Assembly (NCBI RefSeq): GCF_037076345.1
Contig: NZ_AP024702.1
Span: forward strand, 3,968,001 to 4,032,000
DNA from: Haloferula helveola
GTDB lineage: Bacteria; Verrucomicrobiota; Verrucomicrobiia; Verrucomicrobiales; Akkermansiaceae
DNA: 64,000 nucleotides
Direction: 5' to 3'
Each line of letters opens with the position of its first letter. Positions within the stretch are counted from its first letter, which is position 1. A model generated the notes under the pieces. It searched no databases and was not told the origin of the DNA. It worked only from the letters and a program-made list of their open reading frames with translations. This document shows, piece after piece, positions 1 through 64,000 of this stretch. The position numbers and the translations under genes are program-made.

Positions 1-1
1 C

Positions 2-499
2 GCGGAATCGTTTGATGCAGCCGGTCCGGGGCTTCCGGCCGGATGGGTCGCCGTCAATGCGACCACCGTTTGGGACGTGGGGGATCCGTCGCTCCTTCCC
101 GGGTTGGCCGGCGGAGACGGGACGAATTGCGTCGGGACGAACGTGGTGACAGGCTTGTATGCCAACGAGGTGGCGACGGTTACGCTCACATCACCGTCGA
201 TCGCCATTCCTGCCGGAGGCGCCACGCTGAACTTCCGCCAATACATCGACAGCGACGCCTTCAATGGGGACGTCGGGGCGATCCGCCTGCTTGATGGATC
301 GGATATCGAGATCGTTGATGGAGATTTCCCGGTCACCGGAATCGATGGCGTGCAGGCGGGCTGGAGCGACGAGGCGTTCGCATTGCCTGCCTCGGCGAAC
401 GGCCAGAACGTCAAGATCGTCTTCGAGTTCACCACGGCTGCGGATGGAACGGCCTACTACGGGTTTTATGTGGACGACGTCGCGATCAGCGCCAACTGA
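2..499 (+). CDS. Secreted protein, C-terminal choice-of-anchor/MAM-like domain (5' partial)
   Basis: The reading frame is open from base 2, so the gene begins upstream of the window; an internal GTG at 77 is not its real start. The visible part, about 165 residues, opens with an ESFD...LPAGW motif and ends with a YYGFYVDDVAI motif. Both are typical edges of the MAM-like jelly-roll called choice-of-anchor J or cleaved-adhesin domain in secreted bacterial proteins. The domain probably binds carbohydrate or anchors an extracellular protein. The stop lies 45 bp before the next gene on the same strand, so the two may be co-transcribed. Any catalytic domain lies outside the window. The domain call rests on motif resemblance only. 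Confidence 0.7.
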   Translation, partial: AESFDAAGPGLPAGWVAVNATTVWDVGDPSLLPGLAGGDGTNCVGTNVVTGLYANEVATVTLTSPSIAIPAGGATLNFRQYIDSDAFNGDVGAIRLLDGSDIEIVDGDFPVTGIDGVQAGWSDEAFALPASANGQNVKIVFEFTTAADGTAYYGFYVDDVAISAN

Positions 500-544
500 T
501 GCTCTGAGGCGTTCGTCCTCTCCGATGCTGCGAAAACCTACACA

Positions 545-3500
545 ATGAACGGAAGTCACCGTGCGCTCTCTCTGTGGCGTCAGTATGCTGCCGTGCACTT
601 CGTGCTCGCCGCTCCATTGGCGGCGCAGGTGAATTCCGACCTGTGGGGCGTCAATGGTGAGCTGTGGGATCCGGTGACGGGCCGGCTCGGGAATTTCACG
701 AATGCCGGTTACATGAGCGGGGATGTGGCGATCCCTGACTGGCCGGTCGGGGTGAGTGTCGCGGACTACGGGGCCGTCCCTGACGACGGTGTGGACGACT
801 CGCAGGCTTTCATCGACGCGATCGCGGCCTGCCCGGACAACCATGCGGTCTTCGTTCCGAACGGACGATACACGATTCTCCAGCAGATCGTCCCCGGTCG
901 GGACCATTTCGTCCTTCGTGGCGAGGACATGTATGGGACCGTGCTCCATTGCCCGAAATACCTGAATGAAATCTACGTCCAGGAGATCGGGTACGAGAAT
1001 CCGGCGTATGACGATGGGGCCAACGGTGCGAGGTACACCGGAATCCCGAAAGGGTTCTTCCGCGTTTCGGGCGGAACGGAGCGGAGCATCGAGAACCTGA
1101 GCTTCGAATTCCGCGAGCAGCGGAAGATGGGGCACTGGGAGCACAAGGGAGCCGACGCGATCTATTACGGTGGCGACGTGACGGACAGTTGGGTGCGGAA
1201 CATCTACATCAAGAACAGCGACCATTCGGTGATGATGGGGCGCTCCTACCGGATCTCGTTCCTGAACATCATTCTCGATCACTACATCGGGAGGCCGGAC
1301 ATCGTCGGCAGTGGTGGGACCCGGGGCTGGGTCGGTCACATCGGAATGAGCATGTCCAACGCCCAGTATTGCCTGTTTCACAACATCGACATTCGCGGCA
1401 ACTACTTTCACGAGTTCGACAATGTCAACGTCCCCAAGAACTGCGTCGTTTCGAACGTCACCGGGACCGATGTCTCGCTCCATCATCACGGGCAGGGAGC
1501 CAGCTTCAACCTCTACACCAATGCCGCGGTCGGGACGGGTCCGGGCATCAGCAGTCTCGGCACGACCCAGAATAGCGAGACGCACTGGCGCATTTTCGGC
1601 GACGCGGTCCTCGAGGCACCGACCGATCCCGCGAACCTGGCCAACGGGCATGTGTTCGTCGGATACGACAGCACCCAAACGGAGATCGTCGACGCGTCCA
1701 ATTGGTATGAAGTGATCGATCCCGGCCTGCTCGAACCCCAGAACATCTATCTCGCACAGTTGGCGCATCCGAGCATCGGCAAACCCCTGCCTGCAGGGCC
1801 GCCTCCCGCGCCGCCGTCGCCATTCGCCGGTGAAGTGATCCGCATCAATCCGGTCGAAGACAGCTTCACCGACGAGTCGGATCCCGGCACGGTCCAGAAC
1901 CCGTCGGCCAGTGCGTTTTCGGTGGGGGACAACATGTATTTCAAGTTCGACCTGAATGATGTCAGCCTGAGTTCGATCGCGAAGGTGCGGCTGCGCGTGG
2001 CGTCGACGAAGTTCGTCAACACGCCGGTCGAGCTCGCCGTTTCGTCCATCGTCGATGACTCATGGTCGGACGACACGCTCACCTTTACGGGTCGTCCTCC
2101 GTCGGTCGCCCAGTTGGACACGGTCGATGTCACCGAGAATTCGTTCGCCGAGGTTCTGGAGTTCGATGTGACCCCGTTCGTCCAGGCCGAGTGGGCGGGG
2201 GACAAGGTGGTATCTCTCGTTATCGAGAGGATTTCCGGAAATGGATTCCTGAGCGGGATCCGGAGCAGCGAGGCGGGACTCGCTCCCGAGTTGGTCATCG
2301 AGCAGCTTGCCTCCTCCGTGCCGGGCGCCCCATCGGCACCTGCCGGGGTGAAGTCCTTCAGCCTGATCGGCAATGTTCAGTTGGACTGGGCGGACAATCC
2401 CGAGTCCGATGTCGCCAGCTACAATGTCTATCGCAGCTCGGCTCCCGGGGACTTCAGCCAGTACGAGGAACCCATCGCCACCGGGCTGGTGACGAGTGAC
2501 TTCGTCGACATCCAGTCACAGCATGACAGCGGCTGGGACGTCGGGATGCTGCGCGATGACGTGGCCTATTACTACCGGGTCACGGCTGTGGATGACCATG
2601 GTTATGAGTCGGAGAGCAGCTTGGAGATCGTCGGGACCGCCAAGGGCTATGCTGATGCCAATCTGCCACCCGCCTTCGACGCCGGCCCGCTGGTCCTGCC
2701 TGATGCGACCCAGTATTCGAGCTATTCCGGGAGCCTCTCCGCCTGGGCCACCGACCCCGAGGGCGATCCCGTCTACTTCTCGAAGGTCGACGGGCCTGAG
2801 TGGTTGTCGATCGGCCACGACGGCACTCTCAGCGGGACGCCGCGTCTCGGGGACACGGGCACGTTCCAATTCACCGTGCAGATCAACTCCCTCGGTAGCG
2901 GACGCGACGAAGCGCTGATCGAGCTCACCGTGGACCCGGGAGAGCCCGATGCTCCATTGGGTTTGGGCATTGTTCCCGGAGACGGCAGCGTCCAGTTGGA
3001 TTGGAGTCACAGCTCCGAGGGTTCGGCCGACTTCACCTTCAAGGTTTACCGCTCGGAAACGGCAGGTGGTCCCTACACCGAGATCGCCTCCGGTTTGACC
3101 GCGAGTGATTACACGGACTCCGGTTTGAGCAACGGGACGACTTTCCACTACGTCGTGACGGCTCTCAATGCTTCCGGCGAGTCGCCGCAGACCGGGGAAG
3201 TATCGGCGACTCCGCTTGCGGGCCTGGCGATCGTCACCAATTTCGTCAGCGGGGTGCTCAGCGATGCTCCCAACTGGGATGCGGGGTTGCCGGTCGGCAA
3301 GTGGGGCCGGGTCGATGTCGACGCGACAGCCAACACCTCGGTGGTCCTTGATGGTTGGTCGGTGCTGCACACCGGCGGGAGCCTGATCCAGTCGGGACTC
3401 AATCCACTTCGGCTCGACAACGGCACGACCTGGGTCATGGAGGGTGCCGGGGCGACGACATCGAGCGGCTTCCGAGGCTTCGCCGTAGCGGGCGGTTCCT

Positions 3501-4471
3501 CGCTTACCGTTCGCCAAGGAATCATCAACACTTCGAACGGTCGTGACTGGAGCATCCGCGACCCGGGATCGGTCATCACGGTCCACGGTGGAACCGTCAA
3601 CCTCGGGAGGCATCTTTTGCTGTCGTCCAGTGGCACCCTCGTCGTCAACGGAGGCACGATCCATGGCAACCCGAGTACGGGCGACATGGGCGTGCGCGCC
3701 ATATCCAGTGGCGGGACGCTCCGATTCAACGGCGGCACCACGACCGTTCCGCGGATCGAGCTTTCCGGTTCGGGTTCCACCCTCAATCTCGGAGGAACTT
3801 CCCCAGGCTCTCTGACCGCAGCGTCCTTTGTCGGACCTTTCGGGTCGGGTTCGACCATCAACTATATGCCGGGCTCGATGATGTCCCTGACGGTCTCCGG
3901 CGAGGATGAATGGGCGTCCGCCAAGTGGGCTGACGGAGATCTGACCTACAATGGCCAGGGCGTGGCCGAGTTGGGGGCGTGGGCCGTCGTCACCGCGCCC
4001 GACGGGCTCGGGCCCGGCGTCAGCTTCGACTACGACAGCACAACCGAGACCCTTGTGCTGAGTGACCCGGACAGCGACGGCGACGGTCTCGCGGATGCGT
4101 GGGAAGTGCTCAACTTCGGATCGAAAGAAGCCATCGACGGATCCCTGGATTCCGACGGCGACGGCGTGCTCGACTTCTTCGAGTATCTCTTCGGTTCCGA
4201 TCCCAACGATCCGACCAGCGGCGGCTTCGGACTCCGGATTGTTCCGGCTTCAGGCGGGTCGGGATACGTGTTCCAGTGGGAGACCCTCGAGGGCTTCGAG
4301 CTTGGATCCGACTACGGGATCGAGGTTTCCACCAATCTCAGCGTGTGGGATCCGCTGCCGGAGGCGAACTACTCGCTTCAGACGACCACAGCAGGGGGGA
4401 TGACGGAGTTCGAGATGACCCTGACCTTCGACTACGGATCAGAGGTCTTCCTGAGGTTGGCTGCGCCCTGA
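545..4471 (+). CDS. Giant secreted pectate-lyase-fold protein with DNRLRE, FN3 and Ig-like domains
   Basis: 1308 residues, exported (hydrophobic N-terminus ending near LAAPLAAQ). Domains in order: pectate lyase superfamily/right-handed beta-helix (about 70-390, opening with VADYGAVPDDGVDDSQAF, the usual pectate_lyase_3 signature); DNRLRE/CBM96-like (about 425-570); FN3 (about 580-680); putative-Ig (about 690-780); second FN3 (about 785-880); an uncharacterised 260-residue region (about 885-1145) that also occurs in the protein at 5594-8086; and a calcium-binding DSDGDGLxD pair (about 1155-1200). The beta-helix family cleaves or binds acidic polysaccharides, but I cannot identify catalytic residues, so lyase activity is inferred. 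Neighbouring xylanase and esterases support a role in plant or algal polysaccharide breakdown at the cell surface. No PEP-CTERM anchor is seen. Confidence 0.85.
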   Translation: MNGSHRALSLWRQYAAVHFVLAAPLAAQVNSDLWGVNGELWDPVTGRLGNFTNAGYMSGDVAIPDWPVGVSVADYGAVPDDGVDDSQAFIDAIAACPDNHAVFVPNGRYTILQQIVPGRDHFVLRGEDMYGTVLHCPKYLNEIYVQEIGYENPAYDDGANGARYTGIPKGFFRVSGGTERSIENLSFEFREQRKMGHWEHKGADAIYYGGDVTDSWVRNIYIKNSDHSVMMGRSYRISFLNIILDHYIGRPDIVGSGGTRGWVGHIGMSMSNAQYCLFHNIDIRGNYFHEFDNVNVPKNCVVSNVTGTDVSLHHHGQGASFNLYTNAAVGTGPGISSLGTTQNSETHWRIFGDAVLEAPTDPANLANGHVFVGYDSTQTEIVDASNWYEVIDPGLLEPQNIYLAQLAHPSIGKPLPAGPPPAPPSPFAGEVIRINPVEDSFTDESDPGTVQNPSASAFSVGDNMYFKFDLNDVSLSSIAKVRLRVASTKFVNTPVELAVSSIVDDSWSDDTLTFTGRPPSVAQLDTVDVTENSFAEVLEFDVTPFVQAEWAGDKVVSLVIERISGNGFLSGIRSSEAGLAPELVIEQLASSVPGAPSAPAGVKSFSLIGNVQLDWADNPESDVASYNVYRSSAPGDFSQYEEPIATGLVTSDFVDIQSQHDSGWDVGMLRDDVAYYYRVTAVDDHGYESESSLEIVGTAKGYADANLPPAFDAGPLVLPDATQYSSYSGSLSAWATDPEGDPVYFSKVDGPEWLSIGHDGTLSGTPRLGDTGTFQFTVQINSLGSGRDEALIELTVDPGEPDAPLGLGIVPGDGSVQLDWSHSSEGSADFTFKVYRSETAGGPYTEIASGLTASDYTDSGLSNGTTFHYVVTALNASGESPQTGEVSATPLAGLAIVTNFVSGVLSDAPNWDAGLPVGKWGRVDVDATANTSVVLDGWSVLHTGGSLIQSGLNPLRLDNGTTWVMEGAGATTSSGFRGFAVAGGSSLTVRQGIINTSNGRDWSIRDPGSVITVHGGTVNLGRHLLLSSSGTLVVNGGTIHGNPSTGDMGVRAISSGGTLRFNGGTTTVPRIELSGSGSTLNLGGTSPGSLTAASFVGPFGSGSTINYMPGSMMSLTVSGEDEWASAKWADGDLTYNGQGVAELGAWAVVTAPDGLGPGVSFDYDSTTETLVLSDPDSDGDGLADAWEVLNFGSKEAIDGSLDSDGDGVLDFFEYLFGSDPNDPTSGGFGLRIVPASGGSGYVFQWETLEGFELGSDYGIEVSTNLSVWDPLPEANYSLQTTTAGGMTEFEMTLTFDYGSEVFLRLAAP

Positions 4472-4483
4472 AAATCGGAATCG

Positions 4484-5368
4484 TCACCGTTTAGAGACCC
4501 ACTCCTTGATGGTGGGTTCACCCTGTAAAAAACCGAGAGAAGCAAGGAACGAATCGGCACGTCCGACCGTGGTGATGACCCATTCCTCATCGTTATCGAA
4601 GAACGAGTGCGCCTGGCCGGGATAGATCTCGATTTCGCAACGAACACCGACATCGGTCAGCTTTTTCTGGAACTCCTTCATCACCTCGACACTGAGGAAC
4701 TTGTCCTGCTCGCCCCACATGCAGAGGGTCGGCGGCATCTTGGCATGCACTCCGGCCCAAGGCCTGAAGTCCTTCCGGATCTCCGGTTTCCAGCGATTGA
4801 CCGAGTCGTTGTGTCCGAGGATCGGATTGAAGAGGACCAGTGCCGCCGGGGCGGGGGAGATGGAGAGGTCGTCGGTTTCCTCGTTGATCAGTTTCGAGGT
4901 AGCGGTACCGGCGGCGAGGTGTCCGCCGGCCGATCCTCCGCCGCCGGCGAGCATCTTGGGGTCGATCCCGAACTTCTCCGAGTTGGTGTAAACATACCGC
5001 ATCGCCGACTTCGCGTCCTTCAGGCAGTCCAGTTGATCACCCAGACGATAGCGTGCGGAGATGGCGACCATCCCGCGGCTTGCGAGGTAATCGCAGAAGT
5101 AGAAGAACGCTCCCGGATCGCCCTTCCTGAAGCCGCCCCCATGGAACATCACGATGCCCGGCGTAGGTTGTTCGGGCTTCTTCGAATCCGGGTAGAAAAT
5201 GTGGAGGTCGAGGTTCGTGTCTCCCACCTTCTTGTAGACTTCGACGAGGTCCGGCTCGAAGGCCGAGCTCTTCATCCACTCCTTGCCCAAAGCGCTGCTG
5301 GCAAGTCCGATCACGAGAGTGGAAGTGGCGACAAAGCGTTTCGATCTTGGGAGATTGGGGACTGTCAT
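4484..5368 (-). CDS. Exported alpha/beta-hydrolase, carbohydrate esterase-like
   Basis: 294 residues with an N-terminal hydrophobic signal (RFVATSTLVIGLASSALG). It has the lipase/esterase hallmarks: oxyanion-hole HGGG at about residue 95, nucleophile elbow GGSAGG at about residue 145, a candidate acid in WGEQDKF and a candidate catalytic His in GQAHSFF near the C-terminus. This matches the BD-FAE/acetyl-xylan-esterase-like branch of the alpha/beta hydrolases, enzymes that remove acyl groups from plant polysaccharides. It converges on the giant beta-helix protein (12 bp between stops) and diverges from the 830-aa protein gene. The exact substrate cannot be read from sequence. Confidence 0.85.
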   Translation of the reverse strand: MTVPNLPRSKRFVATSTLVIGLASSALGKEWMKSSAFEPDLVEVYKKVGDTNLDLHIFYPDSKKPEQPTPGIVMFHGGGFRKGDPGAFFYFCDYLASRGMVAISARYRLGDQLDCLKDAKSAMRYVYTNSEKFGIDPKMLAGGGGSAGGHLAAGTATSKLINEETDDLSISPAPAALVLFNPILGHNDSVNRWKPEIRKDFRPWAGVHAKMPPTLCMWGEQDKFLSVEVMKEFQKKLTDVGVRCEIEIYPGQAHSFFDNDEEWVITTVGRADSFLASLGFLQGEPTIKEWVSKR

Positions 5369-5593
5369 GGTTGCTCGCGTGAGCTTGCCGGTTTTGGCGT
5401 TTCAACCAAGCGGTAAAGTCGCCCGGCCCTGGTTTCCATCAAGGTGGATCACCGTGACTACTCGATCGGGTAGTTGACCGTTTTCGGGCGATTGGCAATG
5501 CTCGCTATACCCCCAGAATGCAACCATTTCTGAGATCGGCGCCCCCGGCATCACCACCGGCGCAACCCATCCGATTCCAGCAATCGAAAACCC

Positions 5594-8086
5594 ATGAACA
5601 GACAACTCCTCAAGTCGCTTGCGGCAGGTTCTTTGCTGCCCGTCATCGTTGAAGCGCAGACCACGGATTTCACCGATGGTGGGCACCTCTTCACGGATCC
5701 CGATCCGAACCCGACAACCGATTCGTTCATCAGCAACGTCGACAACTGGGATAACGGCCTGCCTGCCGGAGACACCAGTGGAACGATCACCATTGATGCG
5801 AAGTACAGCAGCAATGTGACGAAATCAAATTACCACATTGTTCAAACTGATGGGGAACTGAAGAGAGCTTCGGGCATCGGGGCGTTCGATTTGAGGAACA
5901 GCTCAAGCTATGTTCTGGATGGTACTGATGCCAAGACCTTCGGACGCGGGATTCGGCCATTCAACTCGATCTTTATTCTCAAGGATGGCCTGGCTGATTT
6001 GACCGAGAATAGTGCGGATACGGCCATTCCTGACCCCGAGGGCGGGGCCATTGTGATGTATGGCGGGGCGATGAACATCGGCAAACACTTCCTTGTCGGG
6101 GAAGGTGATCTGTTCATCTACGGCGGCTCCCTCTCCATCCCGAAAGACCTTGGAACAAGAAATTTCGATCCTGGCGGTGACCTGTACATCAACGGGGGCA
6201 CGGTCACGGCACAATATCTGACATTCGGCAGTTCAAGTTTGGACGTGATCTTCGGGGGAACCACAGCCGGAACCGTAACCGTTGAGAATTTTGGCGGAGG
6301 TCGACACAATCCGAACCATATCGACATTGATTACCTGCCCGGCACCGGAATGTCCTTGGCCCTGACGATCCCGGTTGAACAGGGAGGCCCGGACAACAAT
6401 AACAAACTGGGTTGGTGGAATTCCGGTGAGACGACTGGCCAAGAGTGGGCACAGGCGCTCTGGGAATCCGACCGCCTCAAGTACAACGGGCAAACTCAAA
6501 CCGACCTGGCCGGTCTTACCTGGGCGCAGGCCCAGACCGATTTGGGCGACGGGTCCTTCTTCGTGTTTGATTCCCCGTCAGATACGCTGTCGCTCACTAC
6601 CGGTGGCGGTGCAACGGTTTCCTCGGACTTCAAAGTATTGTTCATCGGCGACGACGCGGAAGGCGTTCCGTTCACTTCCAGCGTCAACAACTCCATCAAC
6701 TACAGGGTTTTCTTTGATGAGCCCGTGAATGCATCCACCATCGACACCGGGGACTTTGAGAATGCGGGCACGGCGACCATTTCGGTTGATAGCGTGACGG
6801 CCACCTCCGACCCTTCGATCTTCAAGGTCGCGGTCAGCACGAGCTCCGAGGGCACCGTGCAGCTTCAGGTCAAATCGACGAACGACATTCAGGATGCTTC
6901 GGGGAACGGCGTGGATCCGGACTCCAACATCACGGACTTCGATTCCATCATCGTCGACCTCACACCACCGTTGTTGGTTGATGTCGATCGCGTTGGCCAA
7001 GGCAGTGATCCGACCTCCATTGAGGTTGGTGATTCCCTGACTTTCGACTTCTACTTCGACGAGGCCATCGACTTCTCGACCATCGATATTGCCGATTTTG
7101 AGAATGGCGCAGCTCTTTCCCCGGCTGGCATCACTATCGATGATGTGGATAATGTGTTCAACCAGCCGGTCAGGGTGAGGGTAATCTATACCGCTACCTC
7201 ATCAGGCATCCTCACCCCAGGGATCTCACAGGGTGCTGTGATCGCCGATACCCAAGGAAACGAGGTGGACACCAGTGTCGCCATTCCAGGCGACTTCTCC
7301 GTCATCGTGGTCCCGGCCTGGGAAGATACCTACCCGCAGATTACCAATGAGACTGGCAGCGGAGCGACCGCACGGGCCGCGATCAATGACGGCGGCACCG
7401 CCTTCTACGTGGTGCTGGCAAACGACGCCGACGCGCCGACGTCGGCACAGGTCGTGGCCGGCACGGATTCCACCGATTCACCGGCCTTGGCCAGCGGCAG
7501 CATCGCCTTGGCCGCGACGGTCGAAGGAAGCGATGCGTTTTCCGGCCTCGCTGCCAACACGGACTACGATGTCTGGTTCGTCGCCCAGGACGACGACGCT
7601 TCCCCCAAGCTTCAGGAAGAGCCGGTTCTTGTCGAGCTCACCACCACAAGCGGCGGCGGTTCGCCCTATGAGACTTGGGCAACCGGAGGCGAACTCTTTG
7701 GCGATGACGAGAACGGCGACGGCATTTCGAACGGCCTTGCGTTCCTGCTCGGCGCTGCCAGCGCGACGGACGATGTCGCCGATCTGCTGCCTACCGTCAG
7801 CGAGAGCGGCGGTGATCTGGTGCTGACTTTCAGCATGCTCAACGCGGCCAGTCGTGGCGGCGCGAGCCTCTCGACCCAGCACAGCGGCGACCTGGGCGCC
7901 AGCGATGCCTGGGATGCGGCAGGCAACGAGGAAACCGTTCCCGAAACCTCGGGGACGGTTGGGGTCGTGACCTTCTCCGTTTCCGTGAATGCCGGCAACA
8001 GCAACCTCAACGACGTCGTGGCGACCATCCCGGGCTCCGAAGGGAGCGGTGGAAGTCTCTTCGGACGCCTCAGTGCCAGCGAGTAA
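5594..8086 (+). CDS. Secreted multi-domain protein with shared solenoid-like domain and Ig-like repeats
   Basis: 830 residues with signal peptide (cleavage near VEA-QT, about residue 22). Residues about 40-335 align by eye with residues about 890-1145 of the protein at 545-4471: both have a DNWDxGLP opening, Gly/Asn-rich short strands, a NxGxHxL segment, an FGGT/LGGT segment, a PGxxMSL segment and an L(K/T)YNGQ motif. Two Ig-like SwmB/SbsA-type domains follow (about 345-455 and 460-575), each with FDExxxxSTID motifs, then an FN3-like stretch and a C-terminal DENGDGISN segment ending in FGRLSASE. The tail resembles other verrucomicrobial secreted proteins and is not a PEP-CTERM motif. Codons in the first 1.7 kb are visibly more AT-rich than in the last 0.8 kb. 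Function unknown. Confidence 0.8.
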   Translation: MNRQLLKSLAAGSLLPVIVEAQTTDFTDGGHLFTDPDPNPTTDSFISNVDNWDNGLPAGDTSGTITIDAKYSSNVTKSNYHIVQTDGELKRASGIGAFDLRNSSSYVLDGTDAKTFGRGIRPFNSIFILKDGLADLTENSADTAIPDPEGGAIVMYGGAMNIGKHFLVGEGDLFIYGGSLSIPKDLGTRNFDPGGDLYINGGTVTAQYLTFGSSSLDVIFGGTTAGTVTVENFGGGRHNPNHIDIDYLPGTGMSLALTIPVEQGGPDNNNKLGWWNSGETTGQEWAQALWESDRLKYNGQTQTDLAGLTWAQAQTDLGDGSFFVFDSPSDTLSLTTGGGATVSSDFKVLFIGDDAEGVPFTSSVNNSINYRVFFDEPVNASTIDTGDFENAGTATISVDSVTATSDPSIFKVAVSTSSEGTVQLQVKSTNDIQDASGNGVDPDSNITDFDSIIVDLTPPLLVDVDRVGQGSDPTSIEVGDSLTFDFYFDEAIDFSTIDIADFENGAALSPAGITIDDVDNVFNQPVRVRVIYTATSSGILTPGISQGAVIADTQGNEVDTSVAIPGDFSVIVVPAWEDTYPQITNETGSGATARAAINDGGTAFYVVLANDADAPTSAQVVAGTDSTDSPALASGSIALAATVEGSDAFSGLAANTDYDVWFVAQDDDASPKLQEEPVLVELTTTSGGGSPYETWATGGELFGDDENGDGISNGLAFLLGAASATDDVADLLPTVSESGGDLVLTFSMLNAASRGGASLSTQHSGDLGASDAWDAAGNEETVPETSGTVGVVTFSVSVNAGNSNLNDVVATIPGSEGSGGSLFGRLSASE

Positions 8087-8172
8087 GTGTTCGCAACTTC
8101 GTCCGAGGCAGATACCAAGACATTCCCCGGAGACAAAGGGACTCCACCAAGAACACCATTCGCACTTTCAAG

Positions 8173-8919
8173 ATGAGCATTCGGAGAAAGCTATTCGTGG
8201 CCCTGCTTGCCTTCACCGCTGCGGGTGCTCAGGCAGCCACGATCACCACATTCAGCGCACTGGATGCGCTGACGCCCGACGACAGTTTCTCGGTCGGCAC
8301 CTTTACGGATCCGGGCGGCGGGGTGGATCAGCAGGACTTCACGTTTGAGTTCACTTTCACCACGCCGACGGACTTCAGTTCCCTGAGTGGTCCCTACGCT
8401 CTCGTCGAGTTGGGTGGCAACAACGGTTCATCGCTGGTCTTCGAGGTCGACGCGGGGGTGGGCACCCTGATCTTCAGGTCAGGGGTGAGCGGTGGTGCTC
8501 TGATGTATGTTCAGACCGTCGGGTTGAACACCGGAACCCAGTACAATGTGGTCGGCAGCCTTTTCAACAGTCCGACCAATTCGGGTGACTACATGCGGCT
8601 CTATTTGAACCAGGCCGACGCCGTTAATCCCGCTGCAACCTTTCACGATCCGGATGACACCGTGAACGACTTCTGGGGAGGAGACGGGGGCGCGTATGGC
8701 GTCGACGGTGGCGGTAACTGGCAGAATGGCAACACGGTCGGATCGGGCACGGGCAGCCACCTGGCGTATTCGGCCACAGGCGACGGCACACTCGATTCCA
8801 ATCTGGATTTCTTCTACAACACGTATCTGGACGTGGCCGCCGTTCCGGAGCCGTCCGTCGCAGGGCTTTTCGCGGCTTGCCTCGCCCTCGCTTCGTTCGT
8901 CCGCCGCCGCAGGAACTGA
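8173..8919 (+). CDS. PEP-CTERM sorting-domain protein
   Basis: 248 residues. It has an N-terminal signal peptide (MSIRRKLFVALLAFTAAGAQA) and a classical C-terminal sorting signal: VPEPS, a hydrophobic helix of about 15 residues, then RRRR. Such proteins are processed by an exosortase (EpsH/XrtA family) and go to the cell surface or extracellular matrix. The body between is a single beta-rich domain of about 190 residues with GGxxxGxDGGGNWQNGN-like low-complexity stretches and no catalytic motif I recognise. It lies 86 bp after the 830-aa protein and just before the GH10 gene. The TIGR04073 protein near 60 kb is another part of the same sorting biology. Confidence 0.88.
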   Translation: MSIRRKLFVALLAFTAAGAQAATITTFSALDALTPDDSFSVGTFTDPGGGVDQQDFTFEFTFTTPTDFSSLSGPYALVELGGNNGSSLVFEVDAGVGTLIFRSGVSGGALMYVQTVGLNTGTQYNVVGSLFNSPTNSGDYMRLYLNQADAVNPAATFHDPDDTVNDFWGGDGGAYGVDGGGNWQNGNTVGSGTGSHLAYSATGDGTLDSNLDFFYNTYLDVAAVPEPSVAGLFAACLALASFVRRRRN

Positions 8920-9027
8920 ATTCTTGAACCATGTGGCACGCGCCTCTTCGCGAAGGGGGGGCGGCCAACGCGAGCGGCAATGTCCGGTGAGAGGGATTGC
9001 GAGCTTTGGGGTGCTCCCCGCATACTG

Positions 9028-10350
9028 ATGAACCGACTGCTGATCCAAACCATTGCCTGTGTCGCGTGGGCAATGACGACCACCGCCGTTCCCGCGTCGG
9101 AGGCTCCCGGGCTTCACCCAGCGGTCACGGCATTCTTTGAAAGCGAGGATCCTTTCGTCCAGAAGGTCGTCATCCCGAACATCGAGGCGAACCGGAAGTG
9201 CGACGCCGTGCTGAGCGTCGTGGATTCCGAAGGCAAGCCGATCGACGGCGCCACGGTCTCGGCGAGCCTGGCGAGGCATGAGTTTCTCTTCGGCCACTGC
9301 GACCTCGCCACCGAGCAGGACCCGAAGCAGCGGAAACTCCTCAACGAACTCTTCCATTACACCTGCCCGGGAAACGTGACGAAGTGGCGGGCGCATGCCA
9401 AAACGCCCGACCGGCAGGATTTCTCGAAGATCGATGAGGTGCTCGGCTTCTGCGACAGTCGAGGAGTCGACTTCGAGTGGCACTTCCTCAGCGGCTATCA
9501 TCCGGGTTGGCTCGAGGAGGTCGATTCGGTCAGCGAGAAGGCTCGGCACCAGGTGGAGAATTCGAAGGCGGTTCTCCAACGCTATGGCGATCGGGTGCGG
9601 TTCTTCCAAGTGATCAACGAGGACTGGCGGACGCACATCGACCGTGCCAAGGTCTACATCGACCAGACGGCATGGTTCGCCGAACTGAGGAAGGAGTTCC
9701 CCGATGTGGAACTCGGAGTCTGCGACTGCTGGTCGTTCAACACCGAACGTCAGCTGCCGGGCGTCGAGGAGCTGAAGGCGCGCTATCCGGGCATCAACTT
9801 CATCTCGATGCATGCCCATAACCCGCGGCAACTTTGGGCGAGCCCGAAGGAGATGTATGGGACCTACGACCCTTACCTCAACTCCGGCATCAAGATTCAC
9901 CTTACCGAGTTCGGGATCATCCTCGGTGAGATCACTGGCGAGTACCGGTCAGGCGAGTGGACCGACGAACTGCTGGCCGAGTATTTCGTGCAGGCGCTTG
10001 CGACATCCTTCAGCCACAAGTCCGTCCGGACGTTCAACTTCTGGTCGAACTACGAGAAGTTCACCGGCAACCCGCTCTTCACCGAGGAAGGGGAGCCGAA
10101 CGTGAAGTATCGCGCGATCCAGAGCCTGCTGCAGGACAAGCTGACCACTCGTGAGTCGGGTGCGACCGACGCGTCCGGTCGCTTCGCTTTCCGCGGCTTC
10201 CATGGGGAGTATGACCTCGTCGTCACGCTCGGATCCGGAACCCGGATCACCGGCAAGGCTACGCTGGCAAGCGATGCATCGGAGGTCCGGCTCGTTATGG
10301 ATCCGGTGGGGCGGACGCTGACGCCGGAACTGCTGTCTCAGGCGAGATAG
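9028..10350 (+). CDS. GH10 family endo-xylanase-like glycoside hydrolase
   Basis: 440 residues from the ATG at 9028, chosen because it begins a clean signal peptide (MNRLLIQTIACVAWAMTTTA); the frame is open from an upstream ATG at 8980 that would add 16 unlikely residues. The GH10 (beta/alpha)8 barrel is recognised by the FLFGHCD strand, the acid/base Glu in FFQVINED (about residue 197) and the nucleophile Glu in IHLTEFG (about residue 293). The family hydrolyses beta-1,4-xylan. A short beta-rich tail of about 70 residues follows the barrel. Residues around the acid/base (INED rather than the usual VNE) place it among divergent environmental GH10 members, so activity on related beta-glycans is possible. 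Confidence 0.88.
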   Translation: MNRLLIQTIACVAWAMTTTAVPASEAPGLHPAVTAFFESEDPFVQKVVIPNIEANRKCDAVLSVVDSEGKPIDGATVSASLARHEFLFGHCDLATEQDPKQRKLLNELFHYTCPGNVTKWRAHAKTPDRQDFSKIDEVLGFCDSRGVDFEWHFLSGYHPGWLEEVDSVSEKARHQVENSKAVLQRYGDRVRFFQVINEDWRTHIDRAKVYIDQTAWFAELRKEFPDVELGVCDCWSFNTERQLPGVEELKARYPGINFISMHAHNPRQLWASPKEMYGTYDPYLNSGIKIHLTEFGIILGEITGEYRSGEWTDELLAEYFVQALATSFSHKSVRTFNFWSNYEKFTGNPLFTEEGEPNVKYRAIQSLLQDKLTTRESGATDASGRFAFRGFHGEYDLVVTLGSGTRITGKATLASDASEVRLVMDPVGRTLTPELLSQAR

Positions 10351-10491
10351 AGCCCGTAGCTCGCCGAATGGCTGGCCATAGGCGCGCTTTTCCGGCCAAA
10401 AGCAGTGCAATTGCGGGATCCGGCAGGTGCTCCGGCCCGCTCCGAAAGAGGAATCGGGCCTGAGGCGTTTGTGTGCTTTGACGATCGCACC

Positions 10492-12399
10492 ATGAAGACC
10501 CGAACTCTCCTTTCCCCGGTGACCGCGCTGGTAATCGCCGGATCCCTGAGCCCGCTGGCACACGCCGCAAAGCAGGCAGAGCTCCCGCTCAGCTCCCGTG
10601 GCAAGGAGCTCGAGGAGAAATACACGGAGGAACTGGAAGGGCTTCGCGACGAGGTGATCTCGGCCCTGCCAGAGCTCGACGAAGCGAAGAAGGCCCGCTT
10701 TCTCGAAGTCCGAAGCAAGTGGGACGGGCTGAAGAGCGTGGGCGATGACACTCCACCTGCCGAGAAGAAGGCCCACGACGAGCTGAAGGAGCAAATCGAT
10801 AGCGAATCGATGGAGATCGGAGCGGACTTGCTGGCCGAACTCGCGCCGGTCCTTTCCTCGGATGCCCTTGATGCGAAGCTGATGCGGATCGCGGTGCTCA
10901 CCCACGGCACTCCACGCGGGCTCGCCGAGTTCGCCCAGAAGGGTGTGGAGCAGGAGAAGCTTTTGGAGACATTCTTCGGCGACGAGGAATTGATGCGTCA
11001 GGTGCTCGAAGCGGGCGGCGCCAACGGCGGCGAGTACGGTGAGATGATGGAGGTTTACACCGCCATCCTCGAAGCGAGCGAACGGGCCCGCGAGCGCGGC
11101 ACCATCTTCCACAGGCTTGCGCTTGGCATGGCCATCCAGATGCCGTGGCTCAATGCGGAAGGCTCGGGCGGTGCGGATGGCAAGGCCGGCATTCACGGCA
11201 TCCTCTTCAATGCCAACTCCGGCATCGAACAGGTGCCCCGCTACCTTCATTACGAGAAAGCCTTTCTCGACGGCGAACTGGATCCCGCCTTCCCGGATCT
11301 CAACACGTGGGAGTGTCGTTACGTCGCCAACGACGGTTATAGTAACGAGGACCTCGCGTGGTTCCGCCAGATGCTGCGCATTTACCGACCGGACCACATC
11401 ACCACCGACGACTACAAGTGGCGCTACATCCGCATCGTGAAGAGCGACGTGCCCTATTGCAGTCCGACCACGGATCCCTCGCTGGGAACCCCCGCACAGC
11501 AACACATCGCTCTCGGCGGCATCTGCGGTCGCCGCGCCTACTACGGACGCTTCTCAACCCGGGCCTTCGGGATTCCCTCGCGTCAGTCCACCCAGACCGC
11601 CCATGGCGCGATGAATCACTGGACGCCCGACGGCTGGGTGATCTGCCTCGGGGCGTGGTGGTCCGTGGCCTACTGCGGTCCATGGGGCGGCCTCGACTTC
11701 CTGCTCGATTCCCAAGCCCGCGAGTTCGACGACTATCAGTTGGTCCGCCGGGCGCAGTGGATCGCCGACGCGTTTGCCGAGCCCGATACCGCCCTCTCGA
11801 ACTCGAACTACGGCAAGAACGGCGGCTTCTGGAACAGTCTCGCCTTCGTCAAGAAGCAGCTGATGGTCAAGGAGGCCAAGGTCAAGGCACTCGAGCTGGT
11901 CGGGGGCATGAAGCTCGGCGAGTCGGACGATCTGATCGGCGACGAGGAAGGCGAGGACATCGAGATTCCGGATGAGTTCAAGGAAGTCACGGTGTCGGAT
12001 GACGGCACGATTACCCTGCCGGCGGTGGCGGCCTACTCTCCGCGCAAGAGTTCGGACCGGATCCTTTTCCTCAAGAGCTGGGACGAGGGCTACCAGCTTC
12101 ACTACAGTCGGCTCGGGCAGCGGCCGGAGTTGTTCAAGTACCGCATCGAGGTTCCGGTCGAGGGTGAATACGAACTCACCGCGTTGGCTGCCACCGTTTC
12201 TCCGGACCTCGAAGTGCTGGTGCGGATCAACCGCGACGAGCCAGGGCCATTCGCGATGCCGTACACGAAGGGCATGTGGGAAAGTTCCGAGCCGATCAGG
12301 GTGAAACTCAGCGAGGGGCGGAACATGATCAGCGTCACCGCCCGCACGCCGAACCGCGGCGTGAGCATCAAGCACTGGCAACTCAAGCCGGTGAAGTGA
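10492..12399 (+). CDS. Exported transglutaminase-like protein with C-terminal carbohydrate-binding-like domain
   Basis: 635 residues from the ATG at 10492, which begins a signal peptide (MKTRTLLSPVTALVIAGS...HA-AK); an in-frame ATG at 10405 precedes it without a signal. Residues about 30-200 are helical and charged. The middle region has the layout of a transglutaminase-like core: GGICGRRAYYGRFSTRAFGIPSR (candidate Cys), then HGAMNHWTPDGW (candidate His), then GLDFLLDS (candidate Asp). The last 125 residues form a beta-domain (GEYELTA, ending RGVSIKHWQLKPV) resembling CBM6/35-like modules. The stop lies just before the next gene, whose upstream ATG is 17 bp away, indicating an operon. The transglutaminase assignment is my inference from motif spacing. 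Confidence 0.65.
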   Translation: MKTRTLLSPVTALVIAGSLSPLAHAAKQAELPLSSRGKELEEKYTEELEGLRDEVISALPELDEAKKARFLEVRSKWDGLKSVGDDTPPAEKKAHDELKEQIDSESMEIGADLLAELAPVLSSDALDAKLMRIAVLTHGTPRGLAEFAQKGVEQEKLLETFFGDEELMRQVLEAGGANGGEYGEMMEVYTAILEASERARERGTIFHRLALGMAIQMPWLNAEGSGGADGKAGIHGILFNANSGIEQVPRYLHYEKAFLDGELDPAFPDLNTWECRYVANDGYSNEDLAWFRQMLRIYRPDHITTDDYKWRYIRIVKSDVPYCSPTTDPSLGTPAQQHIALGGICGRRAYYGRFSTRAFGIPSRQSTQTAHGAMNHWTPDGWVICLGAWWSVAYCGPWGGLDFLLDSQAREFDDYQLVRRAQWIADAFAEPDTALSNSNYGKNGGFWNSLAFVKKQLMVKEAKVKALELVGGMKLGESDDLIGDEEGEDIEIPDEFKEVTVSDDGTITLPAVAAYSPRKSSDRILFLKSWDEGYQLHYSRLGQRPELFKYRIEVPVEGEYELTALAATVSPDLEVLVRINRDEPGPFAMPYTKGMWESSEPIRVKLSEGRNMISVTARTPNRGVSIKHWQLKPVK

Positions 12400-12452
12400 T
12401 TGGAGGGTAACCTCAAATGGATGCGAGATGGATTCGGACCTGTGCTGAGACG

Positions 12453-15131
12453 ATGATGAGAACGATTTTCAAGACCTTCCGCTCGCTGTCACTGGGCGTA
12501 ATGGGTGTGGCGGCATTGGGGCTGATGGTCCCGAGTGCGGCGGCGCAGGACGCGGCGGTTCCGAAGGAAGCCGTCGCCGAGTTGGACAAGGCGCTGGAGG
12601 CGGCGAAGGAAGGGTCCTCGGAAGCGCGTCAGCGGCTGGCGGTCCGGCGGGTGATTCGCGATGCGGAGAAGTTGCTTGGGGAGCAAGGGGAGTCGCCGGG
12701 GCGTTTCCCGGTGCTCGAACTGATCTTCCGCGCGCAGCAGCGGCTCATCGCGCTCGATGACGATGCGGAGCACCGCAAGGCGCTGCTCGCGACCTGCGCC
12801 GAGCTGGTCAAGGCGCCGGAGGAATTCGCTGAGCTGCGCCTCGAGGCCGACCTGCTGATGTCGCAGGCGGAACTGGCGAAGCAGGGCGCCGACAACGAGA
12901 CGCGCGCCGAAGCGCTGCGGCCTTTTGTCGACCGCTACCTCGAAACGCCGGTTGCGGCGAAGGTGCTGCGGCTCGCAATGGTGATGGCGCTCGAGTTGGG
13001 CGACAGCAAGCTGGTGGCCGATCTCCAGACGATGATCGAGGAACGCTTCGCCGGTGATCTCGAGATGATCTCCTTCCAGCGCGACAAGCTCGGCGGGCAG
13101 GTTTTCGGCGCGCCGTTCACCGGCACTTTCAAGCGGCCGGACGGCAAGTCGCTCCGCTTCCCGATGGACGCGCTCGGGCGTTCGACGATGCTCGTCTTCT
13201 GGTCGAAGGAAGATGGAGGCGAGGATCTCATCAAGGGGCTCGCAGCCGCCGCCAAGGAAAACAAGGATTCACTGACCGGGCGGCTTGAGCTGATCAGCGT
13301 GAATCTTGATGGGCTCCCCGACGCCGGTGAATCGATCGTGCGTGGCTTGGGCGCCGACTGGCAGGTGCTGCACTTGCCCGACGGCCGCGAGAACCCGATC
13401 TATGATGCCTACGTGCGGGTCGACCCGAGGATCTTGACCATCAGCCCGACCGGGCAGACGGCGTTGATCATGTCCGGCACGACCCGGCAGAAGAGGACTT
13501 CGGATGGCGATCCCGACTACGGGCGCATGTTCGGTTCGTCGCTGGCGCGCAGTTGGACGCAGCCGCGCTACGTCGCGCACCTCTCATCGCTGATGGCAGG
13601 TGATTTTCTCGTGCTCGATCCTGAGGGCGGCATCGATCCGACCCGGCCGCCGGAATTGAAGGGGGCCGGTGCCGGTCCCCTGAGCCGGACCGGCGCCTGC
13701 GTGCCGGAGGAAACGCTGCGCGCGATCCAGGGCAGCCTTGTCGCTCCGCCAGTTCGCTACCGGCTCAGCCACGCGGATGCTCGCTCAGCTTATGCGAAAG
13801 CTGTCCAGCTCTGTCGTAAGGCGATCGCTGTTCACCCGAACGCGCCGGATCTCTGGATCGTGCGCAACCGCCTGATGGTTGCCTTGCTCGGTTTGTGGAA
13901 GTCCGATGCAGACCTTGGGAAACTGGAGGAGGCCATCGCCGAAGCCAAGGTCGCGCTGGAAGCCGGCTATCCGTCGGGTTGCGACACGGTTGCCCGCCTG
14001 TGCGCCGCTCGCGAGGCGCTGCGCGATCCGGACGCGGATACGGGAGCAATCCTCGACAAGTTCGTGGCGGACGGCGGAGGTGAAGCCGCAACCGGCCCGG
14101 TGCTGGCTGCGGCGTCGCTGCTGGCGCTCGACGTGGCGGACCGCAAGCGCTTCGAGGACTACCGCACGATCATTCTCAAGGATCACACCGAGAATCCGAT
14201 GATGTGGACCTACGCGGCTTTCCTGCTCGACCGCTACCACGACTATTGGCTGTTCCAGGTCCCGTTCACGGCCGGCTGGTCATACGGGCGGCGGGAGAAC
14301 TATTTCCAGACCATCGGCGACCCGGAGGAAGCCCGACGCATGGTGAAAACCGAGTTGCGGACTGAGGACGGAGGAACGCTCCGAATCCCGGAGGATCTCG
14401 ATAGCGATTGGACCGCGATCATCTTCTCGCAACCCGGACCTTGGAACAGCAAGCGTGATGACGGACTGCCGCCGTCTCCGGACCGCTTGTTGAGGCAGCT
14501 TGCCGAGTTCGCCGCCGCTCGACCCAATGAGGACCTGAAGGTCTACCATGCGGCCTTCGGTGGCGATGCGGAGTCGGTCAAAGCCGGCTTTGGCGACAAG
14601 GGCGCTCCGAGTCCGGTGTTGATCGTCCCCGACGGCCCCGACAACCCGTTGGTCCAACGGCTCGGAATCCTGTCCGAGGACGACCAGATCAATAGCGTGC
14701 TGCTCAACAAGGACGGCCGCGTCATCGTGATGCTCTCCGGCCTCGCCAAGCAGAGCGGAAAGGGGCCTGCCACCTTGATCAACGTGGTCGAGGCTGCGGA
14801 CGAGGCTGCGGTCGGCGATCTGCTCGAGAACGGCAATCTCGATGCCGCCAAGAGTCGAATCCTCGCCTTGGCGCCGCCCTTCGATCCGACCGCCGTCGAT
14901 GATCGCGGACGCCCGCTCAAAGCACCGAAATACAGCCTCTACCATCTTCGCGCCCGCGCGCGCGTCTACATGGCGCTCGAGGAATTCGACAAGGCCCTCG
15001 CCGACGCCGAGGAAGTTGTCCAACGCCAGCTCGGCACCGACGGCGGTATGAGCCTCCGAACCGACGAACTCGACGATTCCGAAGCCCTCCGCGACACCAT
15101 CCGCGAGAAGATGCACCGGGCCTCGGAGTGA
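12453..15131 (+). CDS. Exported protein with two degenerate thioredoxin-like folds and TPR-like helices
   Basis: 892 residues from the ATG at 12453 (an in-frame ATG at 12417 is also possible). Signal peptide ends near PSAAAQDA. A helical repeat region (about 30-200) is followed by a thioredoxin-like region (GAPFTGTFKRPDGK, then STMLVFWSKEDGG at about 250), further helices, and a second thioredoxin-like region (DWTAIIFSQPGPW at about 650, then a VLIVPDG strand). Both sites where CxxC is expected are replaced by SKEDGG and QPGPW, so thiol redox activity is unlikely. A TPR-like pair lies at the C-terminus. It follows the transglutaminase-like gene closely and probably acts with it in the periplasm or envelope. 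No known family name can be given. Confidence 0.7.
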   Translation: MMRTIFKTFRSLSLGVMGVAALGLMVPSAAAQDAAVPKEAVAELDKALEAAKEGSSEARQRLAVRRVIRDAEKLLGEQGESPGRFPVLELIFRAQQRLIALDDDAEHRKALLATCAELVKAPEEFAELRLEADLLMSQAELAKQGADNETRAEALRPFVDRYLETPVAAKVLRLAMVMALELGDSKLVADLQTMIEERFAGDLEMISFQRDKLGGQVFGAPFTGTFKRPDGKSLRFPMDALGRSTMLVFWSKEDGGEDLIKGLAAAAKENKDSLTGRLELISVNLDGLPDAGESIVRGLGADWQVLHLPDGRENPIYDAYVRVDPRILTISPTGQTALIMSGTTRQKRTSDGDPDYGRMFGSSLARSWTQPRYVAHLSSLMAGDFLVLDPEGGIDPTRPPELKGAGAGPLSRTGACVPEETLRAIQGSLVAPPVRYRLSHADARSAYAKAVQLCRKAIAVHPNAPDLWIVRNRLMVALLGLWKSDADLGKLEEAIAEAKVALEAGYPSGCDTVARLCAAREALRDPDADTGAILDKFVADGGGEAATGPVLAAASLLALDVADRKRFEDYRTIILKDHTENPMMWTYAAFLLDRYHDYWLFQVPFTAGWSYGRRENYFQTIGDPEEARRMVKTELRTEDGGTLRIPEDLDSDWTAIIFSQPGPWNSKRDDGLPPSPDRLLRQLAEFAAARPNEDLKVYHAAFGGDAESVKAGFGDKGAPSPVLIVPDGPDNPLVQRLGILSEDDQINSVLLNKDGRVIVMLSGLAKQSGKGPATLINVVEAADEAAVGDLLENGNLDAAKSRILALAPPFDPTAVDDRGRPLKAPKYSLYHLRARARVYMALEEFDKALADAEEVVQRQLGTDGGMSLRTDELDDSEALRDTIREKMHRASE

Positions 15132-15150
15132 GGCCAAAGCGAAGCGGTCG

Positions 15151-15543
15151 ATGAGAAGAGCCGATCACCGCAGGACCGCTCGCCCGCTCTTCGTGATCGG
15201 GATCTTAGTCTGCCTTGCCGCCGTCGCCCTTCGTATCGGTATGCTCGTTTACGAAGTGAAACTCGATCGAACCATTCGGGACTCAATCGTCGAGGGTGGT
15301 GGTCCCCAGCCCTCATTTGAGACTGAGCTTCTCATACTGAAGAGTGGGGTGGGGGTGAGCTATGCGATGATGCTGCTCGGATTGGCAGTGTTGCTATTCG
15401 GTATCGCGAGGAATCGGCGTGGATTGGCCGCGACTGAATTCTTTCCAGTGCCCACCCCGTCGCAGATTGCCGAACAAGTCTCCGCTGAAGAACCCGCTGC
15501 CGCTTCGGAGTCGCAACCGGAGGGAGAGCGGCGAGAGCCCTGA
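15151..15543 (+). CDS. Small two-helix membrane protein, unknown function
   Basis: 130 residues with a basic N-terminus (MRRADHRRTARP) and two predicted membrane helices (about 12-34 and 66-87), followed by an acidic, Ala/Glu/Pro-rich cytoplasmic tail. It begins 19 bp after the thioredoxin-like gene and may belong to that operon. No recognisable domain. The clear membrane topology and the spacing support a real gene, but it could be strain-specific. Confidence 0.55.
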   Translation: MRRADHRRTARPLFVIGILVCLAAVALRIGMLVYEVKLDRTIRDSIVEGGGPQPSFETELLILKSGVGVSYAMMLLGLAVLLFGIARNRRGLAATEFFPVPTPSQIAEQVSAEEPAAASESQPEGERREP

Positions 15544-15563
15544 CGCTGGTTGGGAGTTGCGCG

Positions 15564-15580
15564 GCGGCTTGTAAAGCCGC
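15564..15580. terminator. Hairpin between convergent genes
   Basis: Perfect inverted repeat GCGGCTT-gta-AAGCCGC (stem 7, loop 3) in the 51-bp gap between the + gene ending at 15543 and the - gene ending at 15595. There is no U-run on either side, so it could be a weak bidirectional terminator or a copy of a short palindromic repeat. Confidence 0.4.
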
Positions 15581-15594
15581 TCCCCTTATTGGTC

Positions 15595-17985
15595 TCAGAG
15601 GTTTAGCTCGCGAAGTTCCGGCTTCTCGGTCATGGCCCGGATTTCGCCGATGGCGACGCGGACTTTCTCGGCCTTCTCGAGACTCAGCTTCTTCGGGAAG
15701 TCCTGCTCCTCGTTCTCGAAGTAGTAGATCGCCTTTTCGAGAAGGGGGATGGCGCGTTGGGCGTGGGCACCGTAGCGCTTGAGCATCGCCAGGACCTTTT
15801 CGATCTGCTTCTGGCTGCCGTGGGGCTTCATCAGACGCACGTAGTCGGCGGTCAGTTCGATGCCCTCGCTGACGTGATGCTTGCTGAAGAGATCGAGGCC
15901 GGCGGCCTGGATCTGCCCGTCGAACATGATGCCGCTCGGTGATTTCTCGACGATCGCCCGATGGATCGCCGGTAGAAGCGGTTCGAGTTCCTCGAAGGAC
16001 AGATTGGAGTAGACGCTTGAGAAGGCGCCGCGAGTGCGGCCGTCCTCGTTATGCAGGCCGGAGCGGACCGCTTCGAGGAGTTGTTCGCGGTCGACGCCCT
16101 CCAGCGATCGGCCCAGCAGCCCGCTGCGGGTGTTGAACAGGGATTGGGCAAGGAAGCGTTGTTCCATCGCCCGCGGATCTTCGGGGGTAGGGCCCTTGGC
16201 GATCATCTTGAGCAGATCCGGCACGGCGGCCATTGCCGGCTGGCCGATTGCCGACAGTGCCTCGGCCGCCTGCACCCGCAGCCACATGTCATCCGACTTC
16301 AACAGCTCGCGGAGCTTCGGCACGGCTGGTTCTCCCCGACCGCCGAGTTTGGCAAGTGCCTGACAGGCACCGAGCCGCGCTTCCACGGAGGGTGCGTCGA
16401 GCAATTGGATGACAGGTTCAACCGGCATGTCCTTCCTCCGGCCGATCGCATGGCTGGCCCGTTCCCGGACGATGGGCGACCAGCTCCGCAGGCGTTCGAG
16501 CAGCATGTCCGGAGGAAGTTCATTGTAGGCTCCGGTCGGGTTGGTGGTGCTGAATCCACGCCCGTCGAGAACGACCCGGTGAGCCTCCTTGGAATCGAGT
16601 GCCGGGACCGGCGACGGCTTCCTGCCGGTGAGCCGGAGCGCCTTTCGAGGCATCGCGTAAGCGATCAGATACATGCCGGTCGCGTCCCAGTTCTTATAGG
16701 AGTCACCACTGGACTTCGGTGCGCCCTGGTGCGGGAAGGCTCCATTCGCATCGCGGGCGAGATCGAAATACCAGGCACCGAATTCCTCCATCCATGCGCC
16801 GGTCGCGTTGGGTCCGCAGCGCGAAACCCCGGGCATCGCCCAGGTGATGTTGAAGTAGTTGCCGGTGTGTCCCTCGTCGCGCTCGCTGCCGTGGGCGGCG
16901 GTGCTCATTTTGCCGAAGAAGCCCGCGCCTTCCTCGTCTCCGAGGAAATCGAACAGCACCGCGCTCATGCCACACTTTCCGTTGTCCTCGTGGCCCGCCA
17001 TGTAGGGTGCGTGGTCGCCGTAAGGAACCGAGCCCTTGCCGATGTAGAATCGCAGCAACCGGACGCTGCGGTCGATCGCCTCGGTTACTTCCGGGTCTTT
17101 GACACCTGCCTCGCGGGCAAGCACCAGACCGATGGTCAGGACCACGCCCGGTGAATTCATCATTCCGTAGCCGTAGAGTCGTCCGTCCGGACGGGCGAAC
17201 TTGTGACCCCAAGAGCCGACGCTGCTCTGGCCATTCGCCGTCTCCATCGCGATCCGGCGCAAGCCGGGGAGGATCGACTCGTCACCGGTGGCCATGACAT
17301 ATTCCGAGAGGAAGACGAGGGTGTAACCATACCACCACGACGCCATATGGCCGGTTGAGAACTCCGCCGCCCATTCGGCCTCCTTCTTGATTACCGGGAA
17401 GTATTTCGGATCGCCGGTGGCAAGCAGGCCGAGCGCATTGAGCGAGCGGGTGATCGCGTTCTGCCCGTAGTCCGGCTCTGCCATCCGTTTCGCGAGCTCC
17501 TCGGAGCTTTGCTCGAGGATCCGTTTCGACTTCTCGCAGTCGTAAGGAGCGGTCGGACTGTAGCTGCCAAGTACCGGCAACTCGACACTAACCGTTTCGG
17601 TCTCGCCCGCCCGCCAGCGGGCCACGGCCAGCTTGCCATCGCCGGCCTCGGCGGCAGTCAATGCCTCGCCGATCTCCTCGCGCGGGTCGTAGGAGAAGGG
17701 TTTTCCTGCAACTCCGAGAAGCACGTCGCCAGTCTGCAGCACACCATCGGCGGGCGACCCCGGTGCCACCTTCGTGATGTAAACCTGACGGGCCTGGATC
17801 GTCGCCAGACGATGCGTGTGCATCCAGCCGCGGGCGCCCGCGGCACCGAGGGTCCAGTCCTTGGTCGCGCCCTCCGGGATCGGTTCTCCCTTGGTGAAGT
17901 CGGGATTCGGAAGGACCGGCGGAGCGGCGATCAGCGGGCCGCAAGACAGCAGGCCGAAGAGCGCGATGGGTAAGGTGGTTTTCAT
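15595..17985 (-). CDS. DUF6288-type exported PDZ and HEAT-repeat protein
   Basis: 796 residues from the ATG at 17985, which starts a signal peptide (MKTTLPIALFGLLSCGPLIA); the frame stays open to 18030. Domains: a PDZ-like segment (about 45-115, with VYITKVAPGSPADGVLQTGD), a long alpha-helical central domain (about 140-465) with Trp/Gly-rich helical repeats like alpha/alpha-toroid enzymes (GHMASWWYGYTLVFLSEY, KCGMSAVLFDFLG), and HEAT repeats (about 500-600). The arrangement matches proteins usually labelled DUF6288, common in Verrucomicrobiota and other polysaccharide degraders; their activity is not established to my knowledge. The gene converges on the small membrane protein and lies downstream of the GDSL esterase on the same strand (41 bp gap). 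Confidence 0.75.
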   Translation of the reverse strand: MKTTLPIALFGLLSCGPLIAAPPVLPNPDFTKGEPIPEGATKDWTLGAAGARGWMHTHRLATIQARQVYITKVAPGSPADGVLQTGDVLLGVAGKPFSYDPREEIGEALTAAEAGDGKLAVARWRAGETETVSVELPVLGSYSPTAPYDCEKSKRILEQSSEELAKRMAEPDYGQNAITRSLNALGLLATGDPKYFPVIKKEAEWAAEFSTGHMASWWYGYTLVFLSEYVMATGDESILPGLRRIAMETANGQSSVGSWGHKFARPDGRLYGYGMMNSPGVVLTIGLVLAREAGVKDPEVTEAIDRSVRLLRFYIGKGSVPYGDHAPYMAGHEDNGKCGMSAVLFDFLGDEEGAGFFGKMSTAAHGSERDEGHTGNYFNITWAMPGVSRCGPNATGAWMEEFGAWYFDLARDANGAFPHQGAPKSSGDSYKNWDATGMYLIAYAMPRKALRLTGRKPSPVPALDSKEAHRVVLDGRGFSTTNPTGAYNELPPDMLLERLRSWSPIVRERASHAIGRRKDMPVEPVIQLLDAPSVEARLGACQALAKLGGRGEPAVPKLRELLKSDDMWLRVQAAEALSAIGQPAMAAVPDLLKMIAKGPTPEDPRAMEQRFLAQSLFNTRSGLLGRSLEGVDREQLLEAVRSGLHNEDGRTRGAFSSVYSNLSFEELEPLLPAIHRAIVEKSPSGIMFDGQIQAAGLDLFSKHHVSEGIELTADYVRLMKPHGSQKQIEKVLAMLKRYGAHAQRAIPLLEKAIYYFENEEQDFPKKLSLEKAEKVRVAIGEIRAMTEKPELRELNL

Positions 17986-18026
17986 GAGTTCGTTCGAGGG
18001 TGAATGTGATCGCTCGGGCTTCTGCT

Positions 18027-18833
18027 TCACTCGGTCTCCGTTTCTCCGAGAAGCTTGCGGATAGTGGGTTCCATCGCCTTCGCCCAGGCACGGTAGCCTT
18101 CCTCGTTCGGGTGCAACCGGTCGGGCATCAGGTCGCGGTTCAGCGTGCCATTCTCGTCGAGAAAGACGTGTCCGATGTCGAGCCAGTGGACCGTCTGGTT
18201 GTCGACGTAGCCATGGATGATCTTGTTGATTTCCTCGTTGCGCATCCGGCCCTGGTCCCCGGGTGTGTCGCCTCGGGGGAATATCGGCATCAGGAGGATC
18301 TTCGACTCCGGAAGCTTGGCGTGGATCTCCTTGAGCAGGGCGAGGATGCCGTAGGCGGTGTCGTAGCCGTGCAGTTCGGGTATCCCGCGGTTGTTGGTGC
18401 CGATCATTACCACCACAAGCTTCGGATTACGCTCCTTCATGCCGTCGAGGCCGCCATGCTGGAAATGCCAGAGCATGTGGTAAGTCCGGTCGCCACTCGA
18501 CCCGATGTTCACAGCATTGCGGTCGCCGTAGAACTCGTCCCACACCTTCTTTCCGCGGCGGGACCACTGGAAGACGATCGAATCGCCGACCATCAGCAGG
18601 TCGACCGGTTTCTCGGTGCACCAGCGCTTGCGGTCCTCGTGATGCTTCATCCACAGGTTCCAGCTCTTCGGGGCCTCGTCAGGACCAGGGCGAGACTCGG
18701 CCTGGGTCGCGCGGATGGTGGTCTCGTAGGCGGGGTTCTCCCATGGCATCGGCTCGGCTGCGCGGAGCGGAGCGAATGCGAGAGCGAACAGGGCCAGCGC
18801 GGGAGTCATCAGGCGTTTCTTGGGTGGCATCAT
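18027..18833 (-). CDS. Exported SGNH/GDSL-type esterase
   Basis: 268 residues from the ATG at 18833, chosen because a signal peptide (MMPPKKRLMTPALALFALAF...RA) begins there; the frame is open to 18893. SGNH-fold blocks are present: block I LLMVGDSIVFQW (nucleophile Ser), block II Gly in NIGSSGDRT, block III GTNN, and block V DRLHPNEEGY (catalytic Asp and His). The family deacylates lipids or acetylated glycans. Resemblance to platelet-activating-factor acetylhydrolase-like GDSL proteins of glycan-degrading bacteria and the nearby xylanase suggest polysaccharide deacetylation. It sits between the DUF6288 gene and the giant sialate-O-acetylesterase-like gene, all on the minus strand, and may be co-transcribed with both. 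Confidence 0.88.
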   Translation of the reverse strand: MMPPKKRLMTPALALFALAFAPLRAAEPMPWENPAYETTIRATQAESRPGPDEAPKSWNLWMKHHEDRKRWCTEKPVDLLMVGDSIVFQWSRRGKKVWDEFYGDRNAVNIGSSGDRTYHMLWHFQHGGLDGMKERNPKLVVVMIGTNNRGIPELHGYDTAYGILALLKEIHAKLPESKILLMPIFPRGDTPGDQGRMRNEEINKIIHGYVDNQTVHWLDIGHVFLDENGTLNRDLMPDRLHPNEEGYRAWAKAMEPTIRKLLGETETE

Positions 18834-18933
18834 CAGGCAATGTCTGTCGCAGAATTGGATGGGGTCAGATACGCGCAAGCGCTTCCGGTCCATCGACCGG
18901 GAAGTGCTTTTCGCCCGATCCGCAGGGGGTTGG

Positions 18934-21900
18934 TCAGGGTGTCAGGAGGGTGACCATGTTGTCGCCCATCGCCTTGCCGATGAGGAACAACGTCTCGGCG
19001 TTGTGGTTCCAGTGGAAGCCTTGGCCCGAAGTCGCGGGAGAGTCCGCCGGGTCCCGCCAGAACGGGCGGGTATCGGTGCTGAGAACGGCGGCGGGCTGGG
19101 TCACGCCTGCCACCCAGAGCTGGGCCCTCTCAACCTCGGAGTAGCCGGTGTAGGGGGGCGCTTCCGCAGGGCCGGTAGCCATCCCGGTGCTGGCGACGAC
19201 AAACGGCATGTTCGGCTTGTTGAAGACCGTCCGGAGGTCCTCGACCAAGTCCGGAAGATTGTCCTTGTACTCCGCGGAGAACGGTCCGCTGATCCGGTCG
19301 TTGTAGCCCTGGTGCCAGCCGAAACCGACGATCTCATAGCCCTGTCCGGACCACTCCGGGAATTCGGTTCCGAGGTTCGTGAGCACCTCGCGGGTGTAGT
19401 CGATGATCGCGCTGTAGAAATCACCGACCTGGCCGCCGCGGTCGGCCACGGCGCTCGGCGGACGGAATTTCTCGGCGAGGTCGCGACCGCCCCACGCGCA
19501 CTTGATCACCAGCACGTCGTTCGATGGATAGAAGTCGCCGAGGATCTGACCAAAGCCGAATTCAGGACCGATCTTGCCACTGTCGCGTCCCTTGTAGGGA
19601 GGGCCGAGGTCGCCTTTGCTGATCGGCCCGCCAAGGTTGCCGTTGCCTCCCTCCCGCCACCAGACTTTGACGTCGCTGCGATTGCGGAACGTGCTGGTGG
19701 CCGGTTGGCCGGGGTCGTCGAGAAGCGAGGTGTAGTCATACTCGGGGTAGCTGCCGTTGTTCACCGCGAGGTAGCGCAGGCTGCCCAGCGCGCCCGGACC
19801 GGTGTTCCCGTCTTCCACATTGCCGAAGCCGACCATGTTGGATTGGCCGGCGAGGATGAAGACCTTGATGCCGGTCGGGTCGTCGTCCCAAGTGGTGAAC
19901 TGGCGGTTGACCAGACCGAGCGACTGGCCGGTGCCGCTGGTGACTCCGTCGATATCGACCGTGTAGCCGGTGTCGATGCCGAGCGTCGAGCCGAGGGTCA
20001 GCGTAACGCTGCCGCCGTCGCTGCTGATTGTCGCCCCCGTCACGCTGAGGTCACCGACGCCATCCTGTGTTACCGAGTAATTGGACGGGTTGGAGGCGGA
20101 AGACGCGTTCATCGGCTCGGAGAACAGAAGCGTGATCGTGTTTCCTGAGCCCCAAAGATTGACGAGCGACGGTTCGGGATCGACTCCGGTCACGGCTGTG
20201 GATCGGACCTGGATGAACAACCGGGGTTCGGCGAGCAGGTTCGGGTCGATCGTGACGTCCGTGAGTTCGACGTCGTCGCTCGCCGACGAGACCGCCTGAT
20301 AGGCCGCATTGTCCTCTAACCAAGTTTCGAGGTCAGTGGTGTACCAGACCTTGTAGTTCATGTTGGCGAGGGATGGGGTGCGCCGGCTGTATCCGAAGGA
20401 CCCGGTGGCGGGATCGAAAGGTGCGGAGTAGGGGTTCGAAGACGTCCCGTCCGTCGGGTCGAGTCCGAAGGTGCGCTCGTAGTCGTTGCTCAGCTTGTCC
20501 CCGTCGTCGTCCTCATCCGGTAGTCCGAGGCCGGGGTAGTAGGCGTCGCGCCACGCCGTGTAGTCGGCGCTCATGCCGCTGGCGGGACGAATCTGCAGCG
20601 CGTTGACGTGAAGCCGGGTGCTGGCGGATCCGCGATCTCCGTCGCCGTCGTAGGCGTCGACCAGGATCGAGATGTCGCCCGATCCGTCCGCGACGATCGA
20701 CTCGAACGAAACGTAATTGCCGTTGGGCACGAAGACGTCATCGCTGGTCCCGGGCGTGGCGTTGTCGAGGAACTGCGATTGGCCGTTTCCGAGAACCGTG
20801 TTGGTCGTCACGAAGTCTCCCGCGCCCCGCTCGCTGTTGGTGATGTCGCCCCATGGCGAGGCGTTGTGGCTGAGCGAGTAGATGTAGATGTCGTACGCGG
20901 CGTCGGGCGTCAGGCCGGTGATGGAAATGGTGACGTCGTCGCCTTTTCCGAAGAGATTTCGTACGCCGTCGAACAGGTTCAGGTCGGCGTTGAGCGTGCG
21001 GCCGTCGCCGCCGAGTCCCGACACGCTGACCGAGGAAGTCACGGTGCCGGTGGTGTCGACCAGGCTGCTGACCGAGGTCGTGCCTTGGTTCCACGTTTCA
21101 CCCGGATCCCCGACCACGCCGACGAGTCCGGTCGAGTCGGCCTGGCCTTCGTCGAGGAAGTTCACGTTGAACGACTCCGCGTCCTGCGGGTCGGTGAAGT
21201 TCACGGCTGCGGTCTGGGTGACGGTGATGTTGTCCGTTGATGAGGTCGCGCTGAAGTCCACACTGCCGATGGTGCCGGAGCTTACGGTGAACGCCGCTTC
21301 GCCGTTAACGTCCGTGGCCAGGGTGGGGGAAGGGCTGATGGTCGCGCCCGACGGAGTTCCGCTGAGGGTGACGTCTTCGCCGACGACCAGCAATCCGCTG
21401 GCATCACGCAGGGTGACCGTCACCGTCGATGGAGTGACTCCGTTGGCCGGAACATCGGTTGGCGACGCCACCACGGAGGAATTCCCTGCATCCACCGGCC
21501 CGACCATCACGACTTCTTCGAAGTCCACGCTGGCGGTTTCGGTGATCACCAGATTGCTGTCGGTCACATCCGTAGCGGTGAATGTTTCCGTCCCGACGGC
21601 GCCCGACTTGACCGTGAAGCTTACCACACCGCTGGCATCACTGATGTTGTCGCTGGTGGCGATCGTCGCGCTGGCATCACCTGAGAGGGACACCTCTTTG
21701 CCCGAGACCGGAGTGCCGCCGGCGTCCTTCAGGGTGACCGTGACTGTCGAGGTCGTGGTGTCGTCGGCCGGCACCGCTGACGGCGATGCCGAAACGGTCG
21801 AAGTCCCGGCGTCGACGATGCCGGTCGAGGTCGCGAACGGGGTGTCATCGCCGGTGTAGATCGCGATGTTCGAGAAGGTCAGATCGGTGTCGGCTGTGTC

Positions 21901-22563
21901 GGTTCGGAAAGAGACGCTCTGATAGGACGCGTTTCCGCTACGCCACGCCGCCCACTTGGTGGTCTGGCCTGACTCCGGCGCGCCCAGATTCGGATTGATG
22001 TAGAGAAATCCGCAGGCTTCGTCCTGGGCTCCCGGAGTTGTGAAGTCGGCATACCACCGATCCTTCAGCGAGTTGTTCTGGTCGGGGTAGTCGGCGGGCG
22101 AAATGCCGGCCTGCACCTGATCGGCCTTGAGGACGAATGTAGCGGAGGTGATCGTGTTCGTGTCTACGGCATCAATGCCTGGCTTGGCTGTGCCCGGACC
22201 GTTGGGGCCGTCGAGGTCGCTGCTTGCGTTGGCCGTGTAGAAAGAGAATCCGGATCCCTCGGTTCGCACGTCCCATCGCCCGGCGCTGCCGTTGTCACCG
22301 GCATTGTATCCGACTTGGAAGGATCCGATGTTGGCGGCCGCGGTCCACGATACGGTGAACCTCAGGTAGACCGACTCCTCGTCGGATATCGCGTTCGGCG
22401 GCGTTCCGGACCAGCCGCTGTTCGGATTGAAGTTGTAGTGGATGTCCACGACTCCTTCGCCGGACGGGCGGACGATGTCGGGCAGCGTGTAGATCTCGGC
22501 CTGGGCCGGGAGCGCGGCGGCAAGGCCGAGCAGGGCGAGGGAAAGCGGGTATCTGGATCTCAT
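18934..22563 (-). CDS. Giant secreted esterase: Ig-like (Big1) repeats plus SASA/CE6-type acetylesterase domain
   Basis: 1209 residues from the ATG at 22563, which opens a signal peptide (MRSRYPLSLALLGLAAALPAQA). The frame extends upstream without a signal, so this start is preferred. Order: N-terminal beta-domain (about 22-270); two Big1/invasin-like Ig repeats (about 280-380 and 385-480), each ending in an aromatic VDF/VNF strand; a galactose-binding-like region (about 490-680); a GLPDEDDDGDKLSND calcium-binding segment; an Ig-like domain (about 800-890); then the SASA domain (about 895-1209). The catalytic Ser lies in ILAGQSNMVGFG, further motifs are WGGRDL and WHQGYND, and a candidate His is in GFHWNHNAE. 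The family removes O-acetyl groups from sialic acid or xylan. It is divergent from the regulator at 22797. Confidence 0.88.
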   Translation of the reverse strand: MRSRYPLSLALLGLAAALPAQAEIYTLPDIVRPSGEGVVDIHYNFNPNSGWSGTPPNAISDEESVYLRFTVSWTAAANIGSFQVGYNAGDNGSAGRWDVRTEGSGFSFYTANASSDLDGPNGPGTAKPGIDAVDTNTITSATFVLKADQVQAGISPADYPDQNNSLKDRWYADFTTPGAQDEACGFLYINPNLGAPESGQTTKWAAWRSGNASYQSVSFRTDTADTDLTFSNIAIYTGDDTPFATSTGIVDAGTSTVSASPSAVPADDTTTSTVTVTLKDAGGTPVSGKEVSLSGDASATIATSDNISDASGVVSFTVKSGAVGTETFTATDVTDSNLVITETASVDFEEVVMVGPVDAGNSSVVASPTDVPANGVTPSTVTVTLRDASGLLVVGEDVTLSGTPSGATISPSPTLATDVNGEAAFTVSSGTIGSVDFSATSSTDNITVTQTAAVNFTDPQDAESFNVNFLDEGQADSTGLVGVVGDPGETWNQGTTSVSSLVDTTGTVTSSVSVSGLGGDGRTLNADLNLFDGVRNLFGKGDDVTISITGLTPDAAYDIYIYSLSHNASPWGDITNSERGAGDFVTTNTVLGNGQSQFLDNATPGTSDDVFVPNGNYVSFESIVADGSGDISILVDAYDGDGDRGSASTRLHVNALQIRPASGMSADYTAWRDAYYPGLGLPDEDDDGDKLSNDYERTFGLDPTDGTSSNPYSAPFDPATGSFGYSRRTPSLANMNYKVWYTTDLETWLEDNAAYQAVSSASDDVELTDVTIDPNLLAEPRLFIQVRSTAVTGVDPEPSLVNLWGSGNTITLLFSEPMNASSASNPSNYSVTQDGVGDLSVTGATISSDGGSVTLTLGSTLGIDTGYTVDIDGVTSGTGQSLGLVNRQFTTWDDDPTGIKVFILAGQSNMVGFGNVEDGNTGPGALGSLRYLAVNNGSYPEYDYTSLLDDPGQPATSTFRNRSDVKVWWREGGNGNLGGPISKGDLGPPYKGRDSGKIGPEFGFGQILGDFYPSNDVLVIKCAWGGRDLAEKFRPPSAVADRGGQVGDFYSAIIDYTREVLTNLGTEFPEWSGQGYEIVGFGWHQGYNDRISGPFSAEYKDNLPDLVEDLRTVFNKPNMPFVVASTGMATGPAEAPPYTGYSEVERAQLWVAGVTQPAAVLSTDTRPFWRDPADSPATSGQGFHWNHNAETLFLIGKAMGDNMVTLLTP

Positions 22564-22577
22564 CGTTGGATATGGAA

Positions 22578-22604
22578 ACTGCGGCCCCGCCAAAGGGCCG
22601 CAGT
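22578..22604 (-). promoter_or_regulatory. Hairpin in the 5' leader of the giant esterase gene
   Basis: Perfect inverted repeat ACTGCGGCCC / GGGCCGCAGT (stem 10, loop 7). In the minus-strand message it ends 14 nt before the start codon of the esterase gene, and no Shine-Dalgarno sequence is visible between. It could control translation or mRNA stability, act as an attenuator, or be a transcription-factor site. Confidence 0.5.
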
Positions 22605-22760
22605 GAAAGGGTGTTTTCGGTGGAGATGAACCGGGCGCTGGCCGGCTCTTCCGAGGCCGGTCCCGCGTCGCCGAACCGGCTCGGATCCGGTCGTCGTCGC
22701 GTTCCGATTCAAGGCGGGAGGGAACACCGGGCTGGCCCCCTCCTTCAAACGGCAATCTTC

Positions 22761-22796
22761 TTGTCAACCTGCCTGCTCTACGGGCAGGTTTGGTCA
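22761..22796. promoter_or_regulatory. Palindromic probable operator upstream of the GntR/LacI regulator
   Basis: Core inverted repeat AACCTGCC (22766-22773) / GGCAGGTT (22783-22790) with a 9-bp spacer. It is flanked by TTG(T)CAA and (T)TGGTCAA arms that extend the symmetry imperfectly to the base before the ATG at 22797. Position and dyad symmetry fit an operator for autoregulation and for control of the divergent esterase gene. It could alternatively be an RNA hairpin. Confidence 0.5.
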
Positions 22797-23909
22797 ATGA
22801 GTGGCAAGGGTTTTTCCTCGGTCACCGATCAGGTCAGCGATCGGCTGCGCGAGAGTTTGCTGGAGGGGCACTGGCGGGGGAAACTGCCCGGCAGGAAGCG
22901 GCTCGCTGAAGAGTTGGGGTGCAGTCAGTGGACGGTGGAAGAGGCCACGCGGCGGCTTCTGAAAGAGGGGCTGCTCGTTGCCGAGGGCGCGGGTCGCAGG
23001 CACCGGATCGTGCTCTCGGAGGAGGTCATCCGGCCCCGCGCCCTGCGGGTGGCGATCCTTCTCTACGAGGAGTCGGATCGGAAGGCGAGTTACATGGTGG
23101 ATCTGCTGCACCGGCTGATCGCGGTGGGTCACGAGGCCGTCTTTGCGGAGAAGTCGATGCGCCAGTTGGGCATGGAGCCTGAATCGATTGAGCGATTCGT
23201 CCGAGGCATTGAGGCCGATGCCTGGGTCGTGATGGCAGGTTCGCGGCGGGTTCTCGAGTGGTTCGCCGAGCAGCCAACGCCGGCGTTCGCACTGTTCGGC
23301 CGCAACTCCCGGGTCCCGCTTGCGAGCATTTCGCCGAACAAGGGTGTTGCGATGGTCGAGCTGGTCGACCGGTTGGTCGATCTCGGACACAGGCGCATCG
23401 TGATGCTGACCCGGGAGGAACGCCGGAAGCCGAACCCCGGATTGCTCGAGCAACATTTCCTCGGCCGACTTGAGGAACGCGGTGTCCCGACCGGATCCTA
23501 CAACTTGCCCGATTGGGGCGACCGCCCTGGAGAGTTCCGTGAAGTGCTCGATTCGCTTTTCGAATACACGCCGCCCACGGCGTTGATCGTCGATCAGCCA
23601 TCGCTTTGTGTCGCCGTGATGCAGCATCTCTCGCGCCTCGGGATTTCCGCGCCCGACGGGATCTCGCTGGCCTGTACCGATCCAACCGACTTCTTCGAGT
23701 GGTGCTCTCCCAGCATCACCCACATCGCCTGGGATTCCCGACCCTTCATCAATCGCGTTGCGAAATGGGCCGACAACATCAGCCGGGGCAAGGACGATCG
23801 CCGAAAGAACTCGAGCAAGGCGAAGCTGGTGAGCGGCGGCACGGTAGGTCCCGTGCCCCAAACCCACAAATCCGTGCCGTCCCAAGCGCCAAGAAGGTCT
23901 CCGCCTTGA
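22797..23909 (+). CDS. GntR-type HTH regulator with LacI-like sugar-binding domain
   Basis: 370 residues from the ATG at 22797; the frame is open from 22566 but upstream codons look non-coding and overlap the divergent promoter region. Residues about 8-70 form a GntR-type winged helix (DQVSDRLRESLLEG, then GRKRLAEELGCSQWTVEEATRRLLKEGLL). Residues about 80-345 form a LacI/periplasmic-binding-like effector domain (LRVAILLYE, DAWVVMAGS, LGHRRIVMLTREERR, TALIVDQPS). This architecture is a common sugar-responsive regulator in Verrucomicrobiota. Divergent placement from the giant esterase, with a palindrome in front of its start, suggests it controls the esterase and perhaps the whole polysaccharide cluster. 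The effector is unknown. Confidence 0.85.
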   Translation: MSGKGFSSVTDQVSDRLRESLLEGHWRGKLPGRKRLAEELGCSQWTVEEATRRLLKEGLLVAEGAGRRHRIVLSEEVIRPRALRVAILLYEESDRKASYMVDLLHRLIAVGHEAVFAEKSMRQLGMEPESIERFVRGIEADAWVVMAGSRRVLEWFAEQPTPAFALFGRNSRVPLASISPNKGVAMVELVDRLVDLGHRRIVMLTREERRKPNPGLLEQHFLGRLEERGVPTGSYNLPDWGDRPGEFREVLDSLFEYTPPTALIVDQPSLCVAVMQHLSRLGISAPDGISLACTDPTDFFEWCSPSITHIAWDSRPFINRVAKWADNISRGKDDRRKNSSKAKLVSGGTVGPVPQTHKSVPSQAPRRSPP

Positions 23910-23952
23910 ATCGGAGAGCGTGCATCGCATAGTCTGCTCCATCCGAACATCG

Positions 23953-24453
23953 ATGAAAACGCTGCTTCGCATTCTGACCTTGATGGGACTCCTCGGTCCT
24001 TTGTCGGCCGGTTGGTTACCTCGGGAGATCGGGGAGGTCCGGGCTTACGTCTATGACTACACCCAGGAGGAGGGGAACATCGCCTTGCTGAAGAACGGGA
24101 AACTGCATCCCGGCATCATCAACGTCGGCGGTGCGAAGTTGTCGGACGATCAGGTGGAGCGCCTGAAGGCTGCGCTGCGGTCGTCAAGGGAGCGACAACC
24201 CGGAGCGCTCTGTTACATGCCTCATCACGGTTTCGTGTTCTTCGACAAGGCGGGCAAGCCGATGGGCCACATTGAGTTGTGTTTCCAATGCGGCAATGTC
24301 GACAGCTCCCCAAAGGGCTTGCCGGACCGTGAATGGGATTGGAAAGCGATCCGCAAGCTGCTCGGGGAGCTGAAGGTGCCGATACTCGGGAAGAGTCCTG
24401 ACTACACGAAGCTCTTCAAAGAACGTGCCAAGGCGAAGGGCGAGGACGACTAG
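23953..24453 (+). CDS. Exported protein with CxxC motif, unknown function
   Basis: 166 residues from the ATG at 23953, which starts a signal peptide (MKTLLRILTLMGLLGPLSA). The core motif ALCYMPHHGFVFFDKAGKPMGHIELCFQCGN contains a Cys, two adjacent His and a CFQC pair, a pattern seen in a widespread family of uncharacterised exported proteins; it may bind a metal or haem. The C-terminal part is a basic amphipathic tail. It lies 43 bp after the regulator and 21 bp before the TIR gene, but nothing else ties it to either. Confidence 0.65.
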   Translation: MKTLLRILTLMGLLGPLSAGWLPREIGEVRAYVYDYTQEEGNIALLKNGKLHPGIINVGGAKLSDDQVERLKAALRSSRERQPGALCYMPHHGFVFFDKAGKPMGHIELCFQCGNVDSSPKGLPDREWDWKAIRKLLGELKVPILGKSPDYTKLFKERAKAKGEDD

Positions 24454-24474
24454 GCCTTCGAATCCGGTTGGGAC

Positions 24475-25317
24475 ATGAGTGGGCTGACGGTCGACGCCAT
24501 CGTGAAACTGCTCTGCGGAGCATCGTCTGCGAAGCCGTGGATGACGAGTCGCCGGATTGCCGCGAAACTCGGATGTCCGGGGAAAGGGAAGGAGGTCGAG
24601 CGGATGCTGCTAGAGCACGTCCGCGAGGCTGCGGATGCCGGACGGAATCCCAAGGTTCGTTATTCGAGTCTTCCAAGTCGCAGAACTCTCGAAGTGCTCT
24701 GGGGAGCGATCAGGTTGGTCGGGGATCGGGAGCTGGATAATATCACCAAGGACGACGTTGCGGACGAATCACTGGAGAACTGTGTTGCTCCCGGCGAGGC
24801 CGACGTGTTCTTCTCGCACAGTCACCGTGACTACGACGATGTGATGCGCATCGCGCGGATGCTCATTGATGGCGGAATCTCGCCGTGGCTTGCGGAGACT
24901 CACATCGGGAGGGGCGAGCACATTCACGACGAGATCATCGGAGCCCTGGATTCGAGTCAGGCCTTCCTACTCTTCCTCTCGCCCAATGCCCTCGATTCGC
25001 GGTGGACGGGCAAGGAGTATGATCATGCCGTCTCCAAGGGGATTCCGATTTTCGTGGTCGTGAATCTGGACGAGGATGGGATGCACCGTGTTTACCGCGC
25101 CATGCTCGGGAAGGAGCCTTCCGGAGCAGGTTTCCTCGGGAAGGCTGGGCACCACTTCGAGCCCATGATCTCCGATCGCAACCGTTTGGTGAGGGTGTTC
25201 GCCTACACCCGATCCGACGAAACCCCTGCGGGAGAAATACCTGATCAATGCCGGATCGATGCGTTACCCCAAGCGATCCGGGAGAGGCAGGCTTCGGGAG
25301 ACGGCCGGGGAGGGTAG
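24475..25317 (+). CDS. TIR-domain protein, candidate NADase or defence effector
   Basis: 280 residues, no signal peptide. Residues about 1-100 are a helical, possibly winged-helix region (MTSRRIAAKLGCPGKGKEVERML resembles an HTH). Residues about 108-250 are a TIR domain: DVFFSHSHRDYDDV (box 1), GISPWLAETHIGRGEHIHDEI (box 2/BB-loop region), and SRWTGKEYDHAV, in which the WxxxE glutamate is at the position of the catalytic Glu of NAD-cleaving TIRs. Bacterial TIR proteins are often anti-phage effectors that deplete NAD. No obvious partner (SIR2, Thoeris, CBASS or STING gene) is adjacent. The stop is 19 bp from the 3' end of tRNA-Val, a typical position for integrated accessory genes. Confidence 0.82.
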   Translation: MSGLTVDAIVKLLCGASSAKPWMTSRRIAAKLGCPGKGKEVERMLLEHVREAADAGRNPKVRYSSLPSRRTLEVLWGAIRLVGDRELDNITKDDVADESLENCVAPGEADVFFSHSHRDYDDVMRIARMLIDGGISPWLAETHIGRGEHIHDEIIGALDSSQAFLLFLSPNALDSRWTGKEYDHAVSKGIPIFVVVNLDEDGMHRVYRAMLGKEPSGAGFLGKAGHHFEPMISDRNRLVRVFAYTRSDETPAGEIPDQCRIDALPQAIRERQASGDGRGG

Positions 25318-25336
25318 CCTCCCGAAGGATGCCGGA

Positions 25337-25411
25337 TGGTACACGGGGACGGGATCGAACCGCCGACCGACCGGGTGTAAACCGGTTGCTCTACCGCTGA
25401 GCTACCCGTGC
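25337..25411 (-). tRNA. tRNA-Val (anticodon UAC)
   Basis: On the minus strand the sequence folds as a full cloverleaf. The 7-bp acceptor is GCACGGG/CCCGTGT (first pair G-U), with D-arm GCTC...GAGC. Anticodon stem ACCGG/CCGGT carries loop TTTACAC (anticodon TAC), and the T-arm is GGCGG-TTCGATC-CCGTC. Discriminator A and CCA are encoded. The 75-nt length includes CCA. Confidence 0.95.
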
Positions 25412-25507
25412 GTTTCCGGGGAACGCCGGAAGGGAAGCGTGGCCGGGGCGCCGGATCAAGTCCGGGATTGCTTGATTGTGACCCTCGGATCGGCTGAGGT
25501 CGGCTTC

Positions 25508-26347
25508 ATGCTTGGAAAGTCACGATTGCTGGTGAGGCTCGCCGCAGGGCCGGTCATGGTCATGGGGCTCGGTCTGGCGGAGGATACCTATCCGCTTCAG
25601 GAGCCGCCGGTGGAAACGCCGCTGGCGGTGGAAACGATTTCGGTCGCCAAGGGCGTGACCACGACCCGGACGGTCGACGGCAAGGTGATGCGGCACACGG
25701 CCGACGTCGTCCGCTGGCGGGAGTGGGACCGGACGTTCACCGACGACGCGCTGGGCGGGATCGTCCGCTACCGGATGAAACGGGACGAGATCGCGACCAA
25801 GGTGAATGGTGAGGAGTCGAAGACCGACGGGCCGCTGGCGGGCAAGATCGCCTTGGGTCGCAAGACGGGCGCAGGAAACCGGACCTTTTCGCTCAGCGAG
25901 AGGACCGCGGTGGGGGATCAGGTCGACGAACTGGTCGCGATGGCGTCGATCGAGAACCGCAACTGGCTGCCCAACCGCCACGTGAAGATCGGCGAGACCT
26001 GGGAGTTCACCCCGCAGTTCGTGCGGGCGGCGCTGCGCCGGGACGTGCCGAACTCGGTGGCGGTCGGTCTGGCGGAGTTGGTCGACGTGAAGAAGTTGCC
26101 GGACGGCAGCCGCGAGGCGCTTGTGAAACTGGTGATCCGCGGTGGCGGCGAAGCGGCCAAGGGACCGAACAACGTCGTGGGCGCAGAGGGGCTGATTTCC
26201 GGCAATCTGACGGTCAATCTGGAGCGTCCGGGAGAGCTCGTCCTTCGGCTCAACGGCACCCTCGTCAGCGAGGCGCAGGTCGGCGACGCCGACAGCATCG
26301 CCCGGGTTCCGATTACCCTCCGGTTCGAGTCGAAGCCGCTGAAATAG
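25508..26347 (+). CDS. Exported protein of unknown function
   Basis: 279 residues from the ATG at 25508. The open frame runs back through the tRNA gene to 25259, which cannot be coding, so the first ATG after the tRNA is used. An N-terminal hydrophobic stretch (LVRLAAGPVMVMGLGLA) looks like a signal peptide. The rest is beta-rich, with repeated Val/Thr strands and a conserved-looking segment NWLPNRHVKIGETWEFTP (about 155-175), reminiscent of secreted DUF proteins in which a two-part beta-sandwich follows the signal peptide. No catalytic motif. It is followed 68 bp later by the symporter gene. Confidence 0.7.
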   Translation: MLGKSRLLVRLAAGPVMVMGLGLAEDTYPLQEPPVETPLAVETISVAKGVTTTRTVDGKVMRHTADVVRWREWDRTFTDDALGGIVRYRMKRDEIATKVNGEESKTDGPLAGKIALGRKTGAGNRTFSLSERTAVGDQVDELVAMASIENRNWLPNRHVKIGETWEFTPQFVRAALRRDVPNSVAVGLAELVDVKKLPDGSREALVKLVIRGGGEAAKGPNNVVGAEGLISGNLTVNLERPGELVLRLNGTLVSEAQVGDADSIARVPITLRFESKPLK

Positions 26348-26415
26348 TCCGCCCCGGGGTGCTGGAGCCCTCTTGCCTTGCCGGCTGGCACGCAAGTTGC
26401 CAGCTTCAACCTCAC

Positions 26416-28074
26416 ATGACCCGACCTTCGCTTTTCCGCCCTGGCCGCTGGCTCGTTTCGCTGCTCGCCTTCATCACTCTCCAGCTGCCGCTCCTCGCTC
26501 AGGAAACGGCGGGAAAGACCCTCGACCAGAAGATCGACGAGGCCTTCAAGTGGGCGACCGGTTGGTTCGTGAACAGCATCTTCTCGAGTATCGAGATCGC
26601 CGGCTACGACGTCCTCTGGGTCATCCTCTGGCTCGCGGCGGCCGGTCTGGTATTCACCGTCGCCTTCAAGTTCATCAACATCCGGGCGTTTCCGCTGGCG
26701 GTGCGGACGGTCCGGGGCAAGTACAGCCGCAAAGACGATCCGGGCGACGTCACCCACTTCCAGGCCCTGACGGCGGCCGTTTCCGGAACCGTCGGTCTTG
26801 GGAACATCGCCGGTGTGGCGATCGGGATCAGCATCGCCGGTCCGGGAGTGGCGTTCTGGCTCTTTCTGAGCGGTTTCCTCGGGATGGCCACCAAGTTCGC
26901 CGAGTGCACGCTCGGGGTGAAATACCGGGAGATTGATGAGAAGGGGCAGATCCACGGCGGCGGTATGCAGTACCTCCGGAAAGGATTCGCGGAAAAGGGG
27001 CTGGCCCCGGTAGGCGTGATTCTCGCGATCTTGTTCGCGATCTTCTGCGTGTTCGCATCCTTCGGTGGCGGCAACGTTTTCCAGATCAACCAGGCGACCG
27101 CCCAGTTGATCAACGTGACCGGCGGGGAGCAAAGTTACTTCTCGGACAAGCAGTGGCTCTTCGGACTCATCGTGGCGATCGCCACGGCGCTGGTGATCAT
27201 CGGCGGCATCCGCAGCATCGCCCGGGTGACCTCGAAGCTCGTGCCCATGATGTGCGCGGTCTACGTGGTCAGCGCGCTGATCGTCCTGATCGTGAATGCC
27301 GGCCACATCCCCGAGGCGATCAACGAGATCGTCCGCGAGGCCTTCAAGCCGCGGGCGGCGGTCACCGGTGGCGTTCTGGCGGCCTTCATCTGGGGCATGC
27401 GGCGGGCGACTTTCTCGAACGAGGCCGGCATCGGTTCGGCACCGATCGCGCACTCGGCGGCGAAGACGCGGATGCCGGCTTCCGAAGGCGTGGTCGCCCT
27501 GCTCGAGCCGTTCATCGACACGGTGATCGTCTGCTCGATGACCTCGCTGGTGCTCGTGACGACGATGTATTTCGACGGCGATGCCGGAACCTTCGCCGTC
27601 AATGGCAATACCTACGAACTGGGTGCGGCCAGCAACAACAGCACCGCGTTCGGCATCGGGATCACCTCGAACGCCTTCGAAACGGTCCATTCGGGCTTCA
27701 AGTATGTTCTCTTCGCCTGCGTCCTGCTCTTCGCGTTCTCAACCCTGATCACGTGGAGCTACTACGGCCTGCAGGCGTGGCGCTTCCTGTTCGGCAAGTT
27801 CGGCAAGCTGCCGGGCGTGGATCTGAGCTACAAGCTGATCTTCTGCCTGATCATCATCGCGGGTTCCTCCGCCTCGATGGGGAGCGCGGTCGACTTCTCG
27901 GATGCCTCGCTGTTCGCCATGAGTATCCCGAACCTGATCGGTGTCTATTTCCTGATGCCGGTCGTGGCGCGGGAGCTCAACAAGTTCATCGACTTCACCC
28001 GCAAGGTCGACGACGGCGAAACCGTCCACGAAGCGGCCGATCAGGTCGAGGCAGCGGAGCGGAGCCGCCATTGA
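26416..28074 (+). CDS. Sodium:alanine (AGCS family) symporter
   Basis: 552 residues from the ATG at 26416; a longer frame from 26359 is less likely. About ten hydrophobic segments are visible. The AGCS signature is clear: SGTVGLGNIAGVAIGISIAGPG (about 120-145) with the following LGMATKFAECTLG helix. The family imports alanine or glycine with Na+. An unusual N-terminal addition ends in LLAQE, resembling a signal peptide, before the first conserved helix, and there is an extracellular insert (DGDAGTFAVNGNTYELGA) around residue 390. Single gene between an exported protein and a helicase; no amino-acid metabolism neighbours. Confidence 0.92.
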   Translation: MTRPSLFRPGRWLVSLLAFITLQLPLLAQETAGKTLDQKIDEAFKWATGWFVNSIFSSIEIAGYDVLWVILWLAAAGLVFTVAFKFINIRAFPLAVRTVRGKYSRKDDPGDVTHFQALTAAVSGTVGLGNIAGVAIGISIAGPGVAFWLFLSGFLGMATKFAECTLGVKYREIDEKGQIHGGGMQYLRKGFAEKGLAPVGVILAILFAIFCVFASFGGGNVFQINQATAQLINVTGGEQSYFSDKQWLFGLIVAIATALVIIGGIRSIARVTSKLVPMMCAVYVVSALIVLIVNAGHIPEAINEIVREAFKPRAAVTGGVLAAFIWGMRRATFSNEAGIGSAPIAHSAAKTRMPASEGVVALLEPFIDTVIVCSMTSLVLVTTMYFDGDAGTFAVNGNTYELGAASNNSTAFGIGITSNAFETVHSGFKYVLFACVLLFAFSTLITWSYYGLQAWRFLFGKFGKLPGVDLSYKLIFCLIIIAGSSASMGSAVDFSDASLFAMSIPNLIGVYFLMPVVARELNKFIDFTRKVDDGETVHEAADQVEAAERSRH

Positions 28075-28105
28075 TCGCGGCCCGCGACCGTCTATTGTTG
28101 TCCGC

Positions 28106-30172
28106 ATGGCCCGCGACTACACGCTGCATCGGAAGGCGAGGGCACCGCAGTCGGGGATCGACTACCGGGCCGAGCTGAACGAGGAGCAATTCTCGGCGGT
28201 GACCTCACCTCCGGGGCCGGCCTTGGTGATCGCCGGCGCCGGGTCGGGGAAGACGCGCACGCTGACCTACCGCGTGGCGTGGTTGCTCGATCAGGGTGTC
28301 GATGCCCGCCATATCCTGCTGCTTACCTTCACCAACAAGGCGGCTCGGGAAATGAGCGAGCGGGTGCGCCAGCTCGTGCCGCACGACGTTTCCGCCCTGT
28401 GGGGCGGAACCTTCCACTCGATCGGAAACCGGATCCTTCGCCGCCATGCCGAGGACTTGGGCCTCACCCCGGCATTTTCGATTCTCGACCGCGACGACCA
28501 GAAATCTCTGCTGAGTTCGGTGGTCGGCTCGATGGACATTGACACCAAGGTCCGGCGTTTCCCGAAGTCGGAGGTGCTGGCGACCATGTTCAGTCTGGTC
28601 GAGAACACCGGGGTCGAACTCAAGGACCTGATCGAGGCGCGCTATCCGTATTTCGAGGACTGGCAGAAGGAAATCGGTGAGGTTCACAAGCGCTACACGA
28701 AGCGCAAGCTCGAGACCAACTCGGTCGACTTCGACGACCTGCTGGTTCTGACACTGCGCCTGCTCAAGGAGCAACCTGATCTGCTGGCGCTCTACCGGAA
28801 GCGGTTCAGGCACATTCTGGTCGACGAGTATCAGGATACGAACTCGGTGCAGTGCGAGCTGATCGACCTGCTTTCGGCTGACGGCGGCTCGGTGATGGCG
28901 GTCGGCGACGACGCCCAGTCGATCTACTCGTGGCGTGGCGCCGACATGGAGAACATCCTGAGTTTTCCCGAGCGCTACCCGGGTTGCCGGGTATTCAAGA
29001 TCGAGACGAACTACCGCAGCGTGCCCGAAATCCTCGATCTCTCGAATGCCGCGATCCGGGCGAACCGGTCGCGTTTTGAGAAAGACCTCCGGTCGGCCAG
29101 GGACCAGCTCGGAGTGAAGCCGGCGCTGGTGCCGCTGGAGGATCCCAGCGTGCAAGCGCGTTTCGTTGCCCAACGCCTGCTCGAGCTTCGGGATGAGGGT
29201 GTGCCGCTGGAGGAAATGGCGGTGATCTACCGGGCGCATTTCCAGTCGCTGGAACTGCAGATGGAGCTTACCTCGGCCGGGATTCCCTTCGCAATCACCA
29301 GCGGTCTCCGGTTCTTCGAACAGGCCCACATCAAGGACGTCGCGGCCTTCCTGCGCTTCGCCACCAACCGGCGGGACGAGACGAGCTTCAAGCGGATCGC
29401 GCTGCTGCTGCCGGGAATCGGGGCGAAGGGAGCGGACAAGCTGTGGTCGGCGTGGCTGGCCACCGGATGGGCGGCCAAGGACGAGCCGCCCGGGTGGTCG
29501 GAGGTCCTTGGCGGTCTGAAGGGCGTGCCGAAGAAGGCGGCGAAGCACTGGGAGCAGCTCGGCTACATTTTCGACGAGATGACGCCCGGCGGGGAGTTCG
29601 CCAAGCCGTCCGACATGGTCTACAGCGTCCTCGAGGGGATGTACGACGACCACTTGCGGGCGAGCTACGACAACTACGAGAACCGCCGTAGTGACATCGA
29701 ACAGCTGATGAGCTACGGCATGGGATTCGATGACGTGCTCGAGTTCCTGTCCCAGCTTTCGCTGCTCGGGTCGGCCGACGGAGAACCGACCGGCGACAAG
29801 TCGGAACTCGACGCGGAGAAAGTCACGCTTTCCTCGATCCACCAGGCCAAGGGGCTTGAGTGGAAGGCGGTGTTCGTGATCTGGCTCGCCGAGGGCCAGT
29901 TCCCCAACGGTCGGGTCATCGAGGCCGATGACGAGGACATGATGGAGGAGGAGCGACGGCTGTTCTACGTCGCCGTCACCCGGGCCAAGGACGAGCTCTA
30001 TCTCAGCTATCCGCTGATCAATCCGAAGAGCTACACCGGCGATGTCATCCAGCGCCCGTCTCGCTTCCTCGACGACTTTCCGAAGGAGATGGTCGAGGAA
30101 TGGCGGGTCGGCTCCTCATGGGAAGAGCCGGACTGGGATGAGAGGGACGACGAGGTCGACGAACCTTTCTGA
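28106..30172 (+). CDS. UvrD/Rep/PcrA-family ATP-dependent DNA helicase
   Basis: 688 residues with all superfamily-1A helicase motifs. These are Q-motif LNEEQFSAV, Walker A AGAGSGKT, motif Ia TFTNKAAREM, motif II DEYQDTN, motif III GDDAQSIYSWRGA, motif IV NYRS, motif V HQAKGLEWKAVFV and motif VI VAVTRAKDEL. UvrD/PcrA/Rep enzymes unwind DNA 3'-5' in repair and fork restart. It is somewhat shorter than E. coli UvrD (720 aa) and lacks an obvious C-terminal RNA-polymerase-binding tail. It starts 31 bp after the symporter stop and converges on the lipoprotein gene (8 bp gap). I do not assign uvrD, pcrA or rep specifically. Confidence 0.93.
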   Translation: MARDYTLHRKARAPQSGIDYRAELNEEQFSAVTSPPGPALVIAGAGSGKTRTLTYRVAWLLDQGVDARHILLLTFTNKAAREMSERVRQLVPHDVSALWGGTFHSIGNRILRRHAEDLGLTPAFSILDRDDQKSLLSSVVGSMDIDTKVRRFPKSEVLATMFSLVENTGVELKDLIEARYPYFEDWQKEIGEVHKRYTKRKLETNSVDFDDLLVLTLRLLKEQPDLLALYRKRFRHILVDEYQDTNSVQCELIDLLSADGGSVMAVGDDAQSIYSWRGADMENILSFPERYPGCRVFKIETNYRSVPEILDLSNAAIRANRSRFEKDLRSARDQLGVKPALVPLEDPSVQARFVAQRLLELRDEGVPLEEMAVIYRAHFQSLELQMELTSAGIPFAITSGLRFFEQAHIKDVAAFLRFATNRRDETSFKRIALLLPGIGAKGADKLWSAWLATGWAAKDEPPGWSEVLGGLKGVPKKAAKHWEQLGYIFDEMTPGGEFAKPSDMVYSVLEGMYDDHLRASYDNYENRRSDIEQLMSYGMGFDDVLEFLSQLSLLGSADGEPTGDKSELDAEKVTLSSIHQAKGLEWKAVFVIWLAEGQFPNGRVIEADDEDMMEEERRLFYVAVTRAKDELYLSYPLINPKSYTGDVIQRPSRFLDDFPKEMVEEWRVGSSWEEPDWDERDDEVDEPF

Positions 30173-30180
30173 TAAGATGG

Positions 30181-30720
30181 TCAGCCGAAGAAGTCGGCCA
30201 GAGCCTCGTTGACCGCCGCCTGGATTCGGGCCGAACGGGTGCTGTTCGAGGCGCCGCGAACCACGTCGCCGGTCGCGATGCCGCGGTAGATGTGCTCGCT
30301 GGTTCGGGCGTCGATCACGTCGACCACGATTCCCGCGCGCTCGAAGTAGTCCGGGCGCTTGCCCTCGACCGTGCCGAGGACGTGGGCGCGGTCGGTGATC
30401 GATTCGGCACCGCGGCCGTAGCCGAAGTAGTCGTCATACTGGGCGGTCATTCCCGGTTCCTGATAAATCACCAGGTAGGCGACGATCAGGTCGGAGCTGC
30501 CGTCGCTGAACCTCATGCCCTTCGAGCGGAAGGTGCCGGCGATCGAATTCTGGATCATCCCGTGAACCGCCTGCTCGGTGGCGGACCCGTTGGATGCTTT
30601 CGGGTCTTTGGCCACGAGACGTGCCGAGGTGTAGCCCTGGCTCGTGCCCTTCGGCATGTCGATGGATGCACAGGAGGCGAAGACCAGAACGGGCAGCAGG
30701 GTGAGGATGGATTTGAGCAT
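30181..30720 (-). CDS. Lipoprotein, DUF4136-like
   Basis: 179 residues from the ATG at 30720. The N-terminus has a lipobox (LVFASC) with the lipidated Cys at about residue 17. The body reads ARLVAKDPKASNG..., EQAVHGMIQNSIAGTFRSKGMRF, DLIVAYLVIYQEP, then VVDVIDARTSEHIYRGIATGDV, the strand order of DUF4136-type lipoproteins (helical EQAV...GF/RF, then DLxVxYxv). Function of the family is unknown; location is an envelope membrane. Located 55 bp downstream of the CstA-type gene on the same strand. Confidence 0.8.
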   Translation of the reverse strand: MLKSILTLLPVLVFASCASIDMPKGTSQGYTSARLVAKDPKASNGSATEQAVHGMIQNSIAGTFRSKGMRFSDGSSDLIVAYLVIYQEPGMTAQYDDYFGYGRGAESITDRAHVLGTVEGKRPDYFERAGIVVDVIDARTSEHIYRGIATGDVVRGASNSTRSARIQAAVNEALADFFG

Positions 30721-30775
30721 GCCACGGACTACCAAGCGTGCCGGGTCGGGGCAATGATGGAGCGCGCCGACTGGC

Positions 30776-32602
30776 TCAGTCGTGGGCGAGGGCGGACGAT
30801 TCCAGCATGCCTTTCGCCTTCGGCCATGCCGCGGCGGCCTCGGCGACGATCCAGCCCTCGAGGACCAGCGTGGCGATACCGAAGAAGCCGAGCAGGTAGT
30901 TGGGCTTCTCGCCGGTGATCCATGAACCGGGTCCGGCGAAGAACAGTTGGGTGATCATCGCGGCGGCCGGAAGCACCAGCATGAAGACCGCAGGAATGGC
31001 GACGAACCAGATCGGGATATTGCGTCGCCACATCCAGAACAGGATCACGAGGAAGGCGAGCCCTCCGAGCAGCTGGTTGGTGGCGCCGAAAAGCGGCCAC
31101 AGGATCATCCCGCCTTTGCCGAGTTCGCCCAACTCCCACGGTTTCCCCGGGGCGGGCAGGGCGGCGATGGCGCCGGCGATGATCACCGCGAAAATCGTGG
31201 CGGCGTGCTTGTTGGTCAGCGGCTTGATGCGAACGGCGGCCGCGAGTTCCTGGGTGACGTAGCGTTGCAGGCGGCAGGCCGAGTCGAGGGTGGTGGCGGC
31301 GAAGGACGCGACGAACACGCCCATCAGCGCGACGGCGAATTCCGGCTTGAGATGAAGCGCCTTGAGGAAGTTGGCGCTGCCGTCGACGAACGCCCCGACT
31401 TTGGCGGCCAGTCCGCCCGCCGATTGCCAGCTGGCATAGCGTGCCTGGTAGGCGGCTTCGCCGACAAGAGTGTTGCCGGTGGCCTTGCCGTCGACCATTT
31501 CCGGAATGCCGAGGCCGAGGCCGGCAACGCAGGCGAGGATGACCAGCACCGCGAGGAAGCCTTCGGTAAGCATCGAGCCGTAGCCGACCATCTGGGCGTC
31601 GCTCTCGGACTTCAGTTGTTTGGATGAGGTGCCGGAGGAGACGAGGCAGTGGAATCCGGAGATCGCGCCGCAGGCGATGGTGATGAACAGGAAGGGAAAC
31701 AGATAGGGCGCCCCGGCGGGGGCGTTGTCGCCGGCCCTGATCGGCTCCGCGACGATCTCCAGCGCCTGTTTGTCAGGTCCGAATCCGAAGAGGCCCGCGA
31801 CGACCAAACCGAGCACCACCATGCCGAGGGCGGACAGGAGTTGGAGCGAGTTGATGTAATCGCGCGGTTGCAGGAGCACCCACACCGGCAGCACCGAGGC
31901 GATGTAGGAGTAGATCAACAGGATCGCGACCCAGCCGATGATCGGCAGCCCGGCGAGAGCGGTGTTGAAGGCATGGAGGAATCCCCAGTCGCCGAACCAT
32001 ACGGTGACGTACATCAGTCCGAGGGCGAGGATCGACGGCAGCATCAGGGAGATGCCTTTGCGGTGGAGCCACAGGCCGATCACGACCGCGATCGGGATCT
32101 GGATCAGACAGGGGAAGATCGAGGCCGGGAACATCCGGAACACCGCGGCGATCACCAGCCCGAAGATCGCCAGCACGATGGTCAGGGCGAGGAAGAGGAT
32201 GGAGAGGAAGAGGATGCGGGCGCGGGGCGCGAGCACGCGGCCCGAGATGTCGCCCACCGTCTGGCCGCGGTTGCGCATGGAGACCACCAGCGAGCCGAAG
32301 TCATGAACCGCTCCGATAAAGATCGAGCCGAACAGCACCCAGAGCAGCGCCGGCACCCATCCCCAGATCACCGCGAGGGCGGGGCCGACGATCGGGCCGG
32401 TGCCGGCGATGGACGTGAAGTGGTGGCCGAATACGACGCCCTTGGAGGTCGGCACGTAGTCATTGCCGTCTTCCAGTTCGATCGACGGCGGGACGCGGTC
32501 GGGATCGAGACGGAAAATCTTCCGGGCCAGCCAGCGGCCGTAGGTGTGGTAGGCGACGAGGTAGAGAACCAGCGAGCCGAGCGCGATAAGGAGCGTAAGC
32601 AT
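30776..32602 (-). CDS. CstA-type carbon starvation protein (peptide/pyruvate transporter)
   Basis: 608 residues, about 16 hydrophobic segments. The CstA signature is strong near the N-terminus: FGHHFTSIAGTGPIVGPALAVIWGWVPALLWVLFGSIFIGAVHDF (starts about residue 58), followed by VSMRNRGQTVGDI. Further conserved pieces are the FHCLVSSGTSSKQL loop and the C-terminal LWPLFGATNQLLGGLAFLV. CstA family members take up peptides and pyruvate during carbon starvation. No BtsS/YpdA-type sensor kinase is nearby. The downstream lipoprotein gene may be co-transcribed. Confidence 0.9.
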   Translation of the reverse strand: MLTLLIALGSLVLYLVAYHTYGRWLARKIFRLDPDRVPPSIELEDGNDYVPTSKGVVFGHHFTSIAGTGPIVGPALAVIWGWVPALLWVLFGSIFIGAVHDFGSLVVSMRNRGQTVGDISGRVLAPRARILFLSILFLALTIVLAIFGLVIAAVFRMFPASIFPCLIQIPIAVVIGLWLHRKGISLMLPSILALGLMYVTVWFGDWGFLHAFNTALAGLPIIGWVAILLIYSYIASVLPVWVLLQPRDYINSLQLLSALGMVVLGLVVAGLFGFGPDKQALEIVAEPIRAGDNAPAGAPYLFPFLFITIACGAISGFHCLVSSGTSSKQLKSESDAQMVGYGSMLTEGFLAVLVILACVAGLGLGIPEMVDGKATGNTLVGEAAYQARYASWQSAGGLAAKVGAFVDGSANFLKALHLKPEFAVALMGVFVASFAATTLDSACRLQRYVTQELAAAVRIKPLTNKHAATIFAVIIAGAIAALPAPGKPWELGELGKGGMILWPLFGATNQLLGGLAFLVILFWMWRRNIPIWFVAIPAVFMLVLPAAAMITQLFFAGPGSWITGEKPNYLLGFFGIATLVLEGWIVAEAAAAWPKAKGMLESSALAHD

Positions 32603-32660
32603 GGGTTTCCCTACAAGTGTCGCGACCGGGCGCGGCTGTCACGCCCGGATGTGACACCGG

Positions 32661-34452
32661 TCAGGCGTCGGCGCGGGCGCCCATGCCGGTCTCCTCGGAA
32701 CGCTCGGCGGCCTGGATGATGTTGAGCGCGTGGTTGCCGACCGCCTCGAGATGGTTGTTGATCTCGGTGTAGAGCATCTCGGTCGGCACATCCGCCCCGG
32801 ACTGCATCCGCCGGACCGCGCCCTTGTTGTGCTGCTTGCGAAGCCGGTCGATCCGGTCCTCAAGCTGGTTGGCGTTGTCGAACATCTCGCCGGTGATTCC
32901 CGACAGGGAGTTGGAGCACATGTCGGGAATCGCGCGGACCTGGGTGCAGATCGCGTTCAGTTCCCGGTGCTGGTCTTCGGTGAAGTCGCGCCCTTTCTCG
33001 TACTTCCGCTGGACGATCTTCACCAGCCTGTAGATCCGGTCGGTGGCTTCCTCGTGCTCCGAGACGACGCGGAGCATCGATGTGATGCGCCCGGCATTGC
33101 CCGGGCCGATCTCGTGAGACGAACACTGGATCAGGTAGGAGGTGATGTCGTGCAGCATCTCGTCGCACTCGTCCTCCATCTCCTTGAGGGCCGCCACCTC
33201 CGTGGACAGGTCCACGCCCGGTTGGTTGAGCACGTGGACGAAGCCGTCGAACATCCGGGAGGTCAGGTCGTTCATCCGCCGCGTGGCGGTCTCCGCCTCG
33301 GCCACGTTCAGTTCGCCGAGGTCGACCAGTCCTTGCGAGATGTACTGGAGCCGGTTCTCGCCGGCGGTCGGGGTTTTCTCGCGCACCCACCATTCCACGA
33401 GCCGGGCGATCTGGGGGACAAAGGCCACAAGCAGGCAGATGTTCGCCAGATTGAAGGCGGAATGGAAAATCGCGGTCGCGAAGGCGATCTCCGACTTCTG
33501 GAAGTCGGACTTGGCGGAGCGCATGCCTTCAGGAAGCGCCTCGGCGACATTCCAGGCGATGGCGGTGAACGGGACGAACACGATCAGCATCCAGATCACG
33601 CCGATCACGTTGAAGGTGAAGTGTGCCCGCGCCGCCCGTTTGGCGTGGACGTTGGCGCCGAGGGATGCCAGCCATGCGGTGACCGTGGTGCCGATGTTTT
33701 CACCAAGAACGATGGCCGCCGAGTTGCGGAACACGAGGAGCGGATCGGAGACGTCGCCAAGCCAGCCGTTGAGGGCGCAGGTGATGGTGATCGCCATCGC
33801 CGCCGACGACGACTGGACCAGCAGGGTCAGGATGATGCCGCCGACCAGATACAACAGGGTGGAAGCGAAGCCGCGGCCTCCCATCCACGTCACGATGTCG
33901 CGGATCGCCTCCGCGGTTCCGGGGTCTGTCTTGATCAGGTCCTTGAGATCGGGAACCGAGTCCTTAAGCAGCCCGAGTCCGAAGAACACGAGACCGAAGC
34001 CGAGCAGGGGTTCTCCCCAGCTCTTCGCCTTGTCCTTGCCGATAAAGACGAAAGGCAGGCCGATGCCGATCATCGGCAGGGCGATGGCCGAAACGCTGAA
34101 TTTTCCGACGAAAGCGACGATCCAGGCGGTGATGGTGGTGCCGAGATTGGCCCCCCATGATGACCCCGATCGACTGGAGCAGGGTCAACAGGCCTGCATT
34201 GACGAAGGACACGACCAGCACGGTCGTGGCCGAGGACGATTGGACCAGCGAGGTCGTGAAGAAGCCGGTCGCGACGCCGCTGAAGCGGTTGCCGGTGAGT
34301 CCGGAGGGGGCCTGGCGGAGGCGTTTGCCGGCGACCCGCTGGACGGCCTCCGACATGATTTTCATCCCGAAAAGGAAGACTCCGAGGGCTCCAAGCACCT
34401 GGAGGAGACCGAAAACGACGGAGGAAGTGGTGATCGAGGCGAGAAGCGGCAT
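32661..34452 (-). pseudogene. Na+/Pi cotransporter (NptA/PNaS family) with frameshift in a G6 run
   Basis: Two overlapping minus-strand frames together encode a full PNaS transporter of about 596 residues. The first (34452 to about 34150) carries LFGMKIMSEAVQRVAG and the first QSSSATT motif. The second (to 32661) carries the second QSSSAAMAIT and GENIGTT motifs, then a PhoU-like helical C-terminus with a DECDEMLHD segment. The frames switch at a run of six C on the plus strand (34151-34156). Deleting one base restores the canonical GANLGTTITAW motif. As written the gene is interrupted inside the phosphate-binding motif. It is either a sequencing/assembly error or a real inactivating or phase-variable tract. 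The second repeat and PhoU domain are intact. Confidence 0.88.
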
Positions 34453-34515
34453 GGATTTGTGACGAAACCGTCACAATCGGCTCCGGTGGGCGAGCAAAAT
34501 CCGCCACTCCGGGGG

Positions 34516-35007
34516 TCAGTCCGCCAGTTGTCCTCCCAAGGCCTCGAAAACCGGAGCCGGGACATAGCGGCGGACCGTGTCCTGCCAGCCGGTCGGGCCG
34601 ATCAGGGACTTCACCATGCTCGACGAGACTTCGGCGATGTCGCGCGGGGGCATGAGGAAGGTCGTGGTGATCGTCGGGGCGAGGTCGGCGTTGATGTGGC
34701 GCATGACCCGCTCGTACTCGTAGTCATCGGGTCCACGGATGCCTCGGAGGATGAAGGTCGCGTCCTGCTCCTTGGCGTAGTCGACCAGATAGCGGTTGTC
34801 GAAGTGGGCGATCCCCAGCCGTTCGCAGGCGGGGACCGACGCCTTGAGCAGCCGCAGGCGTTCCTCGACCGAGAACGTGTAGCTCTTCGACGGGTTGTTG
34901 CCGATCGCGACGATCAGACGGTCGAACAGTTCGAGCCCGCGCTCGATCATCCACAGGTGACCGTTGGTCGGGGGGTCGAACGAGCCGGCGTAAACCGCGG
35001 TGCGCAT
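34516..35007 (-). CDS. coaD: Phosphopantetheine adenylyltransferase
   Basis: 163 residues, the usual size for CoaD. It has the nucleotidyltransferase HxGH-type motif in [11 protein letters not shown], the substrate loop [12 protein letters not shown], and the C-terminal SSSMVKSL motif (usually SSS-x-V/I-R/K). It makes dephospho-CoA from 4'-phosphopantetheine and ATP, the fourth step of CoA synthesis. Small deviations from typical CoaD (PPTNGH rather than PITNGH) leave the catalytic His residues intact. It is a single gene downstream of its own promoter region, with the Na+/Pi gene beyond it on the same strand. Confidence 0.92.
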
Positions 35008-35103
35008 GGGCGGAGTCTCCGGCTTCGGGTTTCAACATTCAAGAACCATGCCTGTCGGGCTTTTTGACTTGGCGGGAAGGGCGGGTCGGGAAGATTGGCG
35101 GCA

Positions 35104-36204
35104 GTGGATTCGATCACTCAGGCGGCGCTGGGCGCTACGGTTGGCGCTTTGGTCCTCGGTAGGAAACTGGGCCGCCCGGCGATCGGGTGGGGTGCGCTTT
35201 TCGGCACCTTGCCGGACCTCGACGCGCTGGTGACACCGTTTCTCGATACGGCTTGGGACCTTCGGCTGCACCGCGGTTTCACGCATTCGTTGCTGTGTCT
35301 GCTGTTGGTGTCCTTCGGCCTCGCGAAGCCATTGGCGAAGCGATGGAAGAAGCAGAAGGTCACGCCGCAAAGGGCGGGAACGTTCGTGTTTCTCGCATGG
35401 TCGACGCATATCCTCATCGACTGCTTCACCGTCTATGGCACCCAGGTTCTGTGGCCGTTCTCGATGCATCCGGTGTCCTTCGACAACCTGTTCATCATCG
35501 ATCCGCTCTTCACGTTGCCGATGCTGGTGGCGGTTGTGTGGGGGCTATTCATCGACGCCAAGAAGTGGAAAAAGGGCGTCGGAATCAGGATGACCTCCGT
35601 TTGCCTTCTGATCTCAGGCCTCTATGTCGGCCTGAGCTTCTGGGCGAAGCATGCCGTGTCGTCGGCCTTCGAGCGCGATTTGGCCCGGCGGGGGATCGGC
35701 TACGAGCGGCGGATGGAGACGCCCGCGCCGTTTTCGATCCTGCTCTGGCGGGGGGTCGTCGATCGTGGCGACGAGTTCTGGATCGGCTACCGGTCGATCT
35801 TCGACGGAGACGCGCCGGTGAGGTGGACGATTTTCACCGCGAGGAAGGACGCGGGTGAAATCATGGAGTCGCCCACCGTCGGAGCGGTCGAGCGTTTCTC
35901 GAAGGGTTGGATGATCGCTCGGGGAACCAAGGGAGGAGTTTGGTTGATGGATCTCCGGTTCGGCGAGTACCGCGAGTGGGACAAGCGGGGGCTGGAGCTT
36001 CGACCGGGATTTGCCGCGTGGGAGTATCGTCCCGAGAGCCGCGGAGATCCGATGAAGTCGACGGCGGCCGAGCGCGACGAGAAGGCCGAAATGCTGCGCC
36101 GCATGTGGGCACGCATCTGCGGAGATATCGAAGGCTGGGAGGCGAAGCCGCGCCTGATCGGAAACCCTAGCGTCCCGCAGGAGTATCTGGGGACGGTGGA
36201 ATAG
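35104..36204 (+). CDS. Membrane-bound metal-dependent hydrolase, YdjM/DUF457 family
   Basis: 366 residues from a GTG at 35104 (VDSITQAALGATVG, the family's usual start; a TTG at 35095 is possible). The N-terminal domain has the family signature: DSxTQAALGA, LPDLDALV, RGFTHSLL (His in HRGFTHS), and STHILIDCFTVYGTQ, together forming a probable metal site in the membrane. The C-terminal 170 residues are a soluble extension found in many members. The true substrate of this family is not established. It is not obviously in an operon; coaD diverges upstream (96 bp between starts). Confidence 0.85.
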   Translation: MDSITQAALGATVGALVLGRKLGRPAIGWGALFGTLPDLDALVTPFLDTAWDLRLHRGFTHSLLCLLLVSFGLAKPLAKRWKKQKVTPQRAGTFVFLAWSTHILIDCFTVYGTQVLWPFSMHPVSFDNLFIIDPLFTLPMLVAVVWGLFIDAKKWKKGVGIRMTSVCLLISGLYVGLSFWAKHAVSSAFERDLARRGIGYERRMETPAPFSILLWRGVVDRGDEFWIGYRSIFDGDAPVRWTIFTARKDAGEIMESPTVGAVERFSKGWMIARGTKGGVWLMDLRFGEYREWDKRGLELRPGFAAWEYRPESRGDPMKSTAAERDEKAEMLRRMWARICGDIEGWEAKPRLIGNPSVPQEYLGTVE

Positions 36205-36243
36205 TGAGTCTTCCGCTGCGAACGGCCGTGGAAGTTGGATGGC

Positions 36244-36310
36244 GGCTGAGCCCTGACTGCATCGGAGGACCCGGGGGCGCTCAGCCCTACCTTTCCGCTC
36301 AGCCCTGACT
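36244..36310. repeat. Three short direct repeats of GCTSAGCCCT
   Basis: The gap between the 35104-36204 gene and the convergent haem-protein gene carries three copies of GCT(C/G)AGCCCT near 36244, 36279 and 36297. Two of them extend into GACT. The ten-base unit recurs at irregular spacing. It may be an intergenic repeat unit or part of a terminator. Confidence 0.4.
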
Positions 36311-36314
36311 TCCG

Positions 36315-38996
36315 TCAGTATCCCTTGAGCCACTCGACAAGGTCCGCCACGTCTTGGGCGCTCAGTCCGAGTTGATCGGCGTTGAGCATCAGCGAGCGGT
36401 TCATGTGCTGGCGCGACTTGATCCGGTTCTTAGGCACCATCTGGGTCAGGCCGCCGGTTGCGGTGATGACCAAGGGGTTGCCGTCAGAAATCACCAGACC
36501 GTCGATCCACTTTCCGTCCTTGAGTTCGATCGCGGTTCCCTCGAAGCCATGGGCGATGTCGGCCGACGGATCGATGATCGCACGGATCGCCATCTGCTCA
36601 CCTTGACGTGAGACCCAACCCCGAAGGTCCGGTCCATAATGGGGCCCGAGGTCATTGACGTGGTGGCACATCGTGCACCGTGCGGCGAGGGTCTTGCCCC
36701 GTGCGGCGTCGCCTTTGAGTTTCATCACGTCCTGTTCCCCGAACTTGGTGCTGGCCGGCTTGCCCGGCATGATGACTTCGGTCAGCTCGACTTTGGAGGG
36801 GTCGTAGATGCCGGTCTCCTTGAGTTTCTTGTTCAGGTCGAACTTCGCCCAGTCGCCGGTGCCGCGCGTGAACAGCCAGCGCATCGCCTCGGGCTTGGAC
36901 GGGGAGTCTTCCGAAATCAGCGCGAAGAGGGCGTCCGGAGCGGCGGGGTCGTCGATGAAGGAAATCGATTCGACCGCGAAATCGCGCTGCTCCTTGGTCA
37001 GCGAATTGGCCGAGGCACGCTTCTTCAGCGCGTCGATCGCGGTGGTCGGCCAGAGACGCCAAGTCAGCTTGGCGAACTGGTCGTTCCACGTCAGCGGGTC
37101 GCCCGGTGACAGGGCGTCGCGCATGGCGTTCCACACGGCCGGCTCCTGATTCTCGGCGCCGAGGCCGATCGCCTCGAGGTAGTTCTTGTCCTTTCCGTCC
37201 CAGCCTTTCGCGACCTCGATCAGGACCGGAGCCGCCTTGTCGGCGGGAAGGCCGCGCATCGCCAGTGCCGCGTCGCGGCGGAGGGCGGGGGAGGGATCCT
37301 TGGCGAGCGTCTGGGCGATCGAGTAGACGTCCTTGCCCGCACGCTTCAGTGCCCGAAAGGCAACGAGGCGGGTGGACGCTTTGTCGGACTTCAGCAGTTC
37401 CTCACATTTCGCGGTTCCTCCGGCACCGAGGTAGGGCAACAGCCAGATGCCGCGGGCGGCGATCCACGGATCCGGGTCGCCGAGCAGCGCGGTGACCGCC
37501 GGCAGGGCTTCCGCGCCTTTCTTGCGGAGGGCGTCGAAGCCGGTCCAGCGGACGTTGGGGGCCGGGCTCCGAAGCGCGGCGATGGCGCCCTCGACAGTAG
37601 CGAGGTCGATCTTCGGGTTCACCGGTTTGAAACCCTTCGGAGCGATGCGGTAGATCGTGCCCGAGCAGGAGTCGTCGAGGTCGGCGTGCCCACCGACGCG
37701 GGGGTCGAACCAGTCGGTCACGTAGATCGCACCATCCGCTCCGACCGCCACATCGGACGGGCGGAAGAGCTTGGGATCGGTCGTACCCTCCTCGTTGCCT
37801 TTGGCACGACCGCCGCCGACGAAGTCCGAGCCGACGAACTTGCCGTCGAGGTTGGAGTTCATCCAGTTCTTGCGCTCCATCTTGTAGGCAGCGCCCTGAA
37901 CCTCGGGTTGGTAGCTGAAGATGACGTTACGACCGGCCTCGCAGCTGAGGAAGGTGCCGGCGGCATCCTTGCCCAGCGCTCCGTTCTCGTAGAACACGAC
38001 ACCCGTCGGGGAGCCGCCGCCGTAGATGTCGCCGACATCGAAGGTGCCGGGATCGTCCTGGCGCCAGTGGGCCCGTCCATGGTCCTGACCCGGGCGCTTG
38101 ACCGTGCGGTATGACTTTCCGCCGCGGGTGAAATACCCAGCAGACCCGAACTCAAGGACATACGAGTTCCGGCAGGCCGGCGGGTCGTCGTTGTCGTTCT
38201 GGAACAGCTCGCCGAAAGAGTTTACGGCGTGCTCGTAGGAGTTGCGGTAGCCATGCCCGATGATCTCGACCGCGGTGCCGTCGGGATTCATCCGTGCCGA
38301 GAAGCCCGAAGTCCACTTGAAGCCGTCGTCGCTGACCTTGCCCAACTCGCTGTGGCTCGGCACGAACCAGTCGCCTCCTCCGCCCCGGTAGTCGCCATAG
38401 CAGGTGAAGGTCTTGCCCGACTTGTCGGTGAAGATCGCGCCGCAATTGCCGTTGTTGAAGTACCACTTGCCGTCGGGCCCGCCGGTCACCGAGTGGAGCG
38501 AGTGGTCATGGTTGCGGGCATTGAATCCGGTGAGCAGGACCTCGCGTTTGTCGGTCGCCGGGTCGAATTTCAGGTCGCGGTTGACGTCGGTGTAGACGAT
38601 CAGGTCTGGCGGTTGGGAGACGACCACAACGTTGTCGAAGACCGCCACGCCCAGCGGTGCGACGAGGCCCTTTTCCTGAACGAAGGTGTGCGAGCTGTCG
38701 GCCTTGCCGTCGCCGTCGGTGTCCTGCAACACGGCAATCCGGTCGCCTCCCGGGCGACGGCCGTTGTGGCGCCGGTAGTTGACGCCCTCGGCGACCCAGA
38801 TCCGCCCTGCGGCGTCGATGTCGAGGTTGGTCGGATTGAAAAGATCGGGGGTCGACGCCCAAACGGTCACCTCAAGGCCGTCGGGAACCTGGAACGCTTG
38901 CGGGGCAACCTTTTCGGCGGGTTTCGGGGCTTGCCAGTCGGCGCCGGCGAGAGGGGTCGCGGTCGCGAGGCAGAGAATCAGGTGGCGTCGGTTCAT
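36315..38996 (-). CDS. PVC-type exported dehydrogenase with HEAT repeats and haem-binding CxxCH domain
   Basis: 893 residues with a signal peptide (MNRRHLILCLATATPLAGA). Residues about 30-430 form a six- or seven-bladed beta-propeller of the membrane-bound-dehydrogenase type (VPDGLEVTVWA, LDIDAAGRIWVAEGVNYR, DTDGDGKAD, GPDGKWYFNNGN). A HEAT-like helical region follows (about 470-690), then a cytochrome c domain with CTMCHH (about residue 778) and a downstream Met-containing segment near the end. This order is typical of the PVC-type haem-binding CxxCH proteins abundant in Planctomycetes and Verrucomicrobiota. It is probably periplasmic and involved in oxidising a sugar or organic substrate, but the substrate is unknown. 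Confidence 0.88.
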   Translation of the reverse strand: MNRRHLILCLATATPLAGADWQAPKPAEKVAPQAFQVPDGLEVTVWASTPDLFNPTNLDIDAAGRIWVAEGVNYRRHNGRRPGGDRIAVLQDTDGDGKADSSHTFVQEKGLVAPLGVAVFDNVVVVSQPPDLIVYTDVNRDLKFDPATDKREVLLTGFNARNHDHSLHSVTGGPDGKWYFNNGNCGAIFTDKSGKTFTCYGDYRGGGGDWFVPSHSELGKVSDDGFKWTSGFSARMNPDGTAVEIIGHGYRNSYEHAVNSFGELFQNDNDDPPACRNSYVLEFGSAGYFTRGGKSYRTVKRPGQDHGRAHWRQDDPGTFDVGDIYGGGSPTGVVFYENGALGKDAAGTFLSCEAGRNVIFSYQPEVQGAAYKMERKNWMNSNLDGKFVGSDFVGGGRAKGNEEGTTDPKLFRPSDVAVGADGAIYVTDWFDPRVGGHADLDDSCSGTIYRIAPKGFKPVNPKIDLATVEGAIAALRSPAPNVRWTGFDALRKKGAEALPAVTALLGDPDPWIAARGIWLLPYLGAGGTAKCEELLKSDKASTRLVAFRALKRAGKDVYSIAQTLAKDPSPALRRDAALAMRGLPADKAAPVLIEVAKGWDGKDKNYLEAIGLGAENQEPAVWNAMRDALSPGDPLTWNDQFAKLTWRLWPTTAIDALKKRASANSLTKEQRDFAVESISFIDDPAAPDALFALISEDSPSKPEAMRWLFTRGTGDWAKFDLNKKLKETGIYDPSKVELTEVIMPGKPASTKFGEQDVMKLKGDAARGKTLAARCTMCHHVNDLGPHYGPDLRGWVSRQGEQMAIRAIIDPSADIAHGFEGTAIELKDGKWIDGLVISDGNPLVITATGGLTQMVPKNRIKSRQHMNRSLMLNADQLGLSAQDVADLVEWLKGY

Positions 38997-39140
38997 GTTG
39001 GAAAGAAATGCTACGGGGCCGGGGGGGTGTTCCTTGCCCCGCTGACGTGAAAGATCAACGCCGGAGCCTTGGCGAGTTTGTCAACCGGAGGGCGACTGCC
39101 GGGGCTTGCGGGAGTCGGGAGCGCTGTCTTAATCGCGGGC

Positions 39141-40508
39141 ATGCGAACATTGATCCGTGATCTGCTGGGTGCCACCGAGGCGTCCGACTCGATCGTTGCC
39201 GGCGGCTGGGTGCGGACCCGCCGTGACTCCAAGGCCTTTTCCTTCCTCGAAATCAATGACGGCTCGTGCCTCGGGAACTTGCAGGTGATCGTCGACCATG
39301 GGATTCCCGGATCCGACGACCTCCACGACATGACCACGGGCGCCTCGGTGCAGGTGGAGGGTCGACTGGTGGCGTCCCAAGGCGGGAACCAAGCGTGGGA
39401 GGTGCAGGCGACGTCGGTTCGGCTGCTCGGCAAGGCGCCTGAGGACTTTCCACTCCAGAAAAAGGGGCACTCGCCCGAGTTCCTGCGTTCAATCGCCCAT
39501 TTGCGGCCGCGGACGAACCTCTACGGTGCGATGTTCCGGATCCGCAGCCGGATGAGTTTCGCGGTGCACCGCTTTTTCCAGGAACGCGCTTTCCACTACA
39601 TTCACACGCCCATCATCACCGCCAGCGACTGCGAGGGGGCAGGGGAGATGTTCCGGGTGACCACGCTCGATCCGACCTCCGGAAAGAAGCAGGACTACAG
39701 CGGAGACTTTTTCGAGAAAGCCACCCACCTGACGGTTTCGGGGCAACTCGAGGGCGAGACCTTTGCCTGCGCGCTGGGCCAGATCTACACCTTCGGCCCC
39801 ACGTTCCGCGCCGAGAATTCCAACACCTCGAGGCACGCCGCCGAGTTCTGGATGATCGAGCCCGAGATGGCGTTCTGCGATCTCGAGGGCGACATGGATC
39901 TGGCGGAGGAAATGGTGAAGTATCTGGTCGCCGAGGCGTTGGAGAATCAGGATGGGGACCTATCGATCTTCGAGAAGTTCATCGATAAGGGCCTCCGGCA
40001 GAGGCTCGAGTTCGTCGCCGCGAATCCGTTTGAGCGGATTTCCTACACCGATGCGGTGGAGATTCTCCAGAAATCGGGCAGGGAGTTCGAGTATCCGGTG
40101 GAATACGGGCACAACCTGCAGAGCGAGCACGAGCGCTGGCTGACCGAGGAGCACTTCAAGCGGCCGGTGACGGTTTTCAACTACCCGAAGGAGATCAAGC
40201 CCTTCTACATGAGGCTGAACGACGATGACCGGACGGTAACCGCGATGGACCTGCTGGTGCCCGGAATCGGCGAGATCGTCGGCGGTAGCCAGCGGGAGGA
40301 GCGGTTGGACGTCTTGCAGGCCAATATGGAGCGTCACGAGCTGTCGCTCGAGGATTACGGTTGGTATGTCGATACCCGGCGTTTCGGCACCGTGCCCCAC
40401 GCCGGATTCGGGATGGGTTTCGAGCGCCTGCTGATGTTCGTGACGGGCATGCAGAACATCCGGGACGTGATCCCCTTCGCCCGGACCCCCGGTCACTGCG
40501 AATTCTGA
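39141..40508 (+). CDS. asnS: Asparaginyl-tRNA synthetase
   Basis: 455 residues from the ATG at 39141; the open frame begins at 39069 but this start gives the normal N-terminus ([10 protein letters not shown]). It has an OB-fold anticodon-binding domain ([13 protein letters not shown], about residues 15-115), then a class II catalytic core: motif 2 around [21 protein letters not shown] and motif 3 [25 protein letters not shown]. AsnS charges tRNA-Asn; these motifs and the overall length fit AsnS rather than AspS. No asparagine-metabolism gene is adjacent; the oxidoreductase gene starts 50 bp downstream. Confidence 0.94.
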
Positions 40509-40558
40509 GCATTTCAGGATGGAAGGATGCCCCGCTCCAAGGCGTAGTGGGCTCATCC

Positions 40559-41848
40559 ATGAATCAAGAGTCCACATCTCCCGACCGTCGTACCTTCCTC
40601 AAGACCGGCTCGCTGGTGGCAGCAGCCTCGTCGGTGCCTTCCCTTCTCCACGCCCAGGCCGGGGGTGGTGACGAGATCAAGATCGCGCTGGTTGGCTGCG
40701 GTGGGCGCGGAACCGGTGCTGCGGCCCAGTCGCTGAATGTTCCCGGAACCCGACTGGTGGCTCTGGCGGACGCCTTTCCTGACAATGCGGATAGCGCCCA
40801 TGACCGCCTCAAGGGGCAGTTCAAGGACCGCGTCGATGTCCCGACGAGTCGGAGGTTCTCCGGATTCGATGCCTACAAGCAGGCCATCGATGCCGCGGAT
40901 GTGGTGCTGCTTTGCACGCCCCCCGGGTTCCGCCCGACCCACTTCGAATACGCGGTCGCACAGGGGAAGCACGTCTTTATGGAAAAGCCGGTGGCGGTCG
41001 ACGGTCCCGGCATTCGTAAGGTGATCGAAGCTGCGAAGGAGGCGGACCGCAAGAAGCTCAGCGTCGTGTGCGGACTGCAGCGCCGCTATCAGAAGAGCTA
41101 TCTCGCGACGCTTGAGCAGATCAAGGAAGGCAAGATTGGGGACTTCGTGTCCTCCCAAGTCTACTGGGTCAGCGGCGGCGTATGGGTGCGGGATCGTAAG
41201 CCGAACATGACCGAGATGGAGTATCAGATGCGCAACTGGTACTACTTCAACTGGATCTGCGGTGACCACATCGCCGAGCAACACATTCACAACATCGACG
41301 TCAGCAACTGGTTCAAGGGCGAGCACCCGGTCAAGGCGGTCGGGATGGGAGGTCGCTCGCAGCGCGTGGGTCCCGAGTTTGGTGAGATCTTCGACCACCA
41401 CTACGTCGAGTTCGTTTACAAGGACGGCACTGTGATGAACTCGCAGTGCCGCCACTGGCGCAATGCCTGGTCGCGGGTGAGCGAGATCGTTGCCGGCAGC
41501 GAGGGCACCGCCTACCCGGGTATGATCAAGGACCGGAAGGGCAAGATCATCTGGCGCTTCAAGGGACCGGACAACCAGCCGTATCAGGAAGAGCACAATG
41601 TGCTGTATGACCGGATCCGGTCCGGTAATCCGATCAACAACGCCCTCTACACCGCCGAAGCTACGCTCACGACCATCCTCGGCCGCATGGCAACCTACTC
41701 CGGCCAGGAAGTCACGTGGGAGCAGGCGCTGAATTCCGATGTCGACACGATGCCGACCACGCTCGCTTGGGATGCGGATCCGGGTCCGAAGCCGGGGCCG
41801 GACGGCCTCTACCCGTGCCCCGTGCCCGGGAAAGGGAAGTACTTCTAA
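40559..41848 (+). CDS. Tat-exported Gfo/Idh/MocA-family oxidoreductase
   Basis: 429 residues from the ATG at 40559, chosen because a twin-arginine signal begins there (DRRTFLKTGSLVAAASS, cleavage near LHAQA). It carries the Rossmann motif VGCGGRGTG, then VLLCTPPGFR and GKHVFMEKPVAVDG, the dinucleotide-binding layout of the family, and the C-terminal substrate-binding sheet. Members oxidise, reduce or isomerise sugars and inositols with NAD(P). Export by Tat is common for this family in Planctomycetes and Verrucomicrobiota and points to a periplasmic sugar step. Substrate unknown. Confidence 0.9.
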   Translation: MNQESTSPDRRTFLKTGSLVAAASSVPSLLHAQAGGGDEIKIALVGCGGRGTGAAAQSLNVPGTRLVALADAFPDNADSAHDRLKGQFKDRVDVPTSRRFSGFDAYKQAIDAADVVLLCTPPGFRPTHFEYAVAQGKHVFMEKPVAVDGPGIRKVIEAAKEADRKKLSVVCGLQRRYQKSYLATLEQIKEGKIGDFVSSQVYWVSGGVWVRDRKPNMTEMEYQMRNWYYFNWICGDHIAEQHIHNIDVSNWFKGEHPVKAVGMGGRSQRVGPEFGEIFDHHYVEFVYKDGTVMNSQCRHWRNAWSRVSEIVAGSEGTAYPGMIKDRKGKIIWRFKGPDNQPYQEEHNVLYDRIRSGNPINNALYTAEATLTTILGRMATYSGQEVTWEQALNSDVDTMPTTLAWDADPGPKPGPDGLYPCPVPGKGKYF

Positions 41849-42606
41849 GGTTCCTCTGGCGCCGCTTCCGTCGGGAAGACCGGGAAGCGGCAGCCGGGAT
41901 TCAGTTCCTCGGGCGCGATGATCGTGAACCGATGGTTGGTGCCGACTTGGTATTCGCCAGTCGCGATTGGAACCACCGTGAGCTGAACTAGCGGCGAATC
42001 GCCACTGGTGTCACGGTCGACGTGTAGGAGCATCGCGCAGTTGGGCACCTTGGCGACATGGAGGGTGTCGCCGGGCTGGAACCAATCGGCCGCGACCGAG
42101 TTCCGGGTAGGGAACAGGTAGTCAAGCGTCACCGGCCAAGGGGCGGCCTCGGTGAACTCGTCCGGCCGGACCATGGCCCGGGCGCGAACCGCGAATCCGT
42201 CTGAGAAGAGATCTCCTTCATCCAATCGCCGGACGTGGGTGACCTTGAAATCGCCCTCCACATACTGGATCAGGCCCAGCTCTCCCAAGCTGGTGAGATA
42301 ATTTCGCATCAGGGCCCGGTTCAGGCGGGCGGTCGAGGCTTCGTCGAGGTCGGCATACCGACGATAGAGGGCCCGGGGATCGGCGGCCTCTCCCGGAGGC
42401 GCTTCCTGGAGGTCGAAACCCACGCCGGGACTCTGCCGGCCGAGCTTCTTGAGAATCTCGTAGTTCTTCGGGATTTCCGGGTGTCCGAAGACATGGAGGC
42501 AAAGGACCCAGCTCAGCACGGCCAGGCAGGCTGCGATCACATTGGCCAGCGTCCACCAATAGAAGTGGGGCTTTCGCCAGCGGCGGGGTTCGGACTTCGA
42601 GGCCAT
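41845..42606 (-). CDS. Single-pass membrane protein of unknown function
   Basis: 253 residues from the ATG at 42606. A basic N-terminus (MASKSEPRRWRKPHF) is followed by one membrane helix (about 18-40) and a large soluble domain (about 60-250) with mixed alpha/beta content; a beta-rich segment near the C-terminus reads VAKVPNCAMLLHVDRD. No known domain recognised. It starts 5 bp after the stop of the HesB/IscA gene and is probably co-transcribed with it. Its stop overlaps the convergent oxidoreductase stop by four bases. Confidence 0.7.
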   Translation of the reverse strand: MASKSEPRRWRKPHFYWWTLANVIAACLAVLSWVLCLHVFGHPEIPKNYEILKKLGRQSPGVGFDLQEAPPGEAADPRALYRRYADLDEASTARLNRALMRNYLTSLGELGLIQYVEGDFKVTHVRRLDEGDLFSDGFAVRARAMVRPDEFTEAAPWPVTLDYLFPTRNSVAADWFQPGDTLHVAKVPNCAMLLHVDRDTSGDSPLVQLTVVPIATGEYQVGTNHRFTIIAPEELNPGCRFPVFPTEAAPEEP

Positions 42607-42611
42607 CTGGT

Positions 42612-42983
42612 TCAGTTCCCGCACTCCTCGATCTCCGAGGGATCGAGCGGGGGCTCTCCTGCATCTTCGAAGGAGGTTCCGCAGCCGCAGGAACGGGCTG
42701 CCCGCGGGTTGTTGATTCGGAACCCGGCGTCGGAGAGGGAGTCGACGTAGTCAACCTCGCAACCATCAAGTCGGTCCACACTGTCGGCCGCCACGATCAC
42801 TCGTCCGCCTTCGAACTCGGATATCCGGTCACCGTCCTCGGCTTCACCGATTCCCATCTCATACTGCCAGCCGGCGCATCCGCCCTTGCGGACCGCGAGG
42901 CGCAATCCCTCGTCGGGCCCCGCACCCTTGCTTTCAAGGAGCTGACGGAGTGCTTTGGCGGCTGGATCGCTGATGCGGATCAT
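42612..42983 (-). CDS. HesB/IscA-family Fe-S cluster assembly protein
   Basis: 123 residues. It has the A-type carrier pattern of three cysteines: VRKGGCAGWQY (Cys about 36) and the C-terminal SCGCGTSF pair (about 98-101). The family transfers iron-sulfur clusters to apo-proteins. A short acidic tail (DAGEPPLDPSEIEECGN) extends beyond the usual end. It is divergent from mutL (95 bp) and probably in an operon with the downstream membrane-protein gene. No isc or suf genes are visible in the window, so I do not choose between IscA, SufA and ErpA. Confidence 0.9.
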   Translation of the reverse strand: MIRISDPAAKALRQLLESKGAGPDEGLRLAVRKGGCAGWQYEMGIGEAEDGDRISEFEGGRVIVAADSVDRLDGCEVDYVDSLSDAGFRINNPRAARSCGCGTSFEDAGEPPLDPSEIEECGN

Positions 42984-43078
42984 GTCGCGACACTGATACG
43001 GGGGGAGGGGGCGGGTGCGAGGAAAAATTCGCCGCTTTGGCGCTTGGGGTCGGGGCGGGCGAGGCTTTAATCGGGTCC

Positions 43079-44785
43079 GTGCCCAGCATCCGCATTCTTC
43101 CCGACATTCTGGCGAGCCAGGTGGCTGCGGGCGAGGTGGTGGAGCGGCCGGCCAGCGTGATCAAGGAGCTGGTCGAGAACAGCCTCGATGCCGGCGCCGG
43201 GGAGGTCTTGGTCGAGATCCGGAAGGGAGGCGTCGCGCTGATGCGGGTCACCGATGACGGCTGCGGGATGGCGAAGGAGGACGCGCTTCTGTGTCTCGAG
43301 CGGCATGCCACCAGCAAGCTGACGGATGAGGCAGGCCTCCATCAGGTCCGGACCTTGGGATTCCGGGGCGAGGCGGTGCCCAGCATCGCCAGCGTGTCGA
43401 GGTTTCGTCTGGTCACGCGGCCCGCGTCCGAAATCGCCGGAACCGAAATTCGCGTCGAGGGAGGAGCGGTGCGGGACGTACGCGACGCTGGCTGCGCGCC
43501 CGGTTCGTCGTTCGAAGTGCGCGATCTGTTTTTCAACGTGCCCGCGCGGCGAAAGTTCCTCCGGACGGAAACCACCGAGTCGGCCCACATCGAGCACCAG
43601 TTGCGCCTGCATGCTCTCGCCGCGGACGGAGTTCGCTTCCGGTTCCGCAAGGACGAACGGGATGTGTTCGAGATGGCTGCCGGGATGTCGCGACAGGATC
43701 GCGTCCGGTGGATGCTTGGCACCGAGTTGGGCAAGCAGCTCGTACCGCTGCCCGAAGTCGAGGGAAGGGGGTTGAAAGTGTCCGGTTTCGTTCTTCCGTC
43801 GCTTCACGCACGGAAAGGCAGGCGACATCAATGCGTGTTTCTCAACGGGCGACCGGTGGAGGATGCGGTCATTTCCCGAGGACTGGTCGAGGGATTCCGT
43901 GGTGGACTGCCCGACGGCCTGCACCCTGCCGCTTGGCTTTGGATCGAAATGGATCCGCAGCTGGTTGATGTGAATGTCCACCCGGCCAAGCGTGAGATTC
44001 GCCTGCATCGCCCCCACGATCTGCGGGAAGCGGTAGCAGAGGCGGTGAGAGAGAGTCTGGCCCCCCCCGTTCGACAAGGTGTCACCCCTCGGCCCTCCGC
44101 GGTCGCGGTGTCCTCGATCCCGTCACCTGTCCCGGCCGCCCGGAGTCTGCCTCCGGTCGCGATCGAGCGAGTCCTGCCGCTTGAGGTGTCGGAGGCACCC
44201 GAACCGGAGAATCCTGCACCCTCTTTCCGGATGATCGGTGAGTTGCTGGGCCGCTACGCCCTTTTGGAGTCGGAGGACGGCCTCGTGATTTTCGATCCCC
44301 GGGCGGCCCGTGAGAGGATTCTGTACGAACGGTGGCTGGGGCCGGTGGATGCTTCCCAGTCATTGGAAACCCAGACGCTTCTGGTGCCGCGGGTCATGGA
44401 GCCGGGTCCGCGGGAGGCGGAGTTGCTGCTGCGCCACAAGGAAGTCTTTGAAGAAGCGGGCTTCGAACTCGAGGATTTCGGCGGAGGAAGTATACGGATT
44501 GGCTCAGTTCCGGCATTCTTGGGGGCGGATCATGTTGAGCAGCTCTTGCTTAAAGTGGTCGAGGATTTGGCCGACGGCGGCACCGCATCATCTCGATTTG
44601 CCTTGGAAAGCCTCGCCAAGGTTCTGGCGCGCCAGGCCGCGATCCGCGAGAATCCCGGTCCTACGGAATCCCGTGCCCTGCTTCGGCAGCTATTTGCCTG
44701 CGAACTGCCGTACTGCGCAGCGGATGGGCGCCCGACACTCACCGAGATCTCTCTGAGCGAGCTCGAGAGACGCTTCGGAGCGTAA
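43079..44785 (+). CDS. mutL: DNA mismatch repair endonuclease-type protein MutL
   Basis: 568 residues from the GTG at 43079; the encoded start VPSIRILPDILASQVAAGEV is the classic MutL N-terminus, so the frame's earlier ATG at 43037 is rejected. GHKL ATPase motifs are present: ENSLDAGA, DDGCGM, RHATSKL, TLGFRGEAVPSIASV. The transducer domain carries NGRPVED and VNVHPAKREIR. The C-terminal dimerisation domain ends with CAADGRPTLTEISLSEL, but I see no DQHA...E endonuclease motif; the site reads DPRAARERILYE, as in E. coli-like MutL. MutL links mismatch recognition by MutS to strand excision. Confidence 0.94.
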   Translation: MPSIRILPDILASQVAAGEVVERPASVIKELVENSLDAGAGEVLVEIRKGGVALMRVTDDGCGMAKEDALLCLERHATSKLTDEAGLHQVRTLGFRGEAVPSIASVSRFRLVTRPASEIAGTEIRVEGGAVRDVRDAGCAPGSSFEVRDLFFNVPARRKFLRTETTESAHIEHQLRLHALAADGVRFRFRKDERDVFEMAAGMSRQDRVRWMLGTELGKQLVPLPEVEGRGLKVSGFVLPSLHARKGRRHQCVFLNGRPVEDAVISRGLVEGFRGGLPDGLHPAAWLWIEMDPQLVDVNVHPAKREIRLHRPHDLREAVAEAVRESLAPPVRQGVTPRPSAVAVSSIPSPVPAARSLPPVAIERVLPLEVSEAPEPENPAPSFRMIGELLGRYALLESEDGLVIFDPRAARERILYERWLGPVDASQSLETQTLLVPRVMEPGPREAELLLRHKEVFEEAGFELEDFGGGSIRIGSVPAFLGADHVEQLLLKVVEDLADGGTASSRFALESLAKVLARQAAIRENPGPTESRALLRQLFACELPYCAADGRPTLTEISLSELERRFGA

Positions 44786-45161
44786 ATCCGGACAGCACCT
44801 CCGGTGGGTAACCGCCACCCGTCGATGTTTTGGCTAAATTGACCATTTGGGAGTCTTTTTGTTCAAACTTTATAAAAATTCCCTTGAGATATGAGGATTG
44901 GATTGGTTCTATGTCCTCCGTTCACCCCGGTCAGCCGTGCTCTTCGGATTTCGCCCCCGACTTCCTCTGTGCGACTCGTCAGGGTGTTCAGGACAGGGTT
45001 CAAATCCTTGCGCCAATCGTCCCGGGGCCCGTCTGATCTGTCGTGAGAACTTGGGGGAGAACCCGGCAGCTCGGTCTGTTTGGCTCCGGGGCGACCCCTT
45101 AGACAGGTAACTGTTCAAGGCGTTCAAAAATTAATCAGAAATTTCTTGTTTAGATTTCTGA
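44786..45161. other. Non-coding AT-richer leader before the pseudopilin region
   Basis: Nothing coding is supported in this 376-bp stretch. It is AT-richer than its neighbours around 44825-44895. A weak promoter-like pair exists at TTGAGA (44884) and TTCTAT (44907) with 17-bp spacing. Small hairpins occur near 45070-45115 (GGGG-cga-CCCC inside CTGT...ACAG). The next gene's start is uncertain. Confidence 0.35.
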
Positions 45162-45218
45162 ATGAAACATACTCGATCACGTAAGTTTCAAAACTTCGTC
45201 TTTCCGCTTCTGCTGTGA
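45162..45218 (+). CDS. Short 18-codon ORF overlapping the next gene by GTGA
   Basis: ATG at 45162 opens an 18-residue frame (MKHTRSRKFQNFVFPLLL) that looks like the basic and hydrophobic start of a signal peptide. It ends in TGA at 45216-45218, overlapping the GTG start of the next gene. This could be a translationally coupled leader, or the true start of the next protein separated from it by a frameshift. I cannot tell which. Confidence 0.3.
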   Translation: MKHTRSRKFQNFVFPLLL

Positions 45219-46003
45219 ATGCCTCCTCCAAGATTGCTAGCCTCGCTCTCGCTCTGCTCATTGCGGAGCTTGATGCGGCGTCGCGGCTGGCTGATCGGGT
45301 TCAAGCTGCGCACACCGCCCTGCTTGAAGATCGGAGGGAAGCACTGCCTTCTTTGAGTGATCCCTTCGGTGTTCCGGCTCCCGCCCGGGTGGTTCTTGAA
45401 CACTCCAACGAGCGGTTTCGCCAGGTCGGCGCTTGGCGCGGCAACGTGGTCGCCACCGTCTTCTGGATCGGGGAAGAGCCGACGGTCAACAATCCCACGC
45501 CGAACCACGCGAGCGCCTGGGATCCGAATTGGGAGGCGAACTTCGGTGGTTACGACGATCCCCAGCGGCGCAACGGCCTCTTGCCGGCCGGTTTTGTTCC
45601 GAGGCTGAACCCTTTCTACATCGCCCTGCCCTACAACGACATCGGCTCCGACTGGCGCCATCGTCCCGAGGCCTCGGAAGTGATTCCTTGGTTCTGGCGC
45701 GACTATCGCGGCGAAGGCATTTCGGTTTGCAAGGGCCGCTGGATCGCGGTCCATCTCGACGGCAAGGTTTGCTACGCCCAATGGGAGGACGTCGGTCCGT
45801 TCCAAACCGACCACTGGCAGTATGTTTTCAACGGCGAGGAGCCGCGCGACAACCGTAATGGGGGAGCTGGCATCGATATCAGCCCTGCGGTGCGCGACTA
45901 CCTCGGAGTCCGGAGCGGCGAGCGCGTGCAATGGCGCTTCGTCGAAGCCCGCGACGTTCCACCCGGTCCTTGGAAAACTTGGACCGCCGCCCCGTCCCGT
46001 TGA
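45215..46003 (+). CDS. Exported double-psi-barrel-like (RlpA/3D-like) protein of unknown function
   Basis: 262 residues from the GTG at 45215; no Shine-Dalgarno is visible and the N-terminus is weak. The segment SLALALLIAEL may be part of a signal, see the short ORF just upstream. The conserved body runs from about residue 70: WIGEEPTVNNPTPNHASAWD, FGGYDDPQRRNGLLPAGFVPRLNPFYIALPYNDI, VCKGRWIAVHLDGKVCYAQWEDVGPF, AGIDISPAVRDYLGV, WRFV...VPPGPW. The pattern suggests a double-psi beta-barrel related to RlpA/3D domains, enzymes or binders acting on cell wall. First gene of a run of four exported proteins leading into the pseudopilin cassettes. Confidence 0.65.
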   Translation: MNASSKIASLALALLIAELDAASRLADRVQAAHTALLEDRREALPSLSDPFGVPAPARVVLEHSNERFRQVGAWRGNVVATVFWIGEEPTVNNPTPNHASAWDPNWEANFGGYDDPQRRNGLLPAGFVPRLNPFYIALPYNDIGSDWRHRPEASEVIPWFWRDYRGEGISVCKGRWIAVHLDGKVCYAQWEDVGPFQTDHWQYVFNGEEPRDNRNGGAGIDISPAVRDYLGVRSGERVQWRFVEARDVPPGPWKTWTAAPSR

Positions 46004-46293
46004 TTCGATTGCACCCACCTCACCCTGCTGTTCAACACCCGTCCCTTACTACGAAAACGACACTGATTTCCTAGTCCCACACCCAGCGAAGTTGTCCGGA
46101 GTGCCACCGTCCCAAGTGGTGTTCCGGCGGCCCGGAGAGGGGTTCTGTCCCGAACCGGCATGGCGACCTCCACAGCCAGGAACCACCATGCCTTTTACCC
46201 CTCCGGGCCGTCTTCCCGGGCGATCCGTCCCGATCGCCCGATCCGCGAAGCGACCGCGCTCTTTCAAGTCCCACACCCACACCCAAATCAGCC
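46004..46293. other. Intergenic stretch, 290 bp
   Basis: No gene is supported here. Two copies of a CCCACACCCA motif lie near 46076 and 46270. No terminator is evident. Confidence 0.4.
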
Positions 46294-47145
46294 ATGAAAA
46301 CCAGCCAATGGGCTGCCGTGCCGGCAGCTATCGCCATGATCACCTGTGCGATCATCTCGTCCGGTCCCGCGCTTGCCCAAAGCAGCAACGCTGGCGGAAG
46401 TAAGAAAGCCGATCCGCTCTATCCGGTTGGCAGCCTCGACGCGTATCCGACCTTGGTTCAGACCGGGACTCACCCGACTCTGACTTGGGCGATTCAGTAT
46501 CCGGAGACCTTCGAGGAAATCCTGCGCCGCGATGGCGTTTGCATGGAGCTGCGGGTTCTCGGCGCGCCGAGCATCCTTGGCTATCAGTCGAACGGAAAGC
46601 CGAACTATGCCTACGTCCAGGCCGAGGTGAATATCGGTGACGGAAACTGGGTTCGGTTCTTCTACGATACCCATGAGTGGGTTCAGCCCAATTGGACCTA
46701 CGCCACCGCGAAGACCATCGCCGGCGTTCGTCCGCACTTCCGCGGCCGGGTCTACAATAACGGGTGGTTGCCCTATCAAACGACGGGTACGGGTTCGCCC
46801 GAGGCGGTGGCGCTAACGGCCGGCGATCCGCTCCCGCAGTACGTTCCGGCGATCCAGCGAGGTGAAATCGCGAGCTTTCTTCAGCCCTACGTCGATGCGG
46901 GTGGCTACGTGAAGATTGGCCCGAAGGAACAGCTGATCCTGTTTGAACTGGAAACGACCGACCGGACCTCACCGAAATACGACATGCAGGACCTCGTGAT
47001 CCTCGCGACAGCAGACTACTGCAAGAACAACAACGGCCACGGTAACAACTGGGACGGTGTTGATGTCTCGAATCCGGGGAATGGTCGTGGCGGTCCGAAC
47101 AGCGAAGAGGATCCCTCAGGCGAAATCGACGACGAGAAGAAGTAA
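46294..47145 (+). CDS. Exported protein of the pseudopilin region, unknown function
   Basis: 283 residues with a clear signal peptide (MKTSQWAAVPAAIAMITCAIISSGPALAQ). The body begins PLYPVGSLDAYPTLVQTGTHPTLTWAIQYPE and contains ELRVLGAP, YVQAEVNIGDG, PYVDAGGYVKIGPKEQLILFEL and DMQDLVILATADYC, a layout I associate with uncharacterised verrucomicrobial exported proteins found next to pseudopilin-like genes (recollection, not a search). The C-terminus is Asn/Gly-rich and acidic. It probably lies in one transcription unit with the next two genes (22 bp to the next start). Confidence 0.7.
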   Translation: MKTSQWAAVPAAIAMITCAIISSGPALAQSSNAGGSKKADPLYPVGSLDAYPTLVQTGTHPTLTWAIQYPETFEEILRRDGVCMELRVLGAPSILGYQSNGKPNYAYVQAEVNIGDGNWVRFFYDTHEWVQPNWTYATAKTIAGVRPHFRGRVYNNGWLPYQTTGTGSPEAVALTAGDPLPQYVPAIQRGEIASFLQPYVDAGGYVKIGPKEQLILFELETTDRTSPKYDMQDLVILATADYCKNNNGHGNNWDGVDVSNPGNGRGGPNSEEDPSGEIDDEKK

Positions 47146-47167
47146 CCCCGTCTGTTTATTGATCACT

Positions 47168-47764
47168 ATGAAAGCGCTCTACCTCAGTGCCATTGGCATC
47201 GCTCTAGGCTCCTCGGCCATTGCCCAGGAACGCTGCTGCCAGCCAGGCAGCAACACCCCAAGGGTGTTCCGCGATGCGGCGACTCATGATACAATCGTCG
47301 GTAACGCGAGGCCGCGCCCGAATCCGATCTCTTCCATGCGCCGCGTCGTGATGCCCGAGGAAGTAAAGGTGTCCGAGGCTCCGAAGCCGGAGAGTATTCT
47401 TGCAAGGTCGGAGGTGCTTTATCGCGGAAACATCGCCACTCTCATTCCCAAGCGCGCTGTGCTTCACCTTCCTTCCGGTCTTCGCGGGGCACTGGCTCGT
47501 CCGGCGGAGGGACAAGGCGTCAAGTTCGTGCAGTGGTCGCAGTTCTATGCCGCGAACCGGAGCTGGATCCGCACCGTCGAAGTTACCCGGGCCCAGGCCG
47601 AGGGCATGGAGGCCATGCCTGAGGAGACCGTGGAGAAATTCAAAGAGAGCCGCGAGATGATCGTGGCGACCTACCAGACTGGCCCGATTTCGGTGATGCC
47701 GGTCAAAGAGCCGGAAGCCGCAACCGCCACGACCGACGAAACCACAACTGCCGTTGAACGATGA
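47168..47764 (+). CDS. Exported protein of the pseudopilin region, unknown function
   Basis: 198 residues from the ATG at 47168; the signal peptide MKALYLSAIGIALGSSAIAQ starts here, so the open frame from 47057 is not used. The mature protein is a small domain with ARSEVLYRGNIATLIPKRAVLHLP and KFVQWSQFYAANRSWIRTVEVTRAQA, then a Thr/Glu/Ala-rich tail. Its stop overlaps the next start by four bases (ATGA), a sign of translational coupling. No recognised family. Confidence 0.7.
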   Translation: MKALYLSAIGIALGSSAIAQERCCQPGSNTPRVFRDAATHDTIVGNARPRPNPISSMRRVVMPEEVKVSEAPKPESILARSEVLYRGNIATLIPKRAVLHLPSGLRGALARPAEGQGVKFVQWSQFYAANRSWIRTVEVTRAQAEGMEAMPEETVEKFKESREMIVATYQTGPISVMPVKEPEAATATTDETTTAVER

Positions 47765-48780
47765 AAAGCCTGATTCCTTGTGTCGCCATTGCCGCCTCTG
47801 TTTCATTGGCAGATGCCCAGACTTACACCAACTTCATTCGCCAAATCCAGGTGAACTCCGGGGCGGAGTGGCAGGTGCCCGTCGATCAGGAGGGGCAGCA
47901 GCTCTCACCGCTTCCGATCGATCCGGGTGGAGCCCGTTTCGAACTCTGGACGGTCGACAACGATCAAGTGATCGATTTCCTGCTCGACCAGCGCTACGTC
48001 GGTTCCTACGTCCCGCAGGCTTCCATCACGATTATCAGCGAAGACCCGTATCAAACGATTCCCCGGACTCGTGCGGACCGGCCCTTTACCGTTGAGATCG
48101 ATCTGGATGGAATGCTCTCCGATCCCTCGGCGCCGATGGCGGCCCGCATGGTGAAGCTTCATCAGCACGTCCAGAGTTACGGAGAAGATGGTGTTGGTGA
48201 CGACATCGATCGGGATGATGCGTCGATGATCGCGGAGAGCTATATTGATGAAAACGGGAAAGTGACCCTCACCTACAACCTCACTTCAGTGCCCGGTGAT
48301 GATCGATCCAAGGTTCGGGGCGAAGAGCGATTCACGGTCTTCTCCCTTCCGGACTACATGGTTCCCGAGCAGGTGATTTCCTCGAAGACCGTCCAGATCT
48401 GGCCGGTTGCCGACGGTTCGCTGTCGGGGGTCGTGGATGGCGACAACCTTCGCTTCAACACGCCGACCCTGACGGTCACATTGAATGATCTGTACCCCAA
48501 CTCGAGGACCTACGCCCATGCCTACATGGGGACTCCGGCTTTGGGGACGGCAGGCACCATCATTCCGGGGACCGCCGTGAATATCAACGATGCCGTGCCA
48601 CAGGATCGTGTCCTTACCATCAAGGACTGGGACCAGATCATCACCGATAGTGGGCAGTGGACGATCGAGTTGCTGACGGAGACGCCATTCGGAATCGACC
48701 GCCTCGACTACGTCACGTTCAACATCAACCGTGACATTTCGGTCAACGGCACGGTGACGACCATCGAGATTTCCGACTAG
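47761..48780 (+). CDS. Exported protein of the pseudopilin region, unknown function
   Basis: 339 residues with a signal peptide (MKSLIPCVAIAASVSLADAQ). The body is beta-rich: IRQIQVNSGAEWQVPV, FELWTVDNDQVIDFLLDQRYVGSYVPQASITI, RADRPFTVEIDLDGM, LTYNLTS, ending in a strand-rich segment TFNINRDISVNGTVTTIEI. It reads like a secreted beta-sandwich or pilus-associated ligand. The start is coupled (ATGA overlap) to the preceding gene. A hairpin-like run of G and C lies just after the stop. Confidence 0.7.
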   Translation: MKSLIPCVAIAASVSLADAQTYTNFIRQIQVNSGAEWQVPVDQEGQQLSPLPIDPGGARFELWTVDNDQVIDFLLDQRYVGSYVPQASITIISEDPYQTIPRTRADRPFTVEIDLDGMLSDPSAPMAARMVKLHQHVQSYGEDGVGDDIDRDDASMIAESYIDENGKVTLTYNLTSVPGDDRSKVRGEERFTVFSLPDYMVPEQVISSKTVQIWPVADGSLSGVVDGDNLRFNTPTLTVTLNDLYPNSRTYAHAYMGTPALGTAGTIIPGTAVNINDAVPQDRVLTIKDWDQIITDSGQWTIELLTETPFGIDRLDYVTFNINRDISVNGTVTTIEISD

Positions 48781-48799
48781 TAGAAAGCAGCTGAGCTCA

Positions 48800-48842
48800 G
48801 GGGGGTGTCATGAATGACCTACTTTCCATCGGCACTCCCCCC
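48800..48842. terminator. Possible terminator between convergent genes
   Basis: GGGGGG (48800-48805) can pair with CCCCCC (48837-48842) with a long loop. A perfect palindrome CTGAGCTCAG (48791-48800) sits at the 5' side. It spans the gap between a + stop (48780) and a - stop (48819). There is no U-run, so this is weak. Confidence 0.3.
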
Positions 48843-49415
48843 TCCGGCCGGTTTGGACTCGATACGTTGCCGGAGATTGTCGTTCCGGTAGATCAGGGAG
48901 AACGTTGCCTGACGGGACTTCCGCAGAAGGTCCTCCACTTCGGTGAAGGCAAGCAGGAGGAAGAGGCCGCGTACCGGCTCACGGTGGAACGAGAGGGTAC
49001 GGGTGGTGAAACGGTCCTCGGTTTTCCGTTGCTGTTGATTGGCGGTGAGGGGGCCGAATTCCACGCCAAGTTTGCGTTTCATGGTGTTGAACTCCGCCTC
49101 AATCGCTTCAGCTCCCTTTCCGGGGTCACCGTAGTGAACGGTTACTTCGATCAGCTTCCCGTCGATGAACCTGGCCTCCACCGCCCGTGCCTCGGAATCG
49201 GGCAAGGGGGCGGCAGGCCGCTCGATCCGGAAGACTCTCAACTCGGGCGACTTCCCGGGCATGGTGATTTGGACGTCGAGTTCGTGGCGCCCGGCCCAGT
49301 CGAGGAGTTTGGTCGGAGAGTCACCCCACTTGAGCCCGAAAGGCGGCTCGAGGATGGCTTGGCCGTGGGCGATAGGCATCAGGAAAAGCCAGAACAGGAG
49401 AAGCGCTTTCGGCAT
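48819..49415 (-). CDS. Exported protein of unknown function on the opposite strand inside the pseudopilin region
   Basis: 198 residues from the ATG at 49415, which opens a signal peptide (MPKALLLFWLFLMPIAHGQA); the open frame continues upstream to 49907 only as an antisense shadow. The body starts PPFGLKWGDSPTKLLDWA and contains DGKLIEVTVHYGDPG and FGPLTANQQQRKTEDRFTTRTLSF, resembling the second half of the SHD1-domain protein at 59028-59780 (a similar CFGDNRKEVEQKL start and GKLHENW-type helix). It is divergent from the first GspI-like gene (9 bp between starts), and this is the point where the tandem block begins. Confidence 0.65.
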   Translation of the reverse strand: MPKALLLFWLFLMPIAHGQAILEPPFGLKWGDSPTKLLDWAGRHELDVQITMPGKSPELRVFRIERPAAPLPDSEARAVEARFIDGKLIEVTVHYGDPGKGAEAIEAEFNTMKRKLGVEFGPLTANQQQRKTEDRFTTRTLSFHREPVRGLFLLLAFTEVEDLLRKSRQATFSLIYRNDNLRQRIESKPAGGGSADGK

Positions 49416-49424
49416 GCGCGGAGC

Positions 49425-49910
49425 ATGCCCGCGGCGCGTCGCCGAAACAAGCGCGGTCGTGGCGGCTGGGTTCTGCTTGAGGCGACGTATGCGCTGACGT
49501 TCCTGACGGGGCTTTCGCTGATTTTGCTGAAGCTCGCGATGAACATCACGGCACCGCGGCAGTGGACGCTGCAGCAGACGGTCAGCGACGCGTATCTGAC
49601 CTATGAGAAGGCCTGGGCCCAGCGTCTTCCATATGCGGACCTCCTTGCTGTTGACTCGCCGTGGCCGGCGTATCCGGCGAAGTCCGAGGAGACGGTGGAA
49701 CTGGGCAAGCTGCCCGGCGGGGCTGCGGTGGAGGGCAAGGTGATCCGGACACGGATTCCGGATTCGATCAATTTTCCGGTGGATGGCGGATCGGGCACGA
49801 CGGTGACCAATCCTGCGGGGATGAAGGTGTGGAAGTTCCAGAGCCTGCTGGTCTACGAGATCGGCGGGCGTGACTACGTGAAGAGCCGGACCGTGATCCG
49901 ATCGCAATGA
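49425..49910 (+). CDS. GspI-like minor pseudopilin, cassette copy 1
   Basis: 161 residues from the ATG at 49425. A basic leader (MPAARRRNKRGRG) precedes the prepilin cleavage site G|WVLLEATYALTFLTGLSLILL. Glu lies at position +5 after the Gly and is followed by a 20-residue hydrophobic helix, as in type IV prepilins and T2SS pseudopilins. The rest is a small soluble domain (WTLQQTVSDAYLTYEKAWAQRLPY...). The order with the next two genes matches GspI-GspJ-GspK, the tip trimer of T2SS. It begins 9 bp from the opposite-strand gene start, so its promoter must overlap that gene. It differs from copy 2 by 11 bases, one amino-acid change (Arg/Cys). The function call is inference from architecture. 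Confidence 0.72.
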   Translation: MPAARRRNKRGRGGWVLLEATYALTFLTGLSLILLKLAMNITAPRQWTLQQTVSDAYLTYEKAWAQRLPYADLLAVDSPWPAYPAKSEETVELGKLPGGAAVEGKVIRTRIPDSINFPVDGGSGTTVTNPAGMKVWKFQSLLVYEIGGRDYVKSRTVIRSQ

Positions 49911-50623
49911 TGAGGACGACCCCGAAGACGCGCCGCCGGTGCGGTGGCTACACGCTGATGGAACTGTCGCTGGCGATGGCGGTGGGGATCCTTGTGGCGG
50001 GGATGTCGCTGATGCTCTTCAACCAGCAGATGGCGTTCATCCGGATCTTCCGGGCTCAGGACTTCCTGACGCGCGAGGCGCCGCTGATCAACAACTACGT
50101 GATCCGTGTGATCGGCACGGCGGAGAGCTACGCGCTGTACAAGGACATGGACTCGATGCGCAACGGCGACGGAGCGGTGCTCGAGCACGCGACGGTGCTG
50201 GTCCTGCGGTTCAAGGAGGCGGACGGAACGAAGCGGGCGTCGATCCTGTCGTTCGAGGATCCGGGGACGGGCAGCGGGCTCTACTACACGGTGATTCCCG
50301 ATAGCGGGGTGCTGGGCGCGCCCGACTGGGCGGTGAGCAAGCAGCCCGAGGCGGTGAAGTTCGCGGTGGAGCAGGGAGTGCTGCGGATGCGCCTGTCGGG
50401 ACCCAACGGCGAGGAGCTTGTGTATTCGGGAACCCAACAACTGTAACGGTCATGAAGAACTTGAAGATGGAATCGAAGCGCAAGCGCGCGCCGCGGGGCT
50501 ACGCGTCGTATGTGACGGTGCTGACGCTTGGGATCATCGTTTTGGTGATGCTGCTCAACAGCTACCGGACGTCGATCCGGGCGCACGCGGCGCAGAAGGA
50601 GGTCACGCTTCGCATCGACTATG
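49444..50623 (+). repeat. Tandem repeat block, copy 1 (GspI-like, GspJ-like, start of GspK-like)
   Basis: This 1180-bp block recurs at 52761-53940 with constant offset 3317 bp. I count about 18 differences (about 98.5% identity). They are clustered: eight lie within 49631-49677 and five within 50034-50085. The repeat ends sharply at the codon for the 57th residue of the third gene. Confidence 0.9.
49907..50446 (+). CDS. GspJ-like minor pseudopilin, cassette copy 1
   Basis: 179 residues; the start overlaps the previous stop by four bases (ATGA), a coupled pair. Prepilin motif G|YTLMELSLAMAVGILVAGM with Glu at +5, after a basic leader (MMRTTPKTRRRCG). The soluble part is a beta-rich domain with VLVLRFKEADGTKRASILSFEDPGTGSGLYYTVIP and VLRMRLSGPNGEELVYSG. 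Position and motif fit a GspJ-like subunit. Six bases differ from copy 2, causing one residue change (His/Asp in LE-H/D-ATVLVL). Confidence 0.72.
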   Translation: MMRTTPKTRRRCGGYTLMELSLAMAVGILVAGMSLMLFNQQMAFIRIFRAQDFLTREAPLINNYVIRVIGTAESYALYKDMDSMRNGDGAVLEHATVLVLRFKEADGTKRASILSFEDPGTGSGLYYTVIPDSGVLGAPDWAVSKQPEAVKFAVEQGVLRMRLSGPNGEELVYSGTQQL

Positions 50624-52620
50624 CCGACAAGGAGGATGAGATTCTCCGCGCGGTTGTGAATCTGACTCCGAACCGGGCAATCCGGGCAATGACGCATGAG
50701 TCGGACGCCACATCGGCGAGTCGCAACCCCCTGCGTTGGGGCAACATCTTTTCGGACGCCTTGGACCAAGTGAATGCCAGAGAGTCGGTGGCGACCGCAA
50801 TGCTCAACAATTTCGGGCTGCAGGACGCTCGGGTGGCGAATACCGGCGATACCGCGTTTCCCAACGTGAATGCCGTGTTCGACGCGATCGAGCCTGAGTC
50901 GGGATACGTCGCGCCGGGTATTGGCCGGAGTCTCGGCGCCGGATTTCCTGCCCCTCTTGAGACTGCCAATGTGGATATCATCAACGATGATCGGGTCTTT
51001 CCCATCATCAGCCGCCAAAAGATCTATGGTCCACTTGCCGCAGGCGAGGTGGGGCTTCCGGTGGATGAGTATCCCGAGTTCAATCTGATCTCATTTCCCG
51101 AGATCCGCTTCAGCTACACCGAGCCGGGCCAGCCCTTCGTTGCGAAGAGGAATTGGTGGGCCTTCAGCCTCGATTTGGCGGATGCCGACGATCATCTGAC
51201 CGGTTTGGATCGAATGGAGCGAGACTTCATCATCTCGATCTATGAGATCCCGTCGCAGCTTGCGATTTCCGCCGAAGCTTTCGCCATCCTGGGTCAACAC
51301 GAGGACGGGAGCATGTGGGAAAACGCCTCGGTCGAAGGGGCGGTTTTCGCGACCCGGGCAAAAGTCGAGGAGGGGATGGATTTGTCCCGGATTTCGGGGC
51401 GGCGAGGCCTTGAGTTCGGAGATGGAGTGAAAATCGACAGCAAGGCGGTCGCCAGTGATCCATTCGCTCCGGGGGTGAGGGAAAAGTTCGAAATCGATTA
51501 CGGCGAGTTCCTGCCGGTGTCTCTGGCTTCGGAAGCCGGACGTGCGGCATTTCTTCCGATTAACCGCGGTCCCGACTTCTTCGACCGGTACTCCCATAGC
51601 CCGGAAACCAACACGGTTTCTCCGACCACGTGGAACGATTACTCCGTGGGTGCGATGCAGTGTGCCATGAGGTTGGACGTCACCGAGGTCGCGGGTGAAT
51701 TCGACAAGACTCCTACCGAGTTGCGGTTCCAGTATTTCAAGGGAGGAACCCGGCAATCGGTTGATATCTCGTTGATTCCGGATCCGGCGACAGGACTGCC
51801 GCCCGGATACATCTACTGCTGCGACGAGGATGAGATGGTGAACTTTCCTTATCCGGTGGATGTAGCCTACGGCAAGAATGGCAGCTACTATTACGAGGAG
51901 GCCGTTGTCGGCGACATCACCTTCAACAACGCCCGCTTCGGCGACCCTCTTGTCGGAACGTTCAAGGCTGGTTATTTCAAGCCAAGTTTTCCGTGGAACG
52001 TGAGCCTTCTTCACGAGGAAAAATGGTGCATCGAGATCTACCCGGAACGATTCAAGAAGTTCCTTGAGCTGCTTGGGGGTGATTCGCTGGCGGTGAACCA
52101 CTCCGTGGCGGTGAATGTCGATCACCGTAGCAACGCAGACATAGCAAAGCCGTCGATTCCCTGCGCCGAACACGACTATGGCGTCATCCTAAAGGAATGC
52201 GCAGATCTGACGAGTTTCACCGAGGGATTCTCGCTGGTCACGAACCTGCGACTGTATATCGCAGATGACTTCAATACGGCTACGATACCCCCACCCGCTG
52301 GATCGGGGATACCGGATCCCTTCTATCCACCATCTTCGCTTTTTGCTCCCGAGAAACGTTATGGTGCCGAGACCAATCCCCTGAGGCTGAAAATCGGAGG
52401 TCAAGTGGGTAGTTTGGCAGGGGATACCGGCGAGTCCGGTCAAAAAGTCCATTTGCTGGATCTCAGAGACGCAACGGAGGCGGACATGGCCCATGATCGC
52501 ATTGAAGTCAATCTGACCCAGATCCGTCACCCGGAGGCCTTGCCACCGATCACGATGATGAACTGGCTGATCATGGTCGAGGAGCGGCGAGCTGAGTTCT
52601 ACGTGGCGCAAAGCCCTTAG
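50452..52620 (+). CDS. GspK-like large minor pseudopilin, variable body, copy 1
   Basis: 722 residues. A basic leader (MKNLKMESKRKRAPR) precedes G|YASYVTVLTLGIIVLVM, a prepilin-like helix lacking Glu at +5, as in GspK. The first 57 residues are identical to copy 2; from residue 58 the two proteins differ at about half of positions. The large body has strong conserved blocks also in copy 2: FPEIRFSYTEPGQPFVAKRNWWAF, SIYEIPSQLAISAEAF, RISGRRGLE, FLPVSLASEAGRAAFLPINRG, DVAYGKNGSYYYEE, NARFGDPLVGTFKAGYFKP and GFSLVTNLRLYIADDFN. No known ectodomain family recognised. This body may present a ligand at the filament tip. Codon third positions are more AT-rich than in the constant part. Confidence 0.72.
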   Translation: MKNLKMESKRKRAPRGYASYVTVLTLGIIVLVMLLNSYRTSIRAHAAQKEVTLRIDYADKEDEILRAVVNLTPNRAIRAMTHESDATSASRNPLRWGNIFSDALDQVNARESVATAMLNNFGLQDARVANTGDTAFPNVNAVFDAIEPESGYVAPGIGRSLGAGFPAPLETANVDIINDDRVFPIISRQKIYGPLAAGEVGLPVDEYPEFNLISFPEIRFSYTEPGQPFVAKRNWWAFSLDLADADDHLTGLDRMERDFIISIYEIPSQLAISAEAFAILGQHEDGSMWENASVEGAVFATRAKVEEGMDLSRISGRRGLEFGDGVKIDSKAVASDPFAPGVREKFEIDYGEFLPVSLASEAGRAAFLPINRGPDFFDRYSHSPETNTVSPTTWNDYSVGAMQCAMRLDVTEVAGEFDKTPTELRFQYFKGGTRQSVDISLIPDPATGLPPGYIYCCDEDEMVNFPYPVDVAYGKNGSYYYEEAVVGDITFNNARFGDPLVGTFKAGYFKPSFPWNVSLLHEEKWCIEIYPERFKKFLELLGGDSLAVNHSVAVNVDHRSNADIAKPSIPCAEHDYGVILKECADLTSFTEGFSLVTNLRLYIADDFNTATIPPPAGSGIPDPFYPPSSLFAPEKRYGAETNPLRLKIGGQVGSLAGDTGESGQKVHLLDLRDATEADMAHDRIEVNLTQIRHPEALPPITMMNWLIMVEERRAEFYVAQSP

Positions 52621-52684
52621 AATCAGCAAATCCCCGCGATCACGTGGGTTGTCATTTGGTGGGCTTTTGGTTAAGCTCCCTTAA

Positions 52685-53227
52685 ATGTTCAGCCTTCCGT
52701 CCCTCTCAGAATCTGCCCGTCGCACCCGACCGAGCAGCTTGAGGCGTCGTCGACGCCGTCGAAACAAGCGTGGTTGTGGCGGCTGGGTTCTGCTTGAGGC
52801 GACGTATGCGCTGACGTTCCTGACGGGGCTTTCGCTGATTCTGCTGAAGCTCGCGATGAACATCACGGCACCGCGGCAGTGGACGCTGCAGCAGACGGTC
52901 AGCGACGCGTATCTGACCTATGAGAAGGCCTGGGCCCAGCGTCTTCCGTATGCGGACCTGCTTGCGGTGGACTCGCCATGGCCCGCCTATCCCGCGAAGT
53001 CCGAGGAGACGGTGGAACTGGGCAAGCTGCCCGGCGGGGCTGCGGTGGAGGGCAAGGTGATCCGGACACGGATTCCGGATTCGATCAATTTTCCGGTGGA
53101 TGGCGGATCGGGCACGACGGTGACCAATCCTGCGGGGATGAAGGTGTGGAAGTTCCAGAGCCTGCTGGTCTACGAGATCGGCGGGCGTGACTACGTGAAG
53201 AGCCGGACCGTGATCCGATCGCAATGA
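52685..53227 (+). CDS. GspI-like minor pseudopilin, cassette copy 2
   Basis: 180 residues from the ATG at 52685 or 162 residues from the TTG at 52739; the second matches the leader length of copy 1 better. Long Arg run (RRRRRRRNKRGCG), then G|WVLLEATYALTFLTGLSLILL, with Glu at +5. The mature part is identical to copy 1 except for one Arg/Cys change before the cleavage site. A 64-bp gap follows the first GspK-like stop. No Shine-Dalgarno visible. Confidence 0.72.
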   Translation: MFSLPSLSESARRTRPSSLRRRRRRRNKRGCGGWVLLEATYALTFLTGLSLILLKLAMNITAPRQWTLQQTVSDAYLTYEKAWAQRLPYADLLAVDSPWPAYPAKSEETVELGKLPGGAAVEGKVIRTRIPDSINFPVDGGSGTTVTNPAGMKVWKFQSLLVYEIGGRDYVKSRTVIRSQ

Positions 53228-53940
53228 TGAGGACGACCCCGAAGACGCGCCGCCGGTGCGGTGGCTACACGCTGATGGAACTGTCGCTGGCGATGGCGGT
53301 GGGGATCCTTGTGGCGGGGATGTCGCTGATGCTCTTCAACCAGCAGATGGCATTCATCCGGATCTTCCGGGCGCAGGATTTCCTGACGCGCGAAGCCCCG
53401 CTGATCAACAACTACGTGATCCGTGTGATCGGCACGGCGGAGAGCTACGCGCTGTACAAGGACATGGACTCGATGCGCAACGGCGACGGAGCGGTGCTCG
53501 AGGACGCGACGGTGCTGGTCCTGCGGTTCAAGGAGGCGGACGGAACGAAGCGGGCGTCGATCCTGTCGTTCGAGGATCCGGGGACGGGCAGCGGGCTCTA
53601 CTACACGGTGATTCCCGATAGCGGGGTGCTGGGCGCGCCCGACTGGGCGGTGAGCAAGCAGCCCGAGGCGGTGAAGTTCGCGGTGGAGCAGGGAGTGCTG
53701 CGGATGCGCCTGTCGGGACCCAACGGCGAGGAGCTTGTGTATTCGGGAACCCAACAACTGTAACGGTCATGAAGAACTTGAAGATGGAATCGAAGCGCAA
53801 GCGCGCGCCGCGGGGCTACGCGTCGTATGTGACGGTGCTGACGCTTGGGATCATCGTTTTGGTGATGCTGCTCAACAGCTACCGGACGTCGATCCGGGCG
53901 CACGCTGCGCAGAAGGAGGTCACGCTTCGCATCGACTATG
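52761..53940 (+). repeat. Tandem repeat block, copy 2
   Basis: Second copy of the 1180-bp block (see 49444-50623). It starts inside the Arg-rich leader of the GspI-like gene and ends at base 53940 (GACTATG); beyond it the sequence shares no clear nucleotide match with copy 1. Clean ends at the same position in both copies. Confidence 0.9.
53224..53763 (+). CDS. GspJ-like minor pseudopilin, cassette copy 2
   Basis: 179 residues with the same coupled ATGA start and the same prepilin motif (G|YTLMELSLAMAVGILVAGM, Glu at +5) as copy 1. Only one residue differs (Asp instead of His in the LE-D-ATVLVL segment). The synonymous differences cluster around 53351-53402. Selection for near identity or recent gene conversion would explain this. 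Confidence 0.72.
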   Translation: MMRTTPKTRRRCGGYTLMELSLAMAVGILVAGMSLMLFNQQMAFIRIFRAQDFLTREAPLINNYVIRVIGTAESYALYKDMDSMRNGDGAVLEDATVLVLRFKEADGTKRASILSFEDPGTGSGLYYTVIPDSGVLGAPDWAVSKQPEAVKFAVEQGVLRMRLSGPNGEELVYSGTQQL

Positions 53941-55973
53941 ACTCGAAAGAGGAGGCTACCCTTCGTGCTATTGTTCCGATCGCCGCAAACCGAGCCATGC
54001 GATGCATGCAGCACCAGTCCGCAGCGGGCAACAATGACTATGAGCTTCGATGGCAGCGAATCTTCCGCGCGGCGATCGACGAGTCGAATTCCGCCTACGC
54101 GGTCGAGTCCGCGGTGTTGCGGGAGTTCGGATTGCAGGATGCGGTTGATGCGAATCCCGGCGACAAGCAGCTTTATGCGTCGGAGACCTTCCGCGCCTAC
54201 GACCGCGACAACCGTTACACGACGCCCGGTATCAATCAGGATTTCGGTCTGGGATTTCCAGTGCCACTGGAGAGTGTGAGCAGTCAGGTCAATGACTTGG
54301 ACCATACGTGGCCAATCATCAGCGATAAAAAGCATTATGGATCATTGGCTGCGGAGAAGGTTGGCGCCTCGGTTGAGGACTATCCGCAGTTCAATCTGAT
54401 TCCCTACCCCGAGATCCGCTTCGGCTATGCCGAGCCTGGAGAGATGTTTGTGGCAAAGCGCAATTGGTGGGCGTTCAAGATGAATCTCTCGGAACACCAC
54501 GACAACATTACCAAGCTCCGGAAGCGGACGAGGGAGTTTGTGTTTTCGATCTATGAGGTCCCCTCACAGCTCGGCATTTCGGCAGAAGCCTTCACGGTCC
54601 TGGGGCAATACGAAGATGGCACCGAGTGGCAGAACTTCACTATCCAGGGCGGGGTGTTCGCAAGTCGTGCAAGGATCGGATCGGGATTGAATCTCGATCG
54701 GATCTCGGGCCGGCACGGGCTGGAGATTGACGCCAATGCCACGTTTGGCGACGAGGCCGCGCCGGGTACGATCGAGAGTGGTAGTGACGGTGGCCTCACC
54801 GCCAATCCCTTTGCTCCGGGAGTTCGCGAGTCGTATGAGCTTGAGAACGGCGATTTCCTGCCGGTCTCTCTCGCCTCTGAGAGTGGTCGCGCTGCTTTCA
54901 TCCCCATCAACCGTGGAGTCGAATTCTTCGATCGATTTGCGCACAATCAGGAGACGCAGACGGTCTCTCCAACGACGTGGAACAACTATTCGGTCGGCGC
55001 CCTTCAGTGTGCAATGCATCTCGACATCACGGATGTGAAGGACGCGGACGACCCATACCCTTCGGAGCTTGAGTTCAGCTTCCTGAAGAACGGTTTGAGG
55101 CAAACGGTCGAAATCGGACTGGAAGAAGGCAACGACATAGGTCTTCCGCCCGGCTACATCTACATCGCGGACGAAAACGAGACCGTGTTCTTCGAGCAGC
55201 CTGTGGATGTCGCATATGGGAAGAACGGCAGCTACTACTTCGAAGAAGAGGTGGTTGGATCAGTCACGTTCGAGAATGCGCGATTCGGTGATCCCTTGGT
55301 CGGCACCTTCAAGGCCGGCTACTACCGCCCGAGTTATCCGTTCGAGGTGAAGATGCTCCATGATGCGAAGCCCTGCATCGAGGTCTACCCTGAGCGATTT
55401 CCTGATTTCCTCGCCCAGCTGGGCGCCGACTCAGTAGAGGTAAACCACTCTCTGTCGATCAACGTAGACTACCCTGGAAGCGCCTATTTGCAGAAGCCAT
55501 CTATTCCGTGCACCGAACTGGATTACGGAGTGATTCTAAAAGAATGCGGTGATTTGACTCCGTATCCGAAGGGTTTTTCGCTCGTCACCAATCTTCGGCT
55601 CTACATCGCGGATGACTTCAACGTGGCCGAGACGACTCCTCCTGCCGGGTCGGGAATCCCGACCCCCTATTATCCTCCCTGTTCGTTGTTTGCTCCCGAA
55701 AAGCGCTACGGGGCGGAAGACATCCCTTTCCGGCTGAAGCTGGGTGGTCAAATGGGTAGCTTGGCGGGCGGTGCTGACACCGGGACCGAATCAGTCCACC
55801 TCTTCGACCTGAAAACGGCGATGGAAGGTGATGTTGCCCACGATAAGATCGAGGTCAATCTCTCGCCGATCAAGCATCCGGCTGCCTTGCCTCCGATCTC
55901 GATGATGAACTGGCTCGTCGTGCTCGAGGAGCGGAGAAGCGAAATGTACACCGGTAAGGCGGCGGCGAATTGA
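53769..55973 (+). CDS. GspK-like large minor pseudopilin, variable body, copy 2
   Basis: 734 residues; the first 57 are identical to copy 1, then the sequence diverges (about half of residues shared). Conserved blocks remain in the same order: YPEIRFGYAEPGEMFVAKRNWWAF, RISGRHGLEI, FLPVSLASESGRAAFIPINRG, DVAYGKNGSYYFEE, NARFGDPLVGTFKAGYYRP, GFSLVTNLRLYIADDFN and MMNWLVVLEERRSEM. The copy has an insertion (about 12 residues) around residue 330 compared with copy 1. The stop is 6 bp from the convergent zinc-ribbon gene. Role as above: a second, different tip subunit. Confidence 0.72.
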   Translation: MKNLKMESKRKRAPRGYASYVTVLTLGIIVLVMLLNSYRTSIRAHAAQKEVTLRIDYDSKEEATLRAIVPIAANRAMRCMQHQSAAGNNDYELRWQRIFRAAIDESNSAYAVESAVLREFGLQDAVDANPGDKQLYASETFRAYDRDNRYTTPGINQDFGLGFPVPLESVSSQVNDLDHTWPIISDKKHYGSLAAEKVGASVEDYPQFNLIPYPEIRFGYAEPGEMFVAKRNWWAFKMNLSEHHDNITKLRKRTREFVFSIYEVPSQLGISAEAFTVLGQYEDGTEWQNFTIQGGVFASRARIGSGLNLDRISGRHGLEIDANATFGDEAAPGTIESGSDGGLTANPFAPGVRESYELENGDFLPVSLASESGRAAFIPINRGVEFFDRFAHNQETQTVSPTTWNNYSVGALQCAMHLDITDVKDADDPYPSELEFSFLKNGLRQTVEIGLEEGNDIGLPPGYIYIADENETVFFEQPVDVAYGKNGSYYFEEEVVGSVTFENARFGDPLVGTFKAGYYRPSYPFEVKMLHDAKPCIEVYPERFPDFLAQLGADSVEVNHSLSINVDYPGSAYLQKPSIPCTELDYGVILKECGDLTPYPKGFSLVTNLRLYIADDFNVAETTPPAGSGIPTPYYPPCSLFAPEKRYGAEDIPFRLKLGGQMGSLAGGADTGTESVHLFDLKTAMEGDVAHDKIEVNLSPIKHPAALPPISMMNWLVVLEERRSEMYTGKAAAN

Positions 55974-55979
55974 TGCAGT

Positions 55980-56684
55980 TCAGTCTTCGAGGTATAGAAT
56001 TCGCCCGCAGTTCTCACACTGCACGACTTCCGCAGCCCCGCCCACTTTGATCAGCGTCGCTGGAATGAGTTTCACGTGACAGCCGCCACACTGGCCGCTG
56101 TGGACGGGCGCGACCGCCACGCCGCCCTTTTTCTTCAATAGGCGCTCGTAAAGCGAAAGCAGTTCCTCGTCGACCTTCGCTGCGGCTTCACCGCGCAGTC
56201 GCTTGGTCTCCTCAATTTCAGCTTCGATGTTCGACCTTCGGGCAGCAATCGACTTCAGGTCATCCTCAACCACTTCTTCGCTCTTCCTCAGGGCTGCTTG
56301 GGCGCCTTCAAGCCGGCTGCGCAGTTCGTCTGCCGACTCCATCAACTCCAACTGCTTCGTTTCGAGGCTATCGACTTCGTTGCCGTATCGTTCGATCTCG
56401 TGACCGAGGGCGCTGAATTCATCGTTCTTCCTGGTCTCGAACTGCTGCTGTTTGAGGCGGGTGATGGTCGTGTTGCGGGTCTGGACATCGAGGTCGAGGG
56501 TCTTCGCCTCGACAGCGTTCTGCTGGAGAGCGGCCTTGGCTTCTCCGACCGCCTTCTGGTCCCCGTCGAGTCGCGCCCGGGCTCTCGCTTCGTCGGCAGG
56601 GAGCTTTTCCAGCTGTTGGGTGAGGTCCTGAACCTTCCGGTCCCTGTCCTGCACTATCAGGAGTCCTTCGATCGATGCGAGCAT
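55980..56684 (-). CDS. Coiled-coil and C4-type zinc-ribbon protein
   Basis: 234 residues from the ATG at 56684; the frame is open to 56774 but would overlap the divergent gene start. A long coiled coil (about 15-170; heptad-rich QDLTQQLEKLPADEARARARLDGDQK) precedes a C-terminal zinc ribbon with two CxxC pairs (QCGGCHV and QCENCGRI). This is the DUF164/zf-RING_7 (CT398-like) family, predicted to bind nucleic acids or a secretion component; CT398 of Chlamydia interacts with sigma-54 and a type III secretion ATPase regulator. It converges on the second GspK-like gene, so it need not belong to that system. Confidence 0.85.
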   Translation of the reverse strand: MLASIEGLLIVQDRDRKVQDLTQQLEKLPADEARARARLDGDQKAVGEAKAALQQNAVEAKTLDLDVQTRNTTITRLKQQQFETRKNDEFSALGHEIERYGNEVDSLETKQLELMESADELRSRLEGAQAALRKSEEVVEDDLKSIAARRSNIEAEIEETKRLRGEAAAKVDEELLSLYERLLKKKGGVAVAPVHSGQCGGCHVKLIPATLIKVGGAAEVVQCENCGRILYLED

Positions 56685-56772
56685 GAGGCGTTCGTATCCT
56701 GTCCACCGGGGGGCGGCAAGCCCCGGACGGGTATTGCATTGAGGAGGGCTCCGCTCCATGCTGTCGACGGTC

Positions 56773-58383
56773 ATGGAAGATGCCGATCAGGAGTCCCGGA
56801 TGGTCTCGATTCGCTGCCCCGGGTGCGGGCAGCGCTTCAAGGTTGGCCCCGAGCTCAAGGGCAAGATGGTCGAGTGCGGAACCTGCGACCGGAGATTCCG
56901 TGTGGAGGAGGACATCATGATCCGCGACCGGAAGTTCTATCCCGGGGAGCGGCGGGATCCGTCCCTCCAGAGGTTTAGCCGGGTTCCGCTCCGCAGCGGG
57001 CCTGAGCCGGCTTTTGAAACTGCAAATACCTCTCCGGAGCCCGATCCCCGTTCGTTTGTTGAGCCGGTTTCCCCCCTTCGAGTGATTCTTGGATTTGCCG
57101 GGGTTACAGGTGCGGCGGTGGTGGCCCTGATCCTGATCTTCGGAGGAGGCCCCGGAGGTCTGCTTGACGGGACCGCGATGGATAAGCGGCTCGTCTTTGC
57201 CGGTTTCACCGCGTTGGTGGCTTGGGTGCTTCTGTTTTTTGCCAATCCGACCCAGCGCATCAAGGCGGTCGTGGGTGGCTTGTTGATCTCCGCAGCCCTC
57301 CTGTCTCTTCCGTTCCTCTTCACCAAAGGTCTGCCCATTGAATCCGCCGGAGACGGTGGGCTCGGTGGCCCCATTGATCCCGGACCTCCCACTGAACCTA
57401 CGGTAGACCCCGAAACTCCCTACGATGAACTGAAGCAGGAGATGGGCTACGGGAAGCTCGCTGAGGCGATTGAGAGCTATGGATCGGATGGTCTGAGCCA
57501 AGGCAGAACAGCGATCGGAATCTGGTTGAGGGACGTCCGGCTTTATAACAAGCAGCAAATCGTTGAGTACCTGATGCGGGCTACCGATGCCGGCGAGCGC
57601 TCGTGGATCTACAGTCGTCCTCCTTCCGACTATCTGATGGTTTTGTACGACGTTCGGCCAGAACTCGGACCTGTGAGGAAAAGCTGCGAACGATTTGGCA
57701 AGGTCGGGCGTGTCCTCAATGACCTGCAGGTCATTGAGGTGGTCGTTGACAATGACCGGTTCGTCCAAGGGCCTCTGGACAAACTTCAGGATTCATCCGA
57801 TCCCTCATTTTACGAGCTGAATCGGCGGGAACTCGAGAGCATCGACCTGCATCGTGCCGGTGCTGCTGTGAGGCGACTGGTGCCGGTTGAACCGCGGCTC
57901 TACCGCGACGATATTGTTCGTCGCATGCAGGAACTTCTTGAGGAAGGTGGAATCGAACTGAAACGGGATGTCGCACGTGCGCTTTCCGTTTGGGCACAAT
58001 CCGGCGATGGGTCAGTCGCCGCCGTGCGGAAGGCCGCGTCCGAGTTGATGGAGGAAGGGGAAGACGTTCCCCGTAGCGTGGTGGAGTTCCTTGTTGGCAA
58101 CCGGGACTTGGATTCGATTCCACTGATTCACGGGCTCTGGCGGGAAGACTCAAAGGAGTGGGAGGCTCTGTATGGTGATATGGGACCCCGGATCGAGACA
58201 TCCTTGCTGTCGAGTCTGCCCGAACTGACGCCCACGCTGAAGTTGTCGGCCGTGCGGCTCTTGGGTCGGGTGGGGACCTCTAGTAGCCTGCCGAAGCTGA
58301 GCGAGGAGAAGGAGGGCGCCGTGTCGGAACTCGCGGTGACGATTGAGCAAGCGATCAATGCTATTGAAAGCCGCCAAGAGTAA
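56773..58383 (+). CDS. Membrane protein with N-terminal MJ0042-like zinc finger and helical repeat domain
   Basis: 536 residues from the ATG at 56773; the upstream ATG at 56758 is also possible. The N-terminus has a CxxC...CxxC zinc-ribbon (IRCPGCGQRFKVGPELKGKMVECGTCDRRF), followed by a linker, three hydrophobic segments (about 105-125, 135-155 and 160-180) and a large soluble helical domain (about 215-536) with HEAT-like repeats (RDDIVRRMQELLEEGGIELKRDVARAL, AVRLLGRVGTSSSLPKLSEE). Such MJ0042-type proteins are common in Planctomycetes and Verrucomicrobiota, often as fused sensors. Function unknown. Diverges from the coiled-coil gene (88 bp). Confidence 0.75.
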   Translation: MEDADQESRMVSIRCPGCGQRFKVGPELKGKMVECGTCDRRFRVEEDIMIRDRKFYPGERRDPSLQRFSRVPLRSGPEPAFETANTSPEPDPRSFVEPVSPLRVILGFAGVTGAAVVALILIFGGGPGGLLDGTAMDKRLVFAGFTALVAWVLLFFANPTQRIKAVVGGLLISAALLSLPFLFTKGLPIESAGDGGLGGPIDPGPPTEPTVDPETPYDELKQEMGYGKLAEAIESYGSDGLSQGRTAIGIWLRDVRLYNKQQIVEYLMRATDAGERSWIYSRPPSDYLMVLYDVRPELGPVRKSCERFGKVGRVLNDLQVIEVVVDNDRFVQGPLDKLQDSSDPSFYELNRRELESIDLHRAGAAVRRLVPVEPRLYRDDIVRRMQELLEEGGIELKRDVARALSVWAQSGDGSVAAVRKAASELMEEGEDVPRSVVEFLVGNRDLDSIPLIHGLWREDSKEWEALYGDMGPRIETSLLSSLPELTPTLKLSAVRLLGRVGTSSSLPKLSEEKEGAVSELAVTIEQAINAIESRQE

Positions 58384-58421
58384 CAGCCTTCCGTTGATCA
58401 GAATGCGCAACGGCAACACGA

Positions 58422-58510
58422 GCCACCGTGGCGGAATTGGTAGACGCCGCGGACTTAAAATCCGCTGAGAGGCAACTCTCGTGAGGGTTCGAGTCCCTCC
58501 GGTGGCACCA
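58422..58510 (+). tRNA. tRNA-Leu (anticodon UAA)
   Basis: Complete class II tRNA: acceptor GCCACCG/CGGTGGC, D-arm, anticodon stem GCGGA/TCCGC with loop CTTAAAA (anticodon TAA), long variable arm, T-arm GAGGG-TTCGAGT-CCCTC, and encoded CCA. The 89-nt length includes CCA. Confidence 0.95.
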
Positions 58511-58580
58511 TTGACCCGACGCGATCCATTGCAGAGGAGAGGGAATCTAAGAATTCGGCTCACGAGGCGTTTTCAGGTTG

Positions 58581-59018
58581 ATGAAGACTTATCCGCTTCC
58601 TTCCGACCACGAGTCTCCCAAGAACGAGGTGACATCGATGGTGGACATCGCTTTCCTGCTCTTGATCTTCTTTCTGGTGACGGCGACGATCTTGCCGGAG
58701 GAAAGGGATCTGGCAATGGCTCTGCCGCCTGAAGACGGTCAGAGGGTGGAGGCTGTGCCTTCGTTGCCGATCTGGATCGAAATCGTCGCCGACAACTCGG
58801 TGTGGTGGGGCGAAGGTGTCTCTCGGATGGAGGTTGCCAATCCAGATGACGGCCGGGAGTTGCCGGAGTTGCGAGAAATGCTTCGCGGCTCGATGGCGAG
58901 CGGAGTCCGGACGCCGGTCCTTCTCAAGGTTGCGGACGAAGTGACTCAGCAACGTTTCACCGATGTGCTCAACGTGCTCTCAGCGTCGGGTGTCGAGCAG
59001 GTTGCCATGCTGGACTGA
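58581..59018 (+). CDS. ExbD/TolR-family biopolymer transport protein
   Basis: 145 residues from the ATG at 58581. One N-terminal membrane helix with the conserved Asp (SMVDIAFLLLIFFLVTATI) and a C-terminal periplasmic domain of the ExbD/TolR type (PVLLKVADEVTQQRFTDVLNVLSASGVEQVAML). The family uses the proton gradient, with ExbB/TolQ, to power TonB-dependent transport or envelope maintenance. No exbB/tolQ or tonB gene is next to it in the window; the partner may be elsewhere. The gap from the tRNA-Leu gene is 70 bp. Confidence 0.85.
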   Translation: MKTYPLPSDHESPKNEVTSMVDIAFLLLIFFLVTATILPEERDLAMALPPEDGQRVEAVPSLPIWIEIVADNSVWWGEGVSRMEVANPDDGRELPELREMLRGSMASGVRTPVLLKVADEVTQQRFTDVLNVLSASGVEQVAMLD

Positions 59019-59027
59019 GTGCCGTTC

Positions 59028-59780
59028 CTAGGGGACCCGGACCGGCTGGATGTTCTCCGTCGTGAATCGAACAACCACTTGGTACTTTCCCCCCTGCATT
59101 GAGGTGCCGAGGAGTGCCGAGCCGCCGCCGTCGAGGCGCCAGATGTGGGAGGCGAGGAAAAGATCGTTCTGCAATTCGCTTCGGTCCGGAAAGTCGGCCG
59201 TTTGCAAGGGCTTGCCGTGGAGAAGGGTCAAGACCTTCGAAAGTTCCTGCCAATTTTCGTGAAGCTTGCCGCCGTAGGAATCGGCCCCAAGGGACTCGGT
59301 TTGCAGGGAGATCTCGCTCAAGCCGCCATTTTCGGTCCAATCGAAGTAGAGCTCGCAATGCAGGCCACCGATCTGCTGCTTGGTGCGGAATGTTCCGTTC
59401 AATCCGAAGCGTCCGAAGAAAGTTTCATCGAGAGCGGTCTCGACCATGGTGCTGTCCTTGAGCTTCTGTTCCACCTCCTTGCGGTTGTCGCCGAAGCACA
59501 GCGTGTCGAAGACGGCGTTGGGGTTGATCTCAACGTCGGCCGCCGCTCCCTCGGGGGGCTTCTGGGTCTTCAGCCAGGAACGGTCCGCTTCGTGGAGTTT
59601 GTCGATCTCGAAGGTAAAGACGCGGCCATCCTGACGGCGGATCGTGACCCTCTTACCGTCGTGGGAGAGATACTCGCCGACGAACGACGAGCTTGAGTCG
59701 GCATTTCGCCACGTGCGGTTCTGGGCGGCTGATGGCAGGGCAAGCAGCCCCAAGAGGAGCAGGACGTGGAAAGGTAGCAT
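59028..59780 (-). CDS. Exported SHD1-domain protein
   Basis: 250 residues with signal peptide (MLPFHVLLLLGLLALPSAAQ). The SHD1 (SLA1 homology 1)-like domain is at about 22-75: RTWRNADSSSSFVGEYLSHDGKRVTIRRQDGRVFTFEIDKLHEADRSWL, a domain very common in secreted proteins of Planctomycetes and Verrucomicrobiota. The second half (about 85-250) is a beta-rich domain, related in layout to the protein at 48819-49415. Function unknown; possibly protein binding at the envelope. Converges on the ExbD gene (9 bp). Confidence 0.85.
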   Translation of the reverse strand: MLPFHVLLLLGLLALPSAAQNRTWRNADSSSSFVGEYLSHDGKRVTIRRQDGRVFTFEIDKLHEADRSWLKTQKPPEGAAADVEINPNAVFDTLCFGDNRKEVEQKLKDSTMVETALDETFFGRFGLNGTFRTKQQIGGLHCELYFDWTENGGLSEISLQTESLGADSYGGKLHENWQELSKVLTLLHGKPLQTADFPDRSELQNDLFLASHIWRLDGGGSALLGTSMQGGKYQVVVRFTTENIQPVRVP

Positions 59781-59859
59781 CGAGAATGAAACGCCGGTGG
59801 CGTCGGGAAGTTAGCCGGATCTTCCGCCAAGTTCTGTCATGGGGGGGCGACCGGAAACA

Positions 59860-59897
59860 AAAATCCCGACAGGGCCGGTGGCGCCTGTCGGGATTTT
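59860..59897. terminator. Strong intrinsic terminator hairpin
   Basis: Perfect stem AAAATCCCGACAGG / CCTGTCGGGATTTT (14 bp, loop 10) with A/T runs at both ends. It lies just downstream of the TIGR04073 gene on the minus strand, and upstream of the SHD1 gene on the same strand, so it most likely ends the TIGR04073 message. Confidence 0.85.
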
Positions 59898-59926
59898 GAA
59901 AATCTCCGTCACTGGAAGGTTACCTC

Positions 59927-60358
59927 TTACCAGCGCTGGGTGCGCGTGTGCTGGAAGTAGGTTTCGAATCCGAGTTCCGGCGGGAATTCGGAGAGGCCGT
60001 CATGCGGATTCATTTCGATCCGGTTGTCGGTGCCACACTTCTCGTAGGGAGGCTTGAAGGTGCCGCGGTAGGTCGGGCAAGTGAAGGTGAAGAGCTCGTA
60101 GAAGCCGTAGCCCAAACGGCGCAGCGCGCGGCCGGTGCCGTCGACAGCTCCGTAGGACCAGCCGGCCTTGCGGCCGTAGTCGTCGCTCTTGCGGACGATC
60201 TGCTCAGGAATCTCGATGAACCCGTACAGAATGTTGCTGAGGGCCCGGCCGAGCTTGCGGCTGGCGGTGTAGGTCGACCCTGGAGGGGCTTGGATGTCCG
60301 CGGAGGCGATGCTGCCGAGCGCGAGGAAAGCGGTGGCGATAACGGCGAGTTTTTTCAT
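59927..60358 (-). CDS. Exosortase-system-associated protein, TIGR04073-type
   Basis: 143 residues with signal peptide (MKKLAVIATAFLALGSIASA). The body has the family's arrangement: YTASRKLGRALSNILYGFIEIPEQIVRKSDDYG, WSYGAVDGTGRALRRLGYGFYELFTF and a C-terminal CPTYRGTFKPPYEKCG. Members co-occur with PEP-CTERM/exosortase systems, usually as small secreted or outer-membrane-associated proteins. One PEP-CTERM protein is found in this window (8173-8919); the exosortase gene itself is not here. A strong terminator follows it. Confidence 0.85.
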   Translation of the reverse strand: MKKLAVIATAFLALGSIASADIQAPPGSTYTASRKLGRALSNILYGFIEIPEQIVRKSDDYGRKAGWSYGAVDGTGRALRRLGYGFYELFTFTCPTYRGTFKPPYEKCGTDNRIEMNPHDGLSEFPPELGFETYFQHTRTQRW

Positions 60359-60439
60359 GATGCTGGGGAAAGTTTTCTCATTCGGGACGCGCTTGGCAAC
60401 GGGAAAGTTCGGCCGAGCACGGCATTTGCGGACAGGTAT

Positions 60440-62044
60440 TTACAGAGTCACTCCGGTGGCGGACAGGACTCCGGGAATGCCGCGGACGGACTCCATGATG
60501 TCGCCCGAGAGGGGGGCATCGACCTCGATGATGGTCAGTGCGTTGCCTTGCGACTTGTTCCGTGCCAGCGAGAGGTTGGCAATATTCTGGTTGGCATTGC
60601 CGAGGAGCGTGCCCAGGGCGCCAACGATGCCGGGTCGATCGTCGTTCCGCACGATGAGGAAATGGCCATTGATGTTGGTGTCGACGTAGAGGCGGTCGAT
60701 CTCGACGATCCGCGGGCTTCGGCCAATGATCGTGCCGGCAGCGCGGAAGCGGATGTCTCCACGCCGAAGCTCGGCCACGAGGAGCTCGTTGTACTCGGTC
60801 TTGGCATTAATCGTCGATTCGACCAGATCGATTCCCATGTCCTTGGCGACGGTCGGGACATTGACGATGTTCACCTGGCCGTCGGGGCGGGCGGTCTCAA
60901 GTAGGGCCGTCAGGGCGGTGCGGGCGACCAGGGCCGTGTCCTTCTTCGCTAGGGGACCGTGATAGGAGATCCGGAGTGAATCGGGATTCTCGGGGCCGAG
61001 CTTGGCAAGCAGACGGCCCAGAGCTGCACCCAGTTCGAGGTAGGGTGCGACTTCGGCGAGGGCGGAGGCATCCAGCGACGGCATGTTGATCGCGTTGCGG
61101 ATTTCTCCGGTTGCAAGAAAGTCCCGGATCTGCTCTGCCACCTGGATGCCCACGTTTTCTTGGGCCTCATTGGTCGAAGCGCCAAGGTGCGGAGTGAACG
61201 CAATGTGCTTCGCGAGCGCAAAGAGGGGGTGGTCCGACGGAGGGGGCTCCTCTTCAAACACGTCGAGGGCGCAGCCAGCGATGTGCCCGGAGTCGATGGC
61301 CGCCTTCAGGTCCGCTTCATCGATGAGGCCGCCGCGGGCGCAATTGACCACCAGCGCCCCTGGATTCATCAGAGCGAGGCGCTCGGAATTGAGGAGGTGC
61401 TTGGTTTCCTCGGTCATCGGAACATGAAGGGTGACCACATCCGCGCCGCTGAGGGCGATGTCCGGTGACTCGGCAAGTTCGACCTTCAGTTCGTCTGCAC
61501 GGGCTTGGGTCAGGAAGGGGTCGTAGGCAACGACCTGCATGTTGAAGGCTTGGGCCCGCTTGGCGAACTCGCTGCCGATGCGCCCCATCCCGATGACCGC
61601 GAGCCGCTTGCCATTGAGTTCGATCCCTTGGAAGGCCTTCCTTGCGGCCTTGAAGTCACCCGCGAGGACCGCGGTATGAGCCGGACCGATATTGCGAGCC
61701 GCGGAGAGCATAAGGGTGAACGCATGCTCAGCGGTCGAAATGGTGTTGCCGGTCGGCGTGTTCATGACGATCACGCCATGGTCGGTGGCGGCTTGGCGGT
61801 CGATGTTGTCGACTCCGACTCCAGCGCGCCCTACGGCACGGAGTTTCTTGGCTGCGGCGAAGACCTCGGCAGTGACCTTCGTCTGGGACCGGACGACCAG
61901 CGCGTCGTAGTCCGGAATGATTTTCAGGAAATCCTCCGGCGCGAGGCCTGTATTCACATCGACTTCGATTTCAGGGTGCGAAGCGAGTGCCTCCACCCCT
62001 TTGTCGGAAATCGGATCGGAAACGAGAACGCGGTAGCTTGCCAT
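60440..62044 (-). CDS. serA: D-3-phosphoglycerate dehydrogenase
   Basis: 534 residues from the ATG at 62044 (MASYRVLVSDPIS), the usual long SerA form. Catalytic domain motifs: GRAGVGVDNID, NAD motif GMGRIGSEFAKRA, catalytic Arg in NCARGGLIDE, Glu in DVFEEEPP and His in TPHLGAST. An allosteric substrate-binding domain (about 320-450) and a C-terminal ACT domain (about 455-534) follow, which usually bind serine. It catalyses the first step of serine synthesis from 3-phosphoglycerate. It is divergent from ilvD. Confidence 0.94.
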   Translation of the reverse strand: MASYRVLVSDPISDKGVEALASHPEIEVDVNTGLAPEDFLKIIPDYDALVVRSQTKVTAEVFAAAKKLRAVGRAGVGVDNIDRQAATDHGVIVMNTPTGNTISTAEHAFTLMLSAARNIGPAHTAVLAGDFKAARKAFQGIELNGKRLAVIGMGRIGSEFAKRAQAFNMQVVAYDPFLTQARADELKVELAESPDIALSGADVVTLHVPMTEETKHLLNSERLALMNPGALVVNCARGGLIDEADLKAAIDSGHIAGCALDVFEEEPPPSDHPLFALAKHIAFTPHLGASTNEAQENVGIQVAEQIRDFLATGEIRNAINMPSLDASALAEVAPYLELGAALGRLLAKLGPENPDSLRISYHGPLAKKDTALVARTALTALLETARPDGQVNIVNVPTVAKDMGIDLVESTINAKTEYNELLVAELRRGDIRFRAAGTIIGRSPRIVEIDRLYVDTNINGHFLIVRNDDRPGIVGALGTLLGNANQNIANLSLARNKSQGNALTIIEVDAPLSGDIMESVRGIPGVLSATGVTL

Positions 62045-62411
62045 GTCGCGGCGGAAATAGGACGGCGCGGCGGGTGTGGCAAGCGTGGCCGACAAGCGAT
62101 TGCGTCAACAGAACGCTGTCCGGAGGCGGGATTCCACCGCCTGCCGTACGCAGCTTGCCCCCGTCTCGGGCTCTTCCGATTTTCGCCAGGTGGGTTTTTG
62201 CGAGTCACAAGCCGGAAAGCGGTGACTTGGCGAAAATGAGGTTGAGGTGCCGAAGCGGGGGCAAGGATATGCAAGAAACGCGGTATTTACATCTGATGGC
62301 GAATGCCATTACGCAAGCGGATTCTTCGCCAATGTCGTAGAAAGTGGGATCCCGACGAGTGCTGTGCGCGCGTCTTGACGGCGATCGGTGGGAAAATCAG
62401 AGTCTCCGGCC
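62045..62411. other. Divergent serA-ilvD intergenic region
   Basis: 367 bp without a supported gene. It holds a short AGGCGG/CCGCCT hairpin near 62124-62142, the large structured element at 62154-62265 and a 23-codon ORF at 62269-62340. Two mutually exclusive small hairpins follow, ATGGC/GCCAT at 62296-62309 and GGCGAA/TTCGCC at 62298-62330. A promoter for either gene cannot be called confidently. Confidence 0.5.
62154..62265. ncRNA. Structured element, candidate RNA or palindromic repeat
   Basis: Nested perfect helices: CTTGCCCCCG (62154-62163) with CGGGGGCAAG (62256-62265), extended by TCGG/CCGA; ATTTTCGCCA (62179-62188) with TGGCGAAAAT (62228-62237); AGTCAC (62203-62208) with GTGACT (62222-62227). 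A loop holds GC-CGGAAA-GC. It folds as a compact, three-tier hairpin on either strand. It could be an ilvD or serA leader RNA, an unlinked ncRNA, or a dispersed palindromic element. Strand not decided. Confidence 0.5.
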
Positions 62412-64000
62412 ATGTCTGACCCACGCCGCCCTTTTTCCTCGCCGATGCTTGATGGCCCCGACCGTGCCCCTTCTCGGGGCATGCTGTATGCGGTGGGCTT
62501 CAAGAAGGAGGACTTTTCGAAGCCGCAGATCGGGATCGCCTCGACCTGGTCTCAGGTAACCCCGTGCAACATCCACATCGACCGCCTTGCCCGCGAGTCT
62601 GCGAAGGGTGCCGACGCGGCAGGTGGGAAGTCGGTGATTTTCAACACGATCACGATTTCCGACGGAATTTCGATGGGGACCGAGGGGATGAAGTACTCGT
62701 TGGTTTCCCGCGAGGTGATTGCGGATTCCATCGAGACCGTGGTTGGCTGCGAAGGAATGGACGGATTTGTCGCGATCGGGGGCTGCGACAAGAACATGCC
62801 GGCCTGCGTGATGGCCATGGCACGAATGAACCGCCCCTCTGTTTTTGTCTACGGTGGGACCATTCTTCCGGGCTGTGCGACGATTAAGGGGGAGGAACGT
62901 GATCTGGATATTGTGTCAATTTTCGAGGCGGTCGGGAAACATGCCGCAGGCGAGTACAACGATGATGAGTTGGAGACGGTGGAGTCCTGTGCCATCCCCG
63001 GAGAAGGTTCATGTGGCGGAATGTACACGGCCAACACCATGGCTTCCGCGATCGAAGCCTTGGGCATGTCGCTTCCGAACAGCTCGGCCCAGGCGGCTGT
63101 TTCGGATGACAAGATGCGCGACTGCTTCGATGCCGGGGCGGCGGTGCTGAACCTGATCGACAAGGGGATCCGGCCGCGGGACATCATGACCAGGAAAGCT
63201 TTCGAAAACGCGATTACCGTGGTGATCGCTCTCGGCGGATCGACCAATGCGGTGCTTCACCTGCTGGGTATGGCCAGTGCCGCCGAAGTTGAACTGAGCA
63301 TCGATGATTTCACCGAGATCGGGAAGCGGGTGCCGGTGCTGGCGGATCTGAAGCCGTCCGGTAAGTACGTGATGGCTGAGTTGGTGCGCATCGGGGGTAC
63401 CGTGCCGCTGATGCGGCGCCTGCTCGAGGCAGGTTTGCTGCACGGCGATTGTCTGACGGTCACGGGCAAGACCTTGGCGGAAAATCTCGCGAACTCGCCG
63501 TTGGAGTACCCTGAGGACCAGCAGATCATCCGACCGCTCGACAATCCGATCAAGAAGGACAGCCACCTCCGGATTCTTTACGGCAACCTCGCCCCCGGCG
63601 GTGCCGTGGCAAAGATCACCGGGAAAGAGGGGGAGTCGTTCACGGGCACCGCCCGGATCTTCGATTCGGAGGATGATGCGATGAAGGCGATTCTCGATGG
63701 AGCGATTGTTGAAGGGGACGTGATCGTCATTCGCCGGGAAGGTCCGAAGGGTGGCCCAGGGATGAGGGAAATGCTGGGGCCTACCAGCGCGATCATGGGC
63801 CGGGGTCTCGGGCAGAAGGTGGCTCTGGTCACTGACGGCCGCTTCTCAGGCGGAAGTCATGGTTTCGTGGTTGGGCATGTTACTCCGGAAGCGCATGAAG
63901 GTGGGCCGATCGGGCTGCTCGTCGAGGGTGACGAGATCACCATTGATGCTGCCAACAATACGATCTCGGTGAATCTCGACGACGAAGCCCTACAGGCACG
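62412..64000 (+). CDS. ilvD: Dihydroxy-acid dehydratase (3' truncated by the window)
   Basis: Visible 529 residues from the ATG at 62412 ([20 protein letters not shown]). IlvD motifs: [36 protein letters not shown], Fe-S cysteines in [13 protein letters not shown] and [20 protein letters not shown], and the C-terminal [17 protein letters not shown]. It makes 2-ketoisovalerate and 3-methyl-2-oxovalerate in branched-chain amino-acid synthesis. About 20-30 residues are missing at the window end, judging by the usual length. Divergent from serA. Confidence 0.95.

Follow-up and report, generated by a model that had tools for sequence, protein, structure and literature searches.

Known systems related to the locus

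Type IVa pili contain the minor pilins PilV, PilW and PilX along with PilY1, and PilY1-type proteins work together with minor pilins. Verrucomicrobial genomes contain the so-called Verru_Chthon cassettes of prepilin-like proteins, which include a large member. Type II secretion systems are not known to include a PilT-like ATPase. A type IV-like pilus, Amuc_1098-1102/MUL2, has been described for Akkermansia, which belongs to the same bacterial order as the organism studied here (PMC13174399; NCBIfam NF042912). Another system of interest is the competence pilus of Thermus thermophilus, with the solenoid-bearing pilin ComZ proposed to be at its tip (PDB 6qvi; PMC6561018). According to the latter source, ComZ binds DNA, and its pilin domain is closest to GspK.

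The locus described below lies in a 64,000-nucleotide stretch of the genome of Haloferula helveola, which is referred to as the window. It combines a row of exported genes (P1 to P5) with two cassettes of pilin-like genes (a, b, and c). In our assessment, it is probably the module that supplies the tip and its accessory proteins to a lineage-specific filament system, similar to type IV pili, of one verrucomicrobial order. Literature searches revealed no description of this unit, in agreement with the first-pass annotation.

Exported genes

The row of four exported genes reported in the first-pass annotation was confirmed. P1 (45215..46003; 262 aa), P2 (46294..47145; 283 aa), P3 (47168..47764; 198 aa), and P4 (47761..48780; 339 aa) are co-directional on the plus strand, P2 being the opening gene of the P2-P3-P4 triad. 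The coupling noted for the last two is also present: the stop codon of P3 and the start codon of P4 overlap in ATGA at 47761-47764. P5 (48819..49415; 198 aa) is located on the minus strand between P4 and the first gene a, as had been stated for a fifth gene at the cassette junction, and two a-b-c pseudopilin cassettes follow. The start codons of P5 (49415) and a (49425) are separated by 9 bp.

Orthologues of P1-P5 in the same frames and order were present in 20 regions fetched around chosen P4 matches. Since frames and order are kept in these regions, P1-P5 are real genes and not chance ORFs. The identities to the window orthologues, with own-genome paralogues left out, were 62-77% (P1), 46-67% (P4), and 48-68% (P5). 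A crude signal-peptide heuristic, based on a hydrophobic decamer and a small-x-small pattern and not on SignalP, was positive for 24/24 rows of P2, 22/24 of P4, 19/23 of P3, 13/16 of P1, and 14/15 of P5. In the genus of the window, the neighbouring mutL and zinc-ribbon genes are also conserved.

The earlier suggestion of a double-psi barrel in P1 found no confirmation: P1 had no match in Pfam, NCBIfam, or PDB sequences. Pfam and PDB gave no informative match for P2, and family and PDB-sequence searches gave no meaningful match for P3; neither PilY1 nor any other family in the family libraries matched P2-P4. Profiles of P1, P2, P3, P4, c, and the machine protein mMN, when compared with PDB sequences, returned only chance matches or none. 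When all aligned members of the P1, P2, a, and c families were scanned with Pfam, weak prepilin motifs and single-member chance matches turned up, but nothing informative. P4 was modelled as beta-sandwich domains (Ig/FnIII/macroglobulin-like) in series. The fold search for this model retrieved generic Ig, FnIII, and macroglobulin arrangements, RbmA and adhesins included (best Z 9.3, rmsd 12.9). The predicted fold of P4 is thus generic and gives no reading of function.

The C-terminal tail of P2 (47026..47142, plus strand) carries a modular motif, NNGHGNNxDGVDxSNPG...DDE, which is also present in P4 and c of other genomes. It was detected in 27 of 90 genomes with P4 versus 3 of 102 others (Fisher p 1.4e-7, relatedness ignored). 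In these three P4-less genomes, the carriers are two proteins with a pilin-like N-terminus and a third whose sequence is similar. A role of the tail as a genome-wide sorting tag was ruled out in this genome, where it occurs in one place only.

Pilin cassettes

Both cassettes are located on the plus strand. The first consists of a1 (49425..49910), a prepilin-like minor pilin; b1 (49907..50446), a prepilin-like minor pilin with the class III signal GYTLMEL; and c1 (50452..52620), a large pilin-like protein of 722 aa and the predicted tip pilin. PilX is far smaller than c. The second copy comprises a2 (52685..53227), whose start codon is uncertain (the family-alignment row starts at 52739), b2 (53224..53763), and c2 (53769..55973). 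The latter shares 62% identity with c1, the N-terminus being near-identical.

The N_methyl match of b1 (18.2 bits) is under the cut-off of 21.2. TIGR02532 matched 12/20 members of the b family, and the class III signal pattern G[FY][TS]LxE was found in 43/51 b proteins. None of 21 c proteins matched any NCBIfam model at E 5, and weak matches to Bactofilin and FapA came from single c family members. Assignment of the cassettes to Verru_Chthon (TIGR02600) was ruled out: the c genes have no TIGR02600 match, and 15 N-terminal TIGR02600-like matches are located elsewhere in the genome.

The only Foldseek matches of the c model with E < 0.001 were three ComZ chains (8.4e-5 to 1.7e-4); the next match had an E of 0.22. 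The similarity, with TM-scores of about 0.16-0.26 and an identity of about 10% (VIA rmsd 4.3, 260 aligned), is modest, and the VIA Z of 6.8 is under 8, the value below which a match may mean merely a common arrangement. GspK, CofB, and PilX are absent among the c fold matches listed, which is no argument against them. ComZ (PMC6561018) resembles c in being a large pilin-like protein without standard pilin motifs beside smaller pilins. The first part of the Results of that paper names no P2-P4-like partner genes at the comZ locus.

This resemblance raises the possibility of a natural-competence pilus, with c as a ComZ-like DNA receptor at the tip and P2-P4 helping in DNA capture. ComZ is the top match of the c model among solved structures, it is a DNA-binding protein with a proposed association with the tip (PMC6561018), and a PilT-like ATPase is encoded in the machine cluster described below. 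The fold match is only moderate, however, and multiple diversified tip units are a better fit to varied ligands than to DNA. We therefore regard DNA uptake as an improbable function of the module.

Machine cluster

A set of genes for filament assembly was located 8-24 kb past the second cassette, outside the window end (G000:C1:4032.3-4048.3 kb). It encodes a PilB-like ATPase, a PilT-like ATPase, a GspF/PilC-like platform, a secretin, pilins, several unassigned envelope proteins, and an ABC transporter. Of the parts of the broad type IV filament superfamily, an assembly ATPase, a platform, class III prepilin-like proteins, and a secretin are represented. The PilB/GspE-type assembly ATPase mE (PF00437, 272.9 bits, cut-off 24.9), the PilC/GspF-type inner-membrane platform mF (PF00482, 119.1 bits, cut-off 25.2), and the secretin mD (PF00263, 115 bits, cut-off 27.5) all scored above their cut-offs. 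Walker A and B motifs were intact in 25/25 mE and 21/21 mT ORFs, and paired CxxC in 25/25 mE. Stricter motif patterns failed in part, for the His box in 14/21 mT and for the Asp box in 25/25 mE. The prepilin-like protein mG displayed the pattern G[ML]TL[LI]E in 22/23 cases. No family match was found for mMN and m7, and for mO there was just one to GspM, a weak one (E 0.0012); the tentative PilM/N/O/P-type assignment of these three is based on gene order and topology.

The machine is like that of type IVa pili in having PilB-like and PilT-like ATPases, a PilC-like platform, a secretin, prepilins, and a minor pilin set beside exported accessory genes. It differs in that its proteins miss the curated cut-offs for PilB, PilT, and PilQ and that the exported triad matches neither PilY1 nor any other family. 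Indeed, mT, mE, mD, and mF each score below the curated NCBIfam cut-off of their own best family. Identity with the Amuc_1098/MUL2 pilus was ruled out: mD scored 42.3-55.8 bits against a cut-off of 750, and two complete secretins of the Amuc_1098 type (1190.5 and 1032.1 bits) are encoded at other sites in the genome.

With type II secretion, the machine shares GspE/F/D-like parts and GspI/J/K-like minor pseudopilins. As GspI/J/K-like pseudopilins, a, b, and c could form a short piston in the periplasm, with the adjoining P2-P4 as its secreted substrates or as a surface complex that it delivers. The weak GspM match of mO, the best score of mF with GspF, and the closeness of the ComZ pilin domain to GspK (PMC6561018) agree with such a system. 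The scores of mE and mD are nearly equal for both alternatives but slightly better for a pilus (PilB 310.2 vs GspE 288.3; PilQ 135.4 vs GspD 128.1), and all matches to Gsp equivalogs are below cut-off (GspE 288.3 vs 630.25, GspD 128.1 vs 351.35, GspF 121.9 vs 424 bits). The cluster also includes the PilT-like ATPase mT (pilT_fam, 249.6 bits, below the cut-off of 319.1), and family searches recognized no enzyme-like substrates among P1-P5. A type II-like system appears unlikely to us.

Conservation and co-occurrence

The synteny search in relatives gave a clear positive result: in 60 genomes the listed matches to P4 and c share a contig, and in 58 of these they are less than 6 kb apart. Among 192 related genomes, 87 possess both genes, 3 only P4, 5 only c, and 97 neither. 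P4 co-occurs with mE in 81 and c with mE in 82 genomes; all three are present in 80, all are absent in 96, and 16 show a mixed pattern, fairly complete genomes among them (G036, G065, G098, G078, and G160). The association persists after stratification by genus (CMH p 8e-12, 4e-11, and 9e-10), with kinship inside genera remaining. Within single genera, genomes with all three and with none numbered 7 and 13 (g23) or 4 and 8 (g9). When looser PilB-like ATPases, mostly 31-38% identical, were counted as a control, 186/192 genomes matched, so that only the specific mE orthologue group, set after seeing a score gap (349.8 vs 237.3 bits), tracks with P4 and c.

Places of both genes were listed for 78 of the 87 P4-c genomes and 79 of the 82 c-mE genomes, and counts of places are lower bounds. 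Among the 79 genomes with both places listed, c and mE share a contig in at least 44 and are within 20 kb in at least 36. In genus g1 and others, the machine is far from the tip cluster, at 59 kb to 2.7 Mb in at least 8 genomes; it is on other contigs in at least 35. The two are mostly unlinked in the window's own genus. In one genome (G134, locus L138), the tip genes P3-P4-a-b-c are joined by thirteen genes of the machine cluster, all reading in the same direction as a single run, in the order P3 P4 a b c m10 m9 m8 mT mG mMN mO m7 mD m6 mE mF m5.

Across the 66 fetched regions, which are not independent (some overlap, some share genomes), P4 is directly upstream of a on the same strand for 40/52 a genes, P5 being ignored. 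The gene order is conserved in families f1, f2, and f4 while the outer neighbours change. Several copies of P3-P4-a-b-c or P2-P3-P4-a-b-c units occur in G122, G165, and G030. The last of these has four complete P2-P3-P4-a-b-c units (P2 reversed in one), P2-P3-P4-c adjoining the machine, and an orphan triad. The core is P3-P4-a-b-c, usually with P2. P1, a strongly conserved accessory neighbour in family f1, and P5, a family-level insertion, are mostly family-level additions outside this core. The proposal of a dedicated surface or secretion system is supported for P2-P4-a-b-c, which is syntenic, multi-copy, and tracked by the machine, with P1 and P5 outside the core.

Orphan P2-P3-P4 triads devoid of pilins were found in this genome (L008) and in others, L048 and L163 being further such loci; therefore, the triad can live apart from pilins. 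Together with c cassettes that have no P4 nearby (L122 and L133) and the conservation of mutL and the zinc-ribbon gene in this genus, they would fit a stable neighbourhood in which P2-P4 serve an envelope function unrelated to the pilins. We consider this very unlikely, given that P4, c, and the machine are present or absent together within genera, that P2-P4 and the pilins are multiplied as a block, and that their order outlasts changes of the outer neighbours.

Proposed function

The exported row looks like one surface filament system because it is inherited, duplicated, and lost with the minor pilins, the motor, and the outer-membrane channel. The genetic unity of exported genes, minor pilins, and machine is well supported; a tip location and a ligand of the module are what we infer. 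As minor pilins, a, b, and c would start off the filament and form the cap at its tip, with c as the putative large tip pilin of the ComZ/GspK type. P2, P3, and P4 would be exported by Sec and then act with the pilin tip, in a role that may be likened to that of PilY1-type proteins with minor pilins: P4 would be a presenter built of several beta-sandwich domains, and P2 and P3 would be partners or chaperones. The filament would exit via the dedicated secretin, and the PilT-like ATPase may retract it.

Orphan or extra copies of the triad or the six-gene unit might provide alternative tips for one machine. A more far-reaching scenario, which we put forward tentatively, is a new type IV pilus branch whose tips are interchangeable. 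Each genome would have a single motor-and-secretin machine that serves one to several P2-P3-P4-a-b-c modules diversified by block duplication, gene conversion would keep the short pilins and the c N-terminus alike, and the NNGHGNNxDGxDxSNPG segment would move between tip proteins and pilins.

Verrucomicrobiota occur in high numbers in aquatic, soil, and gut habitats. For the order studied here, the known pilus is that of the Amuc_1098/MUL2 type, which is implicated in glycan attachment. About 44% of the relatives sampled (84/192) possess a second, distinct filament machine. Its presumed exported tip partners, which no family library recognizes, offer a defined gene list for studying the binding of particles, DNA, or cells. 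If multi-copy tip modules are indeed alternatives for one machine, the system would be an unusual example of type IV pili that exchange their tips as modules.

Gene order in the window and in relatives

Four co-directional genes for exported proteins (P1 to P4; 45215–48780), the ATGA overlap and a reversed fifth exported gene (P5; 48819–49415) were all found as stated in the first-pass annotation. No match to P1–P5 was obtained in NCBIfam and Pfam scans. Downstream of this run lie cassette 1 (a1-b1-c1; 49425–52620) and cassette 2 (a2-b2-c2; 52685–55973), where a and b are short prepilin-like minor pilins and c is a large pilin-like protein. P5 is located antisense between P4 and a (region 48780–49425), with the start codons of P5 and a 9 bp apart, so that any P4-to-a transcript would cross P5 in antisense.

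The first-pass annotation had suggested that the exported proteins and the pseudopilin cassettes might form one undescribed surface or secretion system, with synteny as its test. Regions surrounding 20 chosen P4 matches were fetched for gene order; two reach a contig end before c and one is an orphan P2-P3-P4 triad. Genera g1 and g13 share the arrangement P1-P2-P3-P4-[P5 reversed]-a-b-c behind mutL, and most of their regions carry a zinc-ribbon gene beyond the run. Family f2 has P2-P3-P4-a-b-c without P1 and P5 (L044, L054) or a divergent triad (L058), while the order in family f4 is P3-P4-a-b-c. In genera g12 and g16, the triad is sometimes rearranged or lies at the opposite side of the cassette (L120, L121, L126, L140).

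A census of 66 partly overlapping regions revealed c in 51, accompanied by P4 (44), P3 (44), a (46), b (47), P2 (30), P5 (27) and P1 (26). With P5 ignored, P4 was the next same-strand gene upstream for 40 of the 52 a genes. The P4-to-a gap between profile matches was 24–163 bp without P5 and 612–778 bp with it. These counts and gene orders define a core of P3-P4-a-b-c, to which P2 usually belongs. In family f1, P5 has been inserted antisense into the core unit, P4 directly adjoining a in other families, and P1 is a frequent neighbour. In three regions of families f1 and f2 (L124, L128, L138), the expected place of P2 is taken by an ORF that is unassigned but carries the P2 tail motif described below. 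The existence of a genetic unit is well supported.

Distribution

Among 192 related genomes, P4 was present in 90, c in 92 and both in 87. Of 387 genomes drawn evenly from the phylum, 17 were matched by the P4 profile, all from the taxonomic order of Haloferula helveola. Scanning the collection of named genomes yielded 106 relatives, from which 78 distinct loci were kept; all titles were verrucomicrobial, and the closest relative was Haloferula rosea (66%). Some titles, with labels as deposited, name Akkermansia muciniphila on MAG contigs.

A type IV filament machine beyond the window

The genome of H. helveola is a single contig of 5.68 Mb, on which the window spans G000:C1:3968001–4032000. 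A search of this genome located T2SSE ATPases at 11 places, including one at a distance of 12.8 kb from c2. Around this place, a complete type IV filament machine lies just past the end of the window (L114, G000:C1:4031000–4050500), with all genes on the minus strand (4032.3–4048.3 kb). The listed order is m10 and m9, which we read from their sequences as probably ABC-transporter-like; m8; mT (PilT-like); mG (pilin); mMN, mO and m7 (PilMN-, PilO- and PilP-like, as judged from order and topology only); mD (secretin); m6; mE (PilB-like ATPase); mF (platform); m5 (pilin-like); and m4 to m1. The assignments of mT, mD, mE and mF represent Pfam matches above cut-off; against the curated NCBIfam models of PilB, GspE, PilQ, GspD, GspF and PilT, all four score under the cut-offs. 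In many relatives, too, the m9/m10 pair and m8 are neighbours of the PilT-like gene, and mG occurs in two- to three-fold tandem in some f2 genomes (L137:15194–16686, L141, L146). Mostly because of the PilT-like ATPase, the machine is likely to be pilus-like and not a secretion piston.

Orthologues of mE, taken at 300 bits or more, where a clear gap separates them from other, mostly 31–38% identical ATPases, were identified in 84 of the 192 genomes, of which 81 also have P4 and 82 also have c. P4, c and mE were present together in 80 genomes and all absent from 96, and 16 were mixed; the association remained strong after stratification by genus. Among the 79 genomes with both places among the matches listed, c and mE share a contig at any distance in 44. 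In 36 of these, H. helveola included, they are 4–14 kb apart; in eight the distance is 59 kb to 2.7 Mb, and in the remaining 35 genomes they lie on different contigs. In L138, 18 genes follow one another in the same direction as a single run: P3 P4 a b c m10 m9 m8 mT mG mMN mO m7 mD m6 mE mF m5. Across most of genus g1, machine and tip cluster (the P and pilin genes) have become separated; a spacing of 12.8 kb in H. helveola would therefore not be convincing on its own.

Identity with the Amuc_1098-type pilus was rejected, since the machine's secretin is outside that family. Two full-length secretins of the Amuc_1098 type are encoded elsewhere (G000:C1:660751 and 4407219); the genome therefore seems to encode several different type IV filament systems. 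PMC13174399 describes MUL2, comprising Amuc_1099–1102, as conserved within this order. Verru_Chthon_A-like N-termini occur at 15 other places (frames of 1114–1320 aa), all below the family cut-off, and probably represent a large divergent set. Literature excerpts on verrucomicrobial pili and pseudopilins, Verru_Chthon, type IV filaments and the mucin utilization locus contained no description of this unit.

Copies and gene conversion

Genome G030 contains four P2-P3-P4-a-b-c loci (L132, L160, L161 and L162, the last with P2 reversed), P2-P3-P4-c adjoining its machine (L139), an orphan triad (L163) and, among the matches listed, at least one mE orthologue. Two P3-P4-a-b-c units are present in tandem in G122 (L131) and on separate contigs in G165 (L166, L167). 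H. helveola has one orphan triad with no pilins nearby (L008:9283–11573).

Cassettes 1 and 2 share 93–100% identity from early a as far as the N-terminal region of c in both H. helveola and G013, and 49–83% beyond it. In H. helveola, where 49475–50575 was compared with the matching part of 52739–53900, identity drops to 49–74% past this stretch. From a to the start of c, the two species share 73–91%; in G014 the cassettes share only 67–83% there. The greater similarity within than between genomes indicates recent gene conversion, the short pilins evolving in concert. The cassette duplication is therefore older than the copies' present likeness.

The P2 tail motif

The P2 tail (47026–47142) carries the motif NNGHGNNxDGVDxSNPG...DDE, has no Pfam family and is possibly ion-binding. 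The motif was detected in 12 of 39 P2 ORFs, in P4 at five loci, in related form in c (L131) and in unassigned ORFs; the segment is modular and, in related genomes, moves among P2, P4, c and proteins of a pilin-like kind. A degenerate DNA pattern of it matched 30 of 192 genomes (27 with P4, three without), and the reversed control pattern matched none of the 192. At least 29 of 39 motif places lie within 2.5 kb of a P4 among the matches listed. In the three P4-less genomes the motif is carried by a G131 protein that is prepilin-like (N_methyl 18.4 bits, under the cut-off of 21.2), by a G157 protein whose N-terminus looks pilin-like by eye and which has no Pfam match, and by a long G188 protein that bears Ig-like domains, starts outside the fetched stretch and in part resembles the G157 protein by eye. 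This separate link to pilin-type proteins supports a filament association of P2 and P4. A literature text search for the motif letters gave nothing relevant.

Structure models and predicted function

The P4 model (mean pLDDT 81.7) shows beta-sandwich domains in a row, with many generic structural matches. The c model (mean pLDDT 77.0) has a long N-terminal helix, and its best three PDB matches are three ComZ chains of Thermus thermophilus (E 8.4e-5 to 1.7e-4; TM-scores 0.16–0.26), the next match having E 0.22. VIA-align gave Z 6.8 and rmsd 4.3 over 260 residues. According to PMC6561018, ComZ is a DNA-binding pilin with an inserted beta-solenoid, its pilin domain is closest to GspK, and a pilus-tip position is argued for it. 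With its modelled likeness to ComZ, c plausibly has a role at the tip, which is not to say a proven one. For P2–P4, we consider action at the tip about an even prospect; candidate ligands are a glycan, a cell surface or DNA.

Follow-up and report, generated by a model that had tools for sequence, protein, structure and literature searches.

Why does the genome of Haloferula helveola carry two sets of three minor-pilin genes side by side? In the 64,000-nucleotide stretch analyzed here (the window; positions 3,968,001 to 4,032,000 of contig NZ_AP024702.1), the two copies span 49425–52620 and 52685–55973, with a period of 3317 bp, and all six genes are on the forward strand. The first copy comprises I1, a GspI-like minor pilin of 161 aa (49425–49910), J1, a GspJ-like minor pilin of 179 aa (49907–50446), and K1, a large pilin of 722 aa at the position of GspK (50452–52620). 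The second comprises I2 (180 aa; 52685–53227), J2 (179 aa; 53224–53763), whose structure model has a GspJ/XcpW predicted fold, and K2 (734 aa; 53769–55973), again a large pilin at the GspK position. The class III leaders are G/WVLLEA for I and G/YTLMEL for J, both with Glu at +5, and G/YASYVT for K, which lacks it. The original prediction described consecutive prepilins in the I-J-K order, repeated in tandem and with large K subunits; the order, the place, the period and the protein lengths are all confirmed.

The trios are not a chance arrangement, since conservation of the trio as a whole extends across the order, and two other species also have the tandem. The prepilin motifs of I, J, and K are conserved in the alignments of relatives, and J1 and J2 are one residue apart. 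Family models say little about these proteins. Nothing useful came from scanning I, J, K, and the neighboring P1–P3 against Pfam and NCBIfam; in the Pfam scan of the trio, a weak N_methyl match is seen for J alone (E 0.0018, under the cut-off), and K has no T2SSK match. Searches of PDB sequences with the I and J profiles gave nothing significant. Assignment to the TIGR02600 (Verru_Chthon) cassette is rejected, as the family model is unmatched.

Other conserved genes accompany the trios. O262, a conserved secreted protein (45215–46003), is at the head of the cluster, followed by three conserved secreted partners of the cassette, P1 (46294–47145), P2 (47168–47764), and P3 (47761–48780), all on the forward strand. 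A conserved antisense gene (48819–49415, reverse strand) lies between P3 and I1. O262, P3, and one small protein of the filament machine described below have no significant match among PDB sequences. Promoter and terminator scans gave nothing beyond expectation.

The J2 model (pLDDT 71) aligns by VIA-align with XcpW at Z 10.2 and 10.1, with EpsJ at 9.2, and with ETEC GspJ at 8.7, while unrelated entries score 4.2 or lower. On this model, J is predicted to have the GspJ fold. Foldseek against the PDB returned no significant match for the J or K models; the GspJ matches, and the lectin matches of K given below, were recovered only by a second look with VIA-align after the plain Foldseek ranking had missed them. 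The K2 model has a pLDDT of 52, and its interpretable part is limited to a module at residues 461–522. The proposed resemblance to the GspI-J-K tip trimer is supported by the predicted fold of J, the gene order, and the near-perfect linkage to a filament machine. With so poor a model of K, a GspK fold is putative, as is a GspI fold for I, and the original interpretation is partly supported.

The original prediction noted that no gspD, gspE, gspF, or gspG is in the window. This is true, yet misleading. A complete secretin/PilB/PilC/PilT/pilin cluster (4032258–4047670 of the genome; locus L067) begins 258 bp past the last base of the window, 8.3 kb from K2, which excludes a genome without pilus or T2SS machinery. 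It encodes an assembly ATPase, a PilT-like retraction ATPase, PilC/GspF, a PilM-like protein, a secretin, and pilins, and the machine as a whole is encoded once. A prepilin peptidase match is located elsewhere, at 25561 (29.1 bits). With secretin, assembly ATPase, PilC/GspF, and prepilin peptidase present, this is a machine of the type IV filament (T2SS/T4P) superfamily; the ATPase and PilC/GspF pair and the peptidase that had been suggested as genome checks are both found, and the core is linked to the trio. The best scores are to PilQ for the secretin, PilB for the ATPase, and GspF for the PilC-like component, and all machine components score below the curated cut-offs of GspE/GspD/GspF and PilB/PilQ/PilT. 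The cut-off of NF042912, the family of the Amuc_1098 secretin, is not reached either (55.8 bits against 750).

The search for the trio beside secretion or T4P genes was successful in other genomes. The machine, with secretin, PilB, PilC, PilT, PilM, and pilins, directly adjoins the trio, or K with its P partners, in nine loci (L042, L044, L045, L046, L048, L075, L077, L080, and L091), and the PilT-like ATPase belongs to it in most loci. Among 144 genomes of the order, the K profile is found in 62 and the PilM-like protein also in 62, with 61 genomes common to both (Fisher p 1e-38, a value that ignores shared ancestry).

The number of K cassettes is variable. Genomes have one machine and from one to five K cassettes; K occurs once in most relatives, and the five K loci of G030 come with one PilM-like gene. 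I-J-K is present twice in four genomes (G013, G014, G040, and G094). K is duplicated by itself, without I-J, in G137 (L091), and P1-P2-P3 are duplicated together with K in L045, L046, and L048. The suggestion of exchangeable or dual tips gains comparative support from these patterns. The I-J-K trios are probably alternative, glycan-recognizing tips of a single type IV filament. Each trio would code for one version of the tip complex of one secretin-dependent filament, in which I and J would form a common base and K the tip cap. K1 and K2 would be alternative caps that each have a large ectodomain of their own, and the single-copy machine just outside the window would serve both. The tip location, the interchange of K1 and K2, the exposure and retraction of the filament, and sugar binding are inferred.

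Sequence comparison of the two copies sheds light on the age of the tandem. A tract of about 1.19 kb, covering I, J, and codons 1–57 of K (49437–50625 in copy 1 and 52754–53942 in copy 2, forward strand), is ~98% identical in DNA. Beyond it, the K1 and K2 proteins are ~60% identical. In the trees, the K anchors (the first ~57 residues) cluster by genome (support 100/100/96), as do I and J, while the K ectodomains of three species sort by position, the second-position clade with support of 100. For either segment, the opposite topology fails the AU test (p 1.7e-19 and 3.6e-7). This contrast between anchor and ectodomain indicates repeated gene conversion. The switch is sharp and falls in a span of ~60 nt around K codon ~57, the end of the anchor helix; the boundary may be just the end of homology. 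Purifying selection alone is rejected as the cause of I/J identity, because third codon positions are 96–99% identical between the copies in G000 and G013. A recent simple duplication is also rejected, as K1 and K2 are each closer to their orthologues in other species than to the paralogue in the same genome. An assembly artefact is unlikely: this genome is assembled as one contig, and two drafts show the tandem too. Judged computationally from these alignments and trees, the duplication is old, with I, J, and the K anchor homogenized and the K ectodomains kept distinct. It can be speculated, as something possible rather than probable, that gene conversion, perhaps after import from a relative, keeps base subunits and the anchor helix of the cap interchangeable between cassettes while the cap ectodomains, with their module of the animal rhamnose-binding-lectin type, diversify into alternative glycan-recognizing tips on one single-copy machine.

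Each K ectodomain contains a small inserted module of ~64 residues in the middle of the protein (K1 residues 449–512, 51796–51987; K2 residues 459–522, 55143–55334; both forward strand). By predicted fold and profile it resembles animal SUEL-type rhamnose-binding lectins. In the low-confidence K2 model, VIA-align superposes the module on SUL-I over 59 residues at 2.4 Å with 27% identity (Z 6.2, under 8). The scores are 5.8 for CSL3 and 4.6–4.9 for latrophilin; unrelated entries score 3.3 or less. In a profile search of PDB sequences, the top two matches are rhamnose-binding lectins (E 3.2e-6 and 0.011), driven mainly by the motif FGDPxxGTxK. The counterparts of Glu42, Tyr63, Gly117, and Lys120 of the latrophilin RBL domain are kept. 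Among 18 selected modules, the sugar-contact positions E11 and G54 are retained in at least 90%, and Y25 and K57 are invariant. The module is also seen in a protein with Ricin-B domains and in an alpha-L-rhamnosidase-like protein; a further match across the phylum, in a multicopper-oxidase-like protein of G172, is judged spurious. This module implies that the tip probably recognizes glycans. Possible targets would be, for instance, algal, plant, or biofilm polysaccharides, or those of other cells. K1 and K2 are 78% identical in the module, one of the better-conserved parts of K, so a difference in specificity might have to sit elsewhere.

The module could instead be a structural spacer with only a loop motif in common with rhamnose-binding lectins. 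It is short, has no Pfam match and no conserved cysteines, and lacks the disulphides of classical rhamnose-binding lectins. It is degenerate in G009 and G015, and the Glu is changed to Gln in the modules of L044, L045b, and L046b. The motif-driven match and the low Z also fit a spacer. Structure and sequence, however, independently point to one lectin family, most copies preserve the contact positions, and the module recurs beside Ricin-B domains and in the rhamnosidase-like protein. A spacer is rather unlikely.

Two other explanations concern the trios as a whole. They could belong to a periplasmic type II-like pseudopilus, in which K1 and K2 tips select different substrates and the module holds glycan-active enzymes or glycans during export. 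The T2SS-like order and GspJ fold, the GspF-like component, and the conserved secreted P1–P3 that travel with K are consistent with this. T2SSs have no PilT-like ATPase, whereas most machine loci here include one; the secretin and ATPase are nearest to PilQ and PilB, and a lectin-like module suits an exposed tip better. The pseudopilus is unlikely. Still less likely is a redundant tandem, kept by recombination or dosage, with K1 and K2 doing the same job. The homogenization of I, J, and anchor, the similarity of the two modules, and the sufficiency of a single K in most relatives would agree with redundancy, but K1 and K2 have stayed distinct through the split of three species, each nearer to its orthologue than to its neighbor, and other lineages multiply K alone or K with P1–P3. 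Alternative tips of one filament remain the preferred explanation.

No literature on these cassettes was found among open-licence papers. The tip cassette identified here would belong to a widespread, apparently uncharacterized type IV filament of Verrucomicrobiales. One genome that combines near-identical I-J bases with two different K caps could be considered a natural experiment on tip exchange. The proposed ligand class of the pilus tip is rhamnose- or galactose-like glycans, in bacteria that are known to degrade polysaccharides. The module, which is bacterial and cysteine-free, is proposed to be related to a lectin fold that is known mostly in animals. Cultured relatives such as Haloferula would allow direct tests of these proposals.

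The closest layout is that of the T2SS GspI-GspJ-GspK trimer (and T4aP PilV-PilW-PilX): the I-J-K order, class III leaders, K without Glu+5, the predicted GspJ fold, and linkage to secretin, ATPase, and GspF/PilC are shared. Here, in contrast, K has 722–734 aa with a lectin-like insert, two copies are present, sequence-level family matches are absent, and the machine is below T2SS/T4aP cut-offs. The Amuc_1098 system of Akkermansia is also a verrucomicrobial secretin-dependent type IV pilus system (PMC4960237); a genus of the same family, probably Akkermansia, has neither K nor the PilM-like protein. SUEL-type lectins (CSL3 and SUL-I) and the latrophilin RBL domain (PMC2430599) resemble the module in its predicted fold and in the motifs YG and FGDPxxGTxK, although SUEL-type lectins have ~95 residues with cysteine pairs, and the module of K is shorter, cysteine-free, bacterial, and predicted to bind sugar.

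By analogy, the kind of tip cassette could be considered known elsewhere, in Streptococcus sanguinis PilC and the Myxococcus Kil tips. In PilC, a minor pilin of modular build, a glycan-binding lectin module is added, and a tip position is proposed (PMC9934059). The pilus is that of a monoderm and the module a C-terminal ConA-like lectin, whereas here a predicted SUEL/rhamnose-binding-lectin-like module lies midway in a GspK-position protein. The Kil (Tad) pilus of Myxococcus has interchangeable minor-pilin trimers, Tip1–4 (KilLMN), and resembles the present case in its several paralogous trimers, large variable cap subunit, and one pilus machine (PMC12075869). Kil is a Tad pilus, and separate loci encode its TadE/F/G-like pilins; the H. 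helveola trios are GspIJK-like, in tandem, with homogenized I and J and a PilQ/PilB-like machine.

The two trios of GspI-J-K-like minor pilin genes, I1-J1-K1 (49425–52620) and I2-J2-K2 (52685–55973), lie exactly at the positions and with the 3317-bp spacing of the original prediction, in a genome consisting of one contig of 5.68 Mb. Their leader motifs are G|WVLLEA (I), G|YTLMEL (J), and G|YASYVT (K). The two copies are unevenly alike. About 1.19 kb, comprising I, J, and K codons 1–57, is ~98% identical at the DNA level, while past codon 57 the large GspK-position proteins K1 and K2 share ~60% protein identity. At third codon positions, the copies of this anchor segment are 96.2% identical in this genome and 98.9% identical in the related species G013; the corresponding values for the K ectodomain are 39.7% and 50.2%.

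The same tandem is present in two related species, G013 and G014. In the tree of the anchor segment, the two copies of each genome group together (bootstrap 100, 100, and 96). In the K-ectodomain tree, grouping follows position: first copies join first copies and second copies join second ones, the latter in a clade that has a support of 100 and also contains the single-copy G016. Neither segment is compatible with the opposite topology in the approximately unbiased test (p 1.7e-19 and 3.6e-7). At K codon 57, within the long N-terminal helix of the K2 model or close to its end, the sign of the site likelihoods flips over a span of ~60 nt. The tandem is an old duplication on which gene conversion has acted, a case of concerted evolution, with old or weak homogenisation in G014. 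The conversion tract may end just where the similarity runs out, and selection might favour interchangeable I and J. The homogenised tracts (49437–50625 and 52754–53942) have a GC3 of 76–90%, against 67–73% in flanking genes and K ectodomains, and the third-position identity of I/J to G013 is ~74%, against 36–55% for flanking genes. Based on these values, the tract looks like an import from a high-GC relative or a product of GC-biased conversion.

Upstream (45215–48780), the cassette encodes O262, P1, P2, and P3, which are conserved and look secreted. The family search returned no matches for these four, nor did the PDB sequence search with O262 and P3. P1–P3 are duplicated along with K in several genomes. 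A conserved gene on the minus strand (48819–49415) separates P3 from I1 in antisense orientation; its start codon and the I1 start codon are 9 bp apart. Most relatives have the same layout, an unusual interrupted operon.

As originally noted, the secretion core is absent from the window, but a conserved machine cluster (L067, genome positions 4032258–4047670) opens 258 bp beyond its end. It encodes a PilT-like ATPase, a pilin, a 628-aa protein called PilM-like from its position and co-occurrence (no Pfam match), a secretin, a PilB-like ATPase, a PilC/GspF-like protein, and a second pilin. The top models of the recognisable components are PilB, PilT, PilQ, or GspF, all below curated cut-offs, so the machine is no canonical T2SS or T4aP but a divergent filament system. 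Of the components suggested as a check, an ATPase/GspF-like pair is in this cluster and a prepilin peptidase match (29.1 bits) lies elsewhere in the genome. The proposed neighbourhood is also seen in other genomes: the machine directly adjoins a trio, or K with P partners, at nine other loci (L042, L044, L045, L046, L048, L075, L077, L080, and L091). The K profile matches 62 of the 144 genomes of the order and the PilM-like protein also 62, with 61 in common. Gene linkage and co-occurrence together indicate with high confidence that the trio belongs to this machine.

At L091 (3109–4587), genes for an ATPase of the ABC type and for a permease-like e255 homologue separate K from the PilT-like gene; e255 is kept next to K in many genomes. 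This genome also has, elsewhere than in the window, at least nine matches to TIGR02600 Verru_Chthon_A, a separate, multi-copy pseudopilin-like family (G000:C1 268129 and 391497 among others). They cover only about the first 60 positions of the model, and the matching ORFs are long, about 1170–1250 aa among those listed.

The PilM-like gene is single-copy, with one possible exception (G148, second copy in fragments), and K is present in one to five copies per genome. G030 has five K loci, four of them with I-J, and one PilM-like gene; these loci (L079–L083), spread over four contigs, are the richest tip repertoire among the genomes compared. L045, L046, and L048 contain a single I-J and two K, each K with a separate P1-P2-P3, and the order in G137 is I-J-K-K. 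Two P3-I-J-K cassettes are found on the same contig in G040 and on separate contigs in G094. K is always the multiplied element, and I-J may be shared. Among the comparative evidence, this multiplication of K per single machine argues most strongly for alternative tips.

The J2 model (pLDDT 71) aligns to XcpW (Z 10.2 and 10.1), EpsJ (9.2), and ETEC GspJ (8.7), the next rows being at 4.2, and this predicted fold agrees with the GspJ-like assignment; plain Foldseek did not rank XcpW/EpsJ/GspJ as significant. Overall confidence in the K2 model is low (pLDDT 52), too low to establish a GspK core, with residues 461–522 better modelled. In the predicted structure, this stretch aligns to rhamnose-binding lectins: SUL-I at Z 6.2 (59 residues, 2.4 A, 27% identity), CSL3 at 5.8, and the lectin domain of latrophilin at 4.6–4.9, with unrelated rows at 3.3 or lower. 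A sequence profile built from 18 modules, picked without visibly degenerate ones, independently gives two of these lectins: of 177,635 PDB sequences, SUL-I (E 3.2e-6) and CSL3 (E 0.011) rank first and second, a match driven by the FGDPxxGTxK loop. Glu42, Tyr63, Gly117, and Lys120 of the latrophilin domain contact rhamnose (PMC2430599); matched by motif, Glu469, Tyr483, Gly512, and Lys515 of K2 could be their counterparts. The putative sugar-contact site is lost in G009 and G015, and Gln replaces Glu in some second K copies. Since the conserved cysteines are absent, the module is lectin-like only, not a classical rhamnose-binding lectin.

In distant relatives, the K match breaks off near residue 440 and restarts near 522 with little sequence between, so either this genus and its neighbours share a lineage in which the module was inserted into an already existing K, or other lineages have lost it. 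In the protein at L085 5776–7329, Ricin-B lectin domains are followed by two copies of the module and a metalloprotease-like HExxH stretch at the C terminus. The module is also found in an alpha-L-rhamnosidase-like protein from a different class (L096 1–2325, minus strand; PF17389 E 3e-31), where its second half precedes the first, which suggests tandem or permuted modules. Both contexts fit carbohydrate binding.

In GspIJK and PilVWX, the filament is primed by I and J, which carry K at the end (summarised in PMC9934059). The proposed mechanism is that I and J do the same here, a common base taking either K1 or K2. The filament would go through the secretin and may be retracted by the PilT-like ATPase, and the lectin-like module would bind a glycan. 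Exposure, tip exchange, retraction, and glycan binding are all inferred, and the main rival is a periplasmic secretion role instead of an exposed filament.

Interchangeable minor-pilin tips are already known from the Myxococcus Kil pilus (PMC12075869), and S. sanguinis PilC is a known lectin-bearing minor pilin (PMC9934059). No paper on the verrucomicrobial cassettes was found among open-licence papers. The present cassettes differ in that a GspIJK-type trimer is used in a divergent secretin-based verrucomicrobial system, a rhamnose-binding-lectin-like module is inserted in K, and the base evolves in concert while the caps diverge.
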